Below, piece by piece: positions 1 through 64,000 of a DNA stretch of 64,000 nt (position 1 is the stretch's first letter; each line of letters opens with the position of its first letter). Below the pieces are notes generated by a model. The model had not been told where the DNA came from, did not search any database, and was given only the letters and a program-made list of their open reading frames with translations. Origin of the DNA: a bacterium (GTDB lineage Bacteria > Actinomycetota > Acidimicrobiia > Acidimicrobiales > CATQHL01); assembly GCA_026708055.1 (NCBI GenBank), contig JAPOVS010000060.1, positions 1 through 64,000 on the forward strand, read 5' to 3'. A program made the translations under genes and the position numbers.

Positions 1-45
1 GGATCGCTCGCGGGTTCGGGCCTCGGGGCGGCTATCCTCGCCGCG

Positions 46-360
46 ATGAGCATTCTCGCCGTGGATTCGTTGCCGCCAAGCCCGTTGGCGGCCCTTCGGG
101 AATTGGTGTCCAGCGAAGCGCATCTTGACCGGATCCGGCGCGACCAGATCGCAGCGGCGCTCTCCGAGGGCGCAAGTTGGGATGATGTCGGCGACGCGCT
201 AGGGGTCAGCGCCCGAGAGGCGTCGGAGTACTACTGCGCCGATGTGTGGCGGCGACTCGAGGCGAACGCGGCGCGAAATGCTGATATCTCTGACGAGGAA
301 GCAATGGGGATCGCAGTTACAGAGGTACGAGCGGTCCGGCGCGGACTCCACTTGACCTAA
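46..360 (+). CDS. HTH antitoxin-like protein, repeat copy 1
   Basis: A 104-residue protein, almost identical to the one at 2842-3156 (Gly instead of Glu near the C-terminus and a TAA instead of a TGA stop). Residues about 42-62 (ASWDDVGDALGVSAREASEY) look like a helix-turn-helix. In copy 2 it lies eight bases upstream of a PIN-domain toxin, so an antitoxin/autorepressor role is inferred. In this copy the toxin body has been deleted, so the gene is an orphan. A TATCCT hexamer ends seven bases before the ATG, suggesting a leaderless transcript. I do not recognise the family by name. Confidence 0.6.
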   Translation: MSILAVDSLPPSPLAALRELVSSEAHLDRIRRDQIAAALSEGASWDDVGDALGVSAREASEYYCADVWRRLEANAARNADISDEEAMGIAVTEVRAVRRGLHLT

Positions 361-368
361 TCGCCGCC

Positions 369-488
369 ATGCGCGCCTCCCTCGGCGACGGGTTGCATGC
401 TGCCGACCCGGTCGAAGAGCTGATCGGCTGGCTCGATGTGGAACCCGATGACGACCTCGACGCCGTGATCTACGGGCTCGACGGGTGA
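369..488 (+). pseudogene. Deletion fusion: PIN-toxin start codon joined to VapB C-terminus
   Basis: A 39-codon frame begins with the ATG CGC of the PIN toxin gene (as at 3165) and continues in frame with the last 39 codons of the ribbon-helix-helix antitoxin (as at 3824-3943). The 659-base deletion between the two ten-base words created it. It retains the acidic antitoxin tail (GRLDVEPDDDL in copy 2, with Trp for Arg here) but lacks the DNA-binding ribbon-helix-helix. It could be expressed, because it inherits the toxin's translation start right after the upstream gene. Most likely it is simply debris. Confidence 0.65.
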
Positions 489-508
489 GGTTCGCCGACA
501 CTTCCTAA
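485..508 (+). pseudogene. VapC-type toxin stub (7 codons)
   Basis: GTG overlaps the stop of the upstream frame (GTGA) and encodes Val/Met-RFADTS before a TAA. The sequence FADTS is the usual beginning of VapC PIN toxins, including the first catalytic Asp. The rest of the toxin is absent. The same stub with slightly more sequence occurs at 3940. Confidence 0.5.
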
Positions 509-527
509 CGACGTGTGACCAACGTCC

Positions 528-581
528 GCGGTGGCGGAGCGTTCGGTCCTTCGATGTCAATCCGACGAGGCGGTCTTCAGC
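528..581 (+). pseudogene. Fragment of a DUF5615 (PIN-like) toxin gene
   Basis: The frame starting at 528 reads AVAERSVLRCQSDEAVFS, which resembles the middle of DUF5615 PIN-like toxins and is similar to the longer fragment at 6016-6150. No start codon or remainder is present. From here to 767 I see nothing else recognisable. Confidence 0.45.
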
Positions 582-767
582 ACACTGGAGGTCAGCGGCG
601 GTGCCGTCTGGTCGAGGTTCCCCATAGGAGCATCCTCATTGGCGTAGCCAGCTCACCGCCGGGGTCGTACACCTCGCACCCAATGACCTGACTAGGACCG
701 GTCCTACTGTAAGCAGCGTTCAGAGCAGGCCATTGGCAAGCGCTCTGACCTGGGATTCTTCAATGGC

Positions 768-796
768 CACTTACTCTAAAGTCTTTAGAGTAAGTG
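768..796. promoter_or_regulatory. 29-bp perfect palindrome, probable operator
   Basis: Two 14-base arms (cacttactctaaag at 768-781 and its exact reverse complement at 783-796) flank a single T. The site lies about 85 bases upstream of the AlbA_2 regulator gene. It is AT-rich against a GC-rich background, as expected for an operator. The half-site word ctttagag recurs directly after that gene's stop, at 2303-2310. Confidence 0.6.
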
Positions 797-869
797 CATG
801 TGGACAATGGACGTGGTGCACGGCGCAGTCGGCCGGCCCTGGTTGCGACGCGTGTTGCTGTAACTAATT

Positions 870-875
870 TATAGT
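870..875 (+). promoter_or_regulatory. -10 hexamer TATAGT of the AlbA_2 gene
   Basis: TATAGT ends six bases before the ATG at 882, so transcription would begin at or next to the start codon (leaderless). No convincing -35 hexamer is seen at 16-18 bases. Confidence 0.45.
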
Positions 876-881
876 AGTTCC

Positions 882-2300
882 ATGACCACGGGCGCGGTGG
901 AGCGGGCACTCGGGGGGCGCTCCGACAGTCGTGGGAGCGAACTCCTCCGCCTTCCCGAAGACCAATGGTTCGACCGCAAGAGCGCCCGCGTCGGTGAGCG
1001 GGAACTCGCTGACACCCTTATCGCATTCGCCAACGCGGAGGGCGGAACGGTGGTCGTCGGGCTGTGGAACGGCGTCGTGGAGGGGATCGCCGCGGCGGGT
1101 CCGGCCAAGTTGGCCAAGTGGCAGCAGGCGGCGATCGACTTCACGGTGCCCCCGGTACCTCACAAGGCCCGACTCGTGGAATGCTGCAATTCCCGGGGCG
1201 AGGGAGACCGGCTACTCGTCGTGGAGGTGAATGTCTCAGAGCAGGTCCACGCCAACCGGAAGGACGACGTTTATCTGCGGGTCGGGGATGAGAACCGCCG
1301 ACTCGCCTACTCCCAGCGGCAGGAGTTGCTCTATGACAAGGGGCAGGCGTGCTTCGAGGCAACGCCTGTCGCCGGTGCCGGAATGGAAGATCTGGATGGC
1401 GGTCTCCTGGCCGACTACGCCGAGGCCGTCAACCATCCCGACCCGGAGCGGCTGCTCGACGCCCGTGGCCTGCTGAGCGCCGCTGGGGATGTCACCGCGG
1501 CGGCCGTGCTGCTCTTCGGGACCCATCCGCAGCGCCGGCTGCCCGAGGCGTGCGTCCGTGTGCTCCGCTACCGGGGCGCCGAACGCGGCACCGGGGCCCG
1601 CCAGCAACTCCTCTCCGATGTCCGCATCGAGGGTGCGATCCCGCGGCTCCTCGAGGAGGCTCGCCAGGCGATCGCCGATCTCCTGCCTGCCCGTCGTGCA
1701 CTGGCGGGCAGCGGGCGCTTCGAACGGACACCGCTCGTTCCCACCGATGCCTGGGTCGAGGGCGTCGTGAACGCGGTGATCCACCGTTCCTACAGCGTGG
1801 GCGGCGACCACATCAGGGTCGAGATCTTCGACGACCGCATCGAGATCGAGAGTCCCGGACGTTTTCCGGGCGTCGTGGACGTGTCGGATCCGCTGCACAT
1901 CTCCCGGTTCGCGCGCAATCCGAGGATCGCCAGGGTCTGTGCCGACCTCCGCTTCGGGCAGGAACTCGGTGAGGGCATCCGGCGCATCTTCGAGGAGATG
2001 AGACTCGCCGGCCTGGCCGAACCGGCCTACACCCAGACCGCCGGCAGTGTCCGCCTGACGCTCTCCTCGGTCCTCGTGGACAGGGCCCTGGAGGAGCGGC
2101 TCCCCCGGTCTGCCCGGAGCGTCCTCCGACTGATCCGCGAAGCCGGCCGCCTGAGCACCGGAGAAGCGGTCGAGGCGACCGGCAGCTCTCGCCCTGCTGT
2201 GCTGCGACAACTCCAGGCGCTCGAGCGGGAGGGGCTCATCGAGTGGGTGGGCAAGTCGAAGAAGGACCCGCGGGCTTACTGGAAGCTCCGAGTGGGCTGA
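882..2300 (+). CDS. AlbA_2/Schlafen-type putative DNA-binding regulator
   Basis: A 472-residue cytoplasmic protein of the family annotated as RecG-like or ATP-binding transcriptional regulators. The N-terminal AlbA_2 (Schlafen AAA_4) domain spans about residues 20-130 and includes DTLIAFANAEGGTVVVGL. A central HATPase_c_4-type segment follows at about 285-390 (WVEGVVNAVIHRSY, ESPGRFPG). The C-terminus has a winged helix-turn-helix (GEAVEATGSSRPAVLRQLQ). Domain order and length are typical. A near-perfect palindrome upstream and a possible leaderless start suggest autoregulation. It lies between the two copies of the direct repeat, so it may have moved as part of an island. Its physiological target is unknown. 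Confidence 0.85.
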   Translation: MTTGAVERALGGRSDSRGSELLRLPEDQWFDRKSARVGERELADTLIAFANAEGGTVVVGLWNGVVEGIAAAGPAKLAKWQQAAIDFTVPPVPHKARLVECCNSRGEGDRLLVVEVNVSEQVHANRKDDVYLRVGDENRRLAYSQRQELLYDKGQACFEATPVAGAGMEDLDGGLLADYAEAVNHPDPERLLDARGLLSAAGDVTAAAVLLFGTHPQRRLPEACVRVLRYRGAERGTGARQQLLSDVRIEGAIPRLLEEARQAIADLLPARRALAGSGRFERTPLVPTDAWVEGVVNAVIHRSYSVGGDHIRVEIFDDRIEIESPGRFPGVVDVSDPLHISRFARNPRIARVCADLRFGQELGEGIRRIFEEMRLAGLAEPAYTQTAGSVRLTLSSVLVDRALEERLPRSARSVLRLIREAGRLSTGEAVEATGSSRPAVLRQLQALEREGLIEWVGKSKKDPRAYWKLRVG

Positions 2301-2645
2301 GACTTTAGAGCGGCGGTCGGATGCGACAGCGGCCGCGAATGCGATCTGATCTGCCGCCGCGCCGGCCGACTCACCGCCATCGAGATCAAATCGGGCGCGA
2401 CCGTCGCGTCGGACTGGTTCAAGACACTCGTCAGAATCTCCGAGGACCTGCCGGCGGTCACATCCAAGGCCGTCGTCTACGGCGGAACTGAACGCCAACA
2501 GCGAACCGCCGCCGACGTGGTCCCCTGGGCCGGCTTCGCGGACTACCTCGGACAGATCGACGCCGCCCCGTACCCGCCGCCCGCGCCGGGCCACGGCGAA
2601 GGACCGACGCCTCCGGAGCCCCCGCCCGGCGACCTCACCCTCTGA
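2301..2645 (+). pseudogene. C-terminal remnant of a DUF4143-type AAA ATPase
   Basis: Immediately after the preceding stop, and in the same frame, an open stretch with no start codon runs to a TGA at 2643. It reads DSGRECDLICRRAGRL, then TAIEIKSGATVASDWFKTL, ending in a Pro-rich tail. Conserved GRExDL and IEIKSG blocks are typical of the nuclease-like C-terminal DUF4143 domain of AAA family proteins. The ATPase half is missing. The fragment probably marks replacement of an older gene by the AlbA_2 gene. From 2646 to 2796 I see no gene. Confidence 0.6.
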
Positions 2646-2841
2646 ACCGACTCGCCTCGGCGGTTCCAGCGGCGCGGCCCGCGCGTCGGCGACGCCGCGG
2701 CATGAGATATATCTCGCCCCGAGAAGCTAGCTGCTAGCCGCCGCGGACGAAACCCCAACCCGCGCCGCGCCCGTCCGGCCGCGCTGCGTGGCAGCTGGAT
2801 CGCTCGCGGGTTCGGGCCTCGGGGCGGCTATCCTCGCCGCG

Positions 2842-3156
2842 ATGAGCATTCTCGCCGTGGATTCGTTGCCGCCAAGCCCGTTGGCGGCCCTTCGGGAATT
2901 GGTGTCCAGCGAAGCGCATCTTGACCGGATCCGGCGCGACCAGATCGCAGCGGCGCTCTCCGAGGGCGCAAGTTGGGATGATGTCGGCGACGCGCTAGGG
3001 GTCAGCGCCCGAGAGGCGTCGGAGTACTACTGCGCCGATGTGTGGCGGCGACTCGAGGCGAACGCGGCGCGAAATGCTGATATCTCTGACGAGGAAGCAA
3101 TGGGGATCGCAGTTACAGAGGTACGAGCGGTCCGGCGCGAACTCCACTTGACCTGA
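2842..3156 (+). CDS. HTH antitoxin-like protein, repeat copy 2
   Basis: A 104-residue protein with a helix-turn-helix-like region near residues 42-62, followed eight bases later by a PIN toxin gene. The ATG at 2842 is chosen because it matches copy 1 and a TATCCT hexamer ends seven bases before it. An in-frame GTG further upstream (2788) would add 18 residues but lies outside the likely transcript. The inferred role is neutralising the adjacent PIN RNase and repressing the operon. The family is not recognised with certainty. Confidence 0.65.
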   Translation: MSILAVDSLPPSPLAALRELVSSEAHLDRIRRDQIAAALSEGASWDDVGDALGVSAREASEYYCADVWRRLEANAARNADISDEEAMGIAVTEVRAVRRELHLT

Positions 3157-3164
3157 TCGCCGCC

Positions 3165-3608
3165 ATGCGCGTCATCCTGGACGCGAACATCTTCATCTCC
3201 GCCGCGATCGCTGCTGGGCCGCCACTGAAGGCGTTGAGTGCGTGCATCGAGCGGCCCGACATTGACCTCATCGTATGCCCGACGCTGTGGCGCGAGGTTG
3301 GGCGCTCCCTCCTTACGAAACCAGGGCTCCTGAAGCGCATCCCGCCCGACGAGACGCGCGAGTTCATGCGCCGTATCAAACCACTCGTTCATCTCGTCCC
3401 CGATCCCGTTGCGGTGGAGGAGTTCACCGAAGACCCCAAGGACAACTACCTGATTTCCCTTGCTCGGGAACAGGGTGTAGCCCTCATCGTGAGTGGGGAC
3501 AGGGACCTGCTTGATTGGACCGAGCAGAGGCCACCAGTCGTGCCCCCCGCCGCGTTCGTCGTATCCCTTGAACCGGACGTCGACACCCCTCCAGACTTGA
3601 CCCCGTGA
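3165..3608 (+). CDS. PIN-domain ribonuclease toxin (COG1569-like)
   Basis: A 147-residue protein opening with MRVILDANIFISA, the first acidic strand of PIN nucleases. Later conserved blocks are KDNYLISLA and GVALIVSGDRDLL, which carry the remaining metal-binding acids. Length and pattern fit the family annotated as putative toxin-antitoxin toxin component, PIN family. Such proteins are Mg-dependent RNases. The gene follows the HTH protein by eight bases, so the two form a likely operon. In repeat copy 1 this gene has been excised. It is the only PIN toxin in the island that appears intact. Confidence 0.85.
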   Translation: MRVILDANIFISAAIAAGPPLKALSACIERPDIDLIVCPTLWREVGRSLLTKPGLLKRIPPDETREFMRRIKPLVHLVPDPVAVEEFTEDPKDNYLISLAREQGVALIVSGDRDLLDWTEQRPPVVPPAAFVVSLEPDVDTPPDLTP

Positions 3609-3670
3609 GTCGCTGGGCTCGGTCGCGACGCGTGAGCGCCGGCACCCGGAGCGTCCGTTCGCGCGCTGCG

Positions 3671-3689
3671 AGCCGGGATCCTCCCGGCT
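3671..3689. terminator. Short hairpin between PIN toxin and VapB genes
   Basis: An eight-base stem (agccggga / tcccggct) with a three-base loop lies 62 bases after the PIN toxin stop. No T-run follows. It may terminate the upstream transcript or act as a protein-binding site. A TATGGT hexamer at 3703-3708, just downstream, could be the -10 of the VapB gene. Confidence 0.35.
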
Positions 3690-3721
3690 CCGGGGCGGTC
3701 CTTATGGTGTACATCTCAGAG

Positions 3722-3943
3722 ATGCGGCGTATCCAGCTCTATGTGGACGCGGATATGGATGATGCGCTCACCGCTCAGGCGGCAAAGCGTGGCACGAACC
3801 GCTCGGCGCTGGTCCGCGACGCCGTGCGCGCCTCCCTCGGCGACGGGTTGCACGCTGCCGACCCGGTCGAAGAGCTGATCGGCAGGCTCGATGTGGAACC
3901 CGATGACGACCTCGACGCCGTGATCTACGGGCTCGACGGGTGA
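3722..3943 (+). CDS. Ribbon-helix-helix VapB-like antitoxin, orphan
   Basis: A 73-residue CopG/Arc-type protein. The N-terminal strand RIQLYVDADM is followed by two helices (DDALTAQAAKRGTNRSALVR). The acidic C-terminal tail (VEPDDDLDAVIYGLDG) is the toxin-binding part of VapB proteins. The ATG at 3722 gives the standard antitoxin length. The stop overlaps a GTG that opens a VapC-like frame, but the toxin is truncated after about nine codons, so this antitoxin has lost its partner. It may still neutralise a related VapC elsewhere. Confidence 0.8.
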   Translation: MRRIQLYVDADMDDALTAQAAKRGTNRSALVRDAVRASLGDGLHAADPVEELIGRLDVEPDDDLDAVIYGLDG

Positions 3944-4038
3944 GGTTCGCCGACACTTCCTTCTGGTCGGACTCCATCCCATTCAGCGCTCAGGCTACAT
4001 CCAGATCGGCTCGGAGGAGCCGCACCTTTGGCAGTTGA
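3940..4038 (+). pseudogene. Truncated VapC toxin start
   Basis: A GTG overlapping the VapB stop (GTGA) encodes RFADTSFW, the classical VapC N-terminus with its first catalytic Asp. It then passes into unrelated sequence, and the frame closes at 4038. The frame runs into the 3' end of the convergent NERD gene. The break is close to 3963-3990. The catalytic core is absent, so the product would be inactive. Confidence 0.55.
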
Positions 4039-4996
4039 GCAAGTATCGACTCCCATCTTTGCGAATCTGTACCTGCTTGTCCCGTCTTGCGCAGGCTCCA
4101 CAGGCAGAGCACTCCGTGGGCATCGGCGTGTTCGCCTGGCACGCATTGCATTTCCAGTAAAAGCTGTAGCGCTTTCGAGCCGTGAGGTCCTTTGAACCGC
4201 AGTGCCTGCATGTCGCATGTGCCCGCCGTGCAGGCGAAGCACCAGAGCGATCAATATGCCTCTCGGCAAGAAATCCGGCCACCTGCTCGGCTTCCTGTTC
4301 CTCCATTCTCCACCTGCTGCCGTAGTCTCCGTAGACTCTTCTCTTATTCGATTTTGCACCCTGGCGATGCCGCTCAAGTTCCTCGCTCATCTTCGCGGGC
4401 ACTAGATCGGCTTTGGTCACGAACATCCGAAATGGCTCTTGGGGTTCCTTCCACTCGTCGAGCCGCTTGATCATTCCCCCGTCGGACACAGCAACAATGA
4501 GTTGGATTGGCGCTCTTTTGAAGCCCTGCTGATCTGTCCCGTGGATGAATCTGCCGATCGTGCGTAACCCCACGGGGAATCTTCCAAGCAAGTCTTCCCG
4601 ATTGCGTTGCAGGAAGGCTCGAAGGAAGTCGCGCTGCAACTCAGCTTGCCGGATCGGCGACGGCATTCCCGTCTCCCTGCTGCCCCACACGCGAGTCCAC
4701 TCATCTCCTCCCGAGCCATCAGGGCGCACTCGCACCTCTCCTGAAACCGCCTTGCTCTCGATGATGAAAAACCCGAAGCGATGTACGAGCAGATGATCGA
4801 TCTGGCACACCCCCGCGGAGCCATCGTGTTCTGGCTGGTCGGGATCCTCGAGCCGCAGGCCGTGCAACACGAAGACATCCGGGTCTTCAGAGAAACTTCG
4901 GTGCAGGTAGTGCGCCATTTGCCGCTCAGCCGTGACGCCAGCCTGTTGGCGCGGATCGCTCGGCCGACCACATTGTTCGTATGGCTTGACGATCAT
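3995..4996 (-). CDS. NERD-domain protein with zinc-ribbon tail
   Basis: A 333-residue protein. The N-terminal NERD (nuclease-related) domain shows IDHLLVHRFGFFIIESKA, with the Asp...Glu-x-Lys pattern of restriction-endonuclease-fold nucleases. The C-terminal ~80 residues carry two Cys pairs (CRHCGSKDL with KCNAC, then CSACGAC with NCQRC), typical of zinc ribbons. The ATG at 4996 (MIVKPYEQ) is used because the open frame upstream of it lies inside the next gene. NERD proteins are often linked to DNA processing or defence. It lies beside a HEPN/MNT gene, which suggests a defence-type context. Confidence 0.8.
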   Translation of the reverse strand: MIVKPYEQCGRPSDPRQQAGVTAERQMAHYLHRSFSEDPDVFVLHGLRLEDPDQPEHDGSAGVCQIDHLLVHRFGFFIIESKAVSGEVRVRPDGSGGDEWTRVWGSRETGMPSPIRQAELQRDFLRAFLQRNREDLLGRFPVGLRTIGRFIHGTDQQGFKRAPIQLIVAVSDGGMIKRLDEWKEPQEPFRMFVTKADLVPAKMSEELERHRQGAKSNKRRVYGDYGSRWRMEEQEAEQVAGFLAERHIDRSGASPARRAHATCRHCGSKDLTARKRYSFYWKCNACQANTPMPTECSACGACARRDKQVQIRKDGSRYLLNCQRCGSSEPIWM

Positions 4997-5046
4997 CTGA
5001 GCTTCTCGGCGTTCATCTCGGCGAGCATCCTGGGGTGAAGCGGCGG

Positions 5047-5985
5047 TCAGACGGGCTCGCCGGTGAGTAGGTCGGCGGTGTTGAGGCGGTCTTGGATCGT
5101 CGTGAGGATGGCGTGCGTCTCGGCGGCGAGGCCGGTGGCCACACGGCGCGCCTCGAATTCGGAGACGGCGATGTGTGCCACCGAGCATGCGGCGCCGGCG
5201 AGCCGGCGGGCCAGGTCGGCGGCTTCGTCGACGGTGACTTCGGGCCGGTCGGCGGCGTAGGCGCCCGCGCGGCGCCACATCGACACTTCGTCGTATGCGA
5301 GGCCGGCCAGGGCGCGGTCCACGGCAGGCCTCCGCGCCGGGATGTCGTCGAGCAACTTGTCGACGTCGTGAACATACCGGACCGGTTTGCCGTCCAGGGC
5401 GGTGAGCGCCTTGAGCGAGTGCTCGACCACCATCGCGGCCTTGGCGCACACATCGATCAGCCGGGCCCGTTGAAGCCGCTCGCATTCCTCGATCCGTCCC
5501 GCTTCGGCTGCGCCGGTCTCCCAGTCGCTGGGCTTCAGACAGTTCCGCAGCAGGCTCATCTCCCGATGCGCGTCGTCGAGGCGCTGCGCGGCCTCCTTGT
5601 CGTTCGTGTCCGGCAAGCCGATCTCCTTGTCCCAGTTCACGTTCCCGGCAGGACGGTCTACCAGTGCCACTGCGCTGGGGGCTATTCCCGCCTCGAACGA
5701 GGCCGACACCCGAGCCACGCGGCGGGCCCACTCGGGGCGGTCGGTGACATGCACATCCACGCTGTGGCCGCACGCCTCTCCGGCGGTGCGCGCCAGTTCG
5801 CCTCGGAGCGCCCACCTCCGGGCGTAGTCCAAGTCGTCGAAGATCGCCACGAGGTCGATGTCACTGTGGAGACGCTGGTCGCCCCGCGCCACCGAGCCGA
5901 ACAGCAGCACCTTCCCCGCGCCGGCGGCCACGAGCGCATCGGCGGCACGTCGCGCCGCCACCTCCGACGGGACGGCAACGTCCAT
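5047..5985 (-). CDS. Fused nucleotidyltransferase (MNT) - HEPN protein
   Basis: A 312-residue fusion. Residues about 20-100 form a minimal nucleotidyltransferase with the signature LFGSVARGDQRLHSDIDLV (GS...D-x-D). Residues about 160-300 are all-helical and HEPN-like (KAAMVVEHSLKALTALDG, RYVHDVDKLL). In separate form MNT and HEPN are antitoxin and RNase toxin, the MNT AMPylating or otherwise silencing HEPN. Here they are one chain. I could not place an unambiguous HEPN catalytic R-x4-6-H motif, so the RNase half may be inactive. A role in phage defence or plasmid stability is inference. Confidence 0.75.
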   Translation of the reverse strand: MDVAVPSEVAARRAADALVAAGAGKVLLFGSVARGDQRLHSDIDLVAIFDDLDYARRWALRGELARTAGEACGHSVDVHVTDRPEWARRVARVSASFEAGIAPSAVALVDRPAGNVNWDKEIGLPDTNDKEAAQRLDDAHREMSLLRNCLKPSDWETGAAEAGRIEECERLQRARLIDVCAKAAMVVEHSLKALTALDGKPVRYVHDVDKLLDDIPARRPAVDRALAGLAYDEVSMWRRAGAYAADRPEVTVDEAADLARRLAGAACSVAHIAVSEFEARRVATGLAAETHAILTTIQDRLNTADLLTGEPV

Positions 5986-6015
5986 CCCGCAACTCTATCG
6001 CCCGGCCCGATTCGC

Positions 6016-6150
6016 CCGGGACCTGACGCCATCGCGGTGGCGGAGCGTTCTGACCTTCGAGGTCAATCTGACGAGGTGGTCTTCGCGGAGGCACTCGCAG
6101 ACGCTCGGGTGATCGTCGCCGAGAACGTCGTCGACTACTGGCCCCTGGGT
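6016..6150 (+). pseudogene. Internal fragment of a DUF5615 PIN-like toxin
   Basis: The frame from 6016 reads AVAERSDLRGQSDEVVFAE, then ADARVIVAENVVDYWPL. The LRG..D..VF and RVIV.EN..D blocks match the middle and C-terminal half of DUF5615 toxins. No initiation codon or N-terminal MRLLxDE is present here, but that very N-terminus occurs alone at 7137. The part around 6034-6085 is also similar to 528-581. Between 6151 and 6268 no gene is seen. Confidence 0.6.
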
Positions 6151-6268
6151 CCGCCGCGTTGCGAGCCGGCCGTACCTCTCCGACCCTCATGTTCACCAGC
6201 AACCGCACCTATCCGACAGCAACCTGAGGTTCTCCCTGCTGGCTTGGCATCTCGATTAGGGGGTGGTC

Positions 6269-6574
6269 ATGTCTGTGATGCGGGAGCACACCCCGCCGTC
6301 GGGGGGGACTCGGCGGCGGTTCGCGAAGGAGTTCAAGGCCGACGCGGTGGCGTTGATCCTCGACGGTGACCGGTCGATCGCGTCGGTGGCGCGGGGTCTC
6401 GGGATCGGGGAGACGAATCTGGGGAGCTGGGTTCGCCGGGCCCGCATCGATCGGGGCGAGAAGCCGGGGCTCGCGAGTTCTGAGCGCGCCGGGTTGGCGC
6501 GGCTGCGCCGGGAGGACGCGCGGCTGGGTATGGGGCGTGAGTTGCTCAAGCGAGCGGCGGCCTCCTGGGTCTAG
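6269..6574 (+). CDS. IS3-family transposase OrfA-like protein
   Basis: A 101-residue protein with the IS3 OrfA pattern RRFAKEFKADAVALI followed by SIASVARGLGIGETNLGSWV (helix-turn-helix). The C-terminus contains a basic leucine-rich stretch of the kind used for OrfA/OrfB assembly. It binds element ends in active members. The following OrfB is destroyed, so only DNA binding could remain. The ATG at 6269 is preferred over a GTG at 6263; ttagggggtgg lies just upstream. Confidence 0.75.
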   Translation: MSVMREHTPPSGGTRRRFAKEFKADAVALILDGDRSIASVARGLGIGETNLGSWVRRARIDRGEKPGLASSERAGLARLRREDARLGMGRELLKRAAASWV

Positions 6575-6585
6575 GAGTCGGGGCA

Positions 6586-6834
6586 GTGACCCGTTGTCGG
6601 TGGGTCGCTGCCCGGAGGGCCGAAGGGTTCCCGGCAACGATGGTGCGCCGTGTCGCGCAGGTGGCCCGCCGGGGGTTCTACGCCTGGTGTGGCCGCTACA
6701 ACACCCAGCGGCTCCACTCCAGCCTCGCCTACCAGACCCCGACAGAATGGGAGGACCACCACCGGCCGACACACGAACCAGACCAGCCGCATCAACCACG
6801 TGTCAACCCAACGGGGGGAAGCTCAGAGCACTAG
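6586..6834 (+). pseudogene. IS3 OrfB remnant lacking the DDE domain
   Basis: The frame keeps the OrfB N-terminus (RRAEGFPATMVRRVAQVARR then GFYAW) joined directly to the C-terminal block RYNTQRLHSSLAYQTPTEWE. About 200 residues containing the catalytic acidic triad are missing, leaving 82 codons. The junction follows GFYAW. Confidence 0.75.
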
Positions 6835-6843
6835 GTATTACGT

Positions 6844-7140
6844 ATGGAGCGACACCCGGGGATCGTGTTCCGCATCGGACCCGCTGGGCGTCGAGCCGGC
6901 TTGGCTGGGGGTCCCGATGTCTGGGAGGTCGTGCAGGCGTGTCTCGGGGACGACGCTGACGATCCGCTGACGCCCGCGGCAGTCGCCGAGCAGATGGGGT
7001 TGACGGCCGACCAGGTCGGCGTGGCGTTCCGGTACGCGGAGTTCAGGGACGAGATCGACGCCCGGATCCGCATGGTGGCCGAGGACGCGGAGCGAGCTGA
7101 GGCGGCGTGGCGAACTGAGCGGGAACTTCTCGGTAGATGA
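6844..7140 (+). CDS. DUF433-like antitoxin, orphan
   Basis: A 98-residue protein starting MERHPGIVFRIGPAGRRAGL, with GGPDVWEVVQACL and an HTH-like segment (TPAAVAEQMGLTADQVGVAF). This pattern is typical of actinobacterial DUF433-like antitoxins that precede DUF5615 toxins. Its stop overlaps the ATG of a toxin stub (ATGA at 7137-7140). TAGGTA (6832-6837) ends six bases before the ATG, so it could be leaderless. The toxin is truncated after 12 codons, so this antitoxin is orphaned. Confidence 0.6.
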   Translation: MERHPGIVFRIGPAGRRAGLAGGPDVWEVVQACLGDDADDPLTPAAVAEQMGLTADQVGVAFRYAEFRDEIDARIRMVAEDAERAEAAWRTERELLGR

Positions 7141-7175
7141 GGCTGCTGATCGACGAGATGTGGCCGCCCAAATGA
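7137..7175 (+). pseudogene. DUF5615 toxin stub (12 codons)
   Basis: An ATG overlapping the antitoxin stop encodes MRLLIDEMWPPK and then a TGA. MRLLxDEMxPP is the standard N-terminus of DUF5615 PIN-like toxins, including the first catalytic Asp. The downstream part is missing; a matching central/C-terminal piece lies 1 kb upstream at 6016-6150. Confidence 0.6.
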
Positions 7176-7184
7176 CGGGTTAGT

Positions 7185-7517
7185 TCATGTGCCGGAGGAT
7201 GGCCGCAGACTGCTCGGCAGGTCTCCTTGGGGCTCGTAGTTCTCGAGCGCCCGCTGGGCGGCGCTGTGCCATTGCTTGATGAATCGCTGCTCAAGAACAC
7301 TCGTCTTCTCGGATACGTAAGTCATGAACCAACCCAACAAGCCATCTCAGGCATGCAGCGATCCCGGCGAGTGACGACGCCAGCCGAGTTCCTCCAGCGT
7401 CCAATGACCCTTCGCGCCGTTCCCGAGCATCGAGGTGCGCGCCGATGCCGCTGCGCAATCGGGTGAATCGCCGGAAATCGTGTTACAAATCCGCTCGACC
7501 ACCTCAGAGTCATACAT
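7185..7517 (-). pseudogene. Two short in-frame ORFs separated by one TGA
   Basis: The minus frame starting with ATG at 7517 encodes 56 residues (MYDSEVVERICNTISG...) to a TGA at 7347-7349. The same frame continues and reopens at an ATG at 7325 for 46 residues (MTYVSEKTSVLEQRF...) to 7185. Both halves have plausible protein-like composition, and together they would make about 110 codons. It may be a small gene with a nonsense mutation, or chance. Nothing else is seen between 7176 and 7553. The family is not recognised. Confidence 0.3.
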
Positions 7518-7553
7518 GGTCGCGGAGTCCGTCCGCTGAGACCGGCCGCGGGG

Positions 7554-8888
7554 TCAGTCGGTGTTGACGTGGAGGCCGTCGTAGTAGACGTGTTGCTTCT
7601 CGAAGCGCTGCTGGATGCGGTCGGGCATGGGGGTGAGGTCGACTTGGCGGCCGGCTTGCATGACCATCTTGAGCAGCTTGCGGCGGCCGAGCACGGAGAT
7701 GTCCTTGGAGGGGTCGCCGTCGACCACGATGACGTCGGCGAGCTTTCCGGGCTCCAGGCTGCCGATCTCGTGCTCCCAGCGGGGGAGCGTGACCGCTGCC
7801 TTCGACGTGCCGCACGAGATCGCCTCGATCGGCGTGAGACCGCAGTGCGTGACCAGGATCTCCATCTCCTTGTGGTGCCAGTGGCCGTAGGGGGTCAGTG
7901 AGAAGCCGGACTCCGATCCGGCGATGATGGGAACCCCGGCGTCGTAGGCCTGCCGGATGTTCTCGGCGCCCTCGTCGATCTCCCGCTTGAGCCCGTCGCG
8001 CGAGGCGGCCGACATCTCCGCGTCGAGCGCGTCGAGCGCGTTCACCAGCAGCGGCAGCGTCGGGCAGATCGGGATCTTCTTCTCGGCCACCACCTCCAGG
8101 CCCTCGTCGTCCATGAACGAGGCGTGCATGATCCAGTCGAAGCCCGCCTTGGCGGCGAACGTGACCGACTCCGCAGAGCGGGCGTGAATCGTGCACTTCC
8201 TGCCCAGCCGGTGTACCTCGTCGGCGAGCAGTTCCAGTTCGTCGAGGCGGAACGAGCAGCCGACCAGCGGGTTGTAGTAGCTGGTGGCGTCGCCGGAGCC
8301 GGCGACCTTGACGAAATCCACGGTGTCCTTGATCTGCAACCGCACGGTCTCGAGGATCTCGTCCTTGTTGCGCACCAGGACGCTGGCGTTGCCGACCGGG
8401 TTCTCGATCCAGTTGGGGAAGGCGTCGCCGAGCCCCTGATGGGTCGTGATCTCCGGTCCGGCCACGCAGAAGCGCGGCCCCTCCACGAGCCCGGCGTCGA
8501 CGGCGTCGCGCACGGCGATCGGCACGCGGTACACCGCCGCGGGATCCGAAGCGCTCGTGACGCCGGCGCGCAGGACCTTCCCGGCGTTGTAGCCGGCGAG
8601 GATGGCCCGCCACTCGGCGGAGCCGTACATCGCCAGCTCCTCCTCGCTGCGCGGCTCGCCGTAGGAGATGTGGCAGTGCGCATCCACGATGCCGGGCAGG
8701 ACCGAGCCGTTCCCGGCGTCGATCACCTCGGCCGCGTCGTTCTGCTTCCATTGCTCGGGCAGGTCGTCCTTCGGGCCGACCCAGGCGATGCGGTCGCCGA
8801 GCACCGCCACAGCGCCGTCCTCGATGGCCGGCGCGCCGGTGCCGTCGATCACCCGCCCGTAGAAGAGGTACTCATCGGATCCGCTCAT
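7554..8888 (-). CDS. Metal-dependent amidohydrolase (imidazolonepropionase-like), paralog 1
   Basis: A 444-residue TIM-barrel hydrolase likely acting on a cyclic amide or amidine. Visible metal-site elements are DAHCHISYGE (HxH), a Lys candidate for carbamylation in DFVKVAGSGD, and later His in CTIHARS and IMHASFMD. The C-terminal metal-ligand block, usually GTDxG, reads AGSESGFS with Glu. The paralog at 11387 has the same change. The ATG at 8888 overlaps the upstream stop (ATGA), giving translational coupling. It is the last gene of the minus-strand catabolic operon. The substrate is unknown. Confidence 0.8.
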   Translation of the reverse strand: MSGSDEYLFYGRVIDGTGAPAIEDGAVAVLGDRIAWVGPKDDLPEQWKQNDAAEVIDAGNGSVLPGIVDAHCHISYGEPRSEEELAMYGSAEWRAILAGYNAGKVLRAGVTSASDPAAVYRVPIAVRDAVDAGLVEGPRFCVAGPEITTHQGLGDAFPNWIENPVGNASVLVRNKDEILETVRLQIKDTVDFVKVAGSGDATSYYNPLVGCSFRLDELELLADEVHRLGRKCTIHARSAESVTFAAKAGFDWIMHASFMDDEGLEVVAEKKIPICPTLPLLVNALDALDAEMSAASRDGLKREIDEGAENIRQAYDAGVPIIAGSESGFSLTPYGHWHHKEMEILVTHCGLTPIEAISCGTSKAAVTLPRWEHEIGSLEPGKLADVIVVDGDPSKDISVLGRRKLLKMVMQAGRQVDLTPMPDRIQQRFEKQHVYYDGLHVNTD

Positions 8889-10057
8889 GGCGAGCCCCCC
8901 AGGTGTTCCGTGCCCGTCGGGATGTGCGCACTGGTCTTGCCGAGGTTCACATAGACCCACTTCCGGCGGCCCATCCACGCTACGAAAGGCGATCGTACCC
9001 GCTCGAATCCGGGCGGGCAGGTTGTCGAGAGCAGCCCCCAGAACGCCGACCAGCGCTGCGTGTGCTCGACCAGCGGCCGCTCGCGCGCCTCCCATTCGGC
9101 CAGACCCCGCTCGACGTCGTCCCGGTGGCGATCAGCCGAGACCGCCAGCGACAGCATGTTGGACATCGCCAGGCACGCTCCCTGGCCGAGGTTCGGCGGC
9201 TGTGAGTGGGCGGCATCCCCGCCGATCGCCACGCGCCCCTTGTGCCAGGACTTGAGCCGCACCATGGAGAACGAGTCCCAGCGTGCCTCGGTCTCGGGTG
9301 TCACCCGCCGGAACCAGGACTCGAGCCGGGGGAACGACGAGATCCAGGTGTCGTGATCGATCGGAACCCGACGGGCCTTGGTGTCGTCGTTGCGGGCGCA
9401 GACCGCGAAGTACACCCAGTCGTGGTGGCAGGGCGTGTACAGCACCCTGCGGGTCCTCGACCAGTACTCGATGCAGCGCTGCGTCTCGGGATCAACCCGC
9501 TCGGCCTCGGTGCGGGGGATCAGCATCCGGGTGGCGCCGTCTCGCAGGATCCGCTTCTGGCGCCCCAGTCCGACCGAGTCGCGGATCTGCGAGTGAAGGC
9601 CGTCGGCGCCGACGACGAGGTCGGCCTTCACGGTGCGGCCGTCCTCGAAGGTGAGTTCACCCGTCGGTGTGGCAGCGATCGCTCTGGCGCCGGTCACGAG
9701 CTCTGCGCCGAGGTCGGTGGCTCGCTGCGCCAGCGCGCTGTGCAGCAGCGGTCGCAGCATGGTCGTCAGCCGATCCCCGGGCTCGTGGGAGTACTTGAAG
9801 CTCTCGACCGTCCGGGCCCACTCGTCCCGCACGTCGAACCGGTGGACCGGGTGCGACGTCGGCATCAACTCGTCGTAGACGCCCAGCGCCTCCAACGTCC
9901 GGAGGCCGTTCTCCCACACGTAGAGCCCGGCGCCCAGTTCCCGCAGCGTGGGGGACTGCTCCCAGACGCGTGTCCGCCACCCCCGCTCGGCGAAGGCGAT
10001 GGCGCAGGCCAGTCCCGCCAGGCCGCCCCCGGCGATCTCGACGGACGGTCCGGACAT
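8885..10057 (-). CDS. FAD-dependent monooxygenase (salicylate hydroxylase-like), paralog 1
   Basis: A 390-residue class A flavoprotein hydroxylase. It has the dinucleotide motif (EIAGGGLAGLACAIAFAERG), the DG motif (VVGADGLHSQIRDSVG) and the GD motif (VAIGGDAAHSQPPNLGQGA). Such enzymes use NAD(P)H and oxygen to hydroxylate an aromatic or heteroaromatic ring. The start is ATG at 10057, sharing one base with the upstream stop (TGATG). The gene is coupled downstream to the amidohydrolase by ATGA. A close paralog lies at 15956-17124. The position beside RidA and amidohydrolase genes suggests a nitrogen-bearing ring as substrate. Confidence 0.85.
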   Translation of the reverse strand: MSGPSVEIAGGGLAGLACAIAFAERGWRTRVWEQSPTLRELGAGLYVWENGLRTLEALGVYDELMPTSHPVHRFDVRDEWARTVESFKYSHEPGDRLTTMLRPLLHSALAQRATDLGAELVTGARAIAATPTGELTFEDGRTVKADLVVGADGLHSQIRDSVGLGRQKRILRDGATRMLIPRTEAERVDPETQRCIEYWSRTRRVLYTPCHHDWVYFAVCARNDDTKARRVPIDHDTWISSFPRLESWFRRVTPETEARWDSFSMVRLKSWHKGRVAIGGDAAHSQPPNLGQGACLAMSNMLSLAVSADRHRDDVERGLAEWEARERPLVEHTQRWSAFWGLLSTTCPPGFERVRSPFVAWMGRRKWVYVNLGKTSAHIPTGTEHLGGSP

Positions 10058-10881
10058 CAGGAGGCGCGCTCGATGAAACGCCGCTGGATCCCGTTGAACG
10101 CGGCCGATTGCTCGAGCGAGGCCATGTGGCCCGCCCTGGGCAGCTCCACGAACTCCGCGCCGGCGACGGCCTCGGCCACGGCACGGCCGTAGGCGGGGAG
10201 TGTCACGAAGTCCGACTCGCCGACGGTCACCAGTGTCGGCATATCCAGTGAGCCGAGTTCGTCAGTGACATCGTGGGCGAGACCGGCGTCGTACTGGCCC
10301 ATGTGCGATCCCGTTCCCATCCGTCTGATCAGTTCCGCCACCTCGCCGAGGGCACCTGACGTGAACCCGTGGCGGGCGAAGTGCTGCGGCGACACCAGGA
10401 AGAACGCGTCGCGCATCCAGAGGTCGGGGTTGTTCGCCGCCGCAGTGGCCTGGCGAGCCTGGAGCCAGGCGCGGATGTGCGGGGCGGCCGAAGTCGCCGC
10501 CCAGGTGCTGTGCAGGGAGAGCGAGGCGACCCGCTCCGGTTCGGAGGCGGCAAGGGCCAAAGCGATGGCTGAACCCAGCGAGTGTCCTGCTATGTGTGCG
10601 TCGGGCCAACCGACCTCGTCCAGGACGGCGACGACGTCGCCGGCCATGGCGTCCGGGGTCCAATCCCCGTCCGGGAGCGGATCGGACCGGCCCGTACCGG
10701 CATTGTCGACGAGGAGGCAGGTCGCCCACTCGGCGAATGCCGCTGTCTGGGCAAGTGTCCAGTAGGTGCCCGGCAGGCCGGTCCCCGCCACGAGGACCAG
10801 CCGCGCCGGGCCGTCTCCCGCGAGCTGATAGGAGATCGCCCGGTCGCCGCGCCGCGCGTAGTCGGCCGTGTTGTCGGTCAC
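10057..10881 (-). CDS. Alpha/beta hydrolase, paralog 1
   Basis: A 274-residue alpha/beta-fold hydrolase with the nucleophile elbow AGHSLGSAIALAL (GxSxG), an oxyanion-region motif (LVAGTGLPGTYW) and a C-terminal His in LPRAGHMASLEQ. The Asp of the triad is probably in VGESDFVTLP. It starts with GTG at 10881 and ends with a one-base overlap with the FAD monooxygenase. Likely roles are ring-fission product hydrolysis or carbamate/ester cleavage. It is related to the hydrolase at 13146. The pairing with RidA recalls RutC/RutD, but that is inference. Confidence 0.8.
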   Translation of the reverse strand: MTDNTADYARRGDRAISYQLAGDGPARLVLVAGTGLPGTYWTLAQTAAFAEWATCLLVDNAGTGRSDPLPDGDWTPDAMAGDVVAVLDEVGWPDAHIAGHSLGSAIALALAASEPERVASLSLHSTWAATSAAPHIRAWLQARQATAAANNPDLWMRDAFFLVSPQHFARHGFTSGALGEVAELIRRMGTGSHMGQYDAGLAHDVTDELGSLDMPTLVTVGESDFVTLPAYGRAVAEAVAGAEFVELPRAGHMASLEQSAAFNGIQRRFIERAS

Positions 10882-10947
10882 CTGGTTGTGCCCCGTGCCG
10901 GCGGCCGCGATCGCGCCGCGCCGCGCCGGGCGTCGTGCGCGCTGTTG

Positions 10948-11358
10948 TCAGTCACTCTGGGGGATGATCGCCACGCCGTCGACCTCCACCGTGAGCCCCT
11001 CGAGGGCGAGCGCGGTGACGCCGAGAAGTGTCGAGGCCGGGTACGGCGCCTTGAAGTACTGCTTCCGGATCGCCAGGATCCGCTCACGGTCCCGCAGGTC
11101 GGTCAGGTAGAGCCGGAGTTGCACTATGTCGTTGAGCGTCGCACCGACCGTGGCGAGGGTGGCGGCGATGCCGTCCAGCGTGTAGCGCATCTGCGCCTGC
11201 GGGTCGCCGGGAGCGACGACCGATCCGTCCGGCGCGAGTGCGGTGTGGCCCGCGATGTACACCGTGTCGCCGACCACGCGGGCGAACGAGTACAGGCCGA
11301 CGGTCAGCTGGCCTTTCGGTGAGGCGACGACACCGTCGACGCATTCGAGTTCGGTCAT
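10948..11358 (-). CDS. RidA/YjgF-family protein, paralog 1
   Basis: A 136-residue protein of the RidA fold (YTLDGIAATLATVGATLND, VEVDGVAIIP). In classical RidA an Arg in the PARS motif binds the substrate carboxylate. Here the equivalent is YPASTLLGV, with Ser in that place, so classical imine-deaminase activity is doubtful. The ATG at 11358 has an excellent gagggagaag ribosome site. A gap of about 66 bases precedes the next gene. The family acts on enamines, imines or peracid intermediates. The same substitution occurs in the paralog at 12739. Confidence 0.8.
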   Translation of the reverse strand: MTELECVDGVVASPKGQLTVGLYSFARVVGDTVYIAGHTALAPDGSVVAPGDPQAQMRYTLDGIAATLATVGATLNDIVQLRLYLTDLRDRERILAIRKQYFKAPYPASTLLGVTALALEGLTVEVDGVAIIPQSD

Positions 11359-11386
11359 CTGCTTCTCCCTCGACTTCTGGCTCGTC

Positions 11387-12742
11387 TCATAGGTCCGTCA
11401 CGAAGCCCTGCTTGAGGGACTCGTCGTAGCGGAACCGGCCCTGGAGGTAGATCTTGTTCTTCTCCCAGGAGTACTCCCTGCGCTCGGGGATCGGCGTCTC
11501 CCGGTCGACGGGGGAGCCGCCCTTGAGGATCATGGCGATCTTGGACGGCGACTGCAGCACGCGGATGTCGGCGACCGGATCGGCGGCGAGCACCAGGACG
11601 TCCGCGAGCTTGCCTGCCTCGAGCGTGCCGATGCGGTCGGCCCACTGCGGCACGGTCACGGCGGCCGCGCCGGTGCCGGCGTGGATGGCCTCGAGGGGCG
11701 ACAGGCCGAGGTGGGTCACCAGGATCTCCATCTCGAAGGCGTGCCACTCGCCGAAGGGCACCAGCGACCAGCCGGTCTCGGACCCCGAGATGATGGTCGC
11801 CCCCTGCCTGAAGGCGCCGCCGAGGTTCTCGCTGGCGGCGTCCACCTCGCGCTTGAAGACGTCCAGCGAGCTGGCGCCGGCATCGCCAGCGGAGGCCAGC
11901 AGGTTCACCAGCAGCGTCAGCGCCGGCACGATCGGGATGTCCTTCTCGAGGATCAGGTCCAGACCTTCGGAGTCCATGTACGAGGCGTGCTGGAGCCAGT
12001 CGAATCCGGCTGCGGCGCAGGCCCGGACCGACTGCGAGGTGCGGGCGTGCACGGTGCACTTCCGCCCCAGCCGGTGGGTCTCCGACGCCATGAGCGTGAA
12101 CTCGTCCTCGGTGAAGGCCATCCCCTCCACCGGCCCGGAGGTCACCGCCGAGTCGTTCGACCCGGAGACCTTGATGACGTCGACGCCGTCCTTGACCTGC
12201 AGGCGGATCTCCTCGACGATCTCGTCGGGGCTCTTGACGAGCACCCCTGCCTGGCCGGGGGGGAACTCCATCCAGCTGGGGAAGGCGTCCTCCAGACCCT
12301 GGCGGCTGGTGATCTGCCGGCCGGCGGCGGCCATGCGGGGGCCCTCCACGATCCCCGCGTCGATGGCGTCGCGCAGGCAGGCCGAGATGTTGAACGTCGT
12401 GGCGGGGTCCGAGAGGCTCGTGACGCCGGCGCGCAGCACCTTGCGCACGTTCCAGGCGGCCAGCATCGAGCGGTACTCCACCGGCGTGTAGAGGGCCAAC
12501 TCCTCCTCCGATCGGGCCTCCCCGAATGAGGTGTGGACGTGGGCGTCGACGATGCCGGGCATGACCGTGCGGTCGGGGCCCGTCACGTGGGTGAGTTCCA
12601 TTGCCGCGTACTTCTCGGGCACGGCGGCCGCGTCACCGACCCACTCGATGGTGTCGCCGACGACGATCACCGTCCCGTCGGCGATTGGGGCCCCGCCGGT
12701 CCCGTCGACGACCTGGCCGTCCAGTCGGTATCCGTTGCTCAT
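11387..12742 (-). CDS. Metal-dependent amidohydrolase (imidazolonepropionase-like), paralog 2
   Basis: A 451-residue amidohydrolase closely related to the one at 7554-8888. Visible elements are DAHVHTSFGEA (HxH), DVIKVSGSND (Lys), CTVHARTSQS and LQHASYMDSEG (His), and ISGSETGWS where GTDxG is usual. The Asp-to-Glu change in the last metal-ligand motif is therefore shared by both paralogs. The ATG at 12742 overlaps the stop of the upstream RidA-like gene (ATGA), and the spacer to the next gene is 28 bases. The substrate is not known; a product of FAD-monooxygenase or RidA chemistry is likely. Confidence 0.8.
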   Translation of the reverse strand: MSNGYRLDGQVVDGTGGAPIADGTVIVVGDTIEWVGDAAAVPEKYAAMELTHVTGPDRTVMPGIVDAHVHTSFGEARSEEELALYTPVEYRSMLAAWNVRKVLRAGVTSLSDPATTFNISACLRDAIDAGIVEGPRMAAAGRQITSRQGLEDAFPSWMEFPPGQAGVLVKSPDEIVEEIRLQVKDGVDVIKVSGSNDSAVTSGPVEGMAFTEDEFTLMASETHRLGRKCTVHARTSQSVRACAAAGFDWLQHASYMDSEGLDLILEKDIPIVPALTLLVNLLASAGDAGASSLDVFKREVDAASENLGGAFRQGATIISGSETGWSLVPFGEWHAFEMEILVTHLGLSPLEAIHAGTGAAAVTVPQWADRIGTLEAGKLADVLVLAADPVADIRVLQSPSKIAMILKGGSPVDRETPIPERREYSWEKNKIYLQGRFRYDESLKQGFVTDL

Positions 12743-13143
12743 GGCTGCGCTCCTTCGGGGATGCCGGCGATGGCTTCGATCTCGACGAGCATGTCCGGAA
12801 TGGCGAGCGCGCTGACCTCGAACAGCGTGCTGGCCGGCTTGGCGTCGCCGAAGAACTCCTTGCGGACGGGGTTGATGGCCGCCCGGTCATTGATGTCGGT
12901 CAGGAAGACCGTGACCTTCAGCACGTCGCCCATGTCCGCTCCGACGGCTTGCAGGGCGTCGCGGATGTTCTGCAGTATGACCCGTGTCTGGGTGACCGGG
13001 TCGCCCTTGCCGACCACGTTGCCGTCGCTGTCGAAGGCAGCGGCCCCCGACACGAAGAGCAGGTCACCGAAACGGACCGCGTCGGTGTAGTGGCTGATCG
13101 GCTCCGCGGCGCCCTCGACTCTGATCTCCTGTCTCGTTGCCAC
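12739..13143 (-). CDS. RidA/YjgF-family protein, paralog 2
   Basis: A 134-residue RidA-fold protein (VSGAAAFDSDGNVVGKGD, VILQNIRDALQAVGADMGD, VEIEAIAGIPE). The conserved PARS Arg is replaced (KPASTLFEV), as in paralog 1. It starts with GTG at 13143, two bases after the stop of the upstream hydrolase, and overlaps the amidohydrolase start by ATGA. Tight coupling to hydrolase and amidohydrolase genes implies a shared reaction sequence. Confidence 0.8.
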   Translation of the reverse strand: MATRQEIRVEGAAEPISHYTDAVRFGDLLFVSGAAAFDSDGNVVGKGDPVTQTRVILQNIRDALQAVGADMGDVLKVTVFLTDINDRAAINPVRKEFFGDAKPASTLFEVSALAIPDMLVEIEAIAGIPEGAQP

Positions 13144-13145
13144 GG

Positions 13146-13991
13146 TCAGCTCCTTTGTTTGTTGGATTCAGCTTGTTCGGTGGATTCCACATCGCTCAGA
13201 AACTCGTCGATCACCTCGTTGAGTTCCGCGCCCCGCTCGACCCACATGAAGTGTCCCGCCTTGGGGATCACGTGGCGCCGCGCCCCCGGGATCGCCGCGG
13301 CGACGGTCTCGTTGTAGCGGGGCAGCGTGATGAGATCCTCGTCGCCGTAGACCACCAGCGTGGGGCAGGTGATCCCTCCGAGGCGGTCCGTGGTGTCGTG
13401 GCGCATGTCGGCGTCGAAGTGCCCGATGTAGGCGTGCACGGGCTGGGCGCTGGAGTTGGCGGCGAAGCACGCCTCGACCTGCGCCTGGACGTCGGGCTCG
13501 AGGTCGATGACCGTGTGTCCCGACATCCAGAACGAGAACGCCCGGAAGACCTCGATCGGCGCCTCGGAGCGGAGCGTGAGCAGCCGGGCCTCGAACCAGC
13601 GGCGGATGTGGTGCTCGCGGACGGTCGAGGACCACGTGGATATCAGCGTCGCCGAGCGGACGAGTTCGGGCCATCCCAGCGCCAGTTCCTGGATGATCGC
13701 CGAGCCCAGGCTGACGCCGGCGAAGTGGGCCGGCGGCAGGTCGAGATGCTCGACGAGGCCGACGACGTCGCGGGCGAAGGTGCGCACCGAGTAGCCGTCC
13801 TCGGGCGAGTCGCTCTTGCCGGCGCCGCGCAGATCGAAGGTGACGCACCGGTAGCGCTTCTCGAAGTGCGGGGTCTGCCAGACGTCCCACACGCCACCGC
13901 CGATGCCCGTGCCGGCTACCCAGACGAGCGGATCCCCCTGACCTCGCTCGGTGTAGTGCAGCCTGATCCCGTTGACGTTCACGTACGGCAT
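13146..13991 (-). CDS. Alpha/beta hydrolase, paralog 2
   Basis: A 281-residue alpha/beta hydrolase. Visible elements are WVAGTGIGGGVWDVW (oxyanion region), FDLRGAGKSDSP, the nucleophile elbow FAGVSLGSAIIQEL, the acid in VYGDEDLITLP and the His in IPKAGHFMWVER. The complete triad suggests an active enzyme. ATG at 13991. It sits three bases downstream of the SDR gene and two bases upstream of RidA paralog 2. The substrate is unknown; a ring-cleavage product or ester is likely. Confidence 0.85.
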   Translation of the reverse strand: MPYVNVNGIRLHYTERGQGDPLVWVAGTGIGGGVWDVWQTPHFEKRYRCVTFDLRGAGKSDSPEDGYSVRTFARDVVGLVEHLDLPPAHFAGVSLGSAIIQELALGWPELVRSATLISTWSSTVREHHIRRWFEARLLTLRSEAPIEVFRAFSFWMSGHTVIDLEPDVQAQVEACFAANSSAQPVHAYIGHFDADMRHDTTDRLGGITCPTLVVYGDEDLITLPRYNETVAAAIPGARRHVIPKAGHFMWVERGAELNEVIDEFLSDVESTEQAESNKQRS

Positions 13992-13994
13992 GGT

Positions 13995-14738
13995 TCACCC
14001 GATCGCTCGTCCACCGTCGACATTGAACTCGGTGCCGGTGATCCATGTCGAGGACTCGGACACCAGCAGGGCCACCATCCCGGCGATGTCGTCGGGCTCA
14101 CCGACCCGCCCGAGCGGGAAGATGGAGGTGAGCTCGTCCAGCATCCGGTCGTACACCTCGGGGTCCATGCCGGCGTCGATGTAGATGTCGCTGCGCACCA
14201 GCGACGGCCGGACCACGTTGACCCGTACGCCGTGGGGCGCCAACTCGGCGGCGAGCGCCTTGGACAGCCCCTCGATCGCCCCCTTGGTGGAGGTGTAGCC
14301 CACGGCGTTGGCGAGCGGCCGCTGGGTCAGCATCGAACTGAAGTTGACCACGGCGCCGCGTGTCGCCTTGAGGTCGTCGAGGCACTGCTGGATCATGATG
14401 AGCGTTCCCTCCACGTTGGTGCGGAACTGCTCACGCAGCGCATCGAGGGTCAGATCCTCGATGGACTGCTCGATGATCGTCCCGGCCGAGTTGACCAGGC
14501 CGTACACGGGCCCCAGCGACGCTCGGATCTCCGTGAGGCAGGCGGCCACCCGGGTGGGCTCGCGCACGTCACAGCTGAAGGCCCGGATCCGGCCGCTCGT
14601 GGTGTAGCCGCGGAGCTTCCCGGGGCGCCGGCCGAGGGCGGCGACGGGATGACCCGCGTCGGCCAGGACTTCGCAGCACCGGCGCCCGATACCGGTTCCT
14701 GCGCCGGTGACAACGACAACCCCGCCTTCGGTTGCCAT
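13995..14738 (-). CDS. Short-chain dehydrogenase/reductase
   Basis: A 247-residue SDR with the cofactor motif VVTGAGTGIGRR, the NSAGT block, and the catalytic pair in VGYTSTKGAIEG (Tyr, Lys). The C-terminus TEFNVDGGRAIG is typical of classical SDRs. The ATG at 14738 gives the standard length; a longer open frame upstream is not needed. It lies 11 bases after the ACMSD-like gene and three bases before the hydrolase. Probably oxidises or reduces an alcohol/ketone intermediate of the same pathway. Confidence 0.88.
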   Translation of the reverse strand: MATEGGVVVVTGAGTGIGRRCCEVLADAGHPVAALGRRPGKLRGYTTSGRIRAFSCDVREPTRVAACLTEIRASLGPVYGLVNSAGTIIEQSIEDLTLDALREQFRTNVEGTLIMIQQCLDDLKATRGAVVNFSSMLTQRPLANAVGYTSTKGAIEGLSKALAAELAPHGVRVNVVRPSLVRSDIYIDAGMDPEVYDRMLDELTSIFPLGRVGEPDDIAGMVALLVSESSTWITGTEFNVDGGRAIG

Positions 14739-14749
14739 CGAATCGCGGT

Positions 14750-15874
14750 TCAGACGGTCACGGGCAAGTCGATGCTGTAGAGCTCGGCCGCGGTCTTGTA
14801 GGCGATCCTGTCGATCGTCTCCTGGGCCAGGCCCGCCACGCGGTCCTCCACGATGCTGCGCGAGTCCGGGAACGTGCAGCGCACGTGGGGGAAGTCCGAC
14901 CCCCACGAGAGGCTCATGTCCTCGCCCAGCAGATCCACCACGTGACGCATGTAGGGGTCGTCGATGGCGGTGTGGTAGCAGCGCTTGAGGGCGAGGTCGC
15001 GGACCGGGGTGTTGAGATCGCGCAGGCCCCAGTCCGGCGGGTAGTCGTTCTCCAGCTGGTCGAGGCGGTACATGAAGTTCGGCAGCCAGGCCACCTCGTA
15101 CTCGCCGAGCTGGACCTTCAGTTCGGGGAATCGGTCGAGGACGCGGCCGAAGACGAACTCGTTGGCCAGGGTCGGCTGGACCTCCTGCAGCACCGCGATC
15201 GTCATGGCGGCGGCGTCGCCGATCTCGTCGGTGCCGAGCGTGAAGGGGTCGCGCTCGTTGCCGGTGATGATGTGCAGGATGATCGGGTTGTCCGTCTCGA
15301 CCGCCGTCTGCCAGAGCGGGTCGTAGGCGGGGTCGCGATAGGGCGGGGCACCGGGCACGTTGGCGCAGAAGATCATGGTGCCCTTCATCCCCCGGGCGGT
15401 GGTGCGTTCGACCTCGGCGCAGGCCCAGGCAACGTCGTCGGTGGGGACCATGGCGGTGGCCAGGAACCGGTCCGGGTGGGCGCCGGCGAACTCGGCGGCC
15501 CAGTCGTTGTAGGCCCGTGCGCAGTCCCGCCGCAGGTCGGGATCGGTGATGCGCATGCCGTAGAGCATCCAGGTGGAGTTGAGGATCTCGAAGGCCACCC
15601 CGTCGATGTCCAGCGCCTTCACGCGTGCGTCGGGGTTCGCGCCGGCCTGCAGAACCAGGGCGTTGATCTCGGGATCATCGTTGGTCTGGTCGATGATGCC
15701 GCCGCCGATGGGGATGTATTCGAGCCCCGTGAAGAAGAGCGGACCGCCCTCGACGTCGGTGATGAGCCGCGGCAGCACCTCGTCGTCCCAGGTCGAGCCC
15801 AGCGCCTTCTGCCACAGGTCGTAGGGCTCCACGAGGTGGGAGTCGGCCGAGATCAGGTGCTCGAACATCGTCAT
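14750..15874 (-). CDS. ACMSD-like amidohydrolase_2 family protein
   Basis: A 374-residue TIM-barrel protein of the amidohydrolase_2 family, which includes decarboxylases such as ACMSD and some hydrolases. Metal-site elements are SADSHLVEP near the N-terminus, PIILHIITGN in the middle and SWGSDFPH near the end. The ATG at 15874 follows a strong ggaggggaag ribosome site; it is the first gene of the minus-strand operon that runs down to 7554. Because the window also encodes 3-hydroxyanthranilate dioxygenase and kynureninase, an ACMSD role is possible. Sequence alone cannot distinguish decarboxylase from hydrolase. Confidence 0.8.
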   Translation of the reverse strand: MTMFEHLISADSHLVEPYDLWQKALGSTWDDEVLPRLITDVEGGPLFFTGLEYIPIGGGIIDQTNDDPEINALVLQAGANPDARVKALDIDGVAFEILNSTWMLYGMRITDPDLRRDCARAYNDWAAEFAGAHPDRFLATAMVPTDDVAWACAEVERTTARGMKGTMIFCANVPGAPPYRDPAYDPLWQTAVETDNPIILHIITGNERDPFTLGTDEIGDAAAMTIAVLQEVQPTLANEFVFGRVLDRFPELKVQLGEYEVAWLPNFMYRLDQLENDYPPDWGLRDLNTPVRDLALKRCYHTAIDDPYMRHVVDLLGEDMSLSWGSDFPHVRCTFPDSRSIVEDRVAGLAQETIDRIAYKTAAELYSIDLPVTV

Positions 15875-15996
15875 GAACTTCCCCTCCGCTCGCTGGTTCG
15901 GATGGGCGATTTGCGCCTCACCGGCGGCAGACGCTATCCCTAATCCGCATCGCTGGTGAGTGTCAAACCGGGCATGCGGAGATCGCCGGTGCGGGC

Positions 15997-17124
15997 TTGG
16001 CCGGTCTGGCCACGGCGATTGCATTGGCTCATCGCGGTTGGACCGTGCGCATGCACGAGGCCGCTCCGGAGTTGCGCGAGATCGGCGCCGGGCTCTACAT
16101 CTGGGAGAACGGGCTGCGCGTGCTCGAGGCCCTCGACATGTACGACAAGATCGAGGCGCGGGCGCATCGGGTGCCGGCCTTCGACGTGGTTGACGAGCGC
16201 TACCGGTTGGTGCATCGCATGGAGTTCTCCACCAAGCCCGGCGAGCGTCTGTTCATCGTGCTGCGCCCGGAACTGCATCGGGCACTCGTGGACTACGCGC
16301 AGTCGCTCGGCGTCGAGATCCAGACGTCATCCCGTGTGCTGAGCGCCGACCCTTCCGGGAGTATCCGACTCGAGGACGGCGCACGCCACAAGGCGGACCT
16401 CGTCGTCGGCGCCGATGGGCTCAACTCGGCGGTCCGAGACTCGCTGGGGATGCTCAGGCGCAAGCGGGATCTCATCGACGGCGCAATCCGCCTTCTGATC
16501 CCGCGGCGGGCCACCGAGCGGGTTGACCCCCATTTCCAGCGCTGCATCGAGTACTGGCGCGGCCCGCGGCGGATCCTGTACACGCCGGCCGGACCGGACG
16601 ACGTCTACCTCTGCTTCACTTCCCAGGCGTCCGATGAGGCGGCCACACAGATCCCCCTCGACCTGGACATGTGGCGGCCGAACTTCCCGCGCCTGGCCGA
16701 TGCGCTGGAGCGGGTGACCGACAAGACGCCGGCCCGCTGGGATCGTTTCTCGATGGTCAAGGTCAAGGCCTGGTCGCGGGGCAGGGTGGCGATCCTGGGC
16801 GATGCCCTGCACGCGCAGCCCCCGAACCTCGGCCAGGGTGCCGGTCTCGGCATGCAGGGAGGCTTGGCGCTGGCGCACGCGCTCTCGCAGTCATCCGATG
16901 TGGAGTCCGGGCTGGCGCTCTGGGAGCAGACCGAGCGGGAGATCGTGGCGCACACGCAGCGGTGGACCTGGCTCTGGGGACTGTCCTCGGCGGCGTTCCC
17001 CCATCAGATGCAGCGGGCGCGGTCGCGGTTCGTGAGTTGGCTGGCGAGCCGTGAGCGGGTCGGGCGCAATGTCAGCCGCACCGCCTTCCACGTCCCGACG
17101 GGCGGCCTTCCCACCGGCGGCTAG
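15997..17124 (+). CDS. FAD-dependent monooxygenase, paralog 2, apparent 5' frameshift
   Basis: A 375-residue class A flavoprotein monooxygenase, paralogous to 8885-10057. It has the DG motif VVGADGLNSAVRDSLG and the GD motif VAILGDALHAQPPNLGQGAG. The FAD-binding motif IAGAGLAGLATAIALAHRG lies partly upstream of the first possible in-frame start, a TTG at 15997. The frame stays open back to 15877 without ATG or GTG. A natural start, GTG at 15956 (MSVKPG...), is in another frame and would connect to HAEIAGAG if one base were restored near 15972. It is therefore either a recent pseudogene or a sequence error. It is divergent from the operon starting at 15874. Confidence 0.75.
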   Translation: MAGLATAIALAHRGWTVRMHEAAPELREIGAGLYIWENGLRVLEALDMYDKIEARAHRVPAFDVVDERYRLVHRMEFSTKPGERLFIVLRPELHRALVDYAQSLGVEIQTSSRVLSADPSGSIRLEDGARHKADLVVGADGLNSAVRDSLGMLRRKRDLIDGAIRLLIPRRATERVDPHFQRCIEYWRGPRRILYTPAGPDDVYLCFTSQASDEAATQIPLDLDMWRPNFPRLADALERVTDKTPARWDRFSMVKVKAWSRGRVAILGDALHAQPPNLGQGAGLGMQGGLALAHALSQSSDVESGLALWEQTEREIVAHTQRWTWLWGLSSAAFPHQMQRARSRFVSWLASRERVGRNVSRTAFHVPTGGLPTGG

Positions 17125-17199
17125 CCACGTATCCGTCGTTCCTGCGAAGGCCGGAACCCAGTTCGGTCCGAGAGTGCGGATCGTGCGACTGGATGATGG

Positions 17200-17219
17200 A
17201 TTCCGGCACCCGCCGGAAT
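17200..17219. terminator. REP-like hairpin between convergent genes
   Basis: attccggc / gccggaat with a four-base loop lies between the convergent FAD monooxygenase and ABC permease genes and may act as a bidirectional terminator. It belongs to the dispersed tggattccggc...gccggaatgac family seen elsewhere in the window. Confidence 0.5.
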
Positions 17220-17277
17220 GACGGGAGGGGGTTCCGTGGCGCCGAACGCCGGCTTCGCCGACCTGCTCAGCGTTCGC

Positions 17278-18384
17278 CTAGCCGCCCCGGACGAACGGGA
17301 TTCCCAGCGCCGCGGGTTGGCGGACCCGGACGATGAGGCCTCCGAGCACGGCGATCGTCAGGGCGTAGGGGAACGCCAGCCACAGCAGCGACGGCAGGCT
17401 CACCTCGGGCTCGAATATCACCAGCAGGAAGACGCCGACGAACGACACCAGGGCGACGGTCAGTTCGGGCGTGAACATCCGGTGCTCGGCCGCGAGGTAG
17501 GCGGGCCGGCGGCGCTCCAAGGTCAGGCGCTGCACGATGAACGCAAGGATCAGCGCGGCCAGCACGATCCAGACGCTGCGCGGCACGAAGGTCTCGGCCT
17601 GCAGGCGCAACTGCAGGGCGTCGGCCGCGCCGAACAACGCAGCGGCGGCCGCCACCCCGAGCGGGCGCCATCCGCCCACGATCACCGCGGCGAGCGCCAG
17701 GAACCCCCGCCCGGCGGTCATGCCGTCGAGGAAGGTGCCGACGAGGCCGATCGACAGGAAGGCGCCGCCGAGCCCGGCGAAGCCGCCGGCGATCAGGACG
17801 CCCTGCCAGCGAAGTGCCCGCACGCTCACGCCGGCGGTCTCGTCGGCCTCGGGAAGCTCGCCTGCCGCCCGCATCTGGAGTCCCCACGTCGTCTTGTAGA
17901 ACAGCACCCACACGACGGGCACCAGCAGCAGCGCGATGTAGACGAGCGGGATCTGGCTGAACAGCGCCGGCCCGATCACCGGGATCTCCTTCAGGCCGGG
18001 TATCTCGAGCCGCGCCATGCGGTCGATGAAGAGATCCGGCTGGTTCTGCGAGTACTTCTGGAAGGCGAAGGCGGACAGGCCGGCGCCGAGGATGTTGAGC
18101 GCCACCCCCACCACGATCTGATCGGCGCCCGCCTGGATGGATGCGAACGCCATGATGACCGCCAGGAGCACGCCCGCCAGGACGCCGGCGAGCACGCCGA
18201 GCCACGGGTTCCCGAGTTCGCCGCCCGCCCAGAAGCCGGCGAAGGCCCCAACCAGCATCATGCCCTCGAGCCCGATGTTGAAAACACCGGCGATCTCGGA
18301 GATCAACTCGCCAAGGGCGACGAGAATCAGCGGGCTGGCGATCAGGATCGCGGCGCGCAGGAACTCGCTATCGAACGGCGTCAT
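17278..18384 (-). CDS. ABC transporter permease (BMP/nucleoside type, YufQ-like)
   Basis: A 368-residue, highly hydrophobic inner-membrane protein of the BPD_transp_2 family. The signature GVFNIGLEGMMLVGAFAGFW is typical of the second permease of BMP-type importers for nucleosides and related heterocycles. It is longer than the usual ~310 residues, with an extra hydrophobic C-terminal region after LERRRPAYLAAE. It starts with ATG at 18384, overlapping the upstream permease by 17 bases. With the genes up to 22127 it forms a complete importer. Confidence 0.88.
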   Translation of the reverse strand: MTPFDSEFLRAAILIASPLILVALGELISEIAGVFNIGLEGMMLVGAFAGFWAGGELGNPWLGVLAGVLAGVLLAVIMAFASIQAGADQIVVGVALNILGAGLSAFAFQKYSQNQPDLFIDRMARLEIPGLKEIPVIGPALFSQIPLVYIALLLVPVVWVLFYKTTWGLQMRAAGELPEADETAGVSVRALRWQGVLIAGGFAGLGGAFLSIGLVGTFLDGMTAGRGFLALAAVIVGGWRPLGVAAAAALFGAADALQLRLQAETFVPRSVWIVLAALILAFIVQRLTLERRRPAYLAAEHRMFTPELTVALVSFVGVFLLVIFEPEVSLPSLLWLAFPYALTIAVLGGLIVRVRQPAALGIPFVRGG

Positions 18385-19426
18385 CTTCCCGCTCCACTGC
18401 GGCCCGCCGGGTCGTGGCCCGGGCGTCCATCCAACGGGTGAGGATCACGGACGTGGCGACGAGGACGACGATGATGCCCTGAGTGATGAAGATCATCTCC
18501 GAGGGCACGTCGGCGCGGACCTGCATGACGCTGCCGCCCGTGTCCAGGATGGCGAACAGGGCGGCGGCCGCCACGCAGCCGACAGGGGAGTTCCGGGCGA
18601 CGAGGGCGACCACGATGCCCGTGAAACCGATGTTTCCGGCGAACCCGCCGGAGAGGACGTTGCGTTCACCGCCGATGACGAGACCGGTGCCGCTCAAGCC
18701 GGCCAACGCCCCCGACAGAACGAAGCTGACAACGATCGTGCGGATGGTCTGGACGCCCGCATGGCGCGCCGAGGTGGGATTCTCGCCCGCCAGCCGGAGC
18801 TTGTAGCCGAACACGGTCCGGTTCAGGACGAAGACGATGATGACGACCGCCGCGACCGTCAGGAAGATCTCCATCGTGAAAGGCGTCCTGTCGACGAGAG
18901 CCGGCCATCGGTACTCCGACGGCAGCGGCCGGGACTGGAATGCGGAACTGGACAGGTCGTGGAGCGGCCCGCGCACGATCCAGAGCAGCACCTGGGTGGC
19001 GATGAAGGTGAGCATCAGGGTCGAGACGATCTCGTTCACGCCGCGCTTGGCCCAGAGAACGGCGGCGATGCCGGCGAAGAGCGCGCCTGCGAGCATGCCG
19101 GCGAGGGTCGCCAGGATGAGGGCGAGCGCCGGTGGCAGCGAGGGGCCCTCCAGGGCGATGTACGCCGAGACGATGCCCCCGGCGATCATCTGGCCCTGGA
19201 GTCCCAGGTTCACCTTGGCGCCGCGGAACGCCACGATCCAGCCGAGCGCGATGAGCACCAGGGGGGACATGCGCGCCGCGGTGATGGCGATGCGCTCGCG
19301 GGTGCCGAGCGAGCCGTCGAGCAGAGCCAGGAGAGCGTCGACGGGCGATCCGCCGGTGGCGGCGATGATGCCCAGCGAGATGGCGACACCGGCGATCACC
19401 AGGACGATCGCCAGCAGGACGTTCAC
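18368..19426 (-). CDS. ABC transporter permease (BMP/nucleoside type, YufP-like)
   Basis: A 352-residue multi-spanning permease. The signature GAKVNLGLQGQMIAGGIV and the region WAKRGVNEIVSTLMLTFIA are typical of the first permease of BMP-type importers. The start is GTG at 19426, 56 bases after the ATPase gene. It pairs with the permease at 17278 to make the transmembrane channel. The substrate class is probably nucleoside-like or another nitrogen heterocycle, inferred from the family and from the catabolic genes next door. Confidence 0.88.
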   Translation of the reverse strand: MNVLLAIVLVIAGVAISLGIIAATGGSPVDALLALLDGSLGTRERIAITAARMSPLVLIALGWIVAFRGAKVNLGLQGQMIAGGIVSAYIALEGPSLPPALALILATLAGMLAGALFAGIAAVLWAKRGVNEIVSTLMLTFIATQVLLWIVRGPLHDLSSSAFQSRPLPSEYRWPALVDRTPFTMEIFLTVAAVVIIVFVLNRTVFGYKLRLAGENPTSARHAGVQTIRTIVVSFVLSGALAGLSGTGLVIGGERNVLSGGFAGNIGFTGIVVALVARNSPVGCVAAAALFAILDTGGSVMQVRADVPSEMIFITQGIIVVLVATSVILTRWMDARATTRRAAVEREDDAVR

Positions 19427-19482
19427 GGCGGGGTCGCGGACCCGCCCGGAGGTTAGAAACCGATGGATTGCGGCCGAGGAGG

Positions 19483-21048
19483 TCAGCGCTCCACCGCTTC
19501 CAGCATGGCCTTGTCCTCCTCCTCGATCGCCTCCCCGCCCATCAACAACCCGAGTCGTGCGTACGTGGCCTCGTTGCGATCCAGCGTGGCCAGGAACCTC
19601 CCGTCCACCATCACGGCAACCCGGTCCGAGAGCAGCAGGATCTCCTCGATCTCGGTGGAGAACAGGACGATGGCGCAGCCGCGCTCACGCTCGGCCTGCA
19701 TGCGGGAAAGCACCGTCTCGGTCGCACCCACGTCGAGGCCTCTCGTCGGCTGGGAGGCGATGAGCAGCGGCGGCCGGCGGCACAACTCACGTGCCAGCAC
19801 CGCCTTCTGCTGGTTGCCGCCGGAGAGATGCCGCATCTTCACGCGGGAACCGGGCGTGCGAATGTCGTACTCGCCGATCAGGTCGGAGCAGAACTGGTCC
19901 ACGGCCGGATCGTTGATGATTCCCCAGCGCTGCATCCGGCCGAGCGCCAACTCCTTCATGACGAGGTTGTCGCGGACCGAGAGCTCCAGCGCCAGTGCCG
20001 TGTGGTGGCGATCCGCAGGGATCGCCGACCCGCCGAGGCGGTAGAAGTCCAGCGGCGACATCACGGTGAACCAATCATCGCCGTATCCCAGCCGACCGCT
20101 GGTCGGGGCCCGCAGGCCGGTCAGCACCTCGGCCAGCTCCTGCTGGCCGTTGCCGTCGACGCCGGCAATGCCGAGGATCTCCCCCGCCCGGACCTTGAGG
20201 GAGATCCCGTCGAGAGCCAGACGGCCGTCCTCGGAGACCAGGCTGATGTCCTCGGCCACCAAGGCCACCGGGCCGCGTTCCCGCTCGGTGACCTGCACGT
20301 CGAACATCACGTCCCGGCCGATCGTCATCCGGGCAAGTTCGGCCTTGTCGGTGTCGGCGACATTGACGGTTCCCACGACATGTCCCTGGCGCAGGACCGT
20401 GCACCGGTCGGCGATCCCCATCAGCTCGTCGAGCTTGTGGGTGATGAGGATGATGGAGTGGCCCTGGCCGGCGAGGTTCCGGAGTATCCGGACGAGGTGC
20501 TCCCACTCCAAGGGTGTGAGCACCGAGGTGGGCTCGTCGAGGATGAGGATCTCGGCGCCCCCGTAGAGCAGCTTGATGATCTCGACGCGCTGGCGGGCGC
20601 CCACCGAGAGATCCTCCACGAGGGCGTCGGGATCGACGTCGAGATGGTAGGCCTCGGACATCTCGCGCACGCGGGTGCTGATCCCCCCGATGTTGGCGAA
20701 GATGCCCTTCGAGCCGATGCTGCTGAGCGCCAGGTTCTCGGCGACCGTGAGGGTCGGTGCGAGGGCGAAGTGCTGGTACACCATGCCGATCCCGAGGTCC
20801 TGGGCATCGGCCGGCTTGCGGATGCGAGCCGGCCGGCCGTCGACCTCGATCGAACCCTCGTCGGGGTCCAGCATCCCGCTGACGATGCTCATCAGCGTGG
20901 ACTTGCCCGCGCCGTTCTCCCCGAGGATCGCCAGGATCTCGCCGCGACGCACGTCGAGCGAGATCCCGGCGTTCGCCGTGACCCCCGGGAAGTGCTTTGT
21001 TATTCCGGTCAGTCTGAGCCGGATGCTGTCGGTTTGGTCCGAGGTCAC
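19483..21048 (-). CDS. Dual ATPase of the BMP-type importer (YufO-like)
   Basis: A 521-residue protein with two ABC domains. Domain 1 has Walker A GENGAGKS, signature LSVGARQR and Walker B LILDEPTS. Domain 2 has the degenerate Walker A GVDGNGQQE, signature LSGGNQQK and LLIASQPTRGLD, as is normal for this subfamily. It energises uptake by the two permeases downstream. GTG start at 21048 overlaps the stop of the lipoprotein gene (GTGA). Confidence 0.92.
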   Translation of the reverse strand: MTSDQTDSIRLRLTGITKHFPGVTANAGISLDVRRGEILAILGENGAGKSTLMSIVSGMLDPDEGSIEVDGRPARIRKPADAQDLGIGMVYQHFALAPTLTVAENLALSSIGSKGIFANIGGISTRVREMSEAYHLDVDPDALVEDLSVGARQRVEIIKLLYGGAEILILDEPTSVLTPLEWEHLVRILRNLAGQGHSIILITHKLDELMGIADRCTVLRQGHVVGTVNVADTDKAELARMTIGRDVMFDVQVTERERGPVALVAEDISLVSEDGRLALDGISLKVRAGEILGIAGVDGNGQQELAEVLTGLRAPTSGRLGYGDDWFTVMSPLDFYRLGGSAIPADRHHTALALELSVRDNLVMKELALGRMQRWGIINDPAVDQFCSDLIGEYDIRTPGSRVKMRHLSGGNQQKAVLARELCRRPPLLIASQPTRGLDVGATETVLSRMQAERERGCAIVLFSTEIEEILLLSDRVAVMVDGRFLATLDRNEATYARLGLLMGGEAIEEEDKAMLEAVER

Positions 21049-22127
21049 CTCGCGGTGACTTCGGAGGGCAGCTGCAGCGAGCCGTCCTTGATGGCCGCGA
21101 CCGTGTCCTCGGCCAGCGCAACCAGCTCAGCGTCCTGGTAGCCGGAGCAGAGGTTGAAGAACTGGATGGACTCGTCCTCGAGGCCGTACGCCGCGGTGCG
21201 GGGCGGCAGCGTGCCGTTGGCGAAGTCGCCGATGGCCGCGGTCACCATTGCGGGGATGTCGGAGACGTTGTTGCCCACGATGTTGTCGCCGCGATCGCAC
21301 CGGTCGACCACCGGGCTGAACAGCAGCACCTCGCCGGCGGCCTCGTCAGCAGCCTGCTGGAGGCCGACGAAGCCGGCGTCCACGAAGCCGTAGAGCACGT
21401 CCACGCCGGAGGCGATCTGCGCTGTGGCCGCCTGCTGGGTGCCGGGCACGTCGGAGTAGCTGGAGACGACGGTCTCGACGACCTCGATGTCGGGGTTGAC
21501 CGACTGGGCGCCCTGGGTGTACCCGGCGAGGGCGGTGCGCTCGATCGGGAACGTGGGGCCGGTGATGTAGCCGATCTTGCCGCTCTGGGAGAGTGTCCCG
21601 GCGATGACGCCCATCGGGTAGGTGGCCCAGCCGTAGACCGTGACGTAGCCGTAGACGTTGTCGGGCACGTCGCCCTGTGCGAAGAAGCCCGATGTGATGA
21701 TGTAGGTGGTGTCGGGGTTCTCCTCGGCGATGGGCAGGAGTGCGCCGAAGACGGTGATGTCGGCAACCACGAGATCGTGCTGCTCGGTGAGGTTGCGGAT
21801 GGCGTCACCCGCAGCGGTCTCGTCGCCGAGATTGTCGACGATCGACGGGCTGCCGCCGTAGGCGACGACGCCCTCGTAGACGCTCTGGAAGTACGCCTGG
21901 TCGTTGCGCGGTCCGCCGAGTGCCAACCCGAACGAGATCCCCTCGTCGGCCGGCGGTGGCGGGGGCTCGGGTGCGGGCGGCGGCGGTTCGGCGGGAGCCG
22001 GCGCCGGCGGCTCGGGTGCGGGCGGCGGTGCAGACGCCTCCTCGTCGTCGCCACAGGCAGCGGCGACCAATGCCAGGATCGCCAGGAGAGCAATCAATAT
22101 CTTGCTAGTAGTTCTACGCTTGTTCAC
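21045..22127 (-). CDS. BMP-family substrate-binding lipoprotein
   Basis: A 360-residue extracytoplasmic binding protein. The signal peptide ends in a lipobox (ALVAAACGDD), followed by a Pro/Glu-rich tether of about 40 residues (repeats of PEPP and PAPA), then a BMP/Med-type binding domain (GFVDAGFVGLQQAADEA). GTG at 22127 is preferred because AAAGGA lies at ideal spacing; an ATG at 22142 in the same frame would add five residues but has no ribosome site. It is the first gene of the importer operon. It delivers nucleoside-like or related ligands to the permeases; the precise ligand is not deducible. Confidence 0.88.
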   Translation of the reverse strand: MNKRRTTSKILIALLAILALVAAACGDDEEASAPPPAPEPPAPAPAEPPPPAPEPPPPPADEGISFGLALGGPRNDQAYFQSVYEGVVAYGGSPSIVDNLGDETAAGDAIRNLTEQHDLVVADITVFGALLPIAEENPDTTYIITSGFFAQGDVPDNVYGYVTVYGWATYPMGVIAGTLSQSGKIGYITGPTFPIERTALAGYTQGAQSVNPDIEVVETVVSSYSDVPGTQQAATAQIASGVDVLYGFVDAGFVGLQQAADEAAGEVLLFSPVVDRCDRGDNIVGNNVSDIPAMVTAAIGDFANGTLPPRTAAYGLEDESIQFFNLCSGYQDAELVALAEDTVAAIKDGSLQLPSEVTAR

Positions 22128-22183
22128 GCGTTTTCCTTTCATTTTGCAGCCAGGTCAGGCCTGTCCCCTCGGAAGCCTGCGGC

Positions 22184-22213
22184 AGTCTAGGGCGAACGGT
22201 TTCGGGCGATCAA
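22184..22213 (-). promoter_or_regulatory. Promoter of the BMP importer operon
   Basis: On the minus strand TTGATC (22213-22208) and TAGACT (22189-22184) are separated by 18 bases. Transcription would start about 50 bases before the lipoprotein's GTG. The promoter is back-to-back with that of the ROK regulator. Confidence 0.5.
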
Positions 22214-22230
22214 ACGGCGGGAAGGGGGCC

Positions 22231-22258
22231 TTGACAGAAATAGTTAGTAAGCTAAACT
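22231..22258 (+). promoter_or_regulatory. Promoter and imperfect operator of the ROK gene
   Basis: TTGACA (22231-22236) and TAAACT (22253-22258) are separated by 16 bases. The -10 ends eight bases before the ATG at 22267, implying a leaderless or nearly leaderless mRNA. An imperfect inverted repeat, agttag-taag-ctaaact, covers the -10 region and could be the regulator's own operator. Confidence 0.6.
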
Positions 22259-22266
22259 GACAAATA

Positions 22267-23484
22267 ATGCGAGGCCGATCGGACTCCAGCCTGCTGCGGC
22301 TGATCAACAGCCGGAAGATCGTCGACACAGTGCTGGCGGTCGCCCCGCTCGGCATCTCCCGGGCCGAGGTGGCTCGAGCCACGGGCTTGTCCAAGCCGAC
22401 CGTCTCGGCACTCGTGGGTGACCTGGAGGCCGCCGGTCTCATGCGGATGGCCGATCCCGGCAGCCCCAGCGGGGACATCGGTCGCCCCGCGGCGCTCTAC
22501 GAGATCATTCCTGACTCCAGCCTCGTCATCGGGGCCGACATCGGTGCCACGAAGATCATCGTCGGAGTGGCCGACCTGCTCGGTCGGCCGATGGCGGAGG
22601 AGATGATCGAGACTCCTTCGGACGCCGCGGCCGCCGCCGACGCGGTCTGCGACGCCGCGCTGCGGCTGCTCGAAGACTCCGCCGGCGGTTCCGGACGACT
22701 CCGCAACGCCTGCGTCGGCGTGCCGGGCGTGTACCGCGCCGACACCGACAGCGTGGAGATGGCGCTGAACCTGCCCGGGTTCGAGGGCCTCAACTTCCAT
22801 GCGCACCTGACGGATCGGTTGGGCGTGCCGGTGCAGATCGACAACGACGTGAACCTGGCGGCGGTCGGCGAGGCCGACGCCGGCGCCGATCAAACCGATT
22901 TCGCCGCCGTCTCCATCGGAACGGGCATCGGGTCGGGACTCATCATCGGCGGCGATCTCTACCGTGGCGGCACCGGTGCCGCCGGCGAGTTGGGGTCGCT
23001 GATCCTCCCGACGACCGACGGGATCGCGGGTGCCGGAGGACGCGTGACGCTGGAGGACGTCGCCTCCGCGCCGGCCATCCGGCGGATCTTCGACCGGGCG
23101 GTGCGCAACGGCCGATCCTCGGCGCTGGACGGCGGCGCGGAGGTCGCCGACATCTTCTCCGCCGCCGCCGCCGGCGACGAGGCGGCCGGCCACGCCCTGT
23201 CGACGGCAGCCGGTGCCATGGCCGATGCCGTGACCCACTTGTGCCTCATCAACGACCCGGCACTGATCATCTTCGGTGGTGGCGTCGGGGCCAACCCCGT
23301 CTTCGTGGAGGCTGTGGCCGCCGAACTCGACGGTCTCCTGGCGCACCCGCCGGCGTTGGCGCCGTCGACCCTGGGACGGCGTGCCACGTTCCTCGGGGCG
23401 ATCTCGCTGGCATTGCGCTCGCTGCGGGAGTCACTGGTCGAGCAGGCGTTGGACGGCCGCGAGATTCGGGGGGCACGCCGGTGA
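22267..23484 (+). CDS. ROK-family transcriptional regulator
   Basis: A 405-residue repressor. Residues about 25-70 form a winged helix (ISRAEVARATGLSKPTVSAL). The ROK kinase-like fold follows, with GADIGATKIIVGVAD, VCIGVPG-like and GTGIGSGLIIGGDLY blocks. The ROK zinc motif (CxCGxxGC) and the preceding ExGH are absent; the equivalent reads GELGSLILPTTDG, so it cannot bind zinc in the usual way and should not be a sugar kinase. It likely senses a sugar or amino sugar. Its 3' end overlaps the M20 gene by GTGA, and it heads the sugar-transport locus. Confidence 0.88.
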   Translation: MRGRSDSSLLRLINSRKIVDTVLAVAPLGISRAEVARATGLSKPTVSALVGDLEAAGLMRMADPGSPSGDIGRPAALYEIIPDSSLVIGADIGATKIIVGVADLLGRPMAEEMIETPSDAAAAADAVCDAALRLLEDSAGGSGRLRNACVGVPGVYRADTDSVEMALNLPGFEGLNFHAHLTDRLGVPVQIDNDVNLAAVGEADAGADQTDFAAVSIGTGIGSGLIIGGDLYRGGTGAAGELGSLILPTTDGIAGAGGRVTLEDVASAPAIRRIFDRAVRNGRSSALDGGAEVADIFSAAAAGDEAAGHALSTAAGAMADAVTHLCLINDPALIIFGGGVGANPVFVEAVAAELDGLLAHPPALAPSTLGRRATFLGAISLALRSLRESLVEQALDGREIRGARR

Positions 23485-24758
23485 GCGAAGCGGCCGCCGC
23501 AGCAGCCGTCGCCGGGGCGGTCGACGCCGAGAGCCTCGTGGACCTCGTGCGCGAGGCCGTTCGCATCCCCAGCGTCACGGGAGCCGAGGCCGACTTCGCC
23601 ACCTGGGTACGTGACCAACTCTCGGCCGGAGGCTGGGAAGACGTGTGCACCGCTGACGCCGTCCCGGGGCGCCCCAACGTGTACGCAGGCGCCGGCGCCT
23701 CCGGCGAGGGTCGGTCACTGGTGCTCGCCGGCCACCTCGACACGGTGGCGGTCGACGACTGGCACCAGGAGTGGTCCGGAACCGACCGCGCCGATCCCTT
23801 CGGCGCTCACCTCATCGACGGCGAGATCTGGGGTCGCGGCGTGGCCGACCAGAAGGCCGGCATCTGCGCGGTCATCGAAGCCCTGCGCGCCGTGCGCCGT
23901 CGCGGGTACCGGCCCGGTGGTCGGGTCACGGGGCTGTTCGTGTGCGACGAGGAATCGGGCCGGCCCGGCACCGGCGTGTCGGCGGGGATGCGGGCGGCGA
24001 TGAGCGACGTGTTCGGCGGAGCGGGCGAGGACGGTCCGGCCGACTTCGCCATCTACACCGAACCCACCACCTCAGCGGTCTACACGGCGCAGATGGGCTT
24101 CTGCATCGCCGACATCGCTCTCATCGGACGTTCGGCCTATTTCGGGACGCCCGAGTTGGGGGTGGACGCCCTGCGCGCCGGTCACACCTTGCAGACCGAA
24201 CTGTGGCAGTACTCCGCCGAGCTCGGATCCCGGGGTGGCCACGAGCTGTTGGGAGAGGCGTTCCTGCTGGTCACCAGGGTTTCGGCGGGAGGCAACATCG
24301 CCGTTCCGGGCCGCTTCGAGTTGTCGCTGATCCGCAAGATCCTGCCTGGGGAGGACCTGGCTGAAGCGGCCTCCGAGATCGCTGCTATCACCGATGAGGT
24401 CGCCGAGCGCCACGGGGTGACGGCCGAGCTTGCGTTCACCGCGCCCCGTGACCACCCGGTCGGCGGCACCCCCGACGAGGTGCCGTCCAGCCACCCCGGC
24501 GTCGCCGGGCTGTGCCGCTCCATCGAGGCGACCACCGGACGATCCGCCCGTGTCGAGGGCGCGCCCTACTGGTCGGAGAAGCCTTTCCTGCGCGCCCTCG
24601 GCATTCCCGGCGTCTACTTCGCGCCGGGCGACATCGCCAACTGCCACACGCCGTTCGAGCGTCTCGAGATCGACGAACTCATTTCTGCAACCCGCAGCCT
24701 GGCGCACTTCGTGGCGTCGTGGTGCGGCGTACAGAAGCTGCAGACAACACCTGGTTAA
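23481..24758 (+). CDS. M20-family metallohydrolase (DapE/ArgE-like), paralog 1
   Basis: A 425-residue zinc amidohydrolase. Metal-site blocks are LAGHLDTVAVDDW, GRGVADQKAGICAVI and VCDEESGRPGTG, and the C-terminal NCHTPFERLEIDEL carries the last His. All expected ligands are present. The GTG at 23481 overlaps the ROK stop. Deacylation of an N-acyl amino acid or N-acyl sugar derivative before catabolism is possible. It lies immediately upstream of the binding-protein gene. The substrate cannot be named. Confidence 0.85.
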   Translation: MSEAAAAAAVAGAVDAESLVDLVREAVRIPSVTGAEADFATWVRDQLSAGGWEDVCTADAVPGRPNVYAGAGASGEGRSLVLAGHLDTVAVDDWHQEWSGTDRADPFGAHLIDGEIWGRGVADQKAGICAVIEALRAVRRRGYRPGGRVTGLFVCDEESGRPGTGVSAGMRAAMSDVFGGAGEDGPADFAIYTEPTTSAVYTAQMGFCIADIALIGRSAYFGTPELGVDALRAGHTLQTELWQYSAELGSRGGHELLGEAFLLVTRVSAGGNIAVPGRFELSLIRKILPGEDLAEAASEIAAITDEVAERHGVTAELAFTAPRDHPVGGTPDEVPSSHPGVAGLCRSIEATTGRSARVEGAPYWSEKPFLRALGIPGVYFAPGDIANCHTPFERLEIDELISATRSLAHFVASWCGVQKLQTTPG

Positions 24759-24768
24759 GGAGGGGTGA

Positions 24769-26046
24769 ATGAAAGCGAAATCCACACGACTGCGACTGCT
24801 GACGGCTGTTGCGCTGCTGGCCACGATCGGCCTGCTCGCCGCGGCCTGCGGGGGTGACGACGGGGCCGCGACGCCGGCCCCGCAACCAGCGCCCGCGCCG
24901 GGGCCGGAGCCGGTTCCCGAACCGCCGCCACCCGCGCCGGAGCCCCCGGCGCCCGCACCTGAACCGCCGGCACCGGCCCCGGAGCCGCCGGCGCCGGCGC
25001 CCGAGCCCCCGCCACCACCCGAGCCGCCTCCCGCGCCCGCCTTCGAGCCGCCGGTGACGCAGGGTCCCGGCGGTGAGGAGGCCACGTCGTCGGCGGAGAT
25101 CAGCCTCACCGACGCCGAGGCCGACGAGGTGCGCGCCGGGGGCTACACCGCGGCCCTGCTGTGGCACACGGCGGGGGCGTTCACCGACGCCGTCAGTCAG
25201 GGCGCCCGCGACGCCTTCGCCGACCTGGGCATCGAGGTGATCGCCGAGACCAACGCCTCTTTCGACGCCGCACAGCAGGCCAACGACGTCGAGACCGTGA
25301 TGGCCCAGAGCCCCGACATCATCATCAGCCTGGTGCTCGACCCGGTCTCGGGGGCCGAGGCCTTCCGTCCCGCCGTGGACGCCGGGGTGCAGCTGGTGTT
25401 CCTCTCCAACGTGCCCGAGGGCTATGTGCAGGGGGTGGACTACGTGGGCCTGGTGACCGACGACTTGGCTGCCATGGGCATCGCTGCCGCCGACCTGCTG
25501 GCCGACGCGCTCGGGGGCGAGGGCGAGGTGGGGTTCATCTTCCACGACGCCCCGTACTACGTCACCAACCAGCGCGACCAGGCCTTCAAGGCCTGGATCG
25601 AGGGCAACTACCCCGGTATGGAGATCGTGGCGGAGCAGGGTCTGGCCGACCCGGCTGCGGCGGAGGAGATCGCCTCCACACTGCTGACGCGCCACCCCGA
25701 CCTCGACGGTATCTACGCCCCGTGGTCGGCGGGCCCCGCCGACGGCGTGCTGGCCGCCCTGCGTGCCGCCGGCGCCGCCGACGTGGCGGTGGTGACCCTG
25801 GACCTGGACACCAACGTGTCGCTCGACCTCGTGGAGGGCGGCAACATCGTCGGCATCGCCGCCGACGAGGCCTACGATCTGGGCCGGACGATGGCGGTCG
25901 AGGGCGCCTACGGGCTGCTGGGCAAGTCCGCCCCGCCGTTCGTGGTGGTGCCTGCCATCGCCGTCACGGCGGACAATATCGTCGAGGCGTATCGGCAGTC
26001 GCTCGCCACCGATCCGCCGCAGGTCGTGCTCGACGCGCTCGGGTGA
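24769..26046 (+). CDS. Sugar-type periplasmic-binding lipoprotein
   Basis: A 425-residue lipoprotein. The signal peptide ends LLAAACGGDDG with a lipobox Cys. About 60 residues of Pro/Glu repeats (PAPEPP) follow, then a Peripla_BP_4 domain like RbsB (VSQGARDAFADLGIEVIAE, AQSPDIIISLVLDP). It has an aagGAGGggtga ribosome site. The partners are the RbsC-like permease at 26086 and the ATPase at 28468. The unusually long Pro-rich tether presumably holds the domain away from the membrane or through the cell wall. The ligand is likely a sugar or amino-sugar derivative. Confidence 0.85.
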   Translation: MKAKSTRLRLLTAVALLATIGLLAAACGGDDGAATPAPQPAPAPGPEPVPEPPPPAPEPPAPAPEPPAPAPEPPAPAPEPPPPPEPPPAPAFEPPVTQGPGGEEATSSAEISLTDAEADEVRAGGYTAALLWHTAGAFTDAVSQGARDAFADLGIEVIAETNASFDAAQQANDVETVMAQSPDIIISLVLDPVSGAEAFRPAVDAGVQLVFLSNVPEGYVQGVDYVGLVTDDLAAMGIAAADLLADALGGEGEVGFIFHDAPYYVTNQRDQAFKAWIEGNYPGMEIVAEQGLADPAAAEEIASTLLTRHPDLDGIYAPWSAGPADGVLAALRAAGAADVAVVTLDLDTNVSLDLVEGGNIVGIAADEAYDLGRTMAVEGAYGLLGKSAPPFVVVPAIAVTADNIVEAYRQSLATDPPQVVLDALG

Positions 26047-26085
26047 CAGCCTGAACCCACCTGCCCCGGCGCGCGGTCTGCTCGG

Positions 26086-27084
26086 GTGAGCAGTCCCCGC
26101 GCCGGGCGCGCCCGCCGGGTTGCTTCCCCCGGCAGCCGGCGGGCGCGCCAGCGCGACCGGGACCTGCAGCAGTACGTCGTCTACTTGGCCTTCGCGCTGA
26201 TCCTGGCGGCCTTCGCCGTCATCCTGCACAACGACGGCTTCCTGAGCTCGGCCAACCTGCTGAACATCGGCCGCCAGGCTGCGCCCATCGCGGTCATGGC
26301 CGTGGGCATGACCTTCGCCCTGGCAGCGGCCGAGATCGACCTCTCGGTGGGTTCGGTGGTGGCGCTGTCGTCGTTGGTGGCTGCGGAGGTGGTGACCGCC
26401 GGGGGGTTCTGGGCCGGGACGCTGGCGGCGGTCGGCGTGGGGGTGGCCGCCGGGCTGGTGAACGGGCTGATCGCCGTGAAGGTTCGCATCCCGTCGTTCC
26501 TGGTGACCCTGGGCATGCTGGGGGTGATCAGCGGCATCGCCCGCAACATGAACAACCTGCAGTCCTACCCCATCCGCAACGACACGTTCTCCGCCGTCTT
26601 CGGTGCCGGGTCGGCCGGTCCGGTGTCGTCGCTGCTGATCTGGACCGTGGTGGCACTGGTCGTGGGTCACGTGGCGCTGCGGCACCTGCGCTGGGGGCGG
26701 CACGTGCTGGCGACCGGCGCCAACCGGGAGGCCGCCAACGCCCTCGGCATCCGCACCGACCGGGTGCGCATCGGGGCTCTGGTGGCGAGTGCCACGGCGG
26801 CGGCCTTCGCGGGCGTGCTGCTGGCGGGACGGCTGGCCATCGGCCGTCACGACTTGGGCGAGAACGACCTGCTCACGGTGATCGCAGCGGTGGTCATCGG
26901 CGGGACGAGCCTGTTCGGCGGGCGCGGCTCGGTGGCCGGGGCAGTGGTGGGCGCGGCCATCATGGCGATGCTGAACAACGGCCTGATCCTCATGGGACTC
27001 CGCGTGGCCGACCAGATGATCGCCCGCGGCGTCATCATCGTGCTGGCCGTCGCGCTCAGCATGCGCGAGCGCCGCGAGACTTGA
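26086..27084 (+). CDS. RbsC-like ABC transporter permease
   Basis: A 332-residue BPD_transp_2 permease with the family pattern GMTFALAAAEIDLSVGSVVALSSL and, near the C-terminus, AAVVIGGTSLFGGRGSVAGAVVG. It starts with GTG at 26086, 39 bases after the binding-protein gene. A single permease presumably acts as homodimer. The next gene is separated by a REP-like element. Confidence 0.9.
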   Translation: MSSPRAGRARRVASPGSRRARQRDRDLQQYVVYLAFALILAAFAVILHNDGFLSSANLLNIGRQAAPIAVMAVGMTFALAAAEIDLSVGSVVALSSLVAAEVVTAGGFWAGTLAAVGVGVAAGLVNGLIAVKVRIPSFLVTLGMLGVISGIARNMNNLQSYPIRNDTFSAVFGAGSAGPVSSLLIWTVVALVVGHVALRHLRWGRHVLATGANREAANALGIRTDRVRIGALVASATAAAFAGVLLAGRLAIGRHDLGENDLLTVIAAVVIGGTSLFGGRGSVAGAVVGAAIMAMLNNGLILMGLRVADQMIARGVIIVLAVALSMRERRET

Positions 27085-27152
27085 GGGGCCGACGGATGCT
27101 TCGGATAGCGGCCGCTGCCATGCCGTCCGGCCTCGCCACGTCGTTCGACCTC

Positions 27153-27203
27153 GTCGTTCCGGCGAAGAGCCGGCCCCGGACTCGATCCGGGGCCGGAATC
27201 CAG
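27153..27203. repeat. REP-like element, long form
   Basis: tcgttccggcg...gccggaatccag encloses a second hairpin (cccggactcgatccggg). The same long form occurs at 49166-49217. It sits inside the sugar-transport locus between permease and PLP-protein genes and may stabilise the 5' transcript segment. Confidence 0.7.
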
Positions 27204-27265
27204 GGGCCGGCGACCCGGATGGCGCCCGCAGTGGCCGGGCCGGCGGGGATCCCGGAAGTCCGCTG

Positions 27266-28471
27266 ATGTTCCTGAATGTGCTGCTGCGGCGGAACCGGGC
27301 CTTCCTCGAGGCTGCGGTGGCGCTGCACCGGGCGGGCGAGATCCCCGCCGGCAGCTACGTGCTGGACATCGATGCCATCGCCGCCAACAGCGGTGCCTTC
27401 TGTGCCGAGGCGCACCGGCGGGGCCTGACCGTCTTCGCCATGACCAAGCAGGTTGGCCGGGCGCCCGGCGCTCTGGACGCCATGGCCGCCGGCGGTGCGG
27501 ACGGGTTCGTGGCTGTGGACATGGCCTGTGGTCGAGCCATCGTGGCGAACGGCCACCGGCTGGGCCACTTGGGCCACCTCGTGCAGGTGCCTCAAGCCGA
27601 GGCGCCCGAGGCGGTCGCGCTGGCACCGGACTTCTGGACGGTCTTCAGCGCCAACAAGGCCGCCGAGGCCGCTGCCGCGTCGGTGGCCGCGGGCCGTACC
27701 CAGGACCTGCTGGTGCGGGTCTGCGCCGACGGCGACGAGTTCTACCCGGGCCACGAGGGCGGCGTCCCGCTGGGCGAGCTCAGCGCGTTCATCGGTCGGC
27801 TGGGCGAACTGGCGGGGGCGCGTTTCGCCGGGCTGACCACGTTCCCGGCGCTGCTGTTCGACCCCGCCACCGGCGGTGCCCGCACCACCCGCAACGTCGA
27901 GACCCTGGCGCGGGCCGCCGAACTGGCGCGCCGGTGCCTCGGGCCCGACGCCGCCGTGGTGATCAACGCCCCCGGCACCACCTCCATCGCCGTGCTGGAC
28001 CAGCTCGCCGGCGCCGGTGCCACACAGGTGGAACCCGGCCACGGGCTCACCGGCACGACCCCGCTGCACGCTGTGGCCGATCTGCCCGAGCGCCCGGCGA
28101 TCTGCTACCTCAGCGAGGTGTCGCACCTGCACGGCGGCGTTCCGCTGTGCTTCGGCGGCGGCTTCTACATCGATCCGGTCTTCGAGCCCTACAGCCCGAA
28201 GGCACTGATCGCCGCCGACCCGGCCGGCCTCGGCGAGGCGCCCGTGGCGATGGAGTTCCCCGATCCTGCCGGCATCGACTACTACGCCCGGTTGCACCCG
28301 CCACCGGGACGGCTGGTCGCCGAAGGTGACACCGTGATCTGCGGGTTCCGGGCGCAGGCCTTCGTGACCCGGGCCGCCGTGGTGGGGATCAGCGGGGTGG
28401 CGGCGGGCGTGCCGGCGGTCGCGGGCTGCTGGGACACCCTCGGCCGGACCCTGGAGAGGGGGAACCGATGA
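27266..28471 (+). CDS. YhfX-like alanine-racemase-fold PLP protein
   Basis: A 401-residue protein resembling E. coli YhfX. The N-terminal barrel has YVLDIDAIAANS and TVFAMTKQVGR, the latter carrying the presumed PLP Lys. The C-terminal part is beta-rich (VEPGHGLTGTTPLHA, CYLSEVSHLHGG). It is predicted to racemise or otherwise transform an amino compound. The stop overlaps the next gene by ATGA, so it is coupled to the transporter ATPase. YhfX-like genes occur in loci for unusual amino acid or phospho-sugar use; the reaction is not known. Confidence 0.8.
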   Translation: MFLNVLLRRNRAFLEAAVALHRAGEIPAGSYVLDIDAIAANSGAFCAEAHRRGLTVFAMTKQVGRAPGALDAMAAGGADGFVAVDMACGRAIVANGHRLGHLGHLVQVPQAEAPEAVALAPDFWTVFSANKAAEAAAASVAAGRTQDLLVRVCADGDEFYPGHEGGVPLGELSAFIGRLGELAGARFAGLTTFPALLFDPATGGARTTRNVETLARAAELARRCLGPDAAVVINAPGTTSIAVLDQLAGAGATQVEPGHGLTGTTPLHAVADLPERPAICYLSEVSHLHGGVPLCFGGGFYIDPVFEPYSPKALIAADPAGLGEAPVAMEFPDPAGIDYYARLHPPPGRLVAEGDTVICGFRAQAFVTRAAVVGISGVAAGVPAVAGCWDTLGRTLERGNR

Positions 28472-29226
28472 GCGCGCCCGCGCTGGTGGCCGAAGGGATC
28501 TGCAAGGCTTTCCGGGCGGTGCAGGCGCTGGAGGACGTGTCGATCGAGTTGCGGTACGGCCGGGTGACCGCCCTGCTGGGCGACAACGGGGCCGGCAAGT
28601 CCACGCTGGTGAAGTGCCTGGCGGGGGTGTACCAGCCCGACGCCGGCGCCCTCAGCATCGACGGCGTCCGGCGGGCGATCCCGACGCCCGATGCGGCACG
28701 CAGCCTCGGCATCGAGACCGTGCACCAGACGCTGGCCGTCATCGACACGCTCGACGTGGCGGCCAACCTGTTCCTGAACCGGGAGTACCTGCGGGGCGGT
28801 CCGATCGGCCGGCGCCTGGGGCTGCTGGACCACAAGCGCATGCGCGCCGAGTGCGAGGAGACGCTTGGTCGCCTGGACATCCGCATCCCCTCGCTGCGGC
28901 GGGCCGCCGGTCAGCTCTCGGGCGGCCAGCGCCAGGCCGTCGCCATCGGCCGGGCCGTGGCTTGGGGCCAGCGCATCGTGCTGCTCGACGAGCCGGCCGC
29001 GGCCCTCGGTGTCGAGCAGACGGCCCGGGTGCTGGATCTGATCCGCAATCTGCGCGACGGCGGCGTGGCCGTGCTGCTGATCACCCACAACATGGAGCGG
29101 GTCATCGACGTCTGCGATCACGCCGTCGTGCTGCGCCAGGGCCGCAAGACCGCCGAGGCCGCCGTCTGCGATGTCACGAAGAGCGATCTGGTGGCCTTCA
29201 TCACCGGCGCGAAGACCACCGAGTGA
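28468..29226 (+). CDS. Sugar-type ABC transporter ATPase (single domain)
   Basis: A 252-residue single ABC domain like FrcA. Walker A is GDNGAGKS, the signature is LSGGQRQAVAIGRA, Walker B is IVLLDEPAAALG, and the switch His is in LLITHNMERV. It is half the size of RbsA-type dual ATPases and would act as a dimer. It partners the permease at 26086 and the lipoprotein at 24769. The ATG overlaps the upstream stop. Confidence 0.9.
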   Translation: MSAPALVAEGICKAFRAVQALEDVSIELRYGRVTALLGDNGAGKSTLVKCLAGVYQPDAGALSIDGVRRAIPTPDAARSLGIETVHQTLAVIDTLDVAANLFLNREYLRGGPIGRRLGLLDHKRMRAECEETLGRLDIRIPSLRRAAGQLSGGQRQAVAIGRAVAWGQRIVLLDEPAAALGVEQTARVLDLIRNLRDGGVAVLLITHNMERVIDVCDHAVVLRQGRKTAEAAVCDVTKSDLVAFITGAKTTE

Positions 29227-29317
29227 TCGGCACCCGCACGCGGCGCCGCGGCATGGGTCCGATCGCACCGGACGCCCGTGCCGCCCCGATCGGCTCCTCG
29301 CCGGCCGCGTCCGGAAT

Positions 29318-29423
29318 CGTCGGTCTCCCTCGGCGGCTGAAGGTGCCCTGCACGGCAGCGGCACGGCCTCGTCGTAGACCGCATCGATGTCGTCGGTCTC
29401 CCTCGGCGGGGGAGAGTGCCCTG
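29318..29423. repeat. Two ~33-bp repeats, 73-bp period
   Basis: cgtcggtctccctcggcgg followed by a variable few bases and gtgccctg occurs at 29318-29350 and 29391-29423, just upstream of nagB. The intervening and flanking bases (29227-29440) hold no gene. Function is not apparent. Confidence 0.5.
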
Positions 29424-29440
29424 TGTGGGGCTCCGAGGTT

Positions 29441-30208
29441 GTGAGCGACCGACCGGTCTCGGAGAGCCTGCGCTTGCTCGTTGCACACGATGCCGGCGAG
29501 TTGTCCGCACTCGGGGCTGACTTGGTGCAGGACTGCCTGGCGAGGTCGGCGGCGCCGCTGCTGGGGCTCGCCACAGGCGGCTCGGTGGCGGGGCTCTACC
29601 GCGAACTGGTCCGGCGCCACCGCCAGGAGGGTCTGAGCTTCGCCGGAGCGCGGGCGTTCCTGCTGGACGAGTACCTCGGGCTGGCCGCCGACCATCCGAA
29701 GGCCTACCGCAACGTGATCCGGCGGCTGCTGGCCGATCACGTGAACTTGGCCCCCGGCGCGGTGACCGGACCCGACGCTGCGGCCGCCGACCTCGGAGCC
29801 GAGTGCGCTCGCTACGACGGACAGCTGGCGACCGGTGTCGATCTGCAGATCCTGGGCATCGGCCGCAACGGCCACATCGCCTTCAACGAGCCCGGTTCGT
29901 CGCTGACCGGGACCACCCGCGTCGTGACGATCAGTGAGCAGACCCGGCGCGACAACGCCCGCTTCTTCGGTCACCCCGACCAGGTGCCCCGACGCGCCAT
30001 CACCCAAGGCATCGGCACGATCCTCCGGGCGGCGCAGCTGCTGCTGATCGCAACAGGCGAATCGAAGGCCGCCGCCCTGCACGCTGCGCTGGAAGGTCCG
30101 GTGAGCCCGGCCGTCCCGGCCTCGGCCCTCCGACTGCACCCTGCTGTCACCGTCATCGCCGACCAGGCCGCCGCCTCGGAACTTCCCGGTTGCCGCCACT
30201 CGCACTGA
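29441..30208 (+). CDS. nagB: Glucosamine-6-phosphate deaminase
   Basis: A 255-residue protein (from GTG at 29441) converting glucosamine-6-phosphate to fructose-6-phosphate and ammonia. Key blocks are LLGLATGGSVAGLYREL (phosphate loop), FLLDEYLGL (catalytic Asp) and GIGRNGHIAFNEPGSSL (His and Glu of the ring-opening machinery). The GTG is preferred to further upstream in-frame starts inside the repeat region. It closes the ROK-controlled locus and is the strongest hint that the imported ligand is an amino-sugar derivative. Confidence 0.88.
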   Translation: MSDRPVSESLRLLVAHDAGELSALGADLVQDCLARSAAPLLGLATGGSVAGLYRELVRRHRQEGLSFAGARAFLLDEYLGLAADHPKAYRNVIRRLLADHVNLAPGAVTGPDAAAADLGAECARYDGQLATGVDLQILGIGRNGHIAFNEPGSSLTGTTRVVTISEQTRRDNARFFGHPDQVPRRAITQGIGTILRAAQLLLIATGESKAAALHAALEGPVSPAVPASALRLHPAVTVIADQAAASELPGCRHSH

Positions 30209-30256
30209 GCCTGCAGGGTCGAGCGGGCAACGCCTGGCTGTCGCTGGCCAGCCGCG

Positions 30257-30555
30257 GGCCCGGTGGCCGGTGCCGGGGTTCCGCCGGCGCAGTGGATCCC
30301 GGCTTTCGCCGGGATGACGAGGTGGGTGCAAGTGTCACTGGGGCCCGGCGGCCGGTGCCGGGGTTCCGCCGGCGCAGTGGATCCCGGCTTTCGCCGGGAT
30401 GACGAGGTGGGTGCAAGTGTCACTGGGGCCCGGCGGCCGGTGCCGGGGTTCCGCCGGCGCAGTGGATCCCGGCTTTCGCCGGGATGACGAGGTGGGTGCA
30501 AGTGTCACTGGGGCCCGGCGGCTAGTGCCGGAGGTGCCGCTGGGCGGTGGATTCC
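30257..30555. repeat. 85-bp tandem repeat, three copies plus a degenerate fourth
   Basis: The word tgccgggg recurs at 30271, 30356 and 30441, and a decayed form at 30526, giving an exact period of 85 bases. Each unit contains ggatcccggctttcgccggg, a hairpin like the REP elements elsewhere. Copies two and three are essentially identical, so expansion is recent. It occupies the space between nagB and the convergent methyltransferase-glycosylase gene; no gene lies within it. Confidence 0.9.
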
Positions 30556-30607
30556 GGCTTTCGTCGGGATGACGAGAGTGCGTGCGCGGTCAGTGGTGTT
30601 CAGCGTG

Positions 30608-31861
30608 CTATTGCAGGGAGGCCGCGGCGCGGAGGTGGGCGGTGAGTTCGGCGAGCGAGGTGCGGGCGTTGAGTCCGCTCGTGGACGGCATCACGTAGGC
30701 GGGGCGGCCGCCGATGCGGCGGGGCTGGGGGCCGGGGGTGGCCCGGCGGTCCACGGCGGCCCGCCAGCCGGCCAGGCCCACGAAGCACACCACGCCGGGC
30801 TCGAGGCGCTTCACGAGGCGCTCGAGGCGGGCGAGGCCCTCGGAGTACTCGGCTGCGGTGAGCTCGGCGGCCTGGCGGGTCGGCCGCTTGACCAGGTCGG
30901 TCATGCCGATGTTGTGGGCGGCGAGGGCGTGGCGGGGGTCGCGGTCGCGGCTCACCAGGCCGGCGGCGAGGGCTGCCCGCCAGAACCTGTTGGAGCCGCG
31001 GGCGAAGCCCACGCCAACCTCCGCGGCGTGGAGGCTGGGGTTGAGGCCGCAGACCAGCAGGCGCATGCCCGGGGCCACGGTGTCGGCGAGGGTGTGCAGC
31101 CGCGTGGCCGCCACCAGCAGCACCCTGTTGCGCTGTTCGACGCTCTCGACGGCCAGCCCGGCGCCCACCAGCACGTCCCGCAGCCACCCCTCGGGCCAGC
31201 GGGAGAAGCGCCGCCCCGGGAAATCGTCGTCGGCCCGCTCGTCCCACTCGGTGTCGCCGGCGAAGAGGTGAAGCTCGACGGCGGCTCCGGGCACCAGAAC
31301 GCGGTGCAGGTCGGCCAGCGCCAGGGGCACCTCGGCCCGGGCCAGGTGGATGTAGGAGCGCGAGGCCCAGGCCGCCCGCAGGCAGCGGTCCCGCAGCGGC
31401 AGGGCGCGCAGGTCGGCGGCCACCCGCAGAGGGGCGGTGTCCCCGGTCGGTGCGCCGACCTCGGCCAGCATCGCCCGGCTGGCGTCCAGCGCCAGAGCAG
31501 GTTGCGGTAGGCCGTCGAGATGCCAGCCGGGCCCGCAGCCCAGGTCAGCGACCGGACCGGCACGCCGCGTGACGCTCTCGCCGGTGCCGGCGGGTGACGG
31601 TTGACGCCGAGAGCGTGGGGGCGAGGGGCCGGCGCGCCGCGTGACGCTGTCGCCGATGCCGGTGCTCCCCGGGTCGTTTCCGCCCGCCGGATCACTCGCA
31701 GCGTCACCGTCGCCGGGGCCGGGGCCTGCTTCCCCGCCGCCGGAGATCCGCGTCACCCGGGCCGCGAAGCGCTCCAGCCGGTCGCCGTACTGGCGCGTCC
31801 GCCGCTGCATCCAATCCTTCGCACGGGACTCATAGACCGCAACGCTGGGTTCATTGCCCAT
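30608..31861 (-). CDS. Methyltransferase - uracil-DNA glycosylase (Mug-like) fusion
   Basis: A 417-residue two-domain protein. The N-terminal half is a class I SAM methyltransferase (motif I VADLGCGPGWHLDG, later LHLFAGDTEWDER). The C-terminal ~180 residues are a mismatch-specific uracil-DNA-glycosylase domain (LLVCGLNPSLHAAEVGVGFA, HNIGMTDLVKRPT, YVMPSTSGLNA). A Gly/Ser/Pro-rich insert near residues 45-95 contains a repeated GESVTRRAGP-type segment encoded by an imperfect DNA duplication. ATG at 31861. Base-excision repair coupled to methylation of an unknown target is inferred. Confidence 0.8.
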   Translation of the reverse strand: MGNEPSVAVYESRAKDWMQRRTRQYGDRLERFAARVTRISGGGEAGPGPGDGDAASDPAGGNDPGSTGIGDSVTRRAGPSPPRSRRQPSPAGTGESVTRRAGPVADLGCGPGWHLDGLPQPALALDASRAMLAEVGAPTGDTAPLRVAADLRALPLRDRCLRAAWASRSYIHLARAEVPLALADLHRVLVPGAAVELHLFAGDTEWDERADDDFPGRRFSRWPEGWLRDVLVGAGLAVESVEQRNRVLLVAATRLHTLADTVAPGMRLLVCGLNPSLHAAEVGVGFARGSNRFWRAALAAGLVSRDRDPRHALAAHNIGMTDLVKRPTRQAAELTAAEYSEGLARLERLVKRLEPGVVCFVGLAGWRAAVDRRATPGPQPRRIGGRPAYVMPSTSGLNARTSLAELTAHLRAAASLQ

Positions 31862-31989
31862 GTCTCACCCTGGTCCGATACTGTGGCATTCCAGACAGAC
31901 AGCCACCGAACCGGGTGGTCGCCGGCCTGTGGGGGCAGGCAAGAACCGGCGCTCCGCACGGCACCGGCGCAAGGGAATAAGATCGGATC

Positions 31990-32178
31990 ATGACAGAAAC
32001 CGCCGCCCCCGTCACCACCGAAGAATCCACCAACCACGCTCAGGCGCTCGCCCTCATCGACGGCAAGCTGGGCGAGATCGGCGTGCGCGAGCTCGTGTCG
32101 CGCACCGAGTTCACGAACGTGCTGTTGGATCTGCGGCTGCTCCTGTCGGAGGATCCGGAGGCGGTTTCGGTCAACTGA
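31990..32178 (+). CDS. Small conserved-looking protein, unknown function
   Basis: A 62-residue acidic protein (MTETAAPVTTEESTNHAQAL...). Its second half looks helical (GVRELVSRTEFTNVLLDLRL). The ribosome site is weak (aagggaataag). No signal peptide, metal motif or membrane segment is seen. It lies between the glycosylase fusion and the molybdenum hydroxylase gene, 117 bases before the latter. I do not recognise it. Confidence 0.55.
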   Translation: MTETAAPVTTEESTNHAQALALIDGKLGEIGVRELVSRTEFTNVLLDLRLLLSEDPEAVSVN

Positions 32179-32295
32179 CCCGCCGGGCGAATCCGGGGGC
32201 GCCGGCGAGGAGGACGCGTCCGGATCCGCCGTCGTCATCGGGCGCGAGGCGGATGGCGGCAGGGCCACTGGGTAAGGCGAGAACGGGGGGCACCA

Positions 32296-34683
32296 GTGAC
32301 GACGCGGCTGATCGGCGAGCGTGTTGAGCGTTCGGAGGATCGGCGCATCCTGGTCGGTCGCGGCACTTTCATCGACGACATCGAGCCGGCCGGATGCCTG
32401 CACGTGGCGATGGTGCGGTCTACCTGCGCCAACGGTCGCATCCTCGCTATCGAGACCTCCGCAGCGGCGGCCCGGGACGACGTCGTCGCCGTCTACACGG
32501 CCGCTGATCTCGGCGAACTCGGCCGGCAGCACCTTCCGCTGCTCATCCCCAACCCCAATCTGACCGAGCCGCGCACCCAACTCCCGCTCGCCTCCGACTA
32601 TGTGCACTTCTTCGGCGAGGCCGTGGCGATGGTGGTCGCGACCAGCCGGTACGCCGCCGAGGACGCCGCCGAGTTCGTGGCGATCACCTACGAGCCGCTG
32701 CCCGCTGTCGTGGGTCCAGTGGCGGCCTTCGAGGGGGACGACCTCGTCCATGCCGACATGTCCGGCAATGTGGCCGCGCACTTCGTCCAGGAGCACGGCG
32801 ACGTCCAGGCGGCCCTCGCGGCTGCGCCCCGCACGCTCGTGCAGCGGTTCTGGGTGGAGCGCAGCGCGGCCACCCCCATGGAGTGCCGCGGCGTCGTGGC
32901 CATACCCGACGAATTCGGGCACCTGCTCGTCTACGACACCTCCCAGGCCCCCAGCACCGTCCGGGCGGGCCTGTCCACCTACTTGAACCTCGCCGAGCAC
33001 GAGGTGGACGTGGTGGCTCCCGACGTGGGCGGGGGGTTCGGGGTCAAGCTGCCCGTCTTCTATCCCGAGGAGATCCTGGTCCCGTGGGCGGCCTTGCGGC
33101 TCCGCAGCCCGGTCAAGTTCATCGAGGACCGTGTCGAGCACTTCGTCGCCTCCAACCACGAGCGAGCCCAGTGGCACGAGGTGCGGGTCGGCTTCGACAC
33201 CGAGGGCCGCATCCTCGCTCTGCACGACGAGTTCATCCACGATGCCGGCGCCTACTGCCCCTACGGGATCATCATCCCGATCGTCACCGCCTCCCGCCTG
33301 CCCGGCCCGTACAAGCTCCCCAACTACGGCAGCGAGATGCACGTCGTGTACACCAACACGGTGCCGGTCACGCCGTACCGGGGTGCCGGTATGCCGCAGG
33401 GGGGATTCGTGATGGAGCGGGTGATCGACCTGATCGCCCGGGACCTCGGAATCGACCGGGCCGAGGTTCGCCGGCGGAACTTCATCCAGCCCGACGAGTT
33501 CCCCTACGTCGTCGGTCTGATGGACGAGGATGGCCTCACCACCACCTACGACAGCGGCGACTACCCCGCTGGTCTCGACAAGCTGCTCGAGGCGATCGAC
33601 TACGAGGGGTTCGCCGCCGAGCAGGCCGCCGCTCGCGCCGAGGGGCGACGGATCGGCATCGGTCTGGGGTGCTACGTGGAGGGAACCGGCAGCGGACCCT
33701 ACGAGGGGGCCCGCGTCCACGTGGAACCCACGGGCAAGGTCTTCGTCACGACGGGCATCTCCACCCAGGGTCAGGCGCACGCCACGATCCTCGCCCAGGT
33801 GGCGGCCGAGGTCCTCCAGGTTCCGTTCGAGGACGTGGTGGTGCGCACGGGGGACACCCGCCAGTTCAAGTGGGCGACGGGGACGTTCGCCAGCCGCATC
33901 GGCGTCGTCGCCTCCAACGCGGTCGCCCAGGCGGCCCAGCAGGTGCGGGACAAGGCCGCCGAGATCGCCGCCCGCATCCTCGAGGCGAACGAGGCCGACA
34001 TCGTTTTCTCCGACGGCCACGTTTCGGTCCGGGGTTCGCCCGACGTCCGGGTGCCACTCCGCCAGATCGCCGTGCTCGCCAACCCGCTGCGCTACGCGTT
34101 CAGCAAGGAGGCTCTGGCGGCCACGCAGTTCGTCGGCGACGGCGGCGAGGCCGAGGCGCCCCCTGTTTCGGAGGTCGCGCCCGGCCTCGAGGCGACGGCC
34201 TACAACAGCCCGCGGCACGCCACGTTCGCCAGCGGCGCACACGCCGTCGTCGTGGAGGTCGAGGTCGAGACGGGCGAGGTCCGCCTGCTGCGCTACGCGA
34301 TCGTCCACGATTGCGGGCGCATGATCAACCCGGCCGTCGTGGAGGGGCAGGTCCACGGGGGGACGGCGCAAGGCATCGCCGGGGCACTCTACGAGCGGAT
34401 GCACTACGACGGGGACGGACAACTCCGGAACGCAGGATTCGCGGACTTCCTCATCCCGTCGGCGGCAGAACTGCCTACGTTCCGTGTGGAACATGTCGAG
34501 ACGCTCTCGCCCTTGAATCCTCTCGGTGTCAAGGGCGTCGGGGAGGCGGGCTGCGTCCCCGCGGCGGCTGCGATCATCGGAGCGGTGTCCGACGCCGTCG
34601 GCATGGAGATCACCGAGAGCCCGCTCAGCCCCGAGCGACTGGTGGAGTTGATCGAGGAGTCGAAGCTGCGGGTCCGTCCGTGA
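32296..34683 (+). CDS. Xanthine dehydrogenase/CoxL-family molybdenum hydroxylase large subunit
   Basis: A 795-residue molybdopterin-binding subunit. Domains run in the normal order: aldehyde-oxidase a/b hammerhead (residues about 20-125), then MoCo-binding domains with APDVGGGFGVKLPV, TPYRGAGMPQGGFVMER and KGVGEAGCVPAAAAI, the last carrying the catalytic Glu. It hydroxylates an aromatic heterocycle or aldehyde using water. The FAD and [2Fe-2S] subunits normally encoded alongside are absent from this window. GTG start at 32296. The next gene begins 11 bases later. Confidence 0.88.
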   Translation: MTTRLIGERVERSEDRRILVGRGTFIDDIEPAGCLHVAMVRSTCANGRILAIETSAAAARDDVVAVYTAADLGELGRQHLPLLIPNPNLTEPRTQLPLASDYVHFFGEAVAMVVATSRYAAEDAAEFVAITYEPLPAVVGPVAAFEGDDLVHADMSGNVAAHFVQEHGDVQAALAAAPRTLVQRFWVERSAATPMECRGVVAIPDEFGHLLVYDTSQAPSTVRAGLSTYLNLAEHEVDVVAPDVGGGFGVKLPVFYPEEILVPWAALRLRSPVKFIEDRVEHFVASNHERAQWHEVRVGFDTEGRILALHDEFIHDAGAYCPYGIIIPIVTASRLPGPYKLPNYGSEMHVVYTNTVPVTPYRGAGMPQGGFVMERVIDLIARDLGIDRAEVRRRNFIQPDEFPYVVGLMDEDGLTTTYDSGDYPAGLDKLLEAIDYEGFAAEQAAARAEGRRIGIGLGCYVEGTGSGPYEGARVHVEPTGKVFVTTGISTQGQAHATILAQVAAEVLQVPFEDVVVRTGDTRQFKWATGTFASRIGVVASNAVAQAAQQVRDKAAEIAARILEANEADIVFSDGHVSVRGSPDVRVPLRQIAVLANPLRYAFSKEALAATQFVGDGGEAEAPPVSEVAPGLEATAYNSPRHATFASGAHAVVVEVEVETGEVRLLRYAIVHDCGRMINPAVVEGQVHGGTAQGIAGALYERMHYDGDGQLRNAGFADFLIPSAAELPTFRVEHVETLSPLNPLGVKGVGEAGCVPAAAAIIGAVSDAVGMEITESPLSPERLVELIEESKLRVRP

Positions 34684-34693
34684 CTCCACGGCG

Positions 34694-35923
34694 ATGATCG
34701 GACCGGCCACAGGGGCCGCACTCGAGGCGCTGGATTCGACGCAGGTGCGTGCGATCGGCGTCCGCCCGGCGCGCGACGTGACCGGCGCGGTCGGTGAGCG
34801 CCGGTACCTGCACGCCGGCCCGCCGCTGGGCGGCGGGGACATCGTCGGTCCCCTCCGCGGCGCCCTCATCGGGGCGCTGATGCTCGAAGGGGAGGCCGAG
34901 TCTCCCGAGGCGGCCGCCAGGATTCTCGACGGGGGCGGCTTGGCGCTGGCCTCCTGCCACGACAACGGCGGGGTCGGGGCCATGGCGGGGGTGGTCACGC
35001 CCTCCATTCCTGTCGTCGTGATGGAGACCGATCAGGGCTCGCGGGCGTTCTCGCCGCTGAACGAGGGACTGGGCAAGGCGCTGCGCTTCGGCTCCTACGA
35101 TCCGGCGACGCTGGATCGGCTCCGCTGGATGGGTGCGGTCGCCGGCCCTGTGCTGGACGCGGCGCTCGGCGCCGTCGACGGGCTCGACATGGTCGAACTC
35201 TGGGCCGAGGGATTGCGCCGGGGCGACGAGTGCCACAACCGCAATGTGGCCTCCAGCGCCGCCGTGCTGGCCCGGCTGGCCCCGTCGATCGTGGCCGCCG
35301 CCGATCGCCAGGATGCGGTCGACGTTCTGTCCCATGTGGCCGCCAACCCGCACTTCTTCCTGGCCCTGTCCATCGCGGCGGCCAAGGTTGTCGCCGACGT
35401 GGCGCAGATGACGGGTGATCCGGGCGTCGTCACGGCGATGTCGTCCAACGGCGCCGACCTGGGCATCAGGGTCAGCGGTGCGGGCGACCGCTGGTTCCTG
35501 ACCAACTCGGTGATCGGCGAGCCGAAGCTGTTCGAGGGCTACGAGCCGGCTGACGCCTCTCCGGTGCTGGGCGACTCGTTCATCGCCGAGACCGTCGGCC
35601 TGGGGGCCTTCGCCCTGTCGGCGTCGCCGGCCATCGTCTCGTTCGTGGGGGGCGATCCGCTGACCGCCTCGGACACCGTGGAGGAGTTGCGGGGCATCTG
35701 CCGGGGCGCCAGCTCCCGGTTCCTCATCCCAGCCGAGGGCTTCGGTGGGACGCCCATCGGGATCGACGTCCACAAGGTGGCGGCCACGGGGATCGCGCCC
35801 CTGGCAAACGCCGGACTTGCCCACCGCGAGCCCGGGCGGGGCCAGGTCGGCGCCTGCCTGATGCGCCTGCCACTGGAACCGTTTATAGAGGCGGCCGCTT
35901 TCCTGGATAGGCACGCGAACTAG
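34694..35923 (+). CDS. DUF1116 protein (YlbE/AllG-like)
   Basis: A 409-residue protein of the DUF1116 family, to which E. coli YlbE (AllG), a subunit of oxamate carbamoyltransferase in allantoin use, belongs. Characteristic stretches are GALMLEGEAESPEAAARIL, ASCHDNGGVGAMAGVVTPSI and GDECHNRNVASSAAVLA. The FdrA/AllF and AllH partners are not in the window. It sits 11 bases after a xanthine-dehydrogenase-like gene, which together points to purine or ureide breakdown; that link is inference. Confidence 0.75.
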   Translation: MIGPATGAALEALDSTQVRAIGVRPARDVTGAVGERRYLHAGPPLGGGDIVGPLRGALIGALMLEGEAESPEAAARILDGGGLALASCHDNGGVGAMAGVVTPSIPVVVMETDQGSRAFSPLNEGLGKALRFGSYDPATLDRLRWMGAVAGPVLDAALGAVDGLDMVELWAEGLRRGDECHNRNVASSAAVLARLAPSIVAAADRQDAVDVLSHVAANPHFFLALSIAAAKVVADVAQMTGDPGVVTAMSSNGADLGIRVSGAGDRWFLTNSVIGEPKLFEGYEPADASPVLGDSFIAETVGLGAFALSASPAIVSFVGGDPLTASDTVEELRGICRGASSRFLIPAEGFGGTPIGIDVHKVAATGIAPLANAGLAHREPGRGQVGACLMRLPLEPFIEAAAFLDRHAN

Positions 35924-35942
35924 CGTGACGAACCAGTTCGGC

Positions 35943-35969
35943 CGTCATTCCGGGCAGGCCGGAATCCAG
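35943..35969. repeat. REP-like element, short form
   Basis: cgtcattccgggcaggccggaatccag forms a short hairpin immediately after the DUF1116 gene, between convergent transcription units, and may serve as a terminator. Confidence 0.6.
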
Positions 35970-35981
35970 CGCTGCGAGCGG

Positions 35982-36056
35982 TCCGGGTGGGGCTGCCGGT
36001 GGCGCTCCGGCGGCCTCTGGAAATGGCACGCCTGCGCTCGCCCCCGGCAGCCCCAC
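35982..36056. repeat. Left arm of a 75-bp inverted repeat flanking the M20 gene
   Basis: The 75 bases here are the reverse complement of 37327-37401 with about five mismatches. The arm includes ccggtggcgctccggcggcc. The two arms enclose exactly one gene (36110-37273). Confidence 0.8.
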
Positions 36057-36109
36057 TCTCGCGATCCGGCAGTCGCCGGCAGTCGACTGCTCGGGCGACC
36101 GGCAGCCTC

Positions 36110-37273
36110 TCAGGTCAGAAGGTCCAGGGCCGTCGCCGTGTAGACCTGCGCGGACAGCGCCACGGCGTCGAGGGCGACCGATTCATCGATCGTGTGCCAC
36201 ATTCCCTGCTCGCCCGCTCCTAGCATGACGGCGGGGATGCCGCGGCTCGAGAACAGCCCGGCGTCGATGCAGCCGTGGGAGTAGGTGAGTGGGGGACCGG
36301 GGTGCCCGGCCGCCGCGAACGCCGCCCGGAGGGTGTCCACGAAGGGGGAGTCGGCGGAAACCTCTGACGGGTACATCAACGGGCCGGGCTCGACGTCGAT
36401 GTCCCAGCCGTCGATTCCCTCGACTGCCCGGCGGATGTCCGCCAGGGCCTCTTCGGGATCGTCGCCAGGTAGGAGTCGCCGGTCGACGGTGATCTCCACG
36501 AGATCGGGAACGGTGTGCGTGGCGTTGGGGCTGCTGTGCACGGCCGTGGGGGTGAGGGTCGGTCGCCCGAGATGCGGGTGGTCGCCGGCGAGCGCGATCC
36601 CATCGAGGACGGCCAGCACGCGGCGGGCACCCTCGATGGCGTTCTTGGTGCGCCAGGGCATGGAACTGTGTCCCGCCAGCCCCGCCACGCGGATGGTGGC
36701 GTCGACTCGCCCCTTGTTGGCCACGCAGATGGCGTTGTCCGTGCCGATCCCCACGATGCACGCCGCCGGCGCCGTCCGCTCCTCGTAGCCGGCCAGAAAG
36801 CTCCGGGCCGTATCGTGCCGCCCGGTCTCACCCGCCGGCGACACGCACAGCACCAGCGGCCCCGCCAGGTCACTCTCCCTCGCCGCCACGGCGCCGACGG
36901 TAAGGATCGCCGCAGCCAGCGCCCCCATCTGCTCACTGGCACCACGCCCGCGCACCCGAGTCGCGCCGTCCGCACCCACGATCCGGCTCGCGACGAACGG
37001 ATCCACCATCCGGCCCGCGGGATGCGTCATCGCATAGCAGAACAGAACCAGCCCCCGCGCCTCACCACCCCCGACCTCGCAGATCACATTGCCGGCCTCG
37101 TCGGTTGTCGTGTGCAGCCCGAGTTGCTCCAGTTGGGGGACAACCACCTCCTGCAGGAACGCCCGGATCTGCGGGTCGTCCTCGAAAAGGTCCGTCTGCT
37201 CCGAAGGCGTCTCCAGCAAAGGCCGCAAAACCCGCTCCACGCGGCCCTCGCCAAATGCGGAAATGTCGGTCAT
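36110..37273 (-). CDS. M20-family hydrolase with altered metal motifs, paralog 2
   Basis: A 387-residue M20/ArgE-like protein. The dimerisation region is clear (GHSSMPWRTKNAIEGARRV) and the C-terminus has YSHGCIDAGLFSSRGIP. However the usual metal blocks are changed: where HxDTV is expected it reads FCYAMTHPAGRM, where GRGxxDxKGG is expected RGRGASEQMGAL, and where DEExG is expected SPAGETGRHD. It may belong to a variant subfamily or bind metal differently. It is enclosed by a 75-bp inverted repeat. Confidence 0.7.
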   Translation of the reverse strand: MTDISAFGEGRVERVLRPLLETPSEQTDLFEDDPQIRAFLQEVVVPQLEQLGLHTTTDEAGNVICEVGGGEARGLVLFCYAMTHPAGRMVDPFVASRIVGADGATRVRGRGASEQMGALAAAILTVGAVAARESDLAGPLVLCVSPAGETGRHDTARSFLAGYEERTAPAACIVGIGTDNAICVANKGRVDATIRVAGLAGHSSMPWRTKNAIEGARRVLAVLDGIALAGDHPHLGRPTLTPTAVHSSPNATHTVPDLVEITVDRRLLPGDDPEEALADIRRAVEGIDGWDIDVEPGPLMYPSEVSADSPFVDTLRAAFAAAGHPGPPLTYSHGCIDAGLFSSRGIPAVMLGAGEQGMWHTIDESVALDAVALSAQVYTATALDLLT

Positions 37274-37326
37274 TTCAGATCACTCCCAATGACGTGAGGC
37301 GCGTCTGCCGGGACCCGCGCGCGAGG

Positions 37327-37401
37327 GTGGGGATGCCGGGGGCAAGCGCAGGCGTGCCATTTTCAGAGGCCGCCGGAGCGCCACCGGCATCCGCACCCGG
37401 A
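37327..37401. repeat. Right arm of the 75-bp inverted repeat
   Basis: Reverse complement of 35982-36056 with five or so substitutions. It lies between the M20 gene and the LLM oxidoreductase gene at 37443. Confidence 0.8.
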
Positions 37402-37442
37402 CACCCGCGGACCACCGGCAGCCCCACCCGGACAACCGCGGG

Positions 37443-38666
37443 CTAGCGGCGCAGGCCCATCTTCTTGAGGCGGGGGAAGATCTCGTCCTCCATCTGCTGC
37501 AGCCCCAGGAACGGGTCGAAGAACGAGATCAGGGCGCTCTCGATTCCGGCCTCGTACAGCTCTCGCAGCTGCTCGGCCACGGTGTCGTAGCTGCCCACGA
37601 ACTGGTGGGCGCCGATGCCCAGACCCATGCGCATGAAAAGGTCCCGACCGATGCCGCCATAGGGGTCGGCGCTCTCCTCCTCCGCCTCGATCCACCCGAA
37701 CGTCGACGAGATGTGCTGCCGCTTGGCCGACTGGATGAAGTTCATCGTGGCCTGGTGGTCGATCTCCTCGGCGATCCATTCGGCGGTGGCCTGCGCGGCT
37801 GCGTCGGTCTTGTCGATGATGGGCCACAGCTGCGTGGCCACGAGCACCCTCCGGCCGTAGGAGGCTGCCTTGTCGTGGATGTCCTTGGCGACGGTCCGGT
37901 AGTTCTCGATCTGGGGCTGGATCTGGAAGATCCATTCGGCGTGCCGGCAGGCGAAGTCGATGCCGACCGGGGACTGCCCGGCCTGCATCAGCAGCGGGCG
38001 CGGCTTGCGGGTCGGCTTGGGGTTCACGTAGGCGCCGTAGCACTGGTAGTACTCGCCCTCGAAGATGATGGGCACGTCGGAGGCCCACAGCGCCTTGACG
38101 AGGGTGAAGAACTCATCGGCGCGCCGGTAGGACTCGTCGTGCTCGGGCGGCTCGATGTGGCCGAACGCCGCATATTCCTTGGCCGAGTAGCCGGTCACCA
38201 TGTTGAGTCCCCAGCGCCCGTCGGAGATGTGGTCGACGGTGACCCCGAACTTGGCGAAGTGGAACGGGTGGAACTCGTAGTTGCTGTGTGCCGTGGAGAA
38301 CTGGAGCATGCGACTCGTGATGGAGGAGGCGGCTGCCGCTGCGGTGAGTGATTCCAGGCAGGTCTCGTTCCAGTCGGTGTCGCCCCCCTGGCCGATCCAG
38401 CGGGCGAACGGCACCTGGTAGTCGAAGCCTATCCGCTCGGCCTCGGTGATCAGTTTCGAGGCCAGCGGCCACTGCCAGTAGTTCTGGTACCGGTCGGGGT
38501 CGGCCAGCACGGCCTTGGAGCCGGTGGAGCCCCCCTGGATGTTCCAGGCGAACAGCCCGAGCTGGAGGGGCTGGCCCAGATGGGGGTCGGGCTGCCCATT
38601 CGGTTCGTACGGACCGGTGAGTTGTTCGATCTTCTGTGGCTTGGTCCCGTAACGAGTCGTGACCAC
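37443..38666 (-). CDS. LLM-class flavin monooxygenase (RutA/SfnG-like)
   Basis: A 407-residue bacterial-luciferase-fold oxidoreductase. Blocks similar to RutA are DGRWGLNMVTGYS, LLMQAGQSPVGIDFACRH and FVGSYDTVAEQLREL. RutA-type enzymes open the pyrimidine ring using FMN and oxygen; SfnG acts on dimethyl sulfone. Which substrate applies here is uncertain. ATG at 38666 with an aagggggaca ribosome site. It is the third LLM gene of this region and lies in the minus-strand operon below the GMC oxidoreductase. Confidence 0.85.
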   Translation of the reverse strand: MVTTRYGTKPQKIEQLTGPYEPNGQPDPHLGQPLQLGLFAWNIQGGSTGSKAVLADPDRYQNYWQWPLASKLITEAERIGFDYQVPFARWIGQGGDTDWNETCLESLTAAAAASSITSRMLQFSTAHSNYEFHPFHFAKFGVTVDHISDGRWGLNMVTGYSAKEYAAFGHIEPPEHDESYRRADEFFTLVKALWASDVPIIFEGEYYQCYGAYVNPKPTRKPRPLLMQAGQSPVGIDFACRHAEWIFQIQPQIENYRTVAKDIHDKAASYGRRVLVATQLWPIIDKTDAAAQATAEWIAEEIDHQATMNFIQSAKRQHISSTFGWIEAEEESADPYGGIGRDLFMRMGLGIGAHQFVGSYDTVAEQLRELYEAGIESALISFFDPFLGLQQMEDEIFPRLKKMGLRR

Positions 38667-38677
38667 GATGTCCCCCT

Positions 38678-39142
38678 TTAGTTCTGCGAGTTCTGCGTTT
38701 CGTCCGGTGGAGTTGTTCGGTAGATCGGGCCCCGGTCGATCACCTCGTCGAGGAGTCCCTCCTCGATGTAGGCCGGAAGCTCCCCGATGTCGATGCGGAG
38801 TGCCTCCTGACCCGCGTAGTGAAGCAGTTTCCTGACTTCGGTGCTGATGTAGTAGCCGCCGAGCACCAGGACCATGAGCGCACCGAAGCCGTCGGGATCG
38901 GTGGCGGCGAGTTGCTCGAGCACCTCGGGGCTGGGAGGGTCGGCGCAGGCGGTCACGGCGCGCCGGCAGTCGGCGGCCAGGTCGGGTCGGGCCCGCAGCG
39001 CCTTGTCCAGGAGTTCCCCGGCGATCCCCACGGAGCTGGCCGCGGGCATCTCCCGGTAGGCCGGCACCAGCACGTCGGCGATGCGTGCCAGCCGGGCGCG
39101 GAACGCCTCGTCGAAGTCCTCGGGGCGCCGCGGGTCGGTCAC
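38678..39142 (-). CDS. Gluconate 2-dehydrogenase subunit 3-like small subunit
   Basis: A 154-residue helical protein (ARIADVLVPAYREMPAASSV, VLGGYYISTEVRKLLHYAGQ) directly downstream of a GMC oxidoreductase, the usual arrangement of small subunits that help export or assemble GMC dehydrogenases. GTG at 39142 is chosen because the longer in-frame extension to 39244 is merely the translated REP element (VIPAQAGIQ) and is not expected to be protein. No clear Tat signal is visible in the retained part. Confidence 0.65.
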   Translation of the reverse strand: MTDPRRPEDFDEAFRARLARIADVLVPAYREMPAASSVGIAGELLDKALRARPDLAADCRRAVTACADPPSPEVLEQLAATDPDGFGALMVLVLGGYYISTEVRKLLHYAGQEALRIDIGELPAYIEEGLLDEVIDRGPIYRTTPPDETQNSQN

Positions 39143-39169
39143 GGCAACCGCCGCGGTGGCTGCCGGCGC

Positions 39170-39199
39170 CTGGATTCCGGCTTGCGCCGGAATGACGAC
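39170..39199. repeat. REP-like element, short form
   Basis: ctggattccggc ttgc gccggaatgacgac hairpin between the GMC gene and its small subunit gene. Confidence 0.65.
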
Positions 39200-39281
39200 G
39201 TGTGCGTCGTCGTGGCTTGGGAGTGCGGGGGGTGAACCGACCACGGCGATCGTCTTCGTCCGACTGGCGAGCGCGGGGTCC

Positions 39282-40880
39282 TCATGGCACCCGCTGCTGC
39301 CGGCGCGTCTCGATCAGGCGCTCCGTGGCCCGGAGGGCCAGCGCGGAGATCGTGGCGGTGGGGTTGACACCCCCGGAGGTGACGAAGACGCTGCCGTCGA
39401 TCACGTACAGATTCTCGACGTCGTGGCTCCGGCACCAGCGGTCCACGACGGAGCACTCCGGATCGTCGCCCATCCGGGCCGTGCCGAGGAGGTGCCAACC
39501 GGTGCCCCGCACCTGCGGGGTGACGACCGTCTCGTAGGCGCCCGCCTCGCTGAGCGACTCGGCGGCCCGGGCCGCCTGGAAACTCAGCAGCCGCCGGGAG
39601 TTCTCCGACACCCGGTACTGGATCCGGGGTGCCGGGACGCCGTCGGGGTCTGCCAACTCACCGTCGAGGGTCACCCGGTTGGCGTCGTCGGGCAGGTCCT
39701 CGCCGATGATGCCCCACATGATCGAGTGGCCGAGGTTCGTGCGGACCCGCTCGTGCAGCGCGGTGCCCCAGACCGGGTCGCCGCCGAAACCCAGGGCGGC
39801 GCCCAGCGGCCCGCCCGTGGGTTGCAGCCCCCACTTGGCGCCGCGCACGAAGTCCCGTCGGGGGTCGGTCTCGTAGAACTCCATGCACTGCAGGCTCTGG
39901 CCCCAGTGCCCCTGCCAACTCGGCCAGTGGCGGTCGAACAGCCCGATCACGGTGCCGAACGGATGCATCATGAGCCGCTTGCCGACGAGGCCGGAGCGGT
40001 TGGCCAGGCCGTCGGGGAAGCCGGTGCTCGTCGAGAGCAGCAGCAGGCGGGGTGTCCCGATGCCGTTGGCCGCCACGAGCACGACCGATGCCGGCTGGTG
40101 CCGCTCGTGGCCGTCGCGGTCCACGTAGATCGCGCCGGTGGCGAGGCCGCGGGCATCGAGCGTGATCTGGCGCACCCGGGCACCGGTCACGAGGCGCGCA
40201 CCGAAGCGCTCGGCGTCCGGCCAGTGGGTCTGGTCGGTGGAGCCCTTGGCGCCCTCCCCGCAGCCCCAGGCGCAGGTGCCGCGCTGGACGCAGGGCCGCC
40301 GCCCCCGGTAGCGCCGGGAGGCGATGGCGTTGGTGCCGGGCCACCAGTGCCAGCCGAGACGGTTGTGCGCCCGGGCGATGTCGGTGGCCACCTCGGGTAA
40401 GGGCAGCGGGGGCAGGGGAGGCTCGGCTCCCGGCGGGTAGGCGGGATCGCCGCCGATCCCCGAGACGCCGAAGTCGACGTCGGAGCGTTCGTAGTAGGGC
40501 TGGAGCTCCTCGTAGGTCAGGGGCCAGTCGTCGGCCACGCCGTCGAGGGTGCGGACCCTGAAGTCCGACGGCGCCAGGCGGGGCCACTGCGCGGCGAACT
40601 GCACGGTGCTGCCGCCCACGCCGTTGAACATGAGCGGGTCGATGTCGGACTCGCTGACCTCGACGGGATAGTCGGCGCGCGCCCGGCGGATGTTCGGGTC
40701 CCAGGTCCACTGTTTGAGCCCGGTGAGCTCCCAGTCGTCGTAGGCGCCGCGGTAGGCGCCCGGATCGGACCGCTCGCCCTGCTCGAGGCACACCACGTCG
40801 AACCCCGCCTCGGCGAGGCGCCGGGAGGCGACCGCTCCCGAGGCGCCGGCCCCGATGATCAGGACGTCGGCCGCGCTCAC
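39282..40880 (-). CDS. GMC-family FAD oxidoreductase
   Basis: A 532-residue glucose-methanol-choline oxidoreductase. The FAD site is VLIIGAGASGAVASRRLAEAG, the substrate-side motif is FNGVGGSTVQFAAQWPR, and the C-terminal catalytic His and Asn are in GWHLLGTARMG and GGVNPTATI. It oxidises an alcohol or sugar, probably passing electrons through the small subunit at 38678. GTG start at 40880 overlaps the stop of a 25-codon mini-ORF (GTGA) derived from duplication of its own junction with the upstream LLM gene. Confidence 0.9.
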   Translation of the reverse strand: MSAADVLIIGAGASGAVASRRLAEAGFDVVCLEQGERSDPGAYRGAYDDWELTGLKQWTWDPNIRRARADYPVEVSESDIDPLMFNGVGGSTVQFAAQWPRLAPSDFRVRTLDGVADDWPLTYEELQPYYERSDVDFGVSGIGGDPAYPPGAEPPLPPLPLPEVATDIARAHNRLGWHWWPGTNAIASRRYRGRRPCVQRGTCAWGCGEGAKGSTDQTHWPDAERFGARLVTGARVRQITLDARGLATGAIYVDRDGHERHQPASVVLVAANGIGTPRLLLLSTSTGFPDGLANRSGLVGKRLMMHPFGTVIGLFDRHWPSWQGHWGQSLQCMEFYETDPRRDFVRGAKWGLQPTGGPLGAALGFGGDPVWGTALHERVRTNLGHSIMWGIIGEDLPDDANRVTLDGELADPDGVPAPRIQYRVSENSRRLLSFQAARAAESLSEAGAYETVVTPQVRGTGWHLLGTARMGDDPECSVVDRWCRSHDVENLYVIDGSVFVTSGGVNPTATISALALRATERLIETRRQQRVP

Positions 40881-40954
40881 GTGACCGCCGGGATGATGTG
40901 GGATCCGAACACGTCGATCAGGTCCAGGGGGATCAGGACGTCGGTCACGCTCAC
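40877..40954 (-). other. Mini-ORF, 25 codons, GTGA-linked to GMC start
   Basis: GTG at 40954 encodes MSVTDVLIPLDLIDVFGSHI then IPAVT and a TGA. Its stop overlaps the GMC GTG (40880-40878), and its start overlaps the TGA of the preceding frame. It is a chimera of GMC codons 1-8 and LLM C-terminal codons, probably functioning only as a translational bridge. Confidence 0.5.
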
Positions 40955-40986
40955 GTGACCGCCGGGATGATGTCGGATCCGAACAC
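40951..40986 (-). other. Mini-ORF, 11 codons
   Basis: An in-frame GTG at 40986 encodes MFGSDIIPAVT; its TGA overlaps the GTG of the 25-codon frame (GTGA). The start is 20 bases after the previous mini-ORF stop, so reinitiation is plausible but unproven. Confidence 0.3.
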
Positions 40987-41006
40987 GTCGATCAGGCCCA
41001 GGGGGA

Positions 41007-41042
41007 TCAGGCCCAGGGGGTCAGGACGTCGGTCGCGCTCAC
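41007..41042 (-). other. Mini-ORF, 11 codons, GTGA-linked to LLM stop
   Basis: GTG at 41042 overlaps the LLM stop (41041-41039) and encodes MSATDVLTPWA before TGA. The first seven codons mimic the GMC start. Confidence 0.4.
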
Positions 41043-42067
41043 GTGACCGCCGGGATGATGTGGGATCCGAACACGTCGATCAGGCCCAGGGGCAGCTCGT
41101 AGGACGGGAAGCCGCGGATGTAGAAGTTCCTGACACCTGCGTCGCGGGCCCGGCGGATCTTCTCGGTGCACTCGGCGGCCGTGCCCACGACGCAGAACCG
41201 CTCGGCGTAGCGGCGGCCGTCGGTGTCGCTCACCCAGCGTCCGGCCACCTCGGCGGCGTGCATCCAGTCCTCGGCGTGGGTCATGTCGGGGTACACGTCG
41301 GGCACGACAGCGGGAACGTCGATCTCGATCCCGGCGAGTTGCAGGGCGCCGGTCGCGCCGACCTGAGCCAGGCCCACGCAGACCGGTTTGGCGACCCGGG
41401 CCGCCTCGGTCGGGTCGTCGGTGATGTGGCAGAACGTCCCGACGCAGATGTCCAGATCCTCGAGTGACCGCCCGGCGCGCGCCGCGCCGTCGCGGATGTG
41501 GCCGAGCGCCCGCTCGACCAGCGGCTGGGCGAGCCCGGCCAGCACGATGACCCCGTCGGCGATCTCGCCGGCCAGTTGCAGGGCCTTCGGGCCGGTGGCG
41601 GCCATGTAGACCGGCACCGGAGTGGGCACCTTGCCGTGGAGGTGGATCTCCCGCCCGCCGTAGTCCGCCGGATGGCCGTCGAGAAGCCGGCGCACGGCGC
41701 CGATGTTGCGGCGCATCTCGGCCAGGCGAGTCGGCTTCATGTCCAGCAGCTTGATGGCGCTGTCGCCGCTGCCCACACCGAGGATCGTGCGCCCGGGGGC
41801 GACCTCGGCGACGGTGCGGGTGGCGGCCGCGGTCACGCTCGGGTGCCGGGTCTCGAAGGTCGTGACACACGAGCCGACCCGGATGTTCCGGGTCTCGAGC
41901 GCGGCCACCGCAAGCGTCGCCCAGACGTCGCGCCAGAGGAACTGCGAGTCCGGGTACCAGGCGATGTCGAACCCGGCCTCCTCGGCCATCCGGGCCGCGG
42001 CGCCAGCCGTCCGGACATCGGTGCAGGGGGGTAGGCGGATTCCGAAGACGGGTGCCGGTGCGCTCAC
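41039..42067 (-). CDS. LLM-class (F420-type) oxidoreductase
   Basis: A 342-residue luciferase-fold protein similar to coenzyme F420-dependent methylene-tetrahydromethanopterin-reductase-like enzymes (FGIRLPPCTDVRTAG, GVGSGDSAIKLLDMKPTRLAE, PVYMAATGPKALQLAGEIAD). GTG start at 42067 overlaps the stop of a six-codon mini-ORF; the stop at 41039 overlaps the next mini-ORF. It lies between an ABC permease and a GMC oxidoreductase in one minus-strand operon. F420 versus FMN cannot be decided by eye. Confidence 0.85.
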   Translation of the reverse strand: MSAPAPVFGIRLPPCTDVRTAGAAARMAEEAGFDIAWYPDSQFLWRDVWATLAVAALETRNIRVGSCVTTFETRHPSVTAAATRTVAEVAPGRTILGVGSGDSAIKLLDMKPTRLAEMRRNIGAVRRLLDGHPADYGGREIHLHGKVPTPVPVYMAATGPKALQLAGEIADGVIVLAGLAQPLVERALGHIRDGAARAGRSLEDLDICVGTFCHITDDPTEAARVAKPVCVGLAQVGATGALQLAGIEIDVPAVVPDVYPDMTHAEDWMHAAEVAGRWVSDTDGRRYAERFCVVGTAAECTEKIRRARDAGVRNFYIRGFPSYELPLGLIDVFGSHIIPAVT

Positions 42068-42114
42068 TTGCCGGGATCGCTCACTCAGAGGTCGCTCACT
42101 TGAAGGGCGCTCAC
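42064..42114 (-). other. Chain of two mini-ORFs bridging permease and LLM genes
   Basis: The permease stop (42113-42111) overlaps GTG 42114, which encodes MSALQVSDL to a TGA at 42087-42085. The next GTG (42084) abuts that stop and encodes MSDPGK to TGA 42066-42064, which overlaps the LLM start GTG 42067. The hexamer GTGAGC recurs four times at 15-17 base spacing. No base between the two large genes is left untranslated, and no separate ribosome site is seen. Confidence 0.55.
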
Positions 42115-43040
42115 TTGAAGAGATACAGGGGACGGCCCTCCTCGCGCGGCGGCAGCACCTTCCGGCCCGAGACGGCGATGGCGACGATCGTCACGATGTA
42201 GGGCAGGGCCAGCAGCAACTCGCCGGCCACGGGGATGTCCCGGGCCTGGAGCTGGAATCCGAGGGCGTAGGACGCGCCGAAGATCACCGCGGCCGCCGCC
42301 GCACCCGATGGGTTCCAGCGTCCCAGGATCACGATGGCGATGGCGATGTAGCCGCGCCCGCGCACGATGTCGTGCAGGAAGAGGCGGATGTCGGCCAGGA
42401 CCATGTAGGCGCCGGCGAGGCCACCGAGAATGCCGCTGACCGTCATCGCCACGAGGCGGACCCGCAGCACGTTGACCCCGGTGGCCTGGGCGCCCTCGGC
42501 GTACTCCCCGCAGGCGCGCAGGCGGATCCCGACGCCCGTCCTGAACAGCACGTACCACGCCACGGGAACACACAGGTAGGTGAGGTAGGCCATCCAGTGC
42601 TGATCGGCCAGCACGCCGATGCCGGGAATGGCCGCCAGCCCGGGAATGCGCTGCGTGAACGAGCCCCGCGGGACGGACATGGCCTCCAACCCGCCGCGGC
42701 GGATCAGCACGTCGAACAGGTAGCTGGTGACGCCGAGAGCCAGGATGTTGAAGGCGATCCCCACGACGACCTGGTCCCCCCGCAACCCCACCGTGATCCA
42801 GCCCAGGAGCAGCCCGAAGACGGCGCCGAACAGCAGCGCGAACCAGAACCCCGCCTGCTCCGCGCCGAAGGAGGCGGCGGCCCAGGCCGCCACCCAGGCA
42901 CCGACCAGCATCAACCCCTCCAGGCCGATGTTGAGCACGCCCGAGCGCTGGGCGATCACACCCCCGAGCGCGGCGAGCAGCAGCGGGACGCCCGCCACCA
43001 CCGTGGCGTTCAGGACGTCACCCACGTGACGGATCCTCAC
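42111..43040 (-). CDS. ABC transporter permease (BMP type, YufQ-like), second system
   Basis: A 309-residue hydrophobic permease with the family block GVLNIGLEGLMLVGAWVAAW and YIAIAIVILGRWNPSGAAAAA. It corresponds to the second permease of a BMP-type importer. Its ATPase, binding protein and first permease are on the opposite strand at 45346-49128, so it probably completes that system. GTG/ATG region start at 43040. It heads the minus-strand operon 43040 to 36110 that also encodes the enzymes. Confidence 0.85.
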   Translation of the reverse strand: MRIRHVGDVLNATVVAGVPLLLAALGGVIAQRSGVLNIGLEGLMLVGAWVAAWAAASFGAEQAGFWFALLFGAVFGLLLGWITVGLRGDQVVVGIAFNILALGVTSYLFDVLIRRGGLEAMSVPRGSFTQRIPGLAAIPGIGVLADQHWMAYLTYLCVPVAWYVLFRTGVGIRLRACGEYAEGAQATGVNVLRVRLVAMTVSGILGGLAGAYMVLADIRLFLHDIVRGRGYIAIAIVILGRWNPSGAAAAAVIFGASYALGFQLQARDIPVAGELLLALPYIVTIVAIAVSGRKVLPPREEGRPLYLFK

Positions 43041-43301
43041 TCACGGGACGGCTCCTCGCCCGATCTGAACCCGGTCTTCCGGGACCGGCATTCCCCCCAT
43101 GCGGCGAATACTACAGATCACTTTCGGCGCCGTTGCCGAAGCCACCGATCCGGCCGGCGCCGGACCGCTGCACCGCGCCACCGGTGGCCTTCCCGCCGCG
43201 GCTCCCCGCCGGCGGCCGATCGGTCGGGGCGGTTCGCGGCGCCGGCGCATTATTCCGGCCACAGTGCCCGGTGTATAGTCCCCCGGCGGGGGAGTTCGGG
43301 T
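43041..43301. promoter_or_regulatory. Divergent promoter region
   Basis: 261 bases without genes separate the divergent permease and hydrolase operons. On the plus strand TATAGT (43274-43279) is a reasonable -10 hexamer and ggcgggggag precedes the ATG at 43302. No convincing -35 or operator palindrome was found. Coordinated control of the split transporter from here is inferred. Confidence 0.4.
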
Positions 43302-44111
43302 ATGACCGGTCAGAACGGCCAGCACGCAGTGCAGCATCTCGAGTTGGGGGGCGGGCGCATCCACGTGATGCGGGCCGGCGCGGGTGAGGAGCTGCTGTTC
43401 CTCCACCCGGCCGCAGGTGCCGGATTCTGGCTGCCCTTCCACGATCTGCTCGCCGAGCGCTTCGACGTCATCTCCCCCGATCATCCCGGCTTCGGGGAGT
43501 CCGACCGGCTGGATTGGATCGACGGCATGGAGGACCTCGTCTACTTCTACCTCGACCTGCTGGATGCGCTCGATCTGGAGGCGGTGCATGTCGTCGGGGC
43601 CTCCCTCGGCGGATGGCTGGCGGCGGAGTTGGCCGTGCACCAGCCGTCGAAGGTACGCAGCCTGGTGATGGTCGACCCCATCGGCCTCGACCTGCCCGAG
43701 CACCCCGTCGAGGACATGTTCGCCATGAACCCCGACGAACTCCGGGCGGCGCTGTTCCTGGACCAGGAGCTTGCCCTGCAGTTCATCTCCCCCGAGCCCA
43801 CCCTGGACATGCTGATGCGGGCCTTCAAGGAGAAGACGAGCTTCGCCCGCCTGGCCTGGAACCCGTTCTGCTGCAATCCGAAGCTCCACCTCCGGCTGCA
43901 CCGCGTCACCGCGCCGACGCTGATCCTCTGGGGGAGCGACGATCGCCTCGTGCCGCAGGCGCACGGGGAGCGCTACGGGGAGCTCATCGCCGGGGCGCGC
44001 CTGGAGGTCATCGGGGACTGCGGCCACGCGCCGCTGCTGGAGCAGCCCGAGCGCACCGTCGAGGCCATCGGGCGGTTCCACGCCGAGCTTGCCGGGAAGG
44101 GGGGCTGCTGA
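43302..44111 (+). CDS. Alpha/beta hydrolase (MhpC/RutD-like)
   Basis: A 269-residue alpha/beta hydrolase. The nucleophile elbow is VVGASLGGWLAAELA, the acid is in LWGSDDRLVPQAH and the His in GDCGHAPLLEQPE. All triad residues are present. Family members hydrolyse meta-cleavage products or aminoacrylate carbamate. ATG at 43302; the stop shares a base with the next ATG (TGATG). It forms a pair with the LLM enzyme that follows, reminiscent of a monooxygenase-hydrolase step. Confidence 0.85.
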   Translation: MTGQNGQHAVQHLELGGGRIHVMRAGAGEELLFLHPAAGAGFWLPFHDLLAERFDVISPDHPGFGESDRLDWIDGMEDLVYFYLDLLDALDLEAVHVVGASLGGWLAAELAVHQPSKVRSLVMVDPIGLDLPEHPVEDMFAMNPDELRAALFLDQELALQFISPEPTLDMLMRAFKEKTSFARLAWNPFCCNPKLHLRLHRVTAPTLILWGSDDRLVPQAHGERYGELIAGARLEVIGDCGHAPLLEQPERTVEAIGRFHAELAGKGGC

Positions 44112-45253
44112 TGCAGTTCTTCATGTTCCACCTGATGCCGTACCCGTACCTGCCTGAGGACTTCGACGAGCGCGAGTCGGCGTGGGTGACCCTGTCCAAC
44201 AGCAACTACGACCCCACCGTCGGCACGGGGCTCTACAACCGCTACCTGGATGAACTGGAGTACGCCGAGCAACTCGGCTTCGACGGCATCTGCGTCAACG
44301 AGCACCACCAGAACGCCTACGGCACGATGCCCTCGCCGAACCTCATGGCCGCCGCCCTGGTGCGGCGCACCGAGCGGCTGAAGGTGGCGATCGTCGGCAA
44401 CGGCCTGCCGCTCCGCGACCACCCGCTGCGGGTCGCCGAGGAGGTGGCGATGCTGGACGTCATCTCCGGGGGACGCATCATCTCGGGGTTCGTGCGCGGC
44501 ATCGGCGACGAGTACTTCTCCATGAGCATCGACCCGTCGACCTCCCGGGAGCGCTACAGCGAGGCGCACGACCTCATCATCAAGGCCTGGACCACCGAGG
44601 GCCCGTTCCGCTGGATCGGCAAGCACTACCGGCTCAACTACGTCAACGTCTGGCCGCGCCCGCTGCAGCAGCCGCACCCGCCCATCTGGATCCCCGCCTT
44701 CGGCAGCACCGAGACCATGTCCTGGGCCGCCGAGCACCACTACACGTACCTGTCGGTGTTCGCCCCGTCGAAGCTGCTGAAGCGCTGGTTCGACGGCTAC
44801 CGGGAGGGCGCACGCGCCGCGGGCTACGAGGCGCCCCGGGACAAGATCGGCATCCTGCTGCCGATCTACGTGGCCGAGACCGACCGCCAGGCGCACGCCG
44901 AGGGGCGCCAGTACGTCACGTGGCTGTACCACAAGGGCCTGAAGCACAAGTTCGAGCACCTCTTCCCGCCCGGTTACATGACCGACCACTCGTGGGGCCG
45001 GTTCCTGCAGTCCGGCCTCGGCGCCTACTCCGATGTGAGCTACGAGGACCTGGTGGCCCAGGGCTACGCCGTCGTGGGCAGCCCGGCGACGGTGCGGGAG
45101 CGGCTGGCCGAGCTCGCCGAGGAGCTCGGCTTCGGTCTCGTCAACGCCCTGCTGCACATCGGTGACATGCCTCACGACCACACCATCCGCAACATGGAGC
45201 TCTTCGCCCGCGAGGTCATGCCTCATTTCCGGACCCAGAGCGCCGCCGCATGA
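44111..45253 (+). CDS. LLM-class flavin-dependent oxidoreductase
   Basis: A 380-residue luciferase-like monooxygenase (FDGICVNEHHQNAYGTMPSP, LDVISGGRIISGFVRGIGDE). The EHH motif near residue 65 and the AGF/ISGGR region are typical of LuxA-like flavin monooxygenases. It starts with ATG one base into the hydrolase stop. It precedes the binding-protein gene of the second BMP importer. The oxidised substrate is presumably what that importer delivers. Confidence 0.85.
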   Translation: MQFFMFHLMPYPYLPEDFDERESAWVTLSNSNYDPTVGTGLYNRYLDELEYAEQLGFDGICVNEHHQNAYGTMPSPNLMAAALVRRTERLKVAIVGNGLPLRDHPLRVAEEVAMLDVISGGRIISGFVRGIGDEYFSMSIDPSTSRERYSEAHDLIIKAWTTEGPFRWIGKHYRLNYVNVWPRPLQQPHPPIWIPAFGSTETMSWAAEHHYTYLSVFAPSKLLKRWFDGYREGARAAGYEAPRDKIGILLPIYVAETDRQAHAEGRQYVTWLYHKGLKHKFEHLFPPGYMTDHSWGRFLQSGLGAYSDVSYEDLVAQGYAVVGSPATVRERLAELAEELGFGLVNALLHIGDMPHDHTIRNMELFAREVMPHFRTQSAAA

Positions 45254-45345
45254 GAGGCGCATCGCCGGGATCCCCGGAGACCGGCGGGTGCCCAACCGAC
45301 AACAGACATCCGACCAGTTCGGCAACAAATACAAGGGGGGACCCA

Positions 45346-46491
45346 ATGATCACCAGACGTACACCAGCCGGGAGGCTGATGACACTGCTCCTGGCCCTGC
45401 TCGCGACCCTGGCCCTCGTGGCCGTATCCTGCGGGGAGGACGAGGAGGAAGCGGCGCCGCCGCCTCCGCCTCCGGCCGAGCCCGCGCCGGAGCCTCCACC
45501 TCCACCGGAGCCGGCGCCCGAGCCGCCGCCTCCACCCGAGCCCGCCGCGCCGGCAGGCCCGGAGGTCTCCAAGGCCTCGCCGAGGATCGCGCAGCTGCAC
45601 CCCGACGCAGTGAACGCGGCCGGCTGGTACCGCAACGGCTTCGCCGCCTTCGAGAAGATGGCGGCCATCCTCGACACAGAGCCGGACGTCCTCGAGCACA
45701 TCTCCTACGACCAGGCACCCCAGACGCTGCGCCAGCTGGCCGAGGAGGGCTACGACATCATCGTGCCGCACTCCAGCGGGTACGAGGCTGCGGTGCTGGA
45801 AGTGGCTCCGGACTACCCGGAGACCTGGTTCATCATCTACTCGGACCTGTCGACCACCAACGACCTGCCCAACGTGGCGGGTTGGGCGGTCCACTGGAAC
45901 CAGGTCGGCTACATGGCCGCCGCCATCGGCTGCGCCGCCTCCGACGCCAAGAGCATCGGCATGGTCGTGAGCGCCCCGATCCCGGCGTACACCCGCTGGA
46001 CGGGCGGTTCGGGCCAGCTGAGCGACGACGCCGCGGACGTGCTGGGCTACGACTGCGAGTTCAACGACGTCTGGACAGGTGACTTCCTCGACGCCGCCAA
46101 AGCCAAGCAGGCCGCGCAGGCGCTGATCGACGGGGGTGCCGACGTGCTCTTCGACGGTGCGGACGCCGCGGGCGCCGGAGCCGTGGAGGCGGCCGTCCAG
46201 AACGGTGTCTGGTACGTGGGCGCCGTGGTGGACCAGTGCGAGCAGGCGCCGGACACCATGCTCACGAGCGTCACCTTGAACTTCGACATCGCCTATGAGC
46301 AGATGGGCGAGTTCTACAAGGACGGCTCGCTCGAGCCCGCGATCTACTCCATGAACCTCGCCAACACCGGGATCGACCTGTCGCCGCCCTGCAACGCCAA
46401 CGCCGACGTCGACGCCGCCATCGAGACCGTGATCGACGGGGTTTCCTCGGGCGACATCGTCGTCGACCCGACGCGCGAGAAGACCCCGTAA
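45346..46491 (+). CDS. BMP-family substrate-binding lipoprotein, second system
   Basis: A 381-residue lipoprotein. The signal peptide ends TLALVAVSCGEDEEE with a lipobox Cys, followed by an acidic and Pro-rich tether (PPPPEPAPEPP repeats to about residue 65), then a BMP domain (SYDQAPQTLRQLAEEGYD, HWNQVGYMAAAIGC). The ATG at 45346 has an aagggggg ribosome site; longer in-frame extension upstream is not needed. It is likely the most abundant product of this operon, and a strong hairpin follows at 46551. Confidence 0.87.
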   Translation: MITRRTPAGRLMTLLLALLATLALVAVSCGEDEEEAAPPPPPPAEPAPEPPPPPEPAPEPPPPPEPAAPAGPEVSKASPRIAQLHPDAVNAAGWYRNGFAAFEKMAAILDTEPDVLEHISYDQAPQTLRQLAEEGYDIIVPHSSGYEAAVLEVAPDYPETWFIIYSDLSTTNDLPNVAGWAVHWNQVGYMAAAIGCAASDAKSIGMVVSAPIPAYTRWTGGSGQLSDDAADVLGYDCEFNDVWTGDFLDAAKAKQAAQALIDGGADVLFDGADAAGAGAVEAAVQNGVWYVGAVVDQCEQAPDTMLTSVTLNFDIAYEQMGEFYKDGSLEPAIYSMNLANTGIDLSPPCNANADVDAAIETVIDGVSSGDIVVDPTREKTP

Positions 46492-46525
46492 CCCGGGGAA
46501 CGGTCGCCACTAGCGTCGCCGGTAC

Positions 46526-48091
46526 GTGGGAGCGGCCATAGATCACGCGGGGCCGGTGACGGCCAGGGAGGCTTCGTCCCTGGCCGTCACCGGCCTGCAC
46601 AAGCACTTCGGCCGGGTTCGCGCCAACGACGGCATCGACGTCACCTTCCGGGGCGGCGAGGTGCACGCCTTGCTCGGCGAGAACGGGGCCGGCAAGTCCA
46701 CCCTCATCAAGTGCCTGACGGGCATCTACCGCCCCGACTCCGGGCTCGTCGAGGTCGACGGTCGGGAGGTCGACATCCGGGACCCCGCCGACTCCCGGCA
46801 CTGCGGGATCGCGGTGGTCCACCAGAGTTCCACCCTGATCTCCCGCCTGACGCTGCTGGAGAACGTGGTCCTGCAGGAGGGACGCCTCGGGCGGATCCCC
46901 AGCGAACTGGCGGACCGCCTCGTCGAGAGCGGTGACCGGCTCGGCTTCTCCATCGATCCGAAGGCCCGCGTGGAGAACCTCTCGGTGGGGGATCTCCAGC
47001 GAGCCGAGATCGCCCGGGCGTTCATGCAGGACGCGTGGCTCGTCATACTCGACGAACCCACCGCCGTCCTGGCGCCGGCCGAGCGCGCCAGCCTCTTCGA
47101 GCTGTTCGGCTCGCTGACCTCCCAGGGCGTGGGGGTGGTGTTCGTCACCCACCACCTCGCCGAGGCGCTGTCGGAGAGCAACCGCACCACGGTCCTGCGG
47201 GAGGGGCAGGTCGTCGGTCGTCTCGAGCCCGGCCACCAGGTGGACGAGGCCGAACTCGTGCGTCTCATCGTCGGCGACGACGCGCCCCATCCATCGGTGA
47301 CTGGCGCCGTCGACGGCGCTCCCGGGGCCGCTGTGCACACGCTGGCGGCGGGAAGCGCGGGCGACGTGCTCGTGGAGGTCCAGGGGGTGTCCGGCGCGCC
47401 GCGGTGGGGCCGGGCACTGCACGACGTGGACCTGACGATCCGCCGCGGCGAGGTGCTCGGCATCGCCGGGGTCGAGGGCAACGGCCAGCGGGAACTCTCC
47501 GCGCTGCTGACCGGTTCGTGGAGGCCTGACGCCGGCACCGTCATCCTCGACGGCAGGCCGCTGGCGAGCTACCCGCCGCCGGACCGCTCCGAGCTCGTCG
47601 GGGACGTGCCCGACGATCACTTCCTGGCCACGTGCGGGGAACTCTCGGTCTGGGAGAACATCGCCCTCGGAACGTTCGCCTGGCAAGAAGCGCCGACGCC
47701 CCGTCACAAGGCGCGCCAGCGCCGGTCGGCGACCGAATTGGTCGAGGAGTTCGACATCCGCACCGACGGGATCGGCGCCCCGGTGCGCCAACTCTCCGGC
47801 GGCAATCGTCGCCGTGTGATCCTCGCCCGCGAGTTGCGCAAGCACCCGTTGCTGCTGGTCGCCACCTACCCCACCCGGGGACTGGACGTCCGCTCGGCGG
47901 AGCAGGTCCGCTACTGGGTGCGCCGTCTGACCGATCAGGGGAGTTCGGTCGTCTACATGAGCACCGAGCTCGAGGAGATCATCGAGGTCAGCGACCGCGT
48001 GGCCGTGATGGTCCGGGGGCGCATCACCGGCGTGTTGAGCGAGGGGATCACGATCGGCGGCATCGGCAACCTGATGCTCCAGGAACGATGA
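46526..48091 (+). CDS. Dual ATPase of the second BMP-type importer
   Basis: A 521-residue two-domain ABC ATPase. Domain 1: GENGAGKS, LSVGDLQRAEIARA, LVILDEPTAVLAP. Domain 2: GVEGNGQRE, LSGGNRRRVILAREL, LLVATYPTRGLD. The start may be GTG 46526, or GTG 46556 inside the left arm of a long hairpin. The ABC fold proper starts near SLAVTGLHKHFG. ATGA overlap with the next permease gene. It serves permeases at 48088 and, in trans, 42111. Confidence 0.88.
   Translation: MGAAIDHAGPVTAREASSLAVTGLHKHFGRVRANDGIDVTFRGGEVHALLGENGAGKSTLIKCLTGIYRPDSGLVEVDGREVDIRDPADSRHCGIAVVHQSSTLISRLTLLENVVLQEGRLGRIPSELADRLVESGDRLGFSIDPKARVENLSVGDLQRAEIARAFMQDAWLVILDEPTAVLAPAERASLFELFGSLTSQGVGVVFVTHHLAEALSESNRTTVLREGQVVGRLEPGHQVDEAELVRLIVGDDAPHPSVTGAVDGAPGAAVHTLAAGSAGDVLVEVQGVSGAPRWGRALHDVDLTIRRGEVLGIAGVEGNGQRELSALLTGSWRPDAGTVILDGRPLASYPPPDRSELVGDVPDDHFLATCGELSVWENIALGTFAWQEAPTPRHKARQRRSATELVEEFDIRTDGIGAPVRQLSGGNRRRVILARELRKHPLLLVATYPTRGLDVRSAEQVRYWVRRLTDQGSSVVYMSTELEEIIEVSDRVAVMVRGRITGVLSEGITIGGIGNLMLQER
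46551..46595 (+). promoter_or_regulatory. 19-bp perfect hairpin after the binding-protein gene
   Basis: ggccggtgacggccaggga (46551-46569) and its exact complement (46577-46595) enclose a 7-base loop ggcttcg. The stem begins 59 bases after the binding-protein stop and covers the first codons of the ATPase gene. No T-run follows, so it is more likely an mRNA stabiliser or translation brake than a terminator. It would give the binding protein higher expression than the ATPase. Confidence 0.7.
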
Positions 48092-49128
48092 AGCTCGCAC
48101 TCGCCGGCCGGCTGCGCATGACGGAGGGGGCGGTTCCCGCTCTGGCGATCCTGGCCTCGCTGGTGGTTCTGGCGCCGCTGGTGCAGATCGGCGGCGCCGG
48201 CGTCGGCGAGGGCTACACGCAACTCTTCAAGGCATCGTTCGGGTCGATGGTCGGGGTGGGGTCGTGGCTCACGTCCTCGCTCCCGCTCGTGCTCGTCGGC
48301 CTGGGTGTGGCCCTTCCCTACCGGGCCGGCCTGTTCAACGTCGGAGGCGAGGGGCAGCTGTTGACCGGCGCTCTCGTCGGGGTGTACATCGCCACCTCGT
48401 TCGGCGGCGGCCCGGGTGTCTTCCTGCTGCCGCTGGTGGCGGCGTTCGGTGCGGCCGGCGCCCTCGGAGCGGTTGCCGGCTGGCTGAAGGCCCGCGGCAT
48501 GCACGAAATCGTCACGACGATCATGTTCAACTTCATCGCGTTCTTCTCCCTCACGTTCCTGCTGCGCGGCGGGTTGAAGGACCCCGACCTGCCGTACGCG
48601 GCGAGCAGAGCGGTGCACGACGGGTTCCGGTTGGGTCGCTTCGCCGGCGATGACATCCCCTACGGCATCTTCATCGCCGCCGCCGTCGTGGCCGCCACCA
48701 TCTACCTGGTCGACTACACACGCTTGGGATGGCGGTTGGGCCTGCTGGGCCAGAGCGACGCCGTCGCGGTTCGCCAGGGGATCAATCTGGCGCGCACCAG
48801 GACGGTGGCGATGGCGCTGGGTGGCGGCTTGGCCGGGCTGGGCGGGGTGGTGGAGCTGCTCGGCAACCAGTACCGCATCGGCGCCCACTTCTCGCCCGGT
48901 TGGGGCTTCACCGCCATCGCCGTGGCCCTGCTTGCGCGTGGGAAGATGCTGCCCGTGCTGCCTTTCGCCCTCTACTTCGGGTTCCTGCAGAACGGCGAGG
49001 TCCGGCTCCAGGCGATCCTGGGCCTCCCCGGCAACCTGGTGCTGATACTCGTGGCCGCCCCGGTGATCATCGTGGCCGCGGTCTACGGGTTCCGCGCCTA
49101 TCGCAGGACGGTCATGGTGGGTACGTGA
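48088..49128 (+). CDS. ABC transporter permease (BMP type, YufP-like), second system
   Basis: A 346-residue permease with GLFNVGGEGQLLTGALVGVY and ARGMHEIVTTIMFNFIA, the marks of the first BMP-type permease. The ATG overlaps the ATPase stop (ATGA). The cognate second permease is encoded divergently at 42111-43040. The next gene (hydantoinase A) is separated by a REP-like element. Confidence 0.88.
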   Translation: MKLALAGRLRMTEGAVPALAILASLVVLAPLVQIGGAGVGEGYTQLFKASFGSMVGVGSWLTSSLPLVLVGLGVALPYRAGLFNVGGEGQLLTGALVGVYIATSFGGGPGVFLLPLVAAFGAAGALGAVAGWLKARGMHEIVTTIMFNFIAFFSLTFLLRGGLKDPDLPYAASRAVHDGFRLGRFAGDDIPYGIFIAAAVVAATIYLVDYTRLGWRLGLLGQSDAVAVRQGINLARTRTVAMALGGGLAGLGGVVELLGNQYRIGAHFSPGWGFTAIAVALLARGKMLPVLPFALYFGFLQNGEVRLQAILGLPGNLVLILVAAPVIIVAAVYGFRAYRRTVMVGT

Positions 49129-49165
49129 CACTTGGGAGGTTGACAATGCTGCGAATCGACTGCCT

Positions 49166-49217
49166 CGTCATTCCGGCGGAGAGCCTGCCCCGGACTCGAT
49201 CCGGGGCCGGAATCCAG
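49166..49217. repeat. REP-like element, long form
   Basis: cgtcattccggcgg...ggccggaatccag with an internal cccggactcgatccggg hairpin, matching 27153-27203. It separates the transporter genes from the hydantoinase pair. Confidence 0.75.
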
Positions 49218-49273
49218 TGCCCAGCGGCGCGGTCGGCTTTGCCAGAGGTTCGTTCAGCCTCTGGGAGGTCGCT

Positions 49274-51346
49274 GTGAGCGGGAACGGCGCCGCGGGAGCG
49301 GGCGAGGCGGTCGCGGTGGCGGTCGACATCGGCGGGACCTTCACCGACCTGGTGGCCGTCGGAGCCGGCGGGGAGATCGTGCTCGCCAAGCAGCCGTCGG
49401 TCCCGGCGGACTTCCTGGCCGGCGTGGACGAGGCGCTGCGGGGTCTCGGCGGCGCGGGGATCGTCGAATTCCGCCACGGCACCACCGTCGGGACCAACGC
49501 CATCATCCAGCGCAAGGGGGCCCGGATCGGGCTCATCACCACGCGGGGATTCCGGGACATCCTCCTGGCGGCGCGGGCCAGCCGCATGGATCTCTACGAC
49601 TCGGTCTGGGATCCGCCGCCGCCGCTGGTGGCGCGCCGCGACATCCTCACCGTCACCGAACGACTGGACTACCTGGGGCGGACGGTCACGCCGCTGGATG
49701 CCGGCGAGGTCCGCCGGGCGATCGGCGTCCTGGTGGACCGCGGGGTCGAGGCGGTGGCAGTCTGCTTCCTGAACTCGTTCGTGAACCCGGCCCACGAGCT
49801 CGAGGCGCTGGAGATCATCGCCACCGAGGCGCCGGGGTTGTTCGCCTGCGCCAGCAGCAAGGTGGTGCCGGAGATCCGCGAGTTCGAGCGCATGAGCACC
49901 ACGGTCGTGAACGCCTACCTCGGCCCGCCGATGGCGACCTACCTGCAGGGTCTGGACGCCCTGCTGGCATCACACGACTATGACGGCGACGTCCTGATCA
50001 CGCATTCCGGTGGCGGGTTGATGACGTCGCGGGCGGCGACGCGCATCCCCGCCCGCGTCTGCCAGTCGGGCCCGGCGGCCGGTGTCATGGGCGGCTTGGC
50101 GGTCGCAGAGCGGGTGGGGTTCGAGAACGTCATCACCCTGGACATGGGCGGGACGAGCGCCGACATCTCGGTGATCGTGGACGGGGCGCCGATGTTCCGC
50201 TCGGAGTGGCACGCCCAGTTCAACGTGCCGATTATCTTCCCGGCCATCGATCTGGTCACCATCGGTGCGGGGGGCGGCACGATCGCCTGGGTGGACGCCA
50301 GCGGCACACCCCACAGCGGCCCCCAGAGCGCCGGCGCCGATCCCGGCCCCGCCTGCTACGAGCGCGGCGGCACCGAACCGACCAACACCGACGCCAACGT
50401 GGTGCTCGGGCGGCTGCGGCCGCAGGCGTTCACCGGCCGGCGCAGCGACATCACCATCAGCGCCGATGCGGCTCACGAGGCCGTCGAGCGCAGGATCGCC
50501 CCGGTTCTGGACTGTCCGGTCATCGACGCGGCCGCCGGCATCATCAGGCTCTCCAACGCCTCCATGCTGAACGCTGTCCGGCTCATGACCGTCGAGCGCG
50601 GCTACGACCCCCGCGACTTCTCCCTAGTGGCCTTCGGCGGCGCGGGACCGCTGCATGCGGCCGACCTGGCCCGCGAACTGCGGATCCCCACCGTGGTGAT
50701 CCCGACCTATCCCGGCCTCGTTTCGGCGATGGGCGCCCTGCAGGTCATGCTGCGCCACGACCTCGTGCGGCCGGTGTTCCAACTGCACTCCAGCGTCGAC
50801 CGGTCCGTCCTGGCGGCGGCGGAAGCGGAGCTGCTGTCCGAGATCGACGAACTGCGGGCCAGCGAGACGATGAAGACCGACTGGAAGGTGAACTGGCGGG
50901 CCGACATGCGCTACTACGGCCAGATCTCCGGGTACCTCACCTTGGACCTGCCGCACGGCATCGACTACCTGCTGGGCCGCGACAGCCTGGAGCGATTCCA
51001 GGCCGAGCACCAGCGGGAGTTCGGCTACGTGCTCACCGAGGACGTGACCGATGTCGAGATCGTGAACCTGCGCGCCGTGCTCATCGGAGACGTGGCTCCC
51101 GTGAGTCTTCCGGCACGTCCCGCGGGCGACGCGTCGCCCCCCGAGTCGGGCGAGGCGTACTTCTTCGAGTCGGGCGGGGTCGTCCCGACGGCCTTCGTGC
51201 AGCGCGAGGGGTTGTCCCCCGGCGATGTCGTGGCCGGCCCGGCGATCGTGGAGGAGTGGGACTCCACGACGGTGGTTCCGCCCGGCGTCGTGGCGCGCGT
51301 CGCCCCACTCGGAGAACTGGTCATGGACATGGGAGACAGCCGATGA
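49274..51346 (+). CDS. hyuA: Hydantoinase/oxoprolinase subunit A
   Basis: A 690-residue ATP-dependent cyclic-amide hydrolase subunit. The N-terminal motif AVDIGGTFTDLVAVG (phosphate binding) and RHGTTVGTNAIIQRKGARI are diagnostic, as are LDMGGTSADISVI and FGGAGPLHAADLARE. The GTG at 49274 follows tgggaggtcgct, a good ribosome site. With subunit B it opens 5-membered cyclic amides such as hydantoins or 5-oxoproline; related acetone carboxylase-type activities are also known. The ATGA overlap with subunit B supports complex formation. Confidence 0.9.
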   Translation: MSGNGAAGAGEAVAVAVDIGGTFTDLVAVGAGGEIVLAKQPSVPADFLAGVDEALRGLGGAGIVEFRHGTTVGTNAIIQRKGARIGLITTRGFRDILLAARASRMDLYDSVWDPPPPLVARRDILTVTERLDYLGRTVTPLDAGEVRRAIGVLVDRGVEAVAVCFLNSFVNPAHELEALEIIATEAPGLFACASSKVVPEIREFERMSTTVVNAYLGPPMATYLQGLDALLASHDYDGDVLITHSGGGLMTSRAATRIPARVCQSGPAAGVMGGLAVAERVGFENVITLDMGGTSADISVIVDGAPMFRSEWHAQFNVPIIFPAIDLVTIGAGGGTIAWVDASGTPHSGPQSAGADPGPACYERGGTEPTNTDANVVLGRLRPQAFTGRRSDITISADAAHEAVERRIAPVLDCPVIDAAAGIIRLSNASMLNAVRLMTVERGYDPRDFSLVAFGGAGPLHAADLARELRIPTVVIPTYPGLVSAMGALQVMLRHDLVRPVFQLHSSVDRSVLAAAEAELLSEIDELRASETMKTDWKVNWRADMRYYGQISGYLTLDLPHGIDYLLGRDSLERFQAEHQREFGYVLTEDVTDVEIVNLRAVLIGDVAPVSLPARPAGDASPPESGEAYFFESGGVVPTAFVQREGLSPGDVVAGPAIVEEWDSTTVVPPGVVARVAPLGELVMDMGDSR

Positions 51347-53196
51347 ACCGCGCAGAGACCGACCGGGCCGTCGACCCGATCACAGTCGAGGTGTTGAGCA
51401 GCGCCTTCCGGGCGATCTGCGACGAGGCCAGCGCGCTGCTGGCCAAGGGCGCCTACGGGGCCACGATCAGTGAGGGTCATGACCACTCGGGCTCCCTGCT
51501 GACGCGGGAGGCCCGTCTCGTGGCACACGGCCGCCGCGACCAGGCGGCCCACCTCGGCACGTTCGAGGAGTCCGTCAAGACGACCATCGAGCACGCCGGC
51601 GGGTTCAGGGAGGGCGACGTCTTCGTCTTCAATGATCCGTACCACGGGGGGACGCACCAACCCGACGTCAAGGTCATCCGTCCCGTGTTCGTGGACGGGT
51701 CTCTCTTCGCCTTCACGATCTCCTGCGGTCACTGGGCCGATGTCGGCGGTCCCATCCCGGGTTCGTTCAACCCCCTGGCCAGGGAGTGCTTCGCCGAGGG
51801 ACTGCGGATCCCGCCCATGCTGCTGGTGGACCAGGGCCGACCGGTGCGGTCCACGTTCGAGATCATCAAGGCGAACGTGCGCGTGCCCGATGAGAGGATG
51901 GCCGATCTGCATGCTCAGCAGCGGGCCGCCGAGTTGATGGAGCGGCGCCTGCTGGAGTACGTGGCGCAGTTCGGTGCGGATGTCGTGGAGCACACCATGT
52001 ACGCGCTCATGGACCGCAGCGAGGTGCTGTTGCGAGAGGGCATCCGGGAACTGCCCGACGGCGTCTACGAGTTCGAGGACTTCGGCGACTGCGACGTGCT
52101 GCATCCCGACAAGCCGCGGATCCGCGTCCACGTCAGCATGACCCTGGACGGCGACCAGGTCACGTTCGACTTCAGCAAGTCGGATCCGGCGCCCATCTCA
52201 CCGTTCGGGTTCGCCCGTCCGGCATTGCTCTCGTCGGTCTACGACGGCACGATGCACTGCTTCCCCCATCTGGTGCCGCTGAACCACGGCATCACGCGAT
52301 CCATCGAGGTGATCTCCGTCCCCGGCTCGTGCGTCGACGTGCTGCCCCCCACGCCGGTGCTGGGGTTCGCCTCGGGTGCCTACGAGAAGGTCGCCGCGGC
52401 GGTCATGGCGTGCTGGGCGCAGGCCTTCGCCACCGTCGACCCCACGCGGATGCATGCCGCGACGGTGAACCTGGCCAATCTGGCTCTGAGCGGCGACCAC
52501 CCCGACAGCGGCGTTCCGTTCGTCTCGTACCTGTGGAACGAGGGCGGGCAGGGGGCGCGCAGCTACAAGGACGGCAACAGCTTCCAGCTGATGATCTTCA
52601 TCGGCGGCGCCACCAACCAGCCCATCGAGGTCCTGGAGCGACTCAACGCCATCCGGGCGCTGTCGTGCGAGGCCGTGGGGGCCTCCGCCGGCCACGGGAC
52701 CCATCGCGGCGGGTTCGGGATCGACCGCTCCTTCGAGGCGACCGGGGACATGATCCTCACGATGCACGGTGACCGGGCCGAGGTCACCCCGTTCGGCCTG
52801 GCGGGCGGCTGCAACGGCGGGGGCAACGTGCTGGTGCTGAATCCCGGCACCGAGTCCGAGCGGTGGCTCGGGATGCACGCGGTCGGCGAGCAGATCCGCA
52901 AGGGGGACGTGCTGCGCTACAGCTCCAACGGAGGCGGCGGGTTCGGTCCGCCCAGCCGGAGAGACCCCGACGCGGTGGCGCACGATGTTTCGGAGGGATA
53001 CTTCGCCCCCGATCTGGCCGCTCGGATCTACGGCGTGGTGCTGACCGAGACCCCCTCCGGCTATGCGGTCGACCACGAGGCCACCGCCGAGCTGCGCGCG
53101 AACGGCATGGACGACCTGCCCGAGGGATACGGCCCCGGCGAGGTGCATCCGATGGGCCGCCGCGTGGTGCCTCGCCCGACCTGGGGAGACTCCTGA
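51343..53196 (+). CDS. hyuB: Hydantoinase/oxoprolinase subunit B
   Basis: A 617-residue subunit B. Typical blocks are SEGHDHSGSLLTREARLVA, FNDPYHGGTHQPDVKVIRPV, WNEGGQGARSYKDGNS and SSNGGGGFGPPSRRDPDAV near the end. It works with subunit A in ATP-driven ring opening. The transporter, LLM oxidoreductase and hydrolase genes upstream suggest the substrate is a cyclic amide from pyrimidine or hydantoin-type breakdown, which remains inference. Confidence 0.9.
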   Translation: MNRAETDRAVDPITVEVLSSAFRAICDEASALLAKGAYGATISEGHDHSGSLLTREARLVAHGRRDQAAHLGTFEESVKTTIEHAGGFREGDVFVFNDPYHGGTHQPDVKVIRPVFVDGSLFAFTISCGHWADVGGPIPGSFNPLARECFAEGLRIPPMLLVDQGRPVRSTFEIIKANVRVPDERMADLHAQQRAAELMERRLLEYVAQFGADVVEHTMYALMDRSEVLLREGIRELPDGVYEFEDFGDCDVLHPDKPRIRVHVSMTLDGDQVTFDFSKSDPAPISPFGFARPALLSSVYDGTMHCFPHLVPLNHGITRSIEVISVPGSCVDVLPPTPVLGFASGAYEKVAAAVMACWAQAFATVDPTRMHAATVNLANLALSGDHPDSGVPFVSYLWNEGGQGARSYKDGNSFQLMIFIGGATNQPIEVLERLNAIRALSCEAVGASAGHGTHRGGFGIDRSFEATGDMILTMHGDRAEVTPFGLAGGCNGGGNVLVLNPGTESERWLGMHAVGEQIRKGDVLRYSSNGGGGFGPPSRRDPDAVAHDVSEGYFAPDLAARIYGVVLTETPSGYAVDHEATAELRANGMDDLPEGYGPGEVHPMGRRVVPRPTWGDS

Positions 53197-53350
53197 GCAT
53201 TCCCGGATCAGCCGGTCTCCTGTTGCAAACACCCAGTTCAGGGACTTGTGAGGTCGGCGAAGCAGCCGTAGCTCAGCCGGATCCCTGACGGCGCCGATCC
53301 CGCGTTCGCACCCGAACGGCCGATAGGCCCCGGCTGTCGCCTGGGTGCCC

Positions 53351-53412
53351 TTGACAGCGTGCCGGCGCGTGGCTATGGTGTAAATTGCTAATGATCCAGT
53401 ATCATTAGTAAT
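53351..53412 (+). promoter_or_regulatory. Promoter and operator of the MarR-led locus
   Basis: TTGACA (53351-53356) and TATGGT (53374-53379) are separated by exactly 17 bases. An inverted repeat, attgctaatgat / atcattagtaat (12-base arms, one mismatch, five-base spacer), covers 53384-53412, i.e. the expected transcription start. Such a site fits MarR binding and autorepression. The leader to the ATG at 53449 is about 60 bases. From 53197 to 53350 no gene is seen. Confidence 0.75.
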
Positions 53413-53448
53413 CTGAATCATCGGGATGCGAATCATGGCGAACCACTC

Positions 53449-53925
53449 ATGGTGAACAGCGGCCCAGAACCAGGCCCGGCACCAGCCCAGGACGGGGAGG
53501 TGGATCGGCTCGTCGGTCTCGTCGGCTACCAGCTGCGACGCAGCTACTTCCACTCGATCCAGCTCTTCGCCGCCGCCACGAACGGCCCGGACATCACGCC
53601 GCTGCAGTACGGGATACTCGAGACGATCCACGACAGCGAGGTCCTGGCCCAAAAACATGTGGCCGCCCGGCTCGGCTCGCCCCCGCAGTCGCTCGTTCCC
53701 TTGGTCCGCGACCTCGAGGATCGAGGGCTCGTCGAACGGGTCCGGTCGGAGGTCGACCGTCGCCGGCACCTCCTGACGCTGACAGAGGCCGGCCTCGACC
53801 TGCTCGTTGAGATCCGCGACCGCGTCACCGGCGTCGAAGCCGGCCTGACCGGCGGCCTCGCTGCGGGAGAGCGGGAACAACTGCTCGACCTGCTCTGCCG
53901 CCTCCGCCGAGGCACACCAGTATGA
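53449..53925 (+). CDS. MarR-family transcriptional regulator
   Basis: A 158-residue winged-helix protein. The pattern ITPLQYGILETIHDSEVLAQ, then KHVAARLGSPPQSLVPLVRDLEDRGLVER and DRRRHLLTLTEAG is classic MarR, with the wing Arg in DRRRHLL. It probably represses its own operon through the palindrome at 53384-53412 and is released by an aromatic acid ligand such as anthranilate or kynurenine derivatives (inference from the genes it leads). ATGA overlap with the permease gene. Confidence 0.88.
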   Translation: MVNSGPEPGPAPAQDGEVDRLVGLVGYQLRRSYFHSIQLFAAATNGPDITPLQYGILETIHDSEVLAQKHVAARLGSPPQSLVPLVRDLEDRGLVERVRSEVDRRRHLLTLTEAGLDLLVEIRDRVTGVEAGLTGGLAAGEREQLLDLLCRLRRGTPV

Positions 53926-54998
53926 GCACCGCCGTTGCGAGGCCCGCAGGCCGGCGCCGGTCAGCGCCGGCGCTGTCGCGAGCCCTGCCGGGAGCGGTCA
54001 CGGGCGGCGCTCTCGCTGCACTCTGGTTCAGCGCGGGCGGCGCCTCCTCGGCCGGCGTCTGGATCGGCGCCGTCGCTCTCGGGCTCTGCCTGGCGCTCGT
54101 CGCCGTGGGCGTCTACATCACCTTCCGCGTCCTCAACTTCCCGGACCTGACCATCGACGGCACCTACCCGCTCGGCGCCGCGGTGTCGGCGGTTCTGATC
54201 GTTCACGGGTTCCCCGCCTGGCCGACGCTGGCTGTGGCGTTCGTCGCCGGCGGATGCTTCGGCGCGCTCACCGCACTCCTCGCCACCAAGCTCCGACTCC
54301 ACAGCCTCCTGGCGTCGATCCTCGTGGCGACCGCCCTGTTCTCCATCAACCTGCGGATCCAGGGCAAGGCGAACATCCCGCTGCTGAGCGAGACGACGAT
54401 CTTCACTCCGATCAGCGACGGCGCCCGGCGTGCCACCGTCGCGGCCTTCGGCGACGGCGCTGCCCGACACTCGAACAACCTCCTCACCATCGTGCTCGTC
54501 GGGCTGCTCGTCGTGGCCGTGAAGCTCGTGTTCGACGCGTTCAACCGCAGCGAGATCGGCCTCAATCTGCGGGGTACCGGTGACAACCCGCAGATGATGC
54601 GGACCCTCGGTCGCAACACCGATCAATACGTCGTGCTGGGTGTCGCGATCAGCAATGCCCTGGTCGCCGTGGCCGGAGCGATCGTCGCCCAGTTCCAGGG
54701 ATTCGCCGACGTCAACATGGGATTCGGCCTCATCATCGCCGGTCTGGCGTCGGTGATCCTCGGAGACGTGGTCTTCCGGCCCCGGCGCGTGAGCACCGGG
54801 ACCCTGTCGGCGATCGCCGGAATGATTCTCTACCGCACGGCCATCGCTGCGGCGCTGGTCATCAGGGTCCCCGTCCCGGGAGGCGAATCCTTCCGCTTGG
54901 AGGCCGGCGACATCAAGCTCGCCACAGCGGTACTCGTCCTCGGGATGCTGTGGTTCAGCGGGTTCAGCGGGTTCAGCGCCACTCGAAAGAAGACGTGA
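53922..54998 (+). CDS. ABC transporter permease (TrpY-like)
   Basis: A 358-residue permease of the family paired with ABC_sub_bind lipoproteins (YITFRVLNFPDLTIDGTYPL, LGRNTDQYVVLGVAISNALVA). Three copies of ggttcagcg at 54952-54978 create FSGFSGFSA near the C-terminus, a small slippage expansion just before the stop. TGATG-type overlap with the ATPase gene at 54998. Relatives are predicted tryptophan or thiamine-precursor importers. Confidence 0.85.
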   Translation: MSTAVARPAGRRRSAPALSRALPGAVTGGALAALWFSAGGASSAGVWIGAVALGLCLALVAVGVYITFRVLNFPDLTIDGTYPLGAAVSAVLIVHGFPAWPTLAVAFVAGGCFGALTALLATKLRLHSLLASILVATALFSINLRIQGKANIPLLSETTIFTPISDGARRATVAAFGDGAARHSNNLLTIVLVGLLVVAVKLVFDAFNRSEIGLNLRGTGDNPQMMRTLGRNTDQYVVLGVAISNALVAVAGAIVAQFQGFADVNMGFGLIIAGLASVILGDVVFRPRRVSTGTLSAIAGMILYRTAIAAALVIRVPVPGGESFRLEAGDIKLATAVLVLGMLWFSGFSGFSATRKKT

Positions 54999-55825
54999 TG
55001 CTGCGCGTCCGCTCGCTGGAGCACGTCTTCAACGTCGGCACGGTCTCGGAGATCTCGGTTCTCCGCAGCATCGACCTCGACCTCGAAGACGGTGAGTTCG
55101 TCACCGTCGTCGGAAGCAACGGCGCGGGCAAGTCGACGCTCTTCAATGCGATCGCCGGAGCGCTCACCCCGACGGCGGGTTCGGTCACCCTCGACGGGAG
55201 CGAGATCACCGGATGGCCCGAGCACAAGCGCTCCCGCCTCATAGGTCGGGTATTCCAAGACCCGAACCATGGCACCGCACCTTCACTGACGATCGCCGAG
55301 AACGCGGCGCTCGCAATGAACCGGGGCCGGCGCTCGCGGCTCCGCAAGGCGATCGGTCCGGTGAAGCGGAGGCAGATCGAAGCGCTCCTCGAACCGATCG
55401 GCCTCGGGCTCGAGCGCCGCCTCGATGAGCGAGTCTCGCTTCTGAGCGGGGGTCAACGCCAGGCGATGACCCTCGTGATGGCGGCGATCGTCAGGCCGAG
55501 GCTCCTCCTTTTGGACGAGCACACAGCGGCGCTCGACCCCGAGACCGCTCGGCGTGTCCTGGAACTCACCGACGCCGTGGTCCGTGAGCACGGACTCACC
55601 ACGCTGATGATCACGCACAACATGAACCAGGCGATCGAGTTCGGCACCCGGACCGTGATGCTCCACAAGGGCCGGATTCTGCTCGACCTGTCGTCGGAGC
55701 GGCGACGGGGCCTCACCGCGGACGATCTTGTGCAGCAATTCAGCCGCGCCGGCGCCGCGGAGTTGCTCTCCGGGGGGCTCGAACCCCCCGACACCGACCA
55801 GCCGGACAAGCCATCACAGGAGTGA
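54998..55825 (+). CDS. ABC transporter ATPase (TrpZ-like)
   Basis: A 275-residue single ABC domain. Walker A GSNGAGKS, signature LLSGGQRQAMTLVMA, Walker B LLLLDEHTAALDP, switch His in LMITHNMNQAI. In Walker B the usual DEPT is DEHT, as commonly found in this subfamily. ATG at 54998 overlaps the permease stop. It partners the permease upstream and the lipoprotein at 55877. Confidence 0.88.
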   Translation: MLRVRSLEHVFNVGTVSEISVLRSIDLDLEDGEFVTVVGSNGAGKSTLFNAIAGALTPTAGSVTLDGSEITGWPEHKRSRLIGRVFQDPNHGTAPSLTIAENAALAMNRGRRSRLRKAIGPVKRRQIEALLEPIGLGLERRLDERVSLLSGGQRQAMTLVMAAIVRPRLLLLDEHTAALDPETARRVLELTDAVVREHGLTTLMITHNMNQAIEFGTRTVMLHKGRILLDLSSERRRGLTADDLVQQFSRAGAAELLSGGLEPPDTDQPDKPSQE

Positions 55826-55876
55826 GGCGACGCGAAAAGACCGACGAGAGATCACAGACGAGAAAGGACAACAGCA

Positions 55877-57109
55877 ATGAGACAGCGGACGAAGACGAAG
55901 CCGAACCTGACAACGATTCTTCTGGCCCTTGTGGCGGTCGCCGCATTGGCGGCCTCCTGCGGGTCCGATGACACCGCGGACAGCGCCGAAGGGGCCCAGG
56001 CCGTGGCCGCTCCCGGCGAAGCCGCGCCGCCGCCGGAACCTCCGGAGCCGCCGCCGTCGGAGCCCCCCGCAGCGCCCGAGGAGCCTGAAGCGGATCTGGA
56101 GGAGCCCCCAGCGCCCGAGGAGCCACCAGCGCCCGAGGAGCCACCAGCGCCGCCGCCGGAGCCCCCCGCAGCGCCCGAGGAGGCGGGCGACCAAAAGCCC
56201 ATCAAGATCGGCATGATGGTGTCGGTGCGGGTTCCGGCACTGGAACGAGTCCAGGGCGCGATCATCGCCAAGCTGGCCGAGGAAGGCTTCGTGGACGGCG
56301 AGAACATCACGATCGACAACGCCAGCGCCGACGGCGACATCGCCACCCTGTCGACGATCGCCCAGCAGTTCGTCAACGACGAGGTGGACCTGATCATCAC
56401 GACCACGACCCCCGCCCTGCAAGCGGCGTTCAATGCGTCGAGTGACCTGCCGAGTCCGATCCCCATCGTCTTCTCCACCGTCACCGACCCGATCGGGGCG
56501 GGCGTCGTGGACGACCTCGTCGATCATCCCGAGTGGCTCTCGGGATCGCAGCTGCTGCCGCCGCTCGAGCAGACCTTCAACGCCATGTTCGAGGTCCTTC
56601 CCGAGGTGGCGAGGGTGGGGTACCTGTACAACCCGGCCGAAGCGAACTCCGTGACACAGACCGCCTGGATCGAGGAGATCGCCGCCGAACGCGGGCTGGA
56701 ACTCGAGATCGCGACGGTCTCCAACAGCTCCGAGGTCAGGACCGCCGCCGAGTCGATGGTGGGCCGCGGTCTCGACTTCTTCTTCTACAGCCAGGACAGC
56801 ACCGTCGCCCAAGGGGCGACCGCCCTCGTCGCCGTGGCCAACGAGGCCGTCATCCCGGTCATCACCAACGACGTGGGCAACATGGCGCTCGGCATCTCGC
56901 TCGGTGTCGGTGCGTCACTGGCCGCCGACGGGCGGCGAGCCGGCGAGATCGCCGCCGGACACCTGGCCGGAGAGCTCGACCTGGCGACGACTCCGATCCT
57001 CCCGGTCGAGGAGTTCGACCTCTTCGTGAACCTGGACGCAGCCGCGGTCCAGGGGCTCGACGTGCCGGCGAGCTACTCCGATCGGGCCATCCCGATCAGC
57101 ACCTCCTGA
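55877..57109 (+). CDS. ABC_sub_bind-family substrate-binding lipoprotein (TrpX-like)
   Basis: A 410-residue lipoprotein: signal peptide with AALAASCGSDD lipobox, a long tether of Pro/Glu repeats (PEEPPAPEEPPA, residues about 45-105), then an ABC_sub_bind domain (IKIGMMVSVRVPALERVQGA, PIVFSTVTDPIGAGVV). agaaaggac is the ribosome site. In this family characterised or predicted members bind tryptophan or related compounds, matching the kynurenine genes downstream. The ligand itself is not shown by the sequence. Confidence 0.85.
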   Translation: MRQRTKTKPNLTTILLALVAVAALAASCGSDDTADSAEGAQAVAAPGEAAPPPEPPEPPPSEPPAAPEEPEADLEEPPAPEEPPAPEEPPAPPPEPPAAPEEAGDQKPIKIGMMVSVRVPALERVQGAIIAKLAEEGFVDGENITIDNASADGDIATLSTIAQQFVNDEVDLIITTTTPALQAAFNASSDLPSPIPIVFSTVTDPIGAGVVDDLVDHPEWLSGSQLLPPLEQTFNAMFEVLPEVARVGYLYNPAEANSVTQTAWIEEIAAERGLELEIATVSNSSEVRTAAESMVGRGLDFFFYSQDSTVAQGATALVAVANEAVIPVITNDVGNMALGISLGVGASLAADGRRAGEIAAGHLAGELDLATTPILPVEEFDLFVNLDAAAVQGLDVPASYSDRAIPISTS

Positions 57110-57125
57110 CCAGCACCTCCCGACC

Positions 57126-58169
57126 ATGAGCACGACCGAAAGGAGTGCGCCGTTGAACGAAGTACTCGTCCTGAACCACGCAGACGTGACCGAGTTGCTG
57201 GCGATGGACGCCTGCATCGAGGCGGTCGAGGCCTCGTTCCTCGCCCACGGGCGCAACGACGTCATCCAGCCGTTGCGACCGTTCGTCACGCTCCCGGAGG
57301 AGGCCGGCATTCTCGCCATGATGCCGGGATACGTCGGCCCCCTCGACGCGGCCGGCATCAAGGTGATCACCATCTTCTACACCAACCACGGCACCGAATA
57401 CGACTCCCATCAGGGCGCAGTGATGCTGTTCGACACCGCGAACGGGAGGCTGCTCACCCTCGCGGACGCGAGTTCGATCACCGCGATCCGCACCGCGGCG
57501 GCATCCGGGGTGGCCACCCGCCTGCTCTCCAACGAGAAGTCGTCGACGCTGGCGATCATCGGGTCGGGGACACAGGCGAGAACCCACGTGGAGGCGATGC
57601 TGGCCGTCCGCCCCATCGAGACGGTCAGGGTGTGGAGTCGCAACGGTGCCACCGCAGCCCGCTTCGCCGGGTGGGCGCAGAGGACGTTCGATGTTCCAAC
57701 TCGGTTCGAGGCGGACATCCGCGACGCACTCGCCGGGGCGGACATCGTCTGCACCACGACGTCGTCCAATGACCCGCTGGTGCTGGAGGACCTGCTGGCG
57801 CCGGGGATGCACATCAATGCCGTCGGTTCGAGCGTCTCGTCTGCCCGCGAACTCGATGCGGGCGCCATGAAGCGCTGCCGTCTGTACGTCGACAGCAGAG
57901 AGTCGGCGCTCAACGAATCCGGCGACCTCATCCTGGCCGTGCGCGAGGGCGTCATCGACGAGGACCACATCGTGGCGGAGATCGGCGAGGTCCTCGACGG
58001 ACGGCGGCCCGGTCGCGCCGGCACCGAAGAGATCACGCTGTTCGACTCGCTCGGATTGGCGATTCAGGACATCGTGGCCGCCCGCTTGATCTACGACCGC
58101 GCCGTCGCCGAGGGCAGGGGCGCCATGGTCGAGCTGGGAGGCGGCCGTGTGCCGCTCGGGTGTCCGTGA
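57126..58169 (+). CDS. Ornithine cyclodeaminase/mu-crystallin family protein
   Basis: A 347-residue NAD(P)-dependent protein. The Rossmann motif is LAIIGSGTQARTHVEAML; upstream is GIKVITIFYTNHG with the substrate-side Lys, and INAVGSSVSSARELDAG follows. Family activities include ornithine cyclodeaminase, alanine dehydrogenase and ketimine reductase. Within this cluster a ketimine/imine reductase or amino-acid deaminating role is plausible. The stop overlaps the aldehyde dehydrogenase ATG (TGATG at 58167-58171). Confidence 0.85.
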   Translation: MSTTERSAPLNEVLVLNHADVTELLAMDACIEAVEASFLAHGRNDVIQPLRPFVTLPEEAGILAMMPGYVGPLDAAGIKVITIFYTNHGTEYDSHQGAVMLFDTANGRLLTLADASSITAIRTAAASGVATRLLSNEKSSTLAIIGSGTQARTHVEAMLAVRPIETVRVWSRNGATAARFAGWAQRTFDVPTRFEADIRDALAGADIVCTTTSSNDPLVLEDLLAPGMHINAVGSSVSSARELDAGAMKRCRLYVDSRESALNESGDLILAVREGVIDEDHIVAEIGEVLDGRRPGRAGTEEITLFDSLGLAIQDIVAARLIYDRAVAEGRGAMVELGGGRVPLGCP

Positions 58170-59605
58170 TGACCGGCTACCCGGACATCGGTCTCTACAT
58201 CGGCGGTTCGTGGCGCACGACGGCGGATGGTCTGCCGGTGGTGAACCCGGCGAATGAGCAGGTCATCGGCCGGCTCTCCTGTGCCGGGCAGCAGGACCTG
58301 GACGACGCGCTGGAGGCGGCCGCTGAGGGCTTCAAGGTCTGGAGCCGGACCGCCCCGAGGGACCGCGCCGATGTCCTGCGGGCGGCTGCGGCTCTCCTGC
58401 GCCGGCGGCAGGACGAGATCGCCCGCGACATCACCTTGGAGCACGGCAAGCCGCTCCGGCAGGCCGCCTTGGAGGTCGTACGGGGCTGTGAGTTCTTCGA
58501 GTGGGACGCCGGTGAGGCGGTCCGCGCCTACGGGCGGGTGGTCCCGAGCGGGCCGGGCATCAGCTATGTCGTCCATCAGCAGCCGATCGGCCCGGTGGCC
58601 GCTTTCTCGCCGTGGAACTTCCCGATGAGCCAGCCGGCGCGCAAGGTGGCGGGTGCTCTGGCGGCGGGATGCTCCATCATCCTCAAGGCGTCCGAGGAGA
58701 CGCCGGCGGGCGCCATGCACATCGCCCGGGCGTTCGGTGATGCGGGCCTGCCGGCGGGCGTGCTGAACCTGGTGTTCGGCGTGCCGTCGGAGCTCTCGGA
58801 GTACTTGATTCCCCACGGGGCGGTCCGGCTGGTTGCCTTCACCGGTTCGACGGCGGTGGGGCGGCGGCTCGCCGGGCTGGCTGCCGAGCACATGACCCCG
58901 GTGCTCATGGAGCTCGGGGGTCACGCGCCGGTGATCGTCTGCGAGGACACCGACGTGAAGGCCGCGGCGGTCGCCTCGGCGGTGCGCAAGATGCGCAACG
59001 CCGGGCAGGTGTGCACGTCGCCGACGCGTTTCTTCGTGCACGACAGCGTCTTCGAGGAGTTCCTGGACGTGTTCACCGAGCGCGCCGCGGCGACGGTGGT
59101 CGGCGACGGCATGGCACCCGGCGTCGAGATGGGCCCGCTGGCCAACGACCGCCGGCTGGCGGCGCTGAGCGAGCTGGTGGCGGACGCACGCGGCAAGGGA
59201 GCCACCGTCACCACGGGCGGGGAGAGGATCGGATCCTGCGGCTATTTCCTCCAGCCCACCGTGCTGGCCGAGGTGCCCGCCGATGCGCGGGTCATGCAGG
59301 TGGAGCCGTTCGGGCCATTGGCGGTGGTGAACCGGGTGGGGTCGCTGGACGAGGCCATCGACTGCGCCAACGCGGTGCCCTACGGGCTGGCCGCGTACGG
59401 GTTCACTGACCGCGCCGACTACGCGGATCGCATGGTCGAGCGGGTCGAGGCCGGGAACCTGTCGATCAACACGCTGGAGGCGTCGGTGCCCGAGACGCCG
59501 TTCGGAGGCGTGAAGTCCAGCGGCTACGGCCGTGAGGGCGGCGTCGAGGGCCTGCACAACTACATGGTCGTCAAGAACGTCTCGCACAGCATCGAGATCG
59601 TCTGA
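58169..59605 (+). CDS. NAD(P)-dependent aldehyde dehydrogenase
   Basis: A 478-residue ALDH. The nucleotide-binding region has FSPWNFPMSQPARK and FTGSTAVGRRL; the general base Glu is in MELGGHAPVIV and the nucleophile Cys is near residue 282 in NAGQVCTSPTR. ATG at 58169 is preferred over the GTG at 58160 because of the overlap with the upstream stop. It resembles succinate-semialdehyde dehydrogenases, and in this context could act on 2-aminomuconate semialdehyde. The choice is inference. Confidence 0.88.
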   Translation: MTGYPDIGLYIGGSWRTTADGLPVVNPANEQVIGRLSCAGQQDLDDALEAAAEGFKVWSRTAPRDRADVLRAAAALLRRRQDEIARDITLEHGKPLRQAALEVVRGCEFFEWDAGEAVRAYGRVVPSGPGISYVVHQQPIGPVAAFSPWNFPMSQPARKVAGALAAGCSIILKASEETPAGAMHIARAFGDAGLPAGVLNLVFGVPSELSEYLIPHGAVRLVAFTGSTAVGRRLAGLAAEHMTPVLMELGGHAPVIVCEDTDVKAAAVASAVRKMRNAGQVCTSPTRFFVHDSVFEEFLDVFTERAAATVVGDGMAPGVEMGPLANDRRLAALSELVADARGKGATVTTGGERIGSCGYFLQPTVLAEVPADARVMQVEPFGPLAVVNRVGSLDEAIDCANAVPYGLAAYGFTDRADYADRMVERVEAGNLSINTLEASVPETPFGGVKSSGYGREGGVEGLHNYMVVKNVSHSIEIV

Positions 59606-59624
59606 GCAGGGTTCCCGCCGCGAC

Positions 59625-60578
59625 ATGCGCTACGCCAGAGCCGACGCCAAAGCCCACGCCCGGGCCAACCTGACCGGCATCTGGGCGGCCGCTCTGACGC
59701 CGTTCACGGGCGATCTGCGGCTGGACGAGGACGGGTTCCGCCACAACGTCCGCCATTGGGTTGAGGACCTGGGCATCGCCGGGCTCTTCATCTCCGGGAA
59801 GCAGGGCGAGTTCTTCTCGATGAGCCTCGACGAGCGCAAGCGGAGCCTGGAGTTGGCCGTTGAGGCCGTCGGGGGTGGGGCGCAGACCATGATGTCCTGC
59901 TCGGACCAGAACCTGGACGTCGTCCTGGAGCTGGCCCGCCACGCCCAGGACGCCGGGGCGGACTACATCGTGGTCCACGCCCCGACGCTGCACTTCGCCG
60001 CCGAGCACGACGAGACGGTCTTCCGGTACTACGAGACGATCTCGGAGACCGTCGACGTCGGCATGGCCCTGTGGAGCCACCCCGACAGCGGCTACCTGAT
60101 GTCGCCGGGGCTCTGCAACCGGCTGGCCGACCTGGACAACGTGGTGGCCATCAAGTACAGCGTGCCGCGCCCGCTGTACGCCGAACTCACCGCCGCGGCC
60201 TCGGATCGCATCGCCGTGAGCACCGCCTCGGAGGACGACTGGCTCGACAACATCCTCGAACTCGGCTGGAAGCTGTACCTGTGCTCGTCGCCGCCGTACC
60301 TGCTGCAGACGGCCGCAGACCGGCGCATGCACGACTACACGCAGGCGGCGTTCGCCGGGGACGCCGCCGGGGCGCGCCGCATCAGCGAGAGCCTGAACCC
60401 CGTGCGCGACGCCCTGAAGCGGACCAGGCCCCCCGAGAAGCCCCACGCCCACCAGAAGTACTGGCAGGAACTGCTCGGACAGGTCGGCGGCCGGGTCCGC
60501 CCGCCCCTCCTGGAGCTCACCGACGCCGAGAAGGCGGCTACACGAGCGGCCTTCGAGGGGTGCGGCCTGCAGGCGTGA
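59625..60578 (+). CDS. DapA/NanA-family Schiff-base lyase
   Basis: A 317-residue TIM-barrel protein. The Schiff-base Lys is in NVVAIKYSVPRP, and the substrate-carboxylate region reads GLFISGKQGEFFSMS in place of GxxGE. The Tyr normally in VVTPYY of dihydrodipicolinate synthase is not present; the region reads YIVVHAPTLHF. It is therefore probably an aldolase/lyase or hydratase for another 2-oxo acid, perhaps the end of the aromatic pathway. ATG at 59625, 19 bases after the ALDH stop. Confidence 0.75.
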   Translation: MRYARADAKAHARANLTGIWAAALTPFTGDLRLDEDGFRHNVRHWVEDLGIAGLFISGKQGEFFSMSLDERKRSLELAVEAVGGGAQTMMSCSDQNLDVVLELARHAQDAGADYIVVHAPTLHFAAEHDETVFRYYETISETVDVGMALWSHPDSGYLMSPGLCNRLADLDNVVAIKYSVPRPLYAELTAAASDRIAVSTASEDDWLDNILELGWKLYLCSSPPYLLQTAADRRMHDYTQAAFAGDAAGARRISESLNPVRDALKRTRPPEKPHAHQKYWQELLGQVGGRVRPPLLELTDAEKAATRAAFEGCGLQA

Positions 60579-60623
60579 GAGCCCGATCGCAGCCCGGAAA
60601 CCAATAGGGCCCGAAACCGATAG

Positions 60624-61184
<561 letters not shown>

Positions 61185-61275
61185 GGCCCGAGATGTCCCG
61201 AGCACCTGCGACGTCCCGCCCGCTACGGGCCGCCTCCGGCCAACCGGGCACCGACTGTCCTGTGCGCTCGAGGCC

Positions 61276-62607
61276 ATGACCGCTCCGGACATCCCGCTCA
61301 CGACCGGTGCCGAGACGGCTGCGGCCCTCGACGCTGCCGATCCGCTGGCGGGGTTCCGCGACGAGTTCCACCTTCCGGCGGGCCGCGACGGAGCGCCGCA
61401 GATCTACCTGGCGGGCAACTCGCTGGGGGCCGCGCCGCGCGCCGCCGCCGGCTACGTGAACGCCGAGTTGGATCGCTGGGCCAGCCTCGGGGTGGCCGGA
61501 CACTTCGCCGGCGAGTCAGCGTGGGCGCCGTACCACGAGTTGCTGACGGACCCGCTGGGGCGGCTGGTCGGCGGGCGCCCGCACGAGGTCGTGGCCATGA
61601 ACTCCCTCACCGTCAACCTGCACCTGCTGATGGTGAGCTTCTACGACCCCACTGCGGACCGGCACAAGGTCCTCATCGAGGACCACGCCTTCCCCAGCGA
61701 CCACTTCGCCGTCGAGAGCCAGATCCGCCAGCGCGGCGGCGACCCGGCGCGCTCGCTGGTGCTGGCCCGACCGCGCCCCGGCGAGCAGACGCTGCGGCGC
61801 GAGGACCTGCTGGCGCTGATCGCCGAGGCGGGTGCCGAGCTGGCGCTCGTGCTGCTCCCCGGCGTGCAGTACTACACCGGCCAGGTGCTCCCGCTGGCGG
61901 AGATCACCGCCGCCGCCCACGACGTCGGCGCCCGGGCGGGTTTCGACCTGGCGCACGCCGTGGGCAACGTCCCGCTGGCGCTGCACGACTGGAACGTCGA
62001 CTTCGCCGTCTGGTGCAGCTACAAGTACCTCAACGGAGGCCCGGGCGCAGTCGGGGGCGCCTTCGTGCACGAGCGCCACGTGATCGACCGCTCGCTCCCC
62101 AAGCTCCTGGGGTGGTGGGGGCAGCGCCCCGACATCCGCTTCGAGATGGGCACCGTCTTCGAGACCGTTCCCAGCGTGGAGTCCTGGCAGCTCTCGAACC
62201 CGTCGATCCTCGCCATGGCGGCCCTGCGGGCGTCTCTCGACATCTTCGACCGGGCGGGCGGCATGGTGCCGCTGCGAGCCAAGTCGGAGCGGCAGTTCGC
62301 CTACCTCGGCTTCCTGCTCGCCGAGGTGATCGGTGACCGGGCCGAGAGCATCACACCGGTGGCGCCGGCTGAGCGCGGCTGCCAGAACTCCCTGCGGATC
62401 CGGGCGCCGGGCATCGACGGGCGCGCCGTGCACCGGGGATTGACCGAGGCCGACGTCGCCTGCGACCGGCGACACCCCGACGTGATCCGCGTGGCGCCGG
62501 CGCCTCTCTACAACTCGTTCTCCGACATCCGGCGATTCGTCTACATCCTGGACCGCGTGCTCGACGAGGCGGGACGCTCACGGGGGCGCCGTCCGGTATG
62601 TCCGTGA
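61276..62607 (+). CDS. kynU: Kynureninase
   Basis: A 443-residue PLP enzyme that splits kynurenine or 3-hydroxykynurenine into (hydroxy)anthranilate and alanine. Diagnostic blocks are YLAGNSLGAAPRAA, PSDHFAVESQIRQRG, GFDLAHAVGNVPLALHDW and the PLP Lys in WCSYKYLNGGPG. The C-terminus RVAPAPLYNSFSDIRRFVYI is typical. ATG at 61276. It precedes a convergent flavoprotein gene by five bases. Tryptophan dioxygenase and formamidase are not in the window. Confidence 0.93.
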   Translation: MTAPDIPLTTGAETAAALDAADPLAGFRDEFHLPAGRDGAPQIYLAGNSLGAAPRAAAGYVNAELDRWASLGVAGHFAGESAWAPYHELLTDPLGRLVGGRPHEVVAMNSLTVNLHLLMVSFYDPTADRHKVLIEDHAFPSDHFAVESQIRQRGGDPARSLVLARPRPGEQTLRREDLLALIAEAGAELALVLLPGVQYYTGQVLPLAEITAAAHDVGARAGFDLAHAVGNVPLALHDWNVDFAVWCSYKYLNGGPGAVGGAFVHERHVIDRSLPKLLGWWGQRPDIRFEMGTVFETVPSVESWQLSNPSILAMAALRASLDIFDRAGGMVPLRAKSERQFAYLGFLLAEVIGDRAESITPVAPAERGCQNSLRIRAPGIDGRAVHRGLTEADVACDRRHPDVIRVAPAPLYNSFSDIRRFVYILDRVLDEAGRSRGRRPVCP

Positions 62608-62640
62608 TTCATCTACGTCCTGGATCGCGTACTTGAAGAG
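62608..62640 (+). pseudogene. Duplicate remnant of the kynU 3' end
   Basis: ttc-atc-tac-gtc-ctg-gat-cgc-gta-ctt-gaa-gag encodes FIYVLDRVLEE and closely parallels the kynU tail FVYILDRVLDE at about 62537-62569, with many silent third-base differences. It directly follows the kynU stop. Because the two differ at synonymous sites, it looks like the tail of a diverged paralog left by recombination, not a recent tandem copy. It overlaps the C-terminal codons of the convergent gene. Confidence 0.5.
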
Positions 62641-63866
62641 GCGGCCCGATGGGCGCGCTCGTCCGCGAAGGCGCCGCCGCCGAGCGCGCCCCGCTGCCAG
62701 CGGTCGGGGGTCAGCACCAGGGCGCGGGGGTAGTCCTCGAACAGCCAGCGGGCGAAGTTGCGGCGCGTCCACGGTGTCGCCCCGGAGATCCCCACCGCCG
62801 CGTTGCAGCCTGCGGGGCTGCGCAGGGCGCTCCCCAGCATGCGGGTGAACCGGAAGTCTCGCCAGAGGTGGTGCGCCACGCCTGAGCGGTAGAGCCGCCG
62901 GGCAGCCGCCTCATCGTCGGGCCCCGCCCGGACCAGGGCCTCTGCGGCCAGCAGCCCGCTGAGCAGCGCCTGGCCGATGCCCTCACCGGTCATGGGATCG
63001 CCCACCCCGGCCGCGTCGCCGCAGAACAGCACCCGCCCCGACGCCAAGGGCAGATCACCCAGCCGGGTGGGGATCGGCCAGGCCCGGGGCCGGTCGGCGG
63101 GGGTCGCCTCGGATCCCAGAACGGCGGCGATGTGCGGGCGGCTGCGGAGCTCGTTCCACAGCCGGGCGAGGCTGCCGGTGCTGTGTGTGGACCGAGAGAC
63201 GCCGAAGCCCACGTTCGCGGTGCCGTCGGGCAGGGGGAACATCCAGACGTAGCCGGGCAGGATCTCCGGCTCGAACCAGACGCGCAGCGCCTCGCCGGCC
63301 TGCGGTCCGACGCCGGTGTAGTACTGGCGGAAGGCATGCCAGTCGCCCCGGTACGACGGCAGCGAAAGCCCCAGCATCCGCCGCACCGGCGACCACATGC
63401 CGTCGGCGGCGACGGCGTAGCGGGCGTGTACCGCGCCCGACGCCGGCGTGGTGAGCGCCACCCGGTCGCTCCCGACGGCCACCCCGTCGCAGGCGCAGCC
63501 GTCGAGGACCTCGACGCCGACCCGCCGCGCCAGGTCCACGAGGGCGGCGTCGAGATCGTGGCGCTGCGCGGTCGCCGCGTACTGGCCGTCGGGGGGGAAC
63601 GGGTAGGCCACCTCACGCCCCGAGGGAGAGCGGATCACCAGGCCCGTCGCCGCGCGCCACGACGGAACCGACGCCGGGTCCAGCCCCAGGTGTTCCAGCA
63701 GGCGCAGCGCCCCCGTCGTGAGCCCGTCCCCGCAGTACTTGTCACGGGGGAAGCGCGTCCTGTCCAGTACGACGACGCCCCGTCCCGCCCGCGCCAGACC
63801 GATGGCCGCGGCGACGCCCGCCGGGCCGGCCCCGACAACGGCGACATCGGCGGTGAGGTGCTTCAC
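62613..63866 (-). CDS. Geranylgeranyl-reductase-family FAD oxidoreductase
   Basis: A 417-residue flavoprotein. The FAD motif is VAVVGAGPAGVAAAIGLARAG, followed by RTRFPRDKYCGDGLTTGAL (typical of the family) and GRVLFCGDAAGVGDPMTGEG. Family members reduce isoprenoid side chains of quinones or lipids. GTG start at 63866 overlaps the stop of the upstream gene. Its last codons lie within a duplicated kynU-tail segment, so its C-terminus (RAASSSTRSRT) may be altered. Confidence 0.85.
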   Translation of the reverse strand: MKHLTADVAVVGAGPAGVAAAIGLARAGRGVVVLDRTRFPRDKYCGDGLTTGALRLLEHLGLDPASVPSWRAATGLVIRSPSGREVAYPFPPDGQYAATAQRHDLDAALVDLARRVGVEVLDGCACDGVAVGSDRVALTTPASGAVHARYAVAADGMWSPVRRMLGLSLPSYRGDWHAFRQYYTGVGPQAGEALRVWFEPEILPGYVWMFPLPDGTANVGFGVSRSTHSTGSLARLWNELRSRPHIAAVLGSEATPADRPRAWPIPTRLGDLPLASGRVLFCGDAAGVGDPMTGEGIGQALLSGLLAAEALVRAGPDDEAAARRLYRSGVAHHLWRDFRFTRMLGSALRSPAGCNAAVGISGATPWTRRNFARWLFEDYPRALVLTPDRWQRGALGGGAFADERAHRAASSSTRSRT

Positions 63867-64000
63867 GTGCCGTCGATGGGCTGGGCCTCCGTCTCCGCCT
63901 CGGCGTCGGCAGGTCCTCCCTCGGGTTCGATCTCGGTGGCCTCGCCGCCTTCGCCGGTCTGGCCCTCCGCCGGCGGCTCAGCCGGCTCAACCGGCTCGGT
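63863..64000 (-). CDS. C-terminal part of an unidentified gene (runs off window)
   Basis: The minus frame entering from the window edge encodes about 45 residues of acidic, Pro/Glu/Ala-rich sequence (TEPVEPAEPPAEGQTGEGGE ... PIDGT) to a TGA overlapping the next gene's GTG. Only a low-complexity tail is visible, so the protein cannot be identified. The coupling suggests an operon with the geranylgeranyl-reductase-like gene. Confidence 0.6.
   Translation of the reverse strand, partial: TEPVEPAEPPAEGQTGEGGEATEIEPEGGPADAEAETEAQPIDGT

Follow-up and report, generated by a model that had tools for sequence, protein, structure and literature searches.

The closest described systems to the gene junction considered here include the mycobacterial interspersed repetitive units (MIRUs), which were reportedly described by Supply et al. 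in 1997. In the excerpted account of PMC12548453, a MIRU holds an internal ORF with -4 coupling, so that insertion of the repeat does little damage. A second system is termination-reinitiation coupling at 4-nt overlaps; for E. coli gene pairs the passages available from PMC10666635 report that a gap of +14 nt cuts reinitiation by 40-80% and that one of +38 nt nearly abolishes it. Finally, there are the minisatellites or VNTRs, products of slipped-strand duplication. What becomes of a coupled gene pair when the DNA across its overlap is itself duplicated?

The window, the stretch of 64,000 nucleotides that was analysed, carries on its minus strand an operon in which a luciferase-like monooxygenase gene (LLM; 41039..42067, PF00296 E=1.5e-56, GTG start at 42067) lies downstream of an ABC-type permease gene (42111..43025, PF02653 E=4.8e-38) and upstream of a GMC oxidoreductase gene (39282..40880, PF05199/PF00732), the GTG start of which, at 40880, falls within the last of several GTGA motifs. 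The genes were called with a home-made caller and all starts are predicted. The luciferase-like monooxygenase family has 24 matches in the 3.9-Mb genome from which the window derives, three of them inside the window at 37.5-45.1 kb. The LLM-end/GMC-start junction is occupied by a tandem array (40857..41092, minus strand) of three copies with periods of 88 and 74 bp, so that the triplication claimed in a preliminary description, made from the letters of the window, is confirmed in the assembly. TRF scores this array at 282 for period 74 and 326 for period 88, with 95% matches, and a repeat search of the assembly returns three 83-nt copies at spacings of 74 and 88 with 89-93% identity to the reference copy. 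GTGA occurs at 41042 (41042-41039, the LLM end), 40954 and 40880 (the GMC start), with spacings of 88 and 74 bp, and the outer links are as first reported, with 4-nt overlaps between the GTG at 41042 and the LLM stop and between the mini-ORF from 40954 and the GMC start.

The series of short frames across such a junction is here called a relay where mini-ORFs joined by -4 or -1 overlaps end on the in-frame start of the downstream gene. Each unit of the array had been described as an open fusion of the GMC start to the LLM end. This holds for mini-ORF 2 (40877..40954, minus strand), which runs for 25 aa (VSVTDVLIPLDLIDVFGSHIIPAVT, then stop), but not for the first unit, where mini-ORF 1 (41007..41042, minus strand; 11 aa, VSATDVLTPWA) starts on a GTG in a 4-nt overlap with the LLM stop and is truncated. 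Its frame is shifted by a lost base together with a 15-bp sub-repeat of 2.5 copies, found by TRF within the middle copy (40990..41025, minus strand), and it meets a stop at 41007, leaving the first relay link of the window broken under ATG, GTG or TTG starts. A CTG at 41010 opens a 19-aa frame, LIPLGLIDVFGSDIIPAVT, on the same strand (40951..41010), which overlaps the mini-ORF 1 stop by 4 nt (CTGA) and ends on the GTGA at 40954. CTG start codons are rare, so a rescue of the first link by this candidate is a speculative possibility; given the break, the GMC gene of the window would need either such a CTG start or independent initiation. Recombination at CTGATC, the mechanism first suggested for the array, is partly borne out, as this motif flanks the 15-bp sub-duplication, but at the 74-bp breakpoint, read by eye, the base that follows CTGATC in the GMC head is joined to a CCC(C/G) lying 9 bp ahead of the CTGATC of the LLM tail, so that the exchange is not of the CTGATC x CTGATC kind. 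A C/G variant near the LLM end gives His in the LLM and mini-ORF 2 of the window and in the mini-ORF of a related genome, G006, and Asp elsewhere, a pattern which suggests that sequence may have been exchanged between junction copies. With this variant excepted, the seven copies that were aligned do not differ over the 33 nt that end with GTGA, in contrast to the 21% difference at 4-fold sites between G006 and the window's own genome, G000.

The relatives, like the window's own genome, are represented by metagenome assemblies. LLM orthologues at 92-94% identity are present in three further genomes of its genus (g1; G002, G004 and G006), and one at 73% identity in G008, a sister genus that serves as outgroup, with distant matches only in the four other genus members searched. 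The closest pair is G000 and G006, with a nucleotide identity of 0.924 and a 4-fold-site difference of 0.207, as against 0.217-0.305 in other g1 pairs (five genes compared in each case). The LLM/GMC junction is a single 4-nt overlap in G002, G004 and G008, has two copies in G006 and three in the window; the ancestral state was thus one NTGA stop/start overlap of 4 nt. The G006 array has the same 74-bp unit and the same breakpoint as the window, and its mini-ORF is intact, with 25 aa and a -4 (GTGA) overlap with both LLM and GMC. The comparison places the 74-bp duplication in an ancestor shared by the window species and G006, where a single origin would suffice since the two are nearest neighbours with breakpoint and unit in common. 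The window lineage gained a further copy, and its first link is broken because this extra copy is imperfect. An expanded homologous operon lacking open mini-ORFs had been named as evidence that would count against the interpretation first offered, and in G006 the expansion retains one. That the array is an artefact of a metagenome-assembled genome is barely credible. A typical short read is longer than the repeat period, and the G006 assembly stands at ~4x coverage, yet the copies differ from one another, and the presence of the same 74-bp unit and breakpoint in G006, an independently assembled genome, argues against such an origin.

How does this junction compare with the described systems? 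It resembles MIRUs, as far as these are set out in the excerpts available, in having short junction repeats, an ORF -4 coupled to a neighbouring gene and tandem copies that vary in number; the G006 mini-ORF is coupled in this way on both sides, and mini-ORF 2 of the window on the GMC side. In the same excerpts, however, MIRUs are dispersed and apparently mobile, whereas the LLM/GMC unit is a copy of both flanking gene ends found at its own locus. When the genome of the window was searched with the unit as DNA query, the LLM/GMC array was the only match, and the unit consists of LLM tail and GMC head, each present once in the single-copy orthologues, rather than of foreign or mobile sequence. 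Membership of a MIRU-type family was rejected on these two grounds: by comparison with the description of MIRUs, as distinct from their sequences, the layout operates in the manner of a MIRU without being one. The likeness to termination-reinitiation coupling, as presented in the accessible part of PMC10666635, lies in the NTGA overlaps of the retained links and of the ancestral junction, the latter seen in G002, G004 and G008, and the difference is that LLM/GMC coupling appears to be routed through one or more interposed mini-ORFs derived from duplication of the junction. As in a minisatellite, the copies are head-to-tail, imperfect and variable in number among relatives, but the array sits exactly across the stop/start overlap and carries relay frames. 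Within those portions of the literature that the search reached, no description of junction duplication with relay mini-ORFs was recognised.

The explanation that we regard as probable is that ordinary tandem duplication yields variants, of which selection for translational coupling would keep mostly those that form relays. The ancestral 4-nt LLM-GMC overlap (GTGA/ATGA) would have coupled the translation of the two genes, and a 74-bp tandem duplication across it, arising through ordinary slippage or unequal exchange, would leave both proteins whole while creating a 25-codon mini-ORF, the start of which overlaps the LLM stop and the stop of which overlaps the GMC start. A terminating ribosome would then be handed on from LLM to mini-ORF to GMC, which presupposes that mini-ORFs are translated and that reinitiation takes place at every link. 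On the E. coli gap data, in the portion of PMC10666635 available, a gap of 70-158 bp should uncouple GMC unless ribosomes are carried over. Duplication of a junction would automatically supply a new stop/start at each end, with a carrying ORF expected in one frame out of three. At a 4-nt overlap, an inserted segment would uncouple the downstream gene unless a stop/start is rebuilt and the relay frame kept, and variants in the other frames would mostly be lost, such that the enlarged junctions found in g1 would mostly be relays.

The neighbouring junctions of the operon are enlarged as well. The permease/LLM junction (42060..42120, minus strand), which TRF and orthologue comparison resolve into four GTGA copies ~15-17 bp apart, is a single ATGA in G008, and the four g1 genomes each have an array of their own at this place, forming an unbroken relay in G004 (7+6 aa), G002 (16 aa) and G006 (6 aa). 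The window has 9+6 aa: the mini-ORF VSALQVSDL (42085..42114, minus strand) is followed by a GTG directly after its TGA, and VSDPGK (42064..42084, minus strand) ends on the GTGA of the LLM start. With one link being stop-then-start, with 0 nt between, this junction fails the strict relay test, and the caller had here set the LLM start too far downstream. The third enlarged junction (39139..39285, minus strand) lies between GMC and the 38678 gene, where orthologue comparison defines a 48-aa relay from the GMC stop (ATGA) to the GTGA start of the next gene at 39142. In G002 and G008 the genes overlap by 4 nt at this junction, and in all three enlarged genomes the junction is relayed at differing lengths, with 23 aa in G004 and 28+11 aa in G006. 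A local mutational hotspot that generates junction repeats in this operon, as first considered, could account for three successive junctions being enlarged in some species. It is nevertheless very improbable, as similar enlargements are found on other contigs (for instance C69, C46, C14 and C19 of G000), with units, lengths and breakpoints that are unlike and in some cases include a dispersed palindrome. For example, a 17-bp unit gives two 6-aa links in C69 of G000 where the orthologous G004 junction is a 4-nt overlap, and a 14-bp unit gives a 5-aa link in C34 of G004 where that of G000 is a 4-nt overlap. A hotspot limited to the LLM/GMC operon was consequently rejected as unnecessary after the genome samples, which constitute a partial survey.

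Several other repeats were recorded at or near gene ends. At L054 (C46 of G000, 7989-8209) a 107-bp duplication of a gene start has lost the frame of its first copy, and the G002 junction is a 4-nt overlap. A 31-bp unit is present in two copies at 37381-37441 of the window, in a 169-bp gap ahead of an M20 peptidase gene; the corresponding genes are 3-18 bp apart in G002 and G004. At the permease gene start (43018-43061, GTGAGTGAGGATCCGTCACGTGGGTGA) a 19-bp unit is repeated 2.3 times in a leader with several overlapping GTG/TGA, and this site was ruled out as an operon junction since the gene calls indicate a divergent/leader region. The dispersed palindrome of the enlarged junctions mentioned above, which is like GTCATTCCGGCGAAGGCCGGAATCCAG, occurs in several enlarged junctions, where the relay frame reads through it, as at L037:14740-14872 and in L064 of G006 near 1300-1366. 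The pattern was counted 36 times in 746 kb of G000, 10 times in 460 kb of G004 and 13 times in 168 kb of G002, and it was absent from the G008, G010 and G014 samples; the G006 variant escapes the pattern. We take it to resemble the dRS3-type palindromes of Neisseria, and a literature search with its letters gave no useful match. The palindrome GGATCCCGGCTTTCGCCGGGATGACG is part of an 85-bp unit present in 3.9 copies (TRF score 572) between convergent plus- and minus-strand genes at 30256-30585 of the window.

Are duplications attracted to coupled junctions? Within the family, stop-spanning tandem repeats were found at 9/653 operon junctions and at 6/254 convergent stops, as against 0/177 and 0/126 in two other families, and at random internal codons of the family no repeat of non-3n period was found (0/4120). 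TRF arrays in G000 have about equal density in other intergenic DNA (38 per 59.8 kb) and in junction gaps (5 per 6.7 kb). Gene ends in general therefore tolerate duplication, with somewhat more in this family than in others. As convergent stops carry repeats as often as operon junctions, duplication is not junction-specific, and coupling does not attract it; what is biased is the reading frame. Repeat detection, by TRF and stop-anchored self-alignment, was dropped as the main test because stop-spanning repeats are not confined to coupled junctions, and a reading-frame test was adopted for the same reason. These rates speak for pure neutral tolerance, whereby tandem duplications would arise at all sites and last at gene ends because no protein is damaged there, mini-ORFs are a by-product and GMC initiates from its own Shine-Dalgarno-like GGCGG. 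The broken first link of the window is also in keeping with this. Neutrality, however, predicts random frames.

The frames were assessed in samples of 746 kb of G000, 460 kb of G004, 168 kb of G002, 10 kb of G006 and 400 kb each of G008, G010 and G014. Among 157 orthologous junction groups (G000, G002, G004, G006 and G008), 22 have a 4-nt overlap and no gap >3, and 25 have a 4-nt overlap in one genome and a gap >3 in another. The test set, restricted to g1 members with a gap >3 and an upstream NTGA stop without N, comprised 21 instances in 15 groups. It left out groups enlarged in G008 alone or with a different stop context in the enlarged member, the G006 permease/LLM instance, which contains a run of N (its translation is the 6-aa relay given above), and the Bmp junction, where the -4 overlap in G000 seems to come from a miscalled start. 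The null took the observed frame and the shifted non-read-through frames as equally likely; a null from shifted frames alone omits the observed and read-through frames and was set aside as too low. Relays were found in 17/21 instances where 10.4 were expected (P=6e-4), and in 11/15 when one instance was taken per junction (6.4 expected, P=0.006); the samples are small, and a flat 1/2 null over the 15 junctions gives P=0.06. The four failures include two from the window, LLM/GMC and permease/LLM, the latter with its miscalled start. Without the requirement of orthology, and with orthologous junctions counted more than once, NTGA-bracketed junctions with gaps of 4-250 are relays in 34/46 cases in g1 (17/26, 12/15, 3/3 and 2/2), in 6/11 in G008 and, in two other families, in 0/1 (G010) and 2/9 (G014). 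Thus, enlarged g1 junctions hold bridging mini-ORFs in frame above expectation. This bias, and the GMC/38678-gene junction relayed in 3/3 enlarged genomes at differing lengths, make pure neutrality rather unlikely, and we infer selection as the source of the bias. Of the earlier interpretation, tolerance with coupling preserved is what these frames support; a local mutational mechanism is not needed, with convergent ends equally repeat-bearing and distant junctions enlarged too.

A different role for selection would be as the keeper of a rheostat, in which copy number is a regulatory setting, each added reinitiation step would lower the GMC:LLM ratio, and selection would maintain or adjust the number. 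LLM/GMC copy number does vary between species (1, 1, 2, 3), the permease/LLM junction is variable in all four, and the H/D variants among copies suggest sequence exchange, but such a setting sits poorly with the broken link of the window, and we consider it improbable. The retention of relay-forming duplicates, the reading preferred here, might also be extended to the operons of the whole lineage. On this broader proposal, which is possible but which we hold only tentatively, duplications or insertions of palindromic elements at 4-nt overlaps would be kept mainly where an unbroken relay is rebuilt, coupling would be passed on even as the DNA of the junction turns over, and the gene ratio may be tuned by how many steps the relay has.

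Should a larger survey bear out the relay bias, these genomes would constitute a natural experiment showing that selection acts in the wild on coupling at 4-nt overlaps. Operon genes 10-170 bp apart would then not necessarily be uncoupled, since mini-ORFs too short for annotation can bridge the gap, and both the use of intergenic distance in operon prediction and the interpretation of tiny ORFs at gene junctions would have to be revised.
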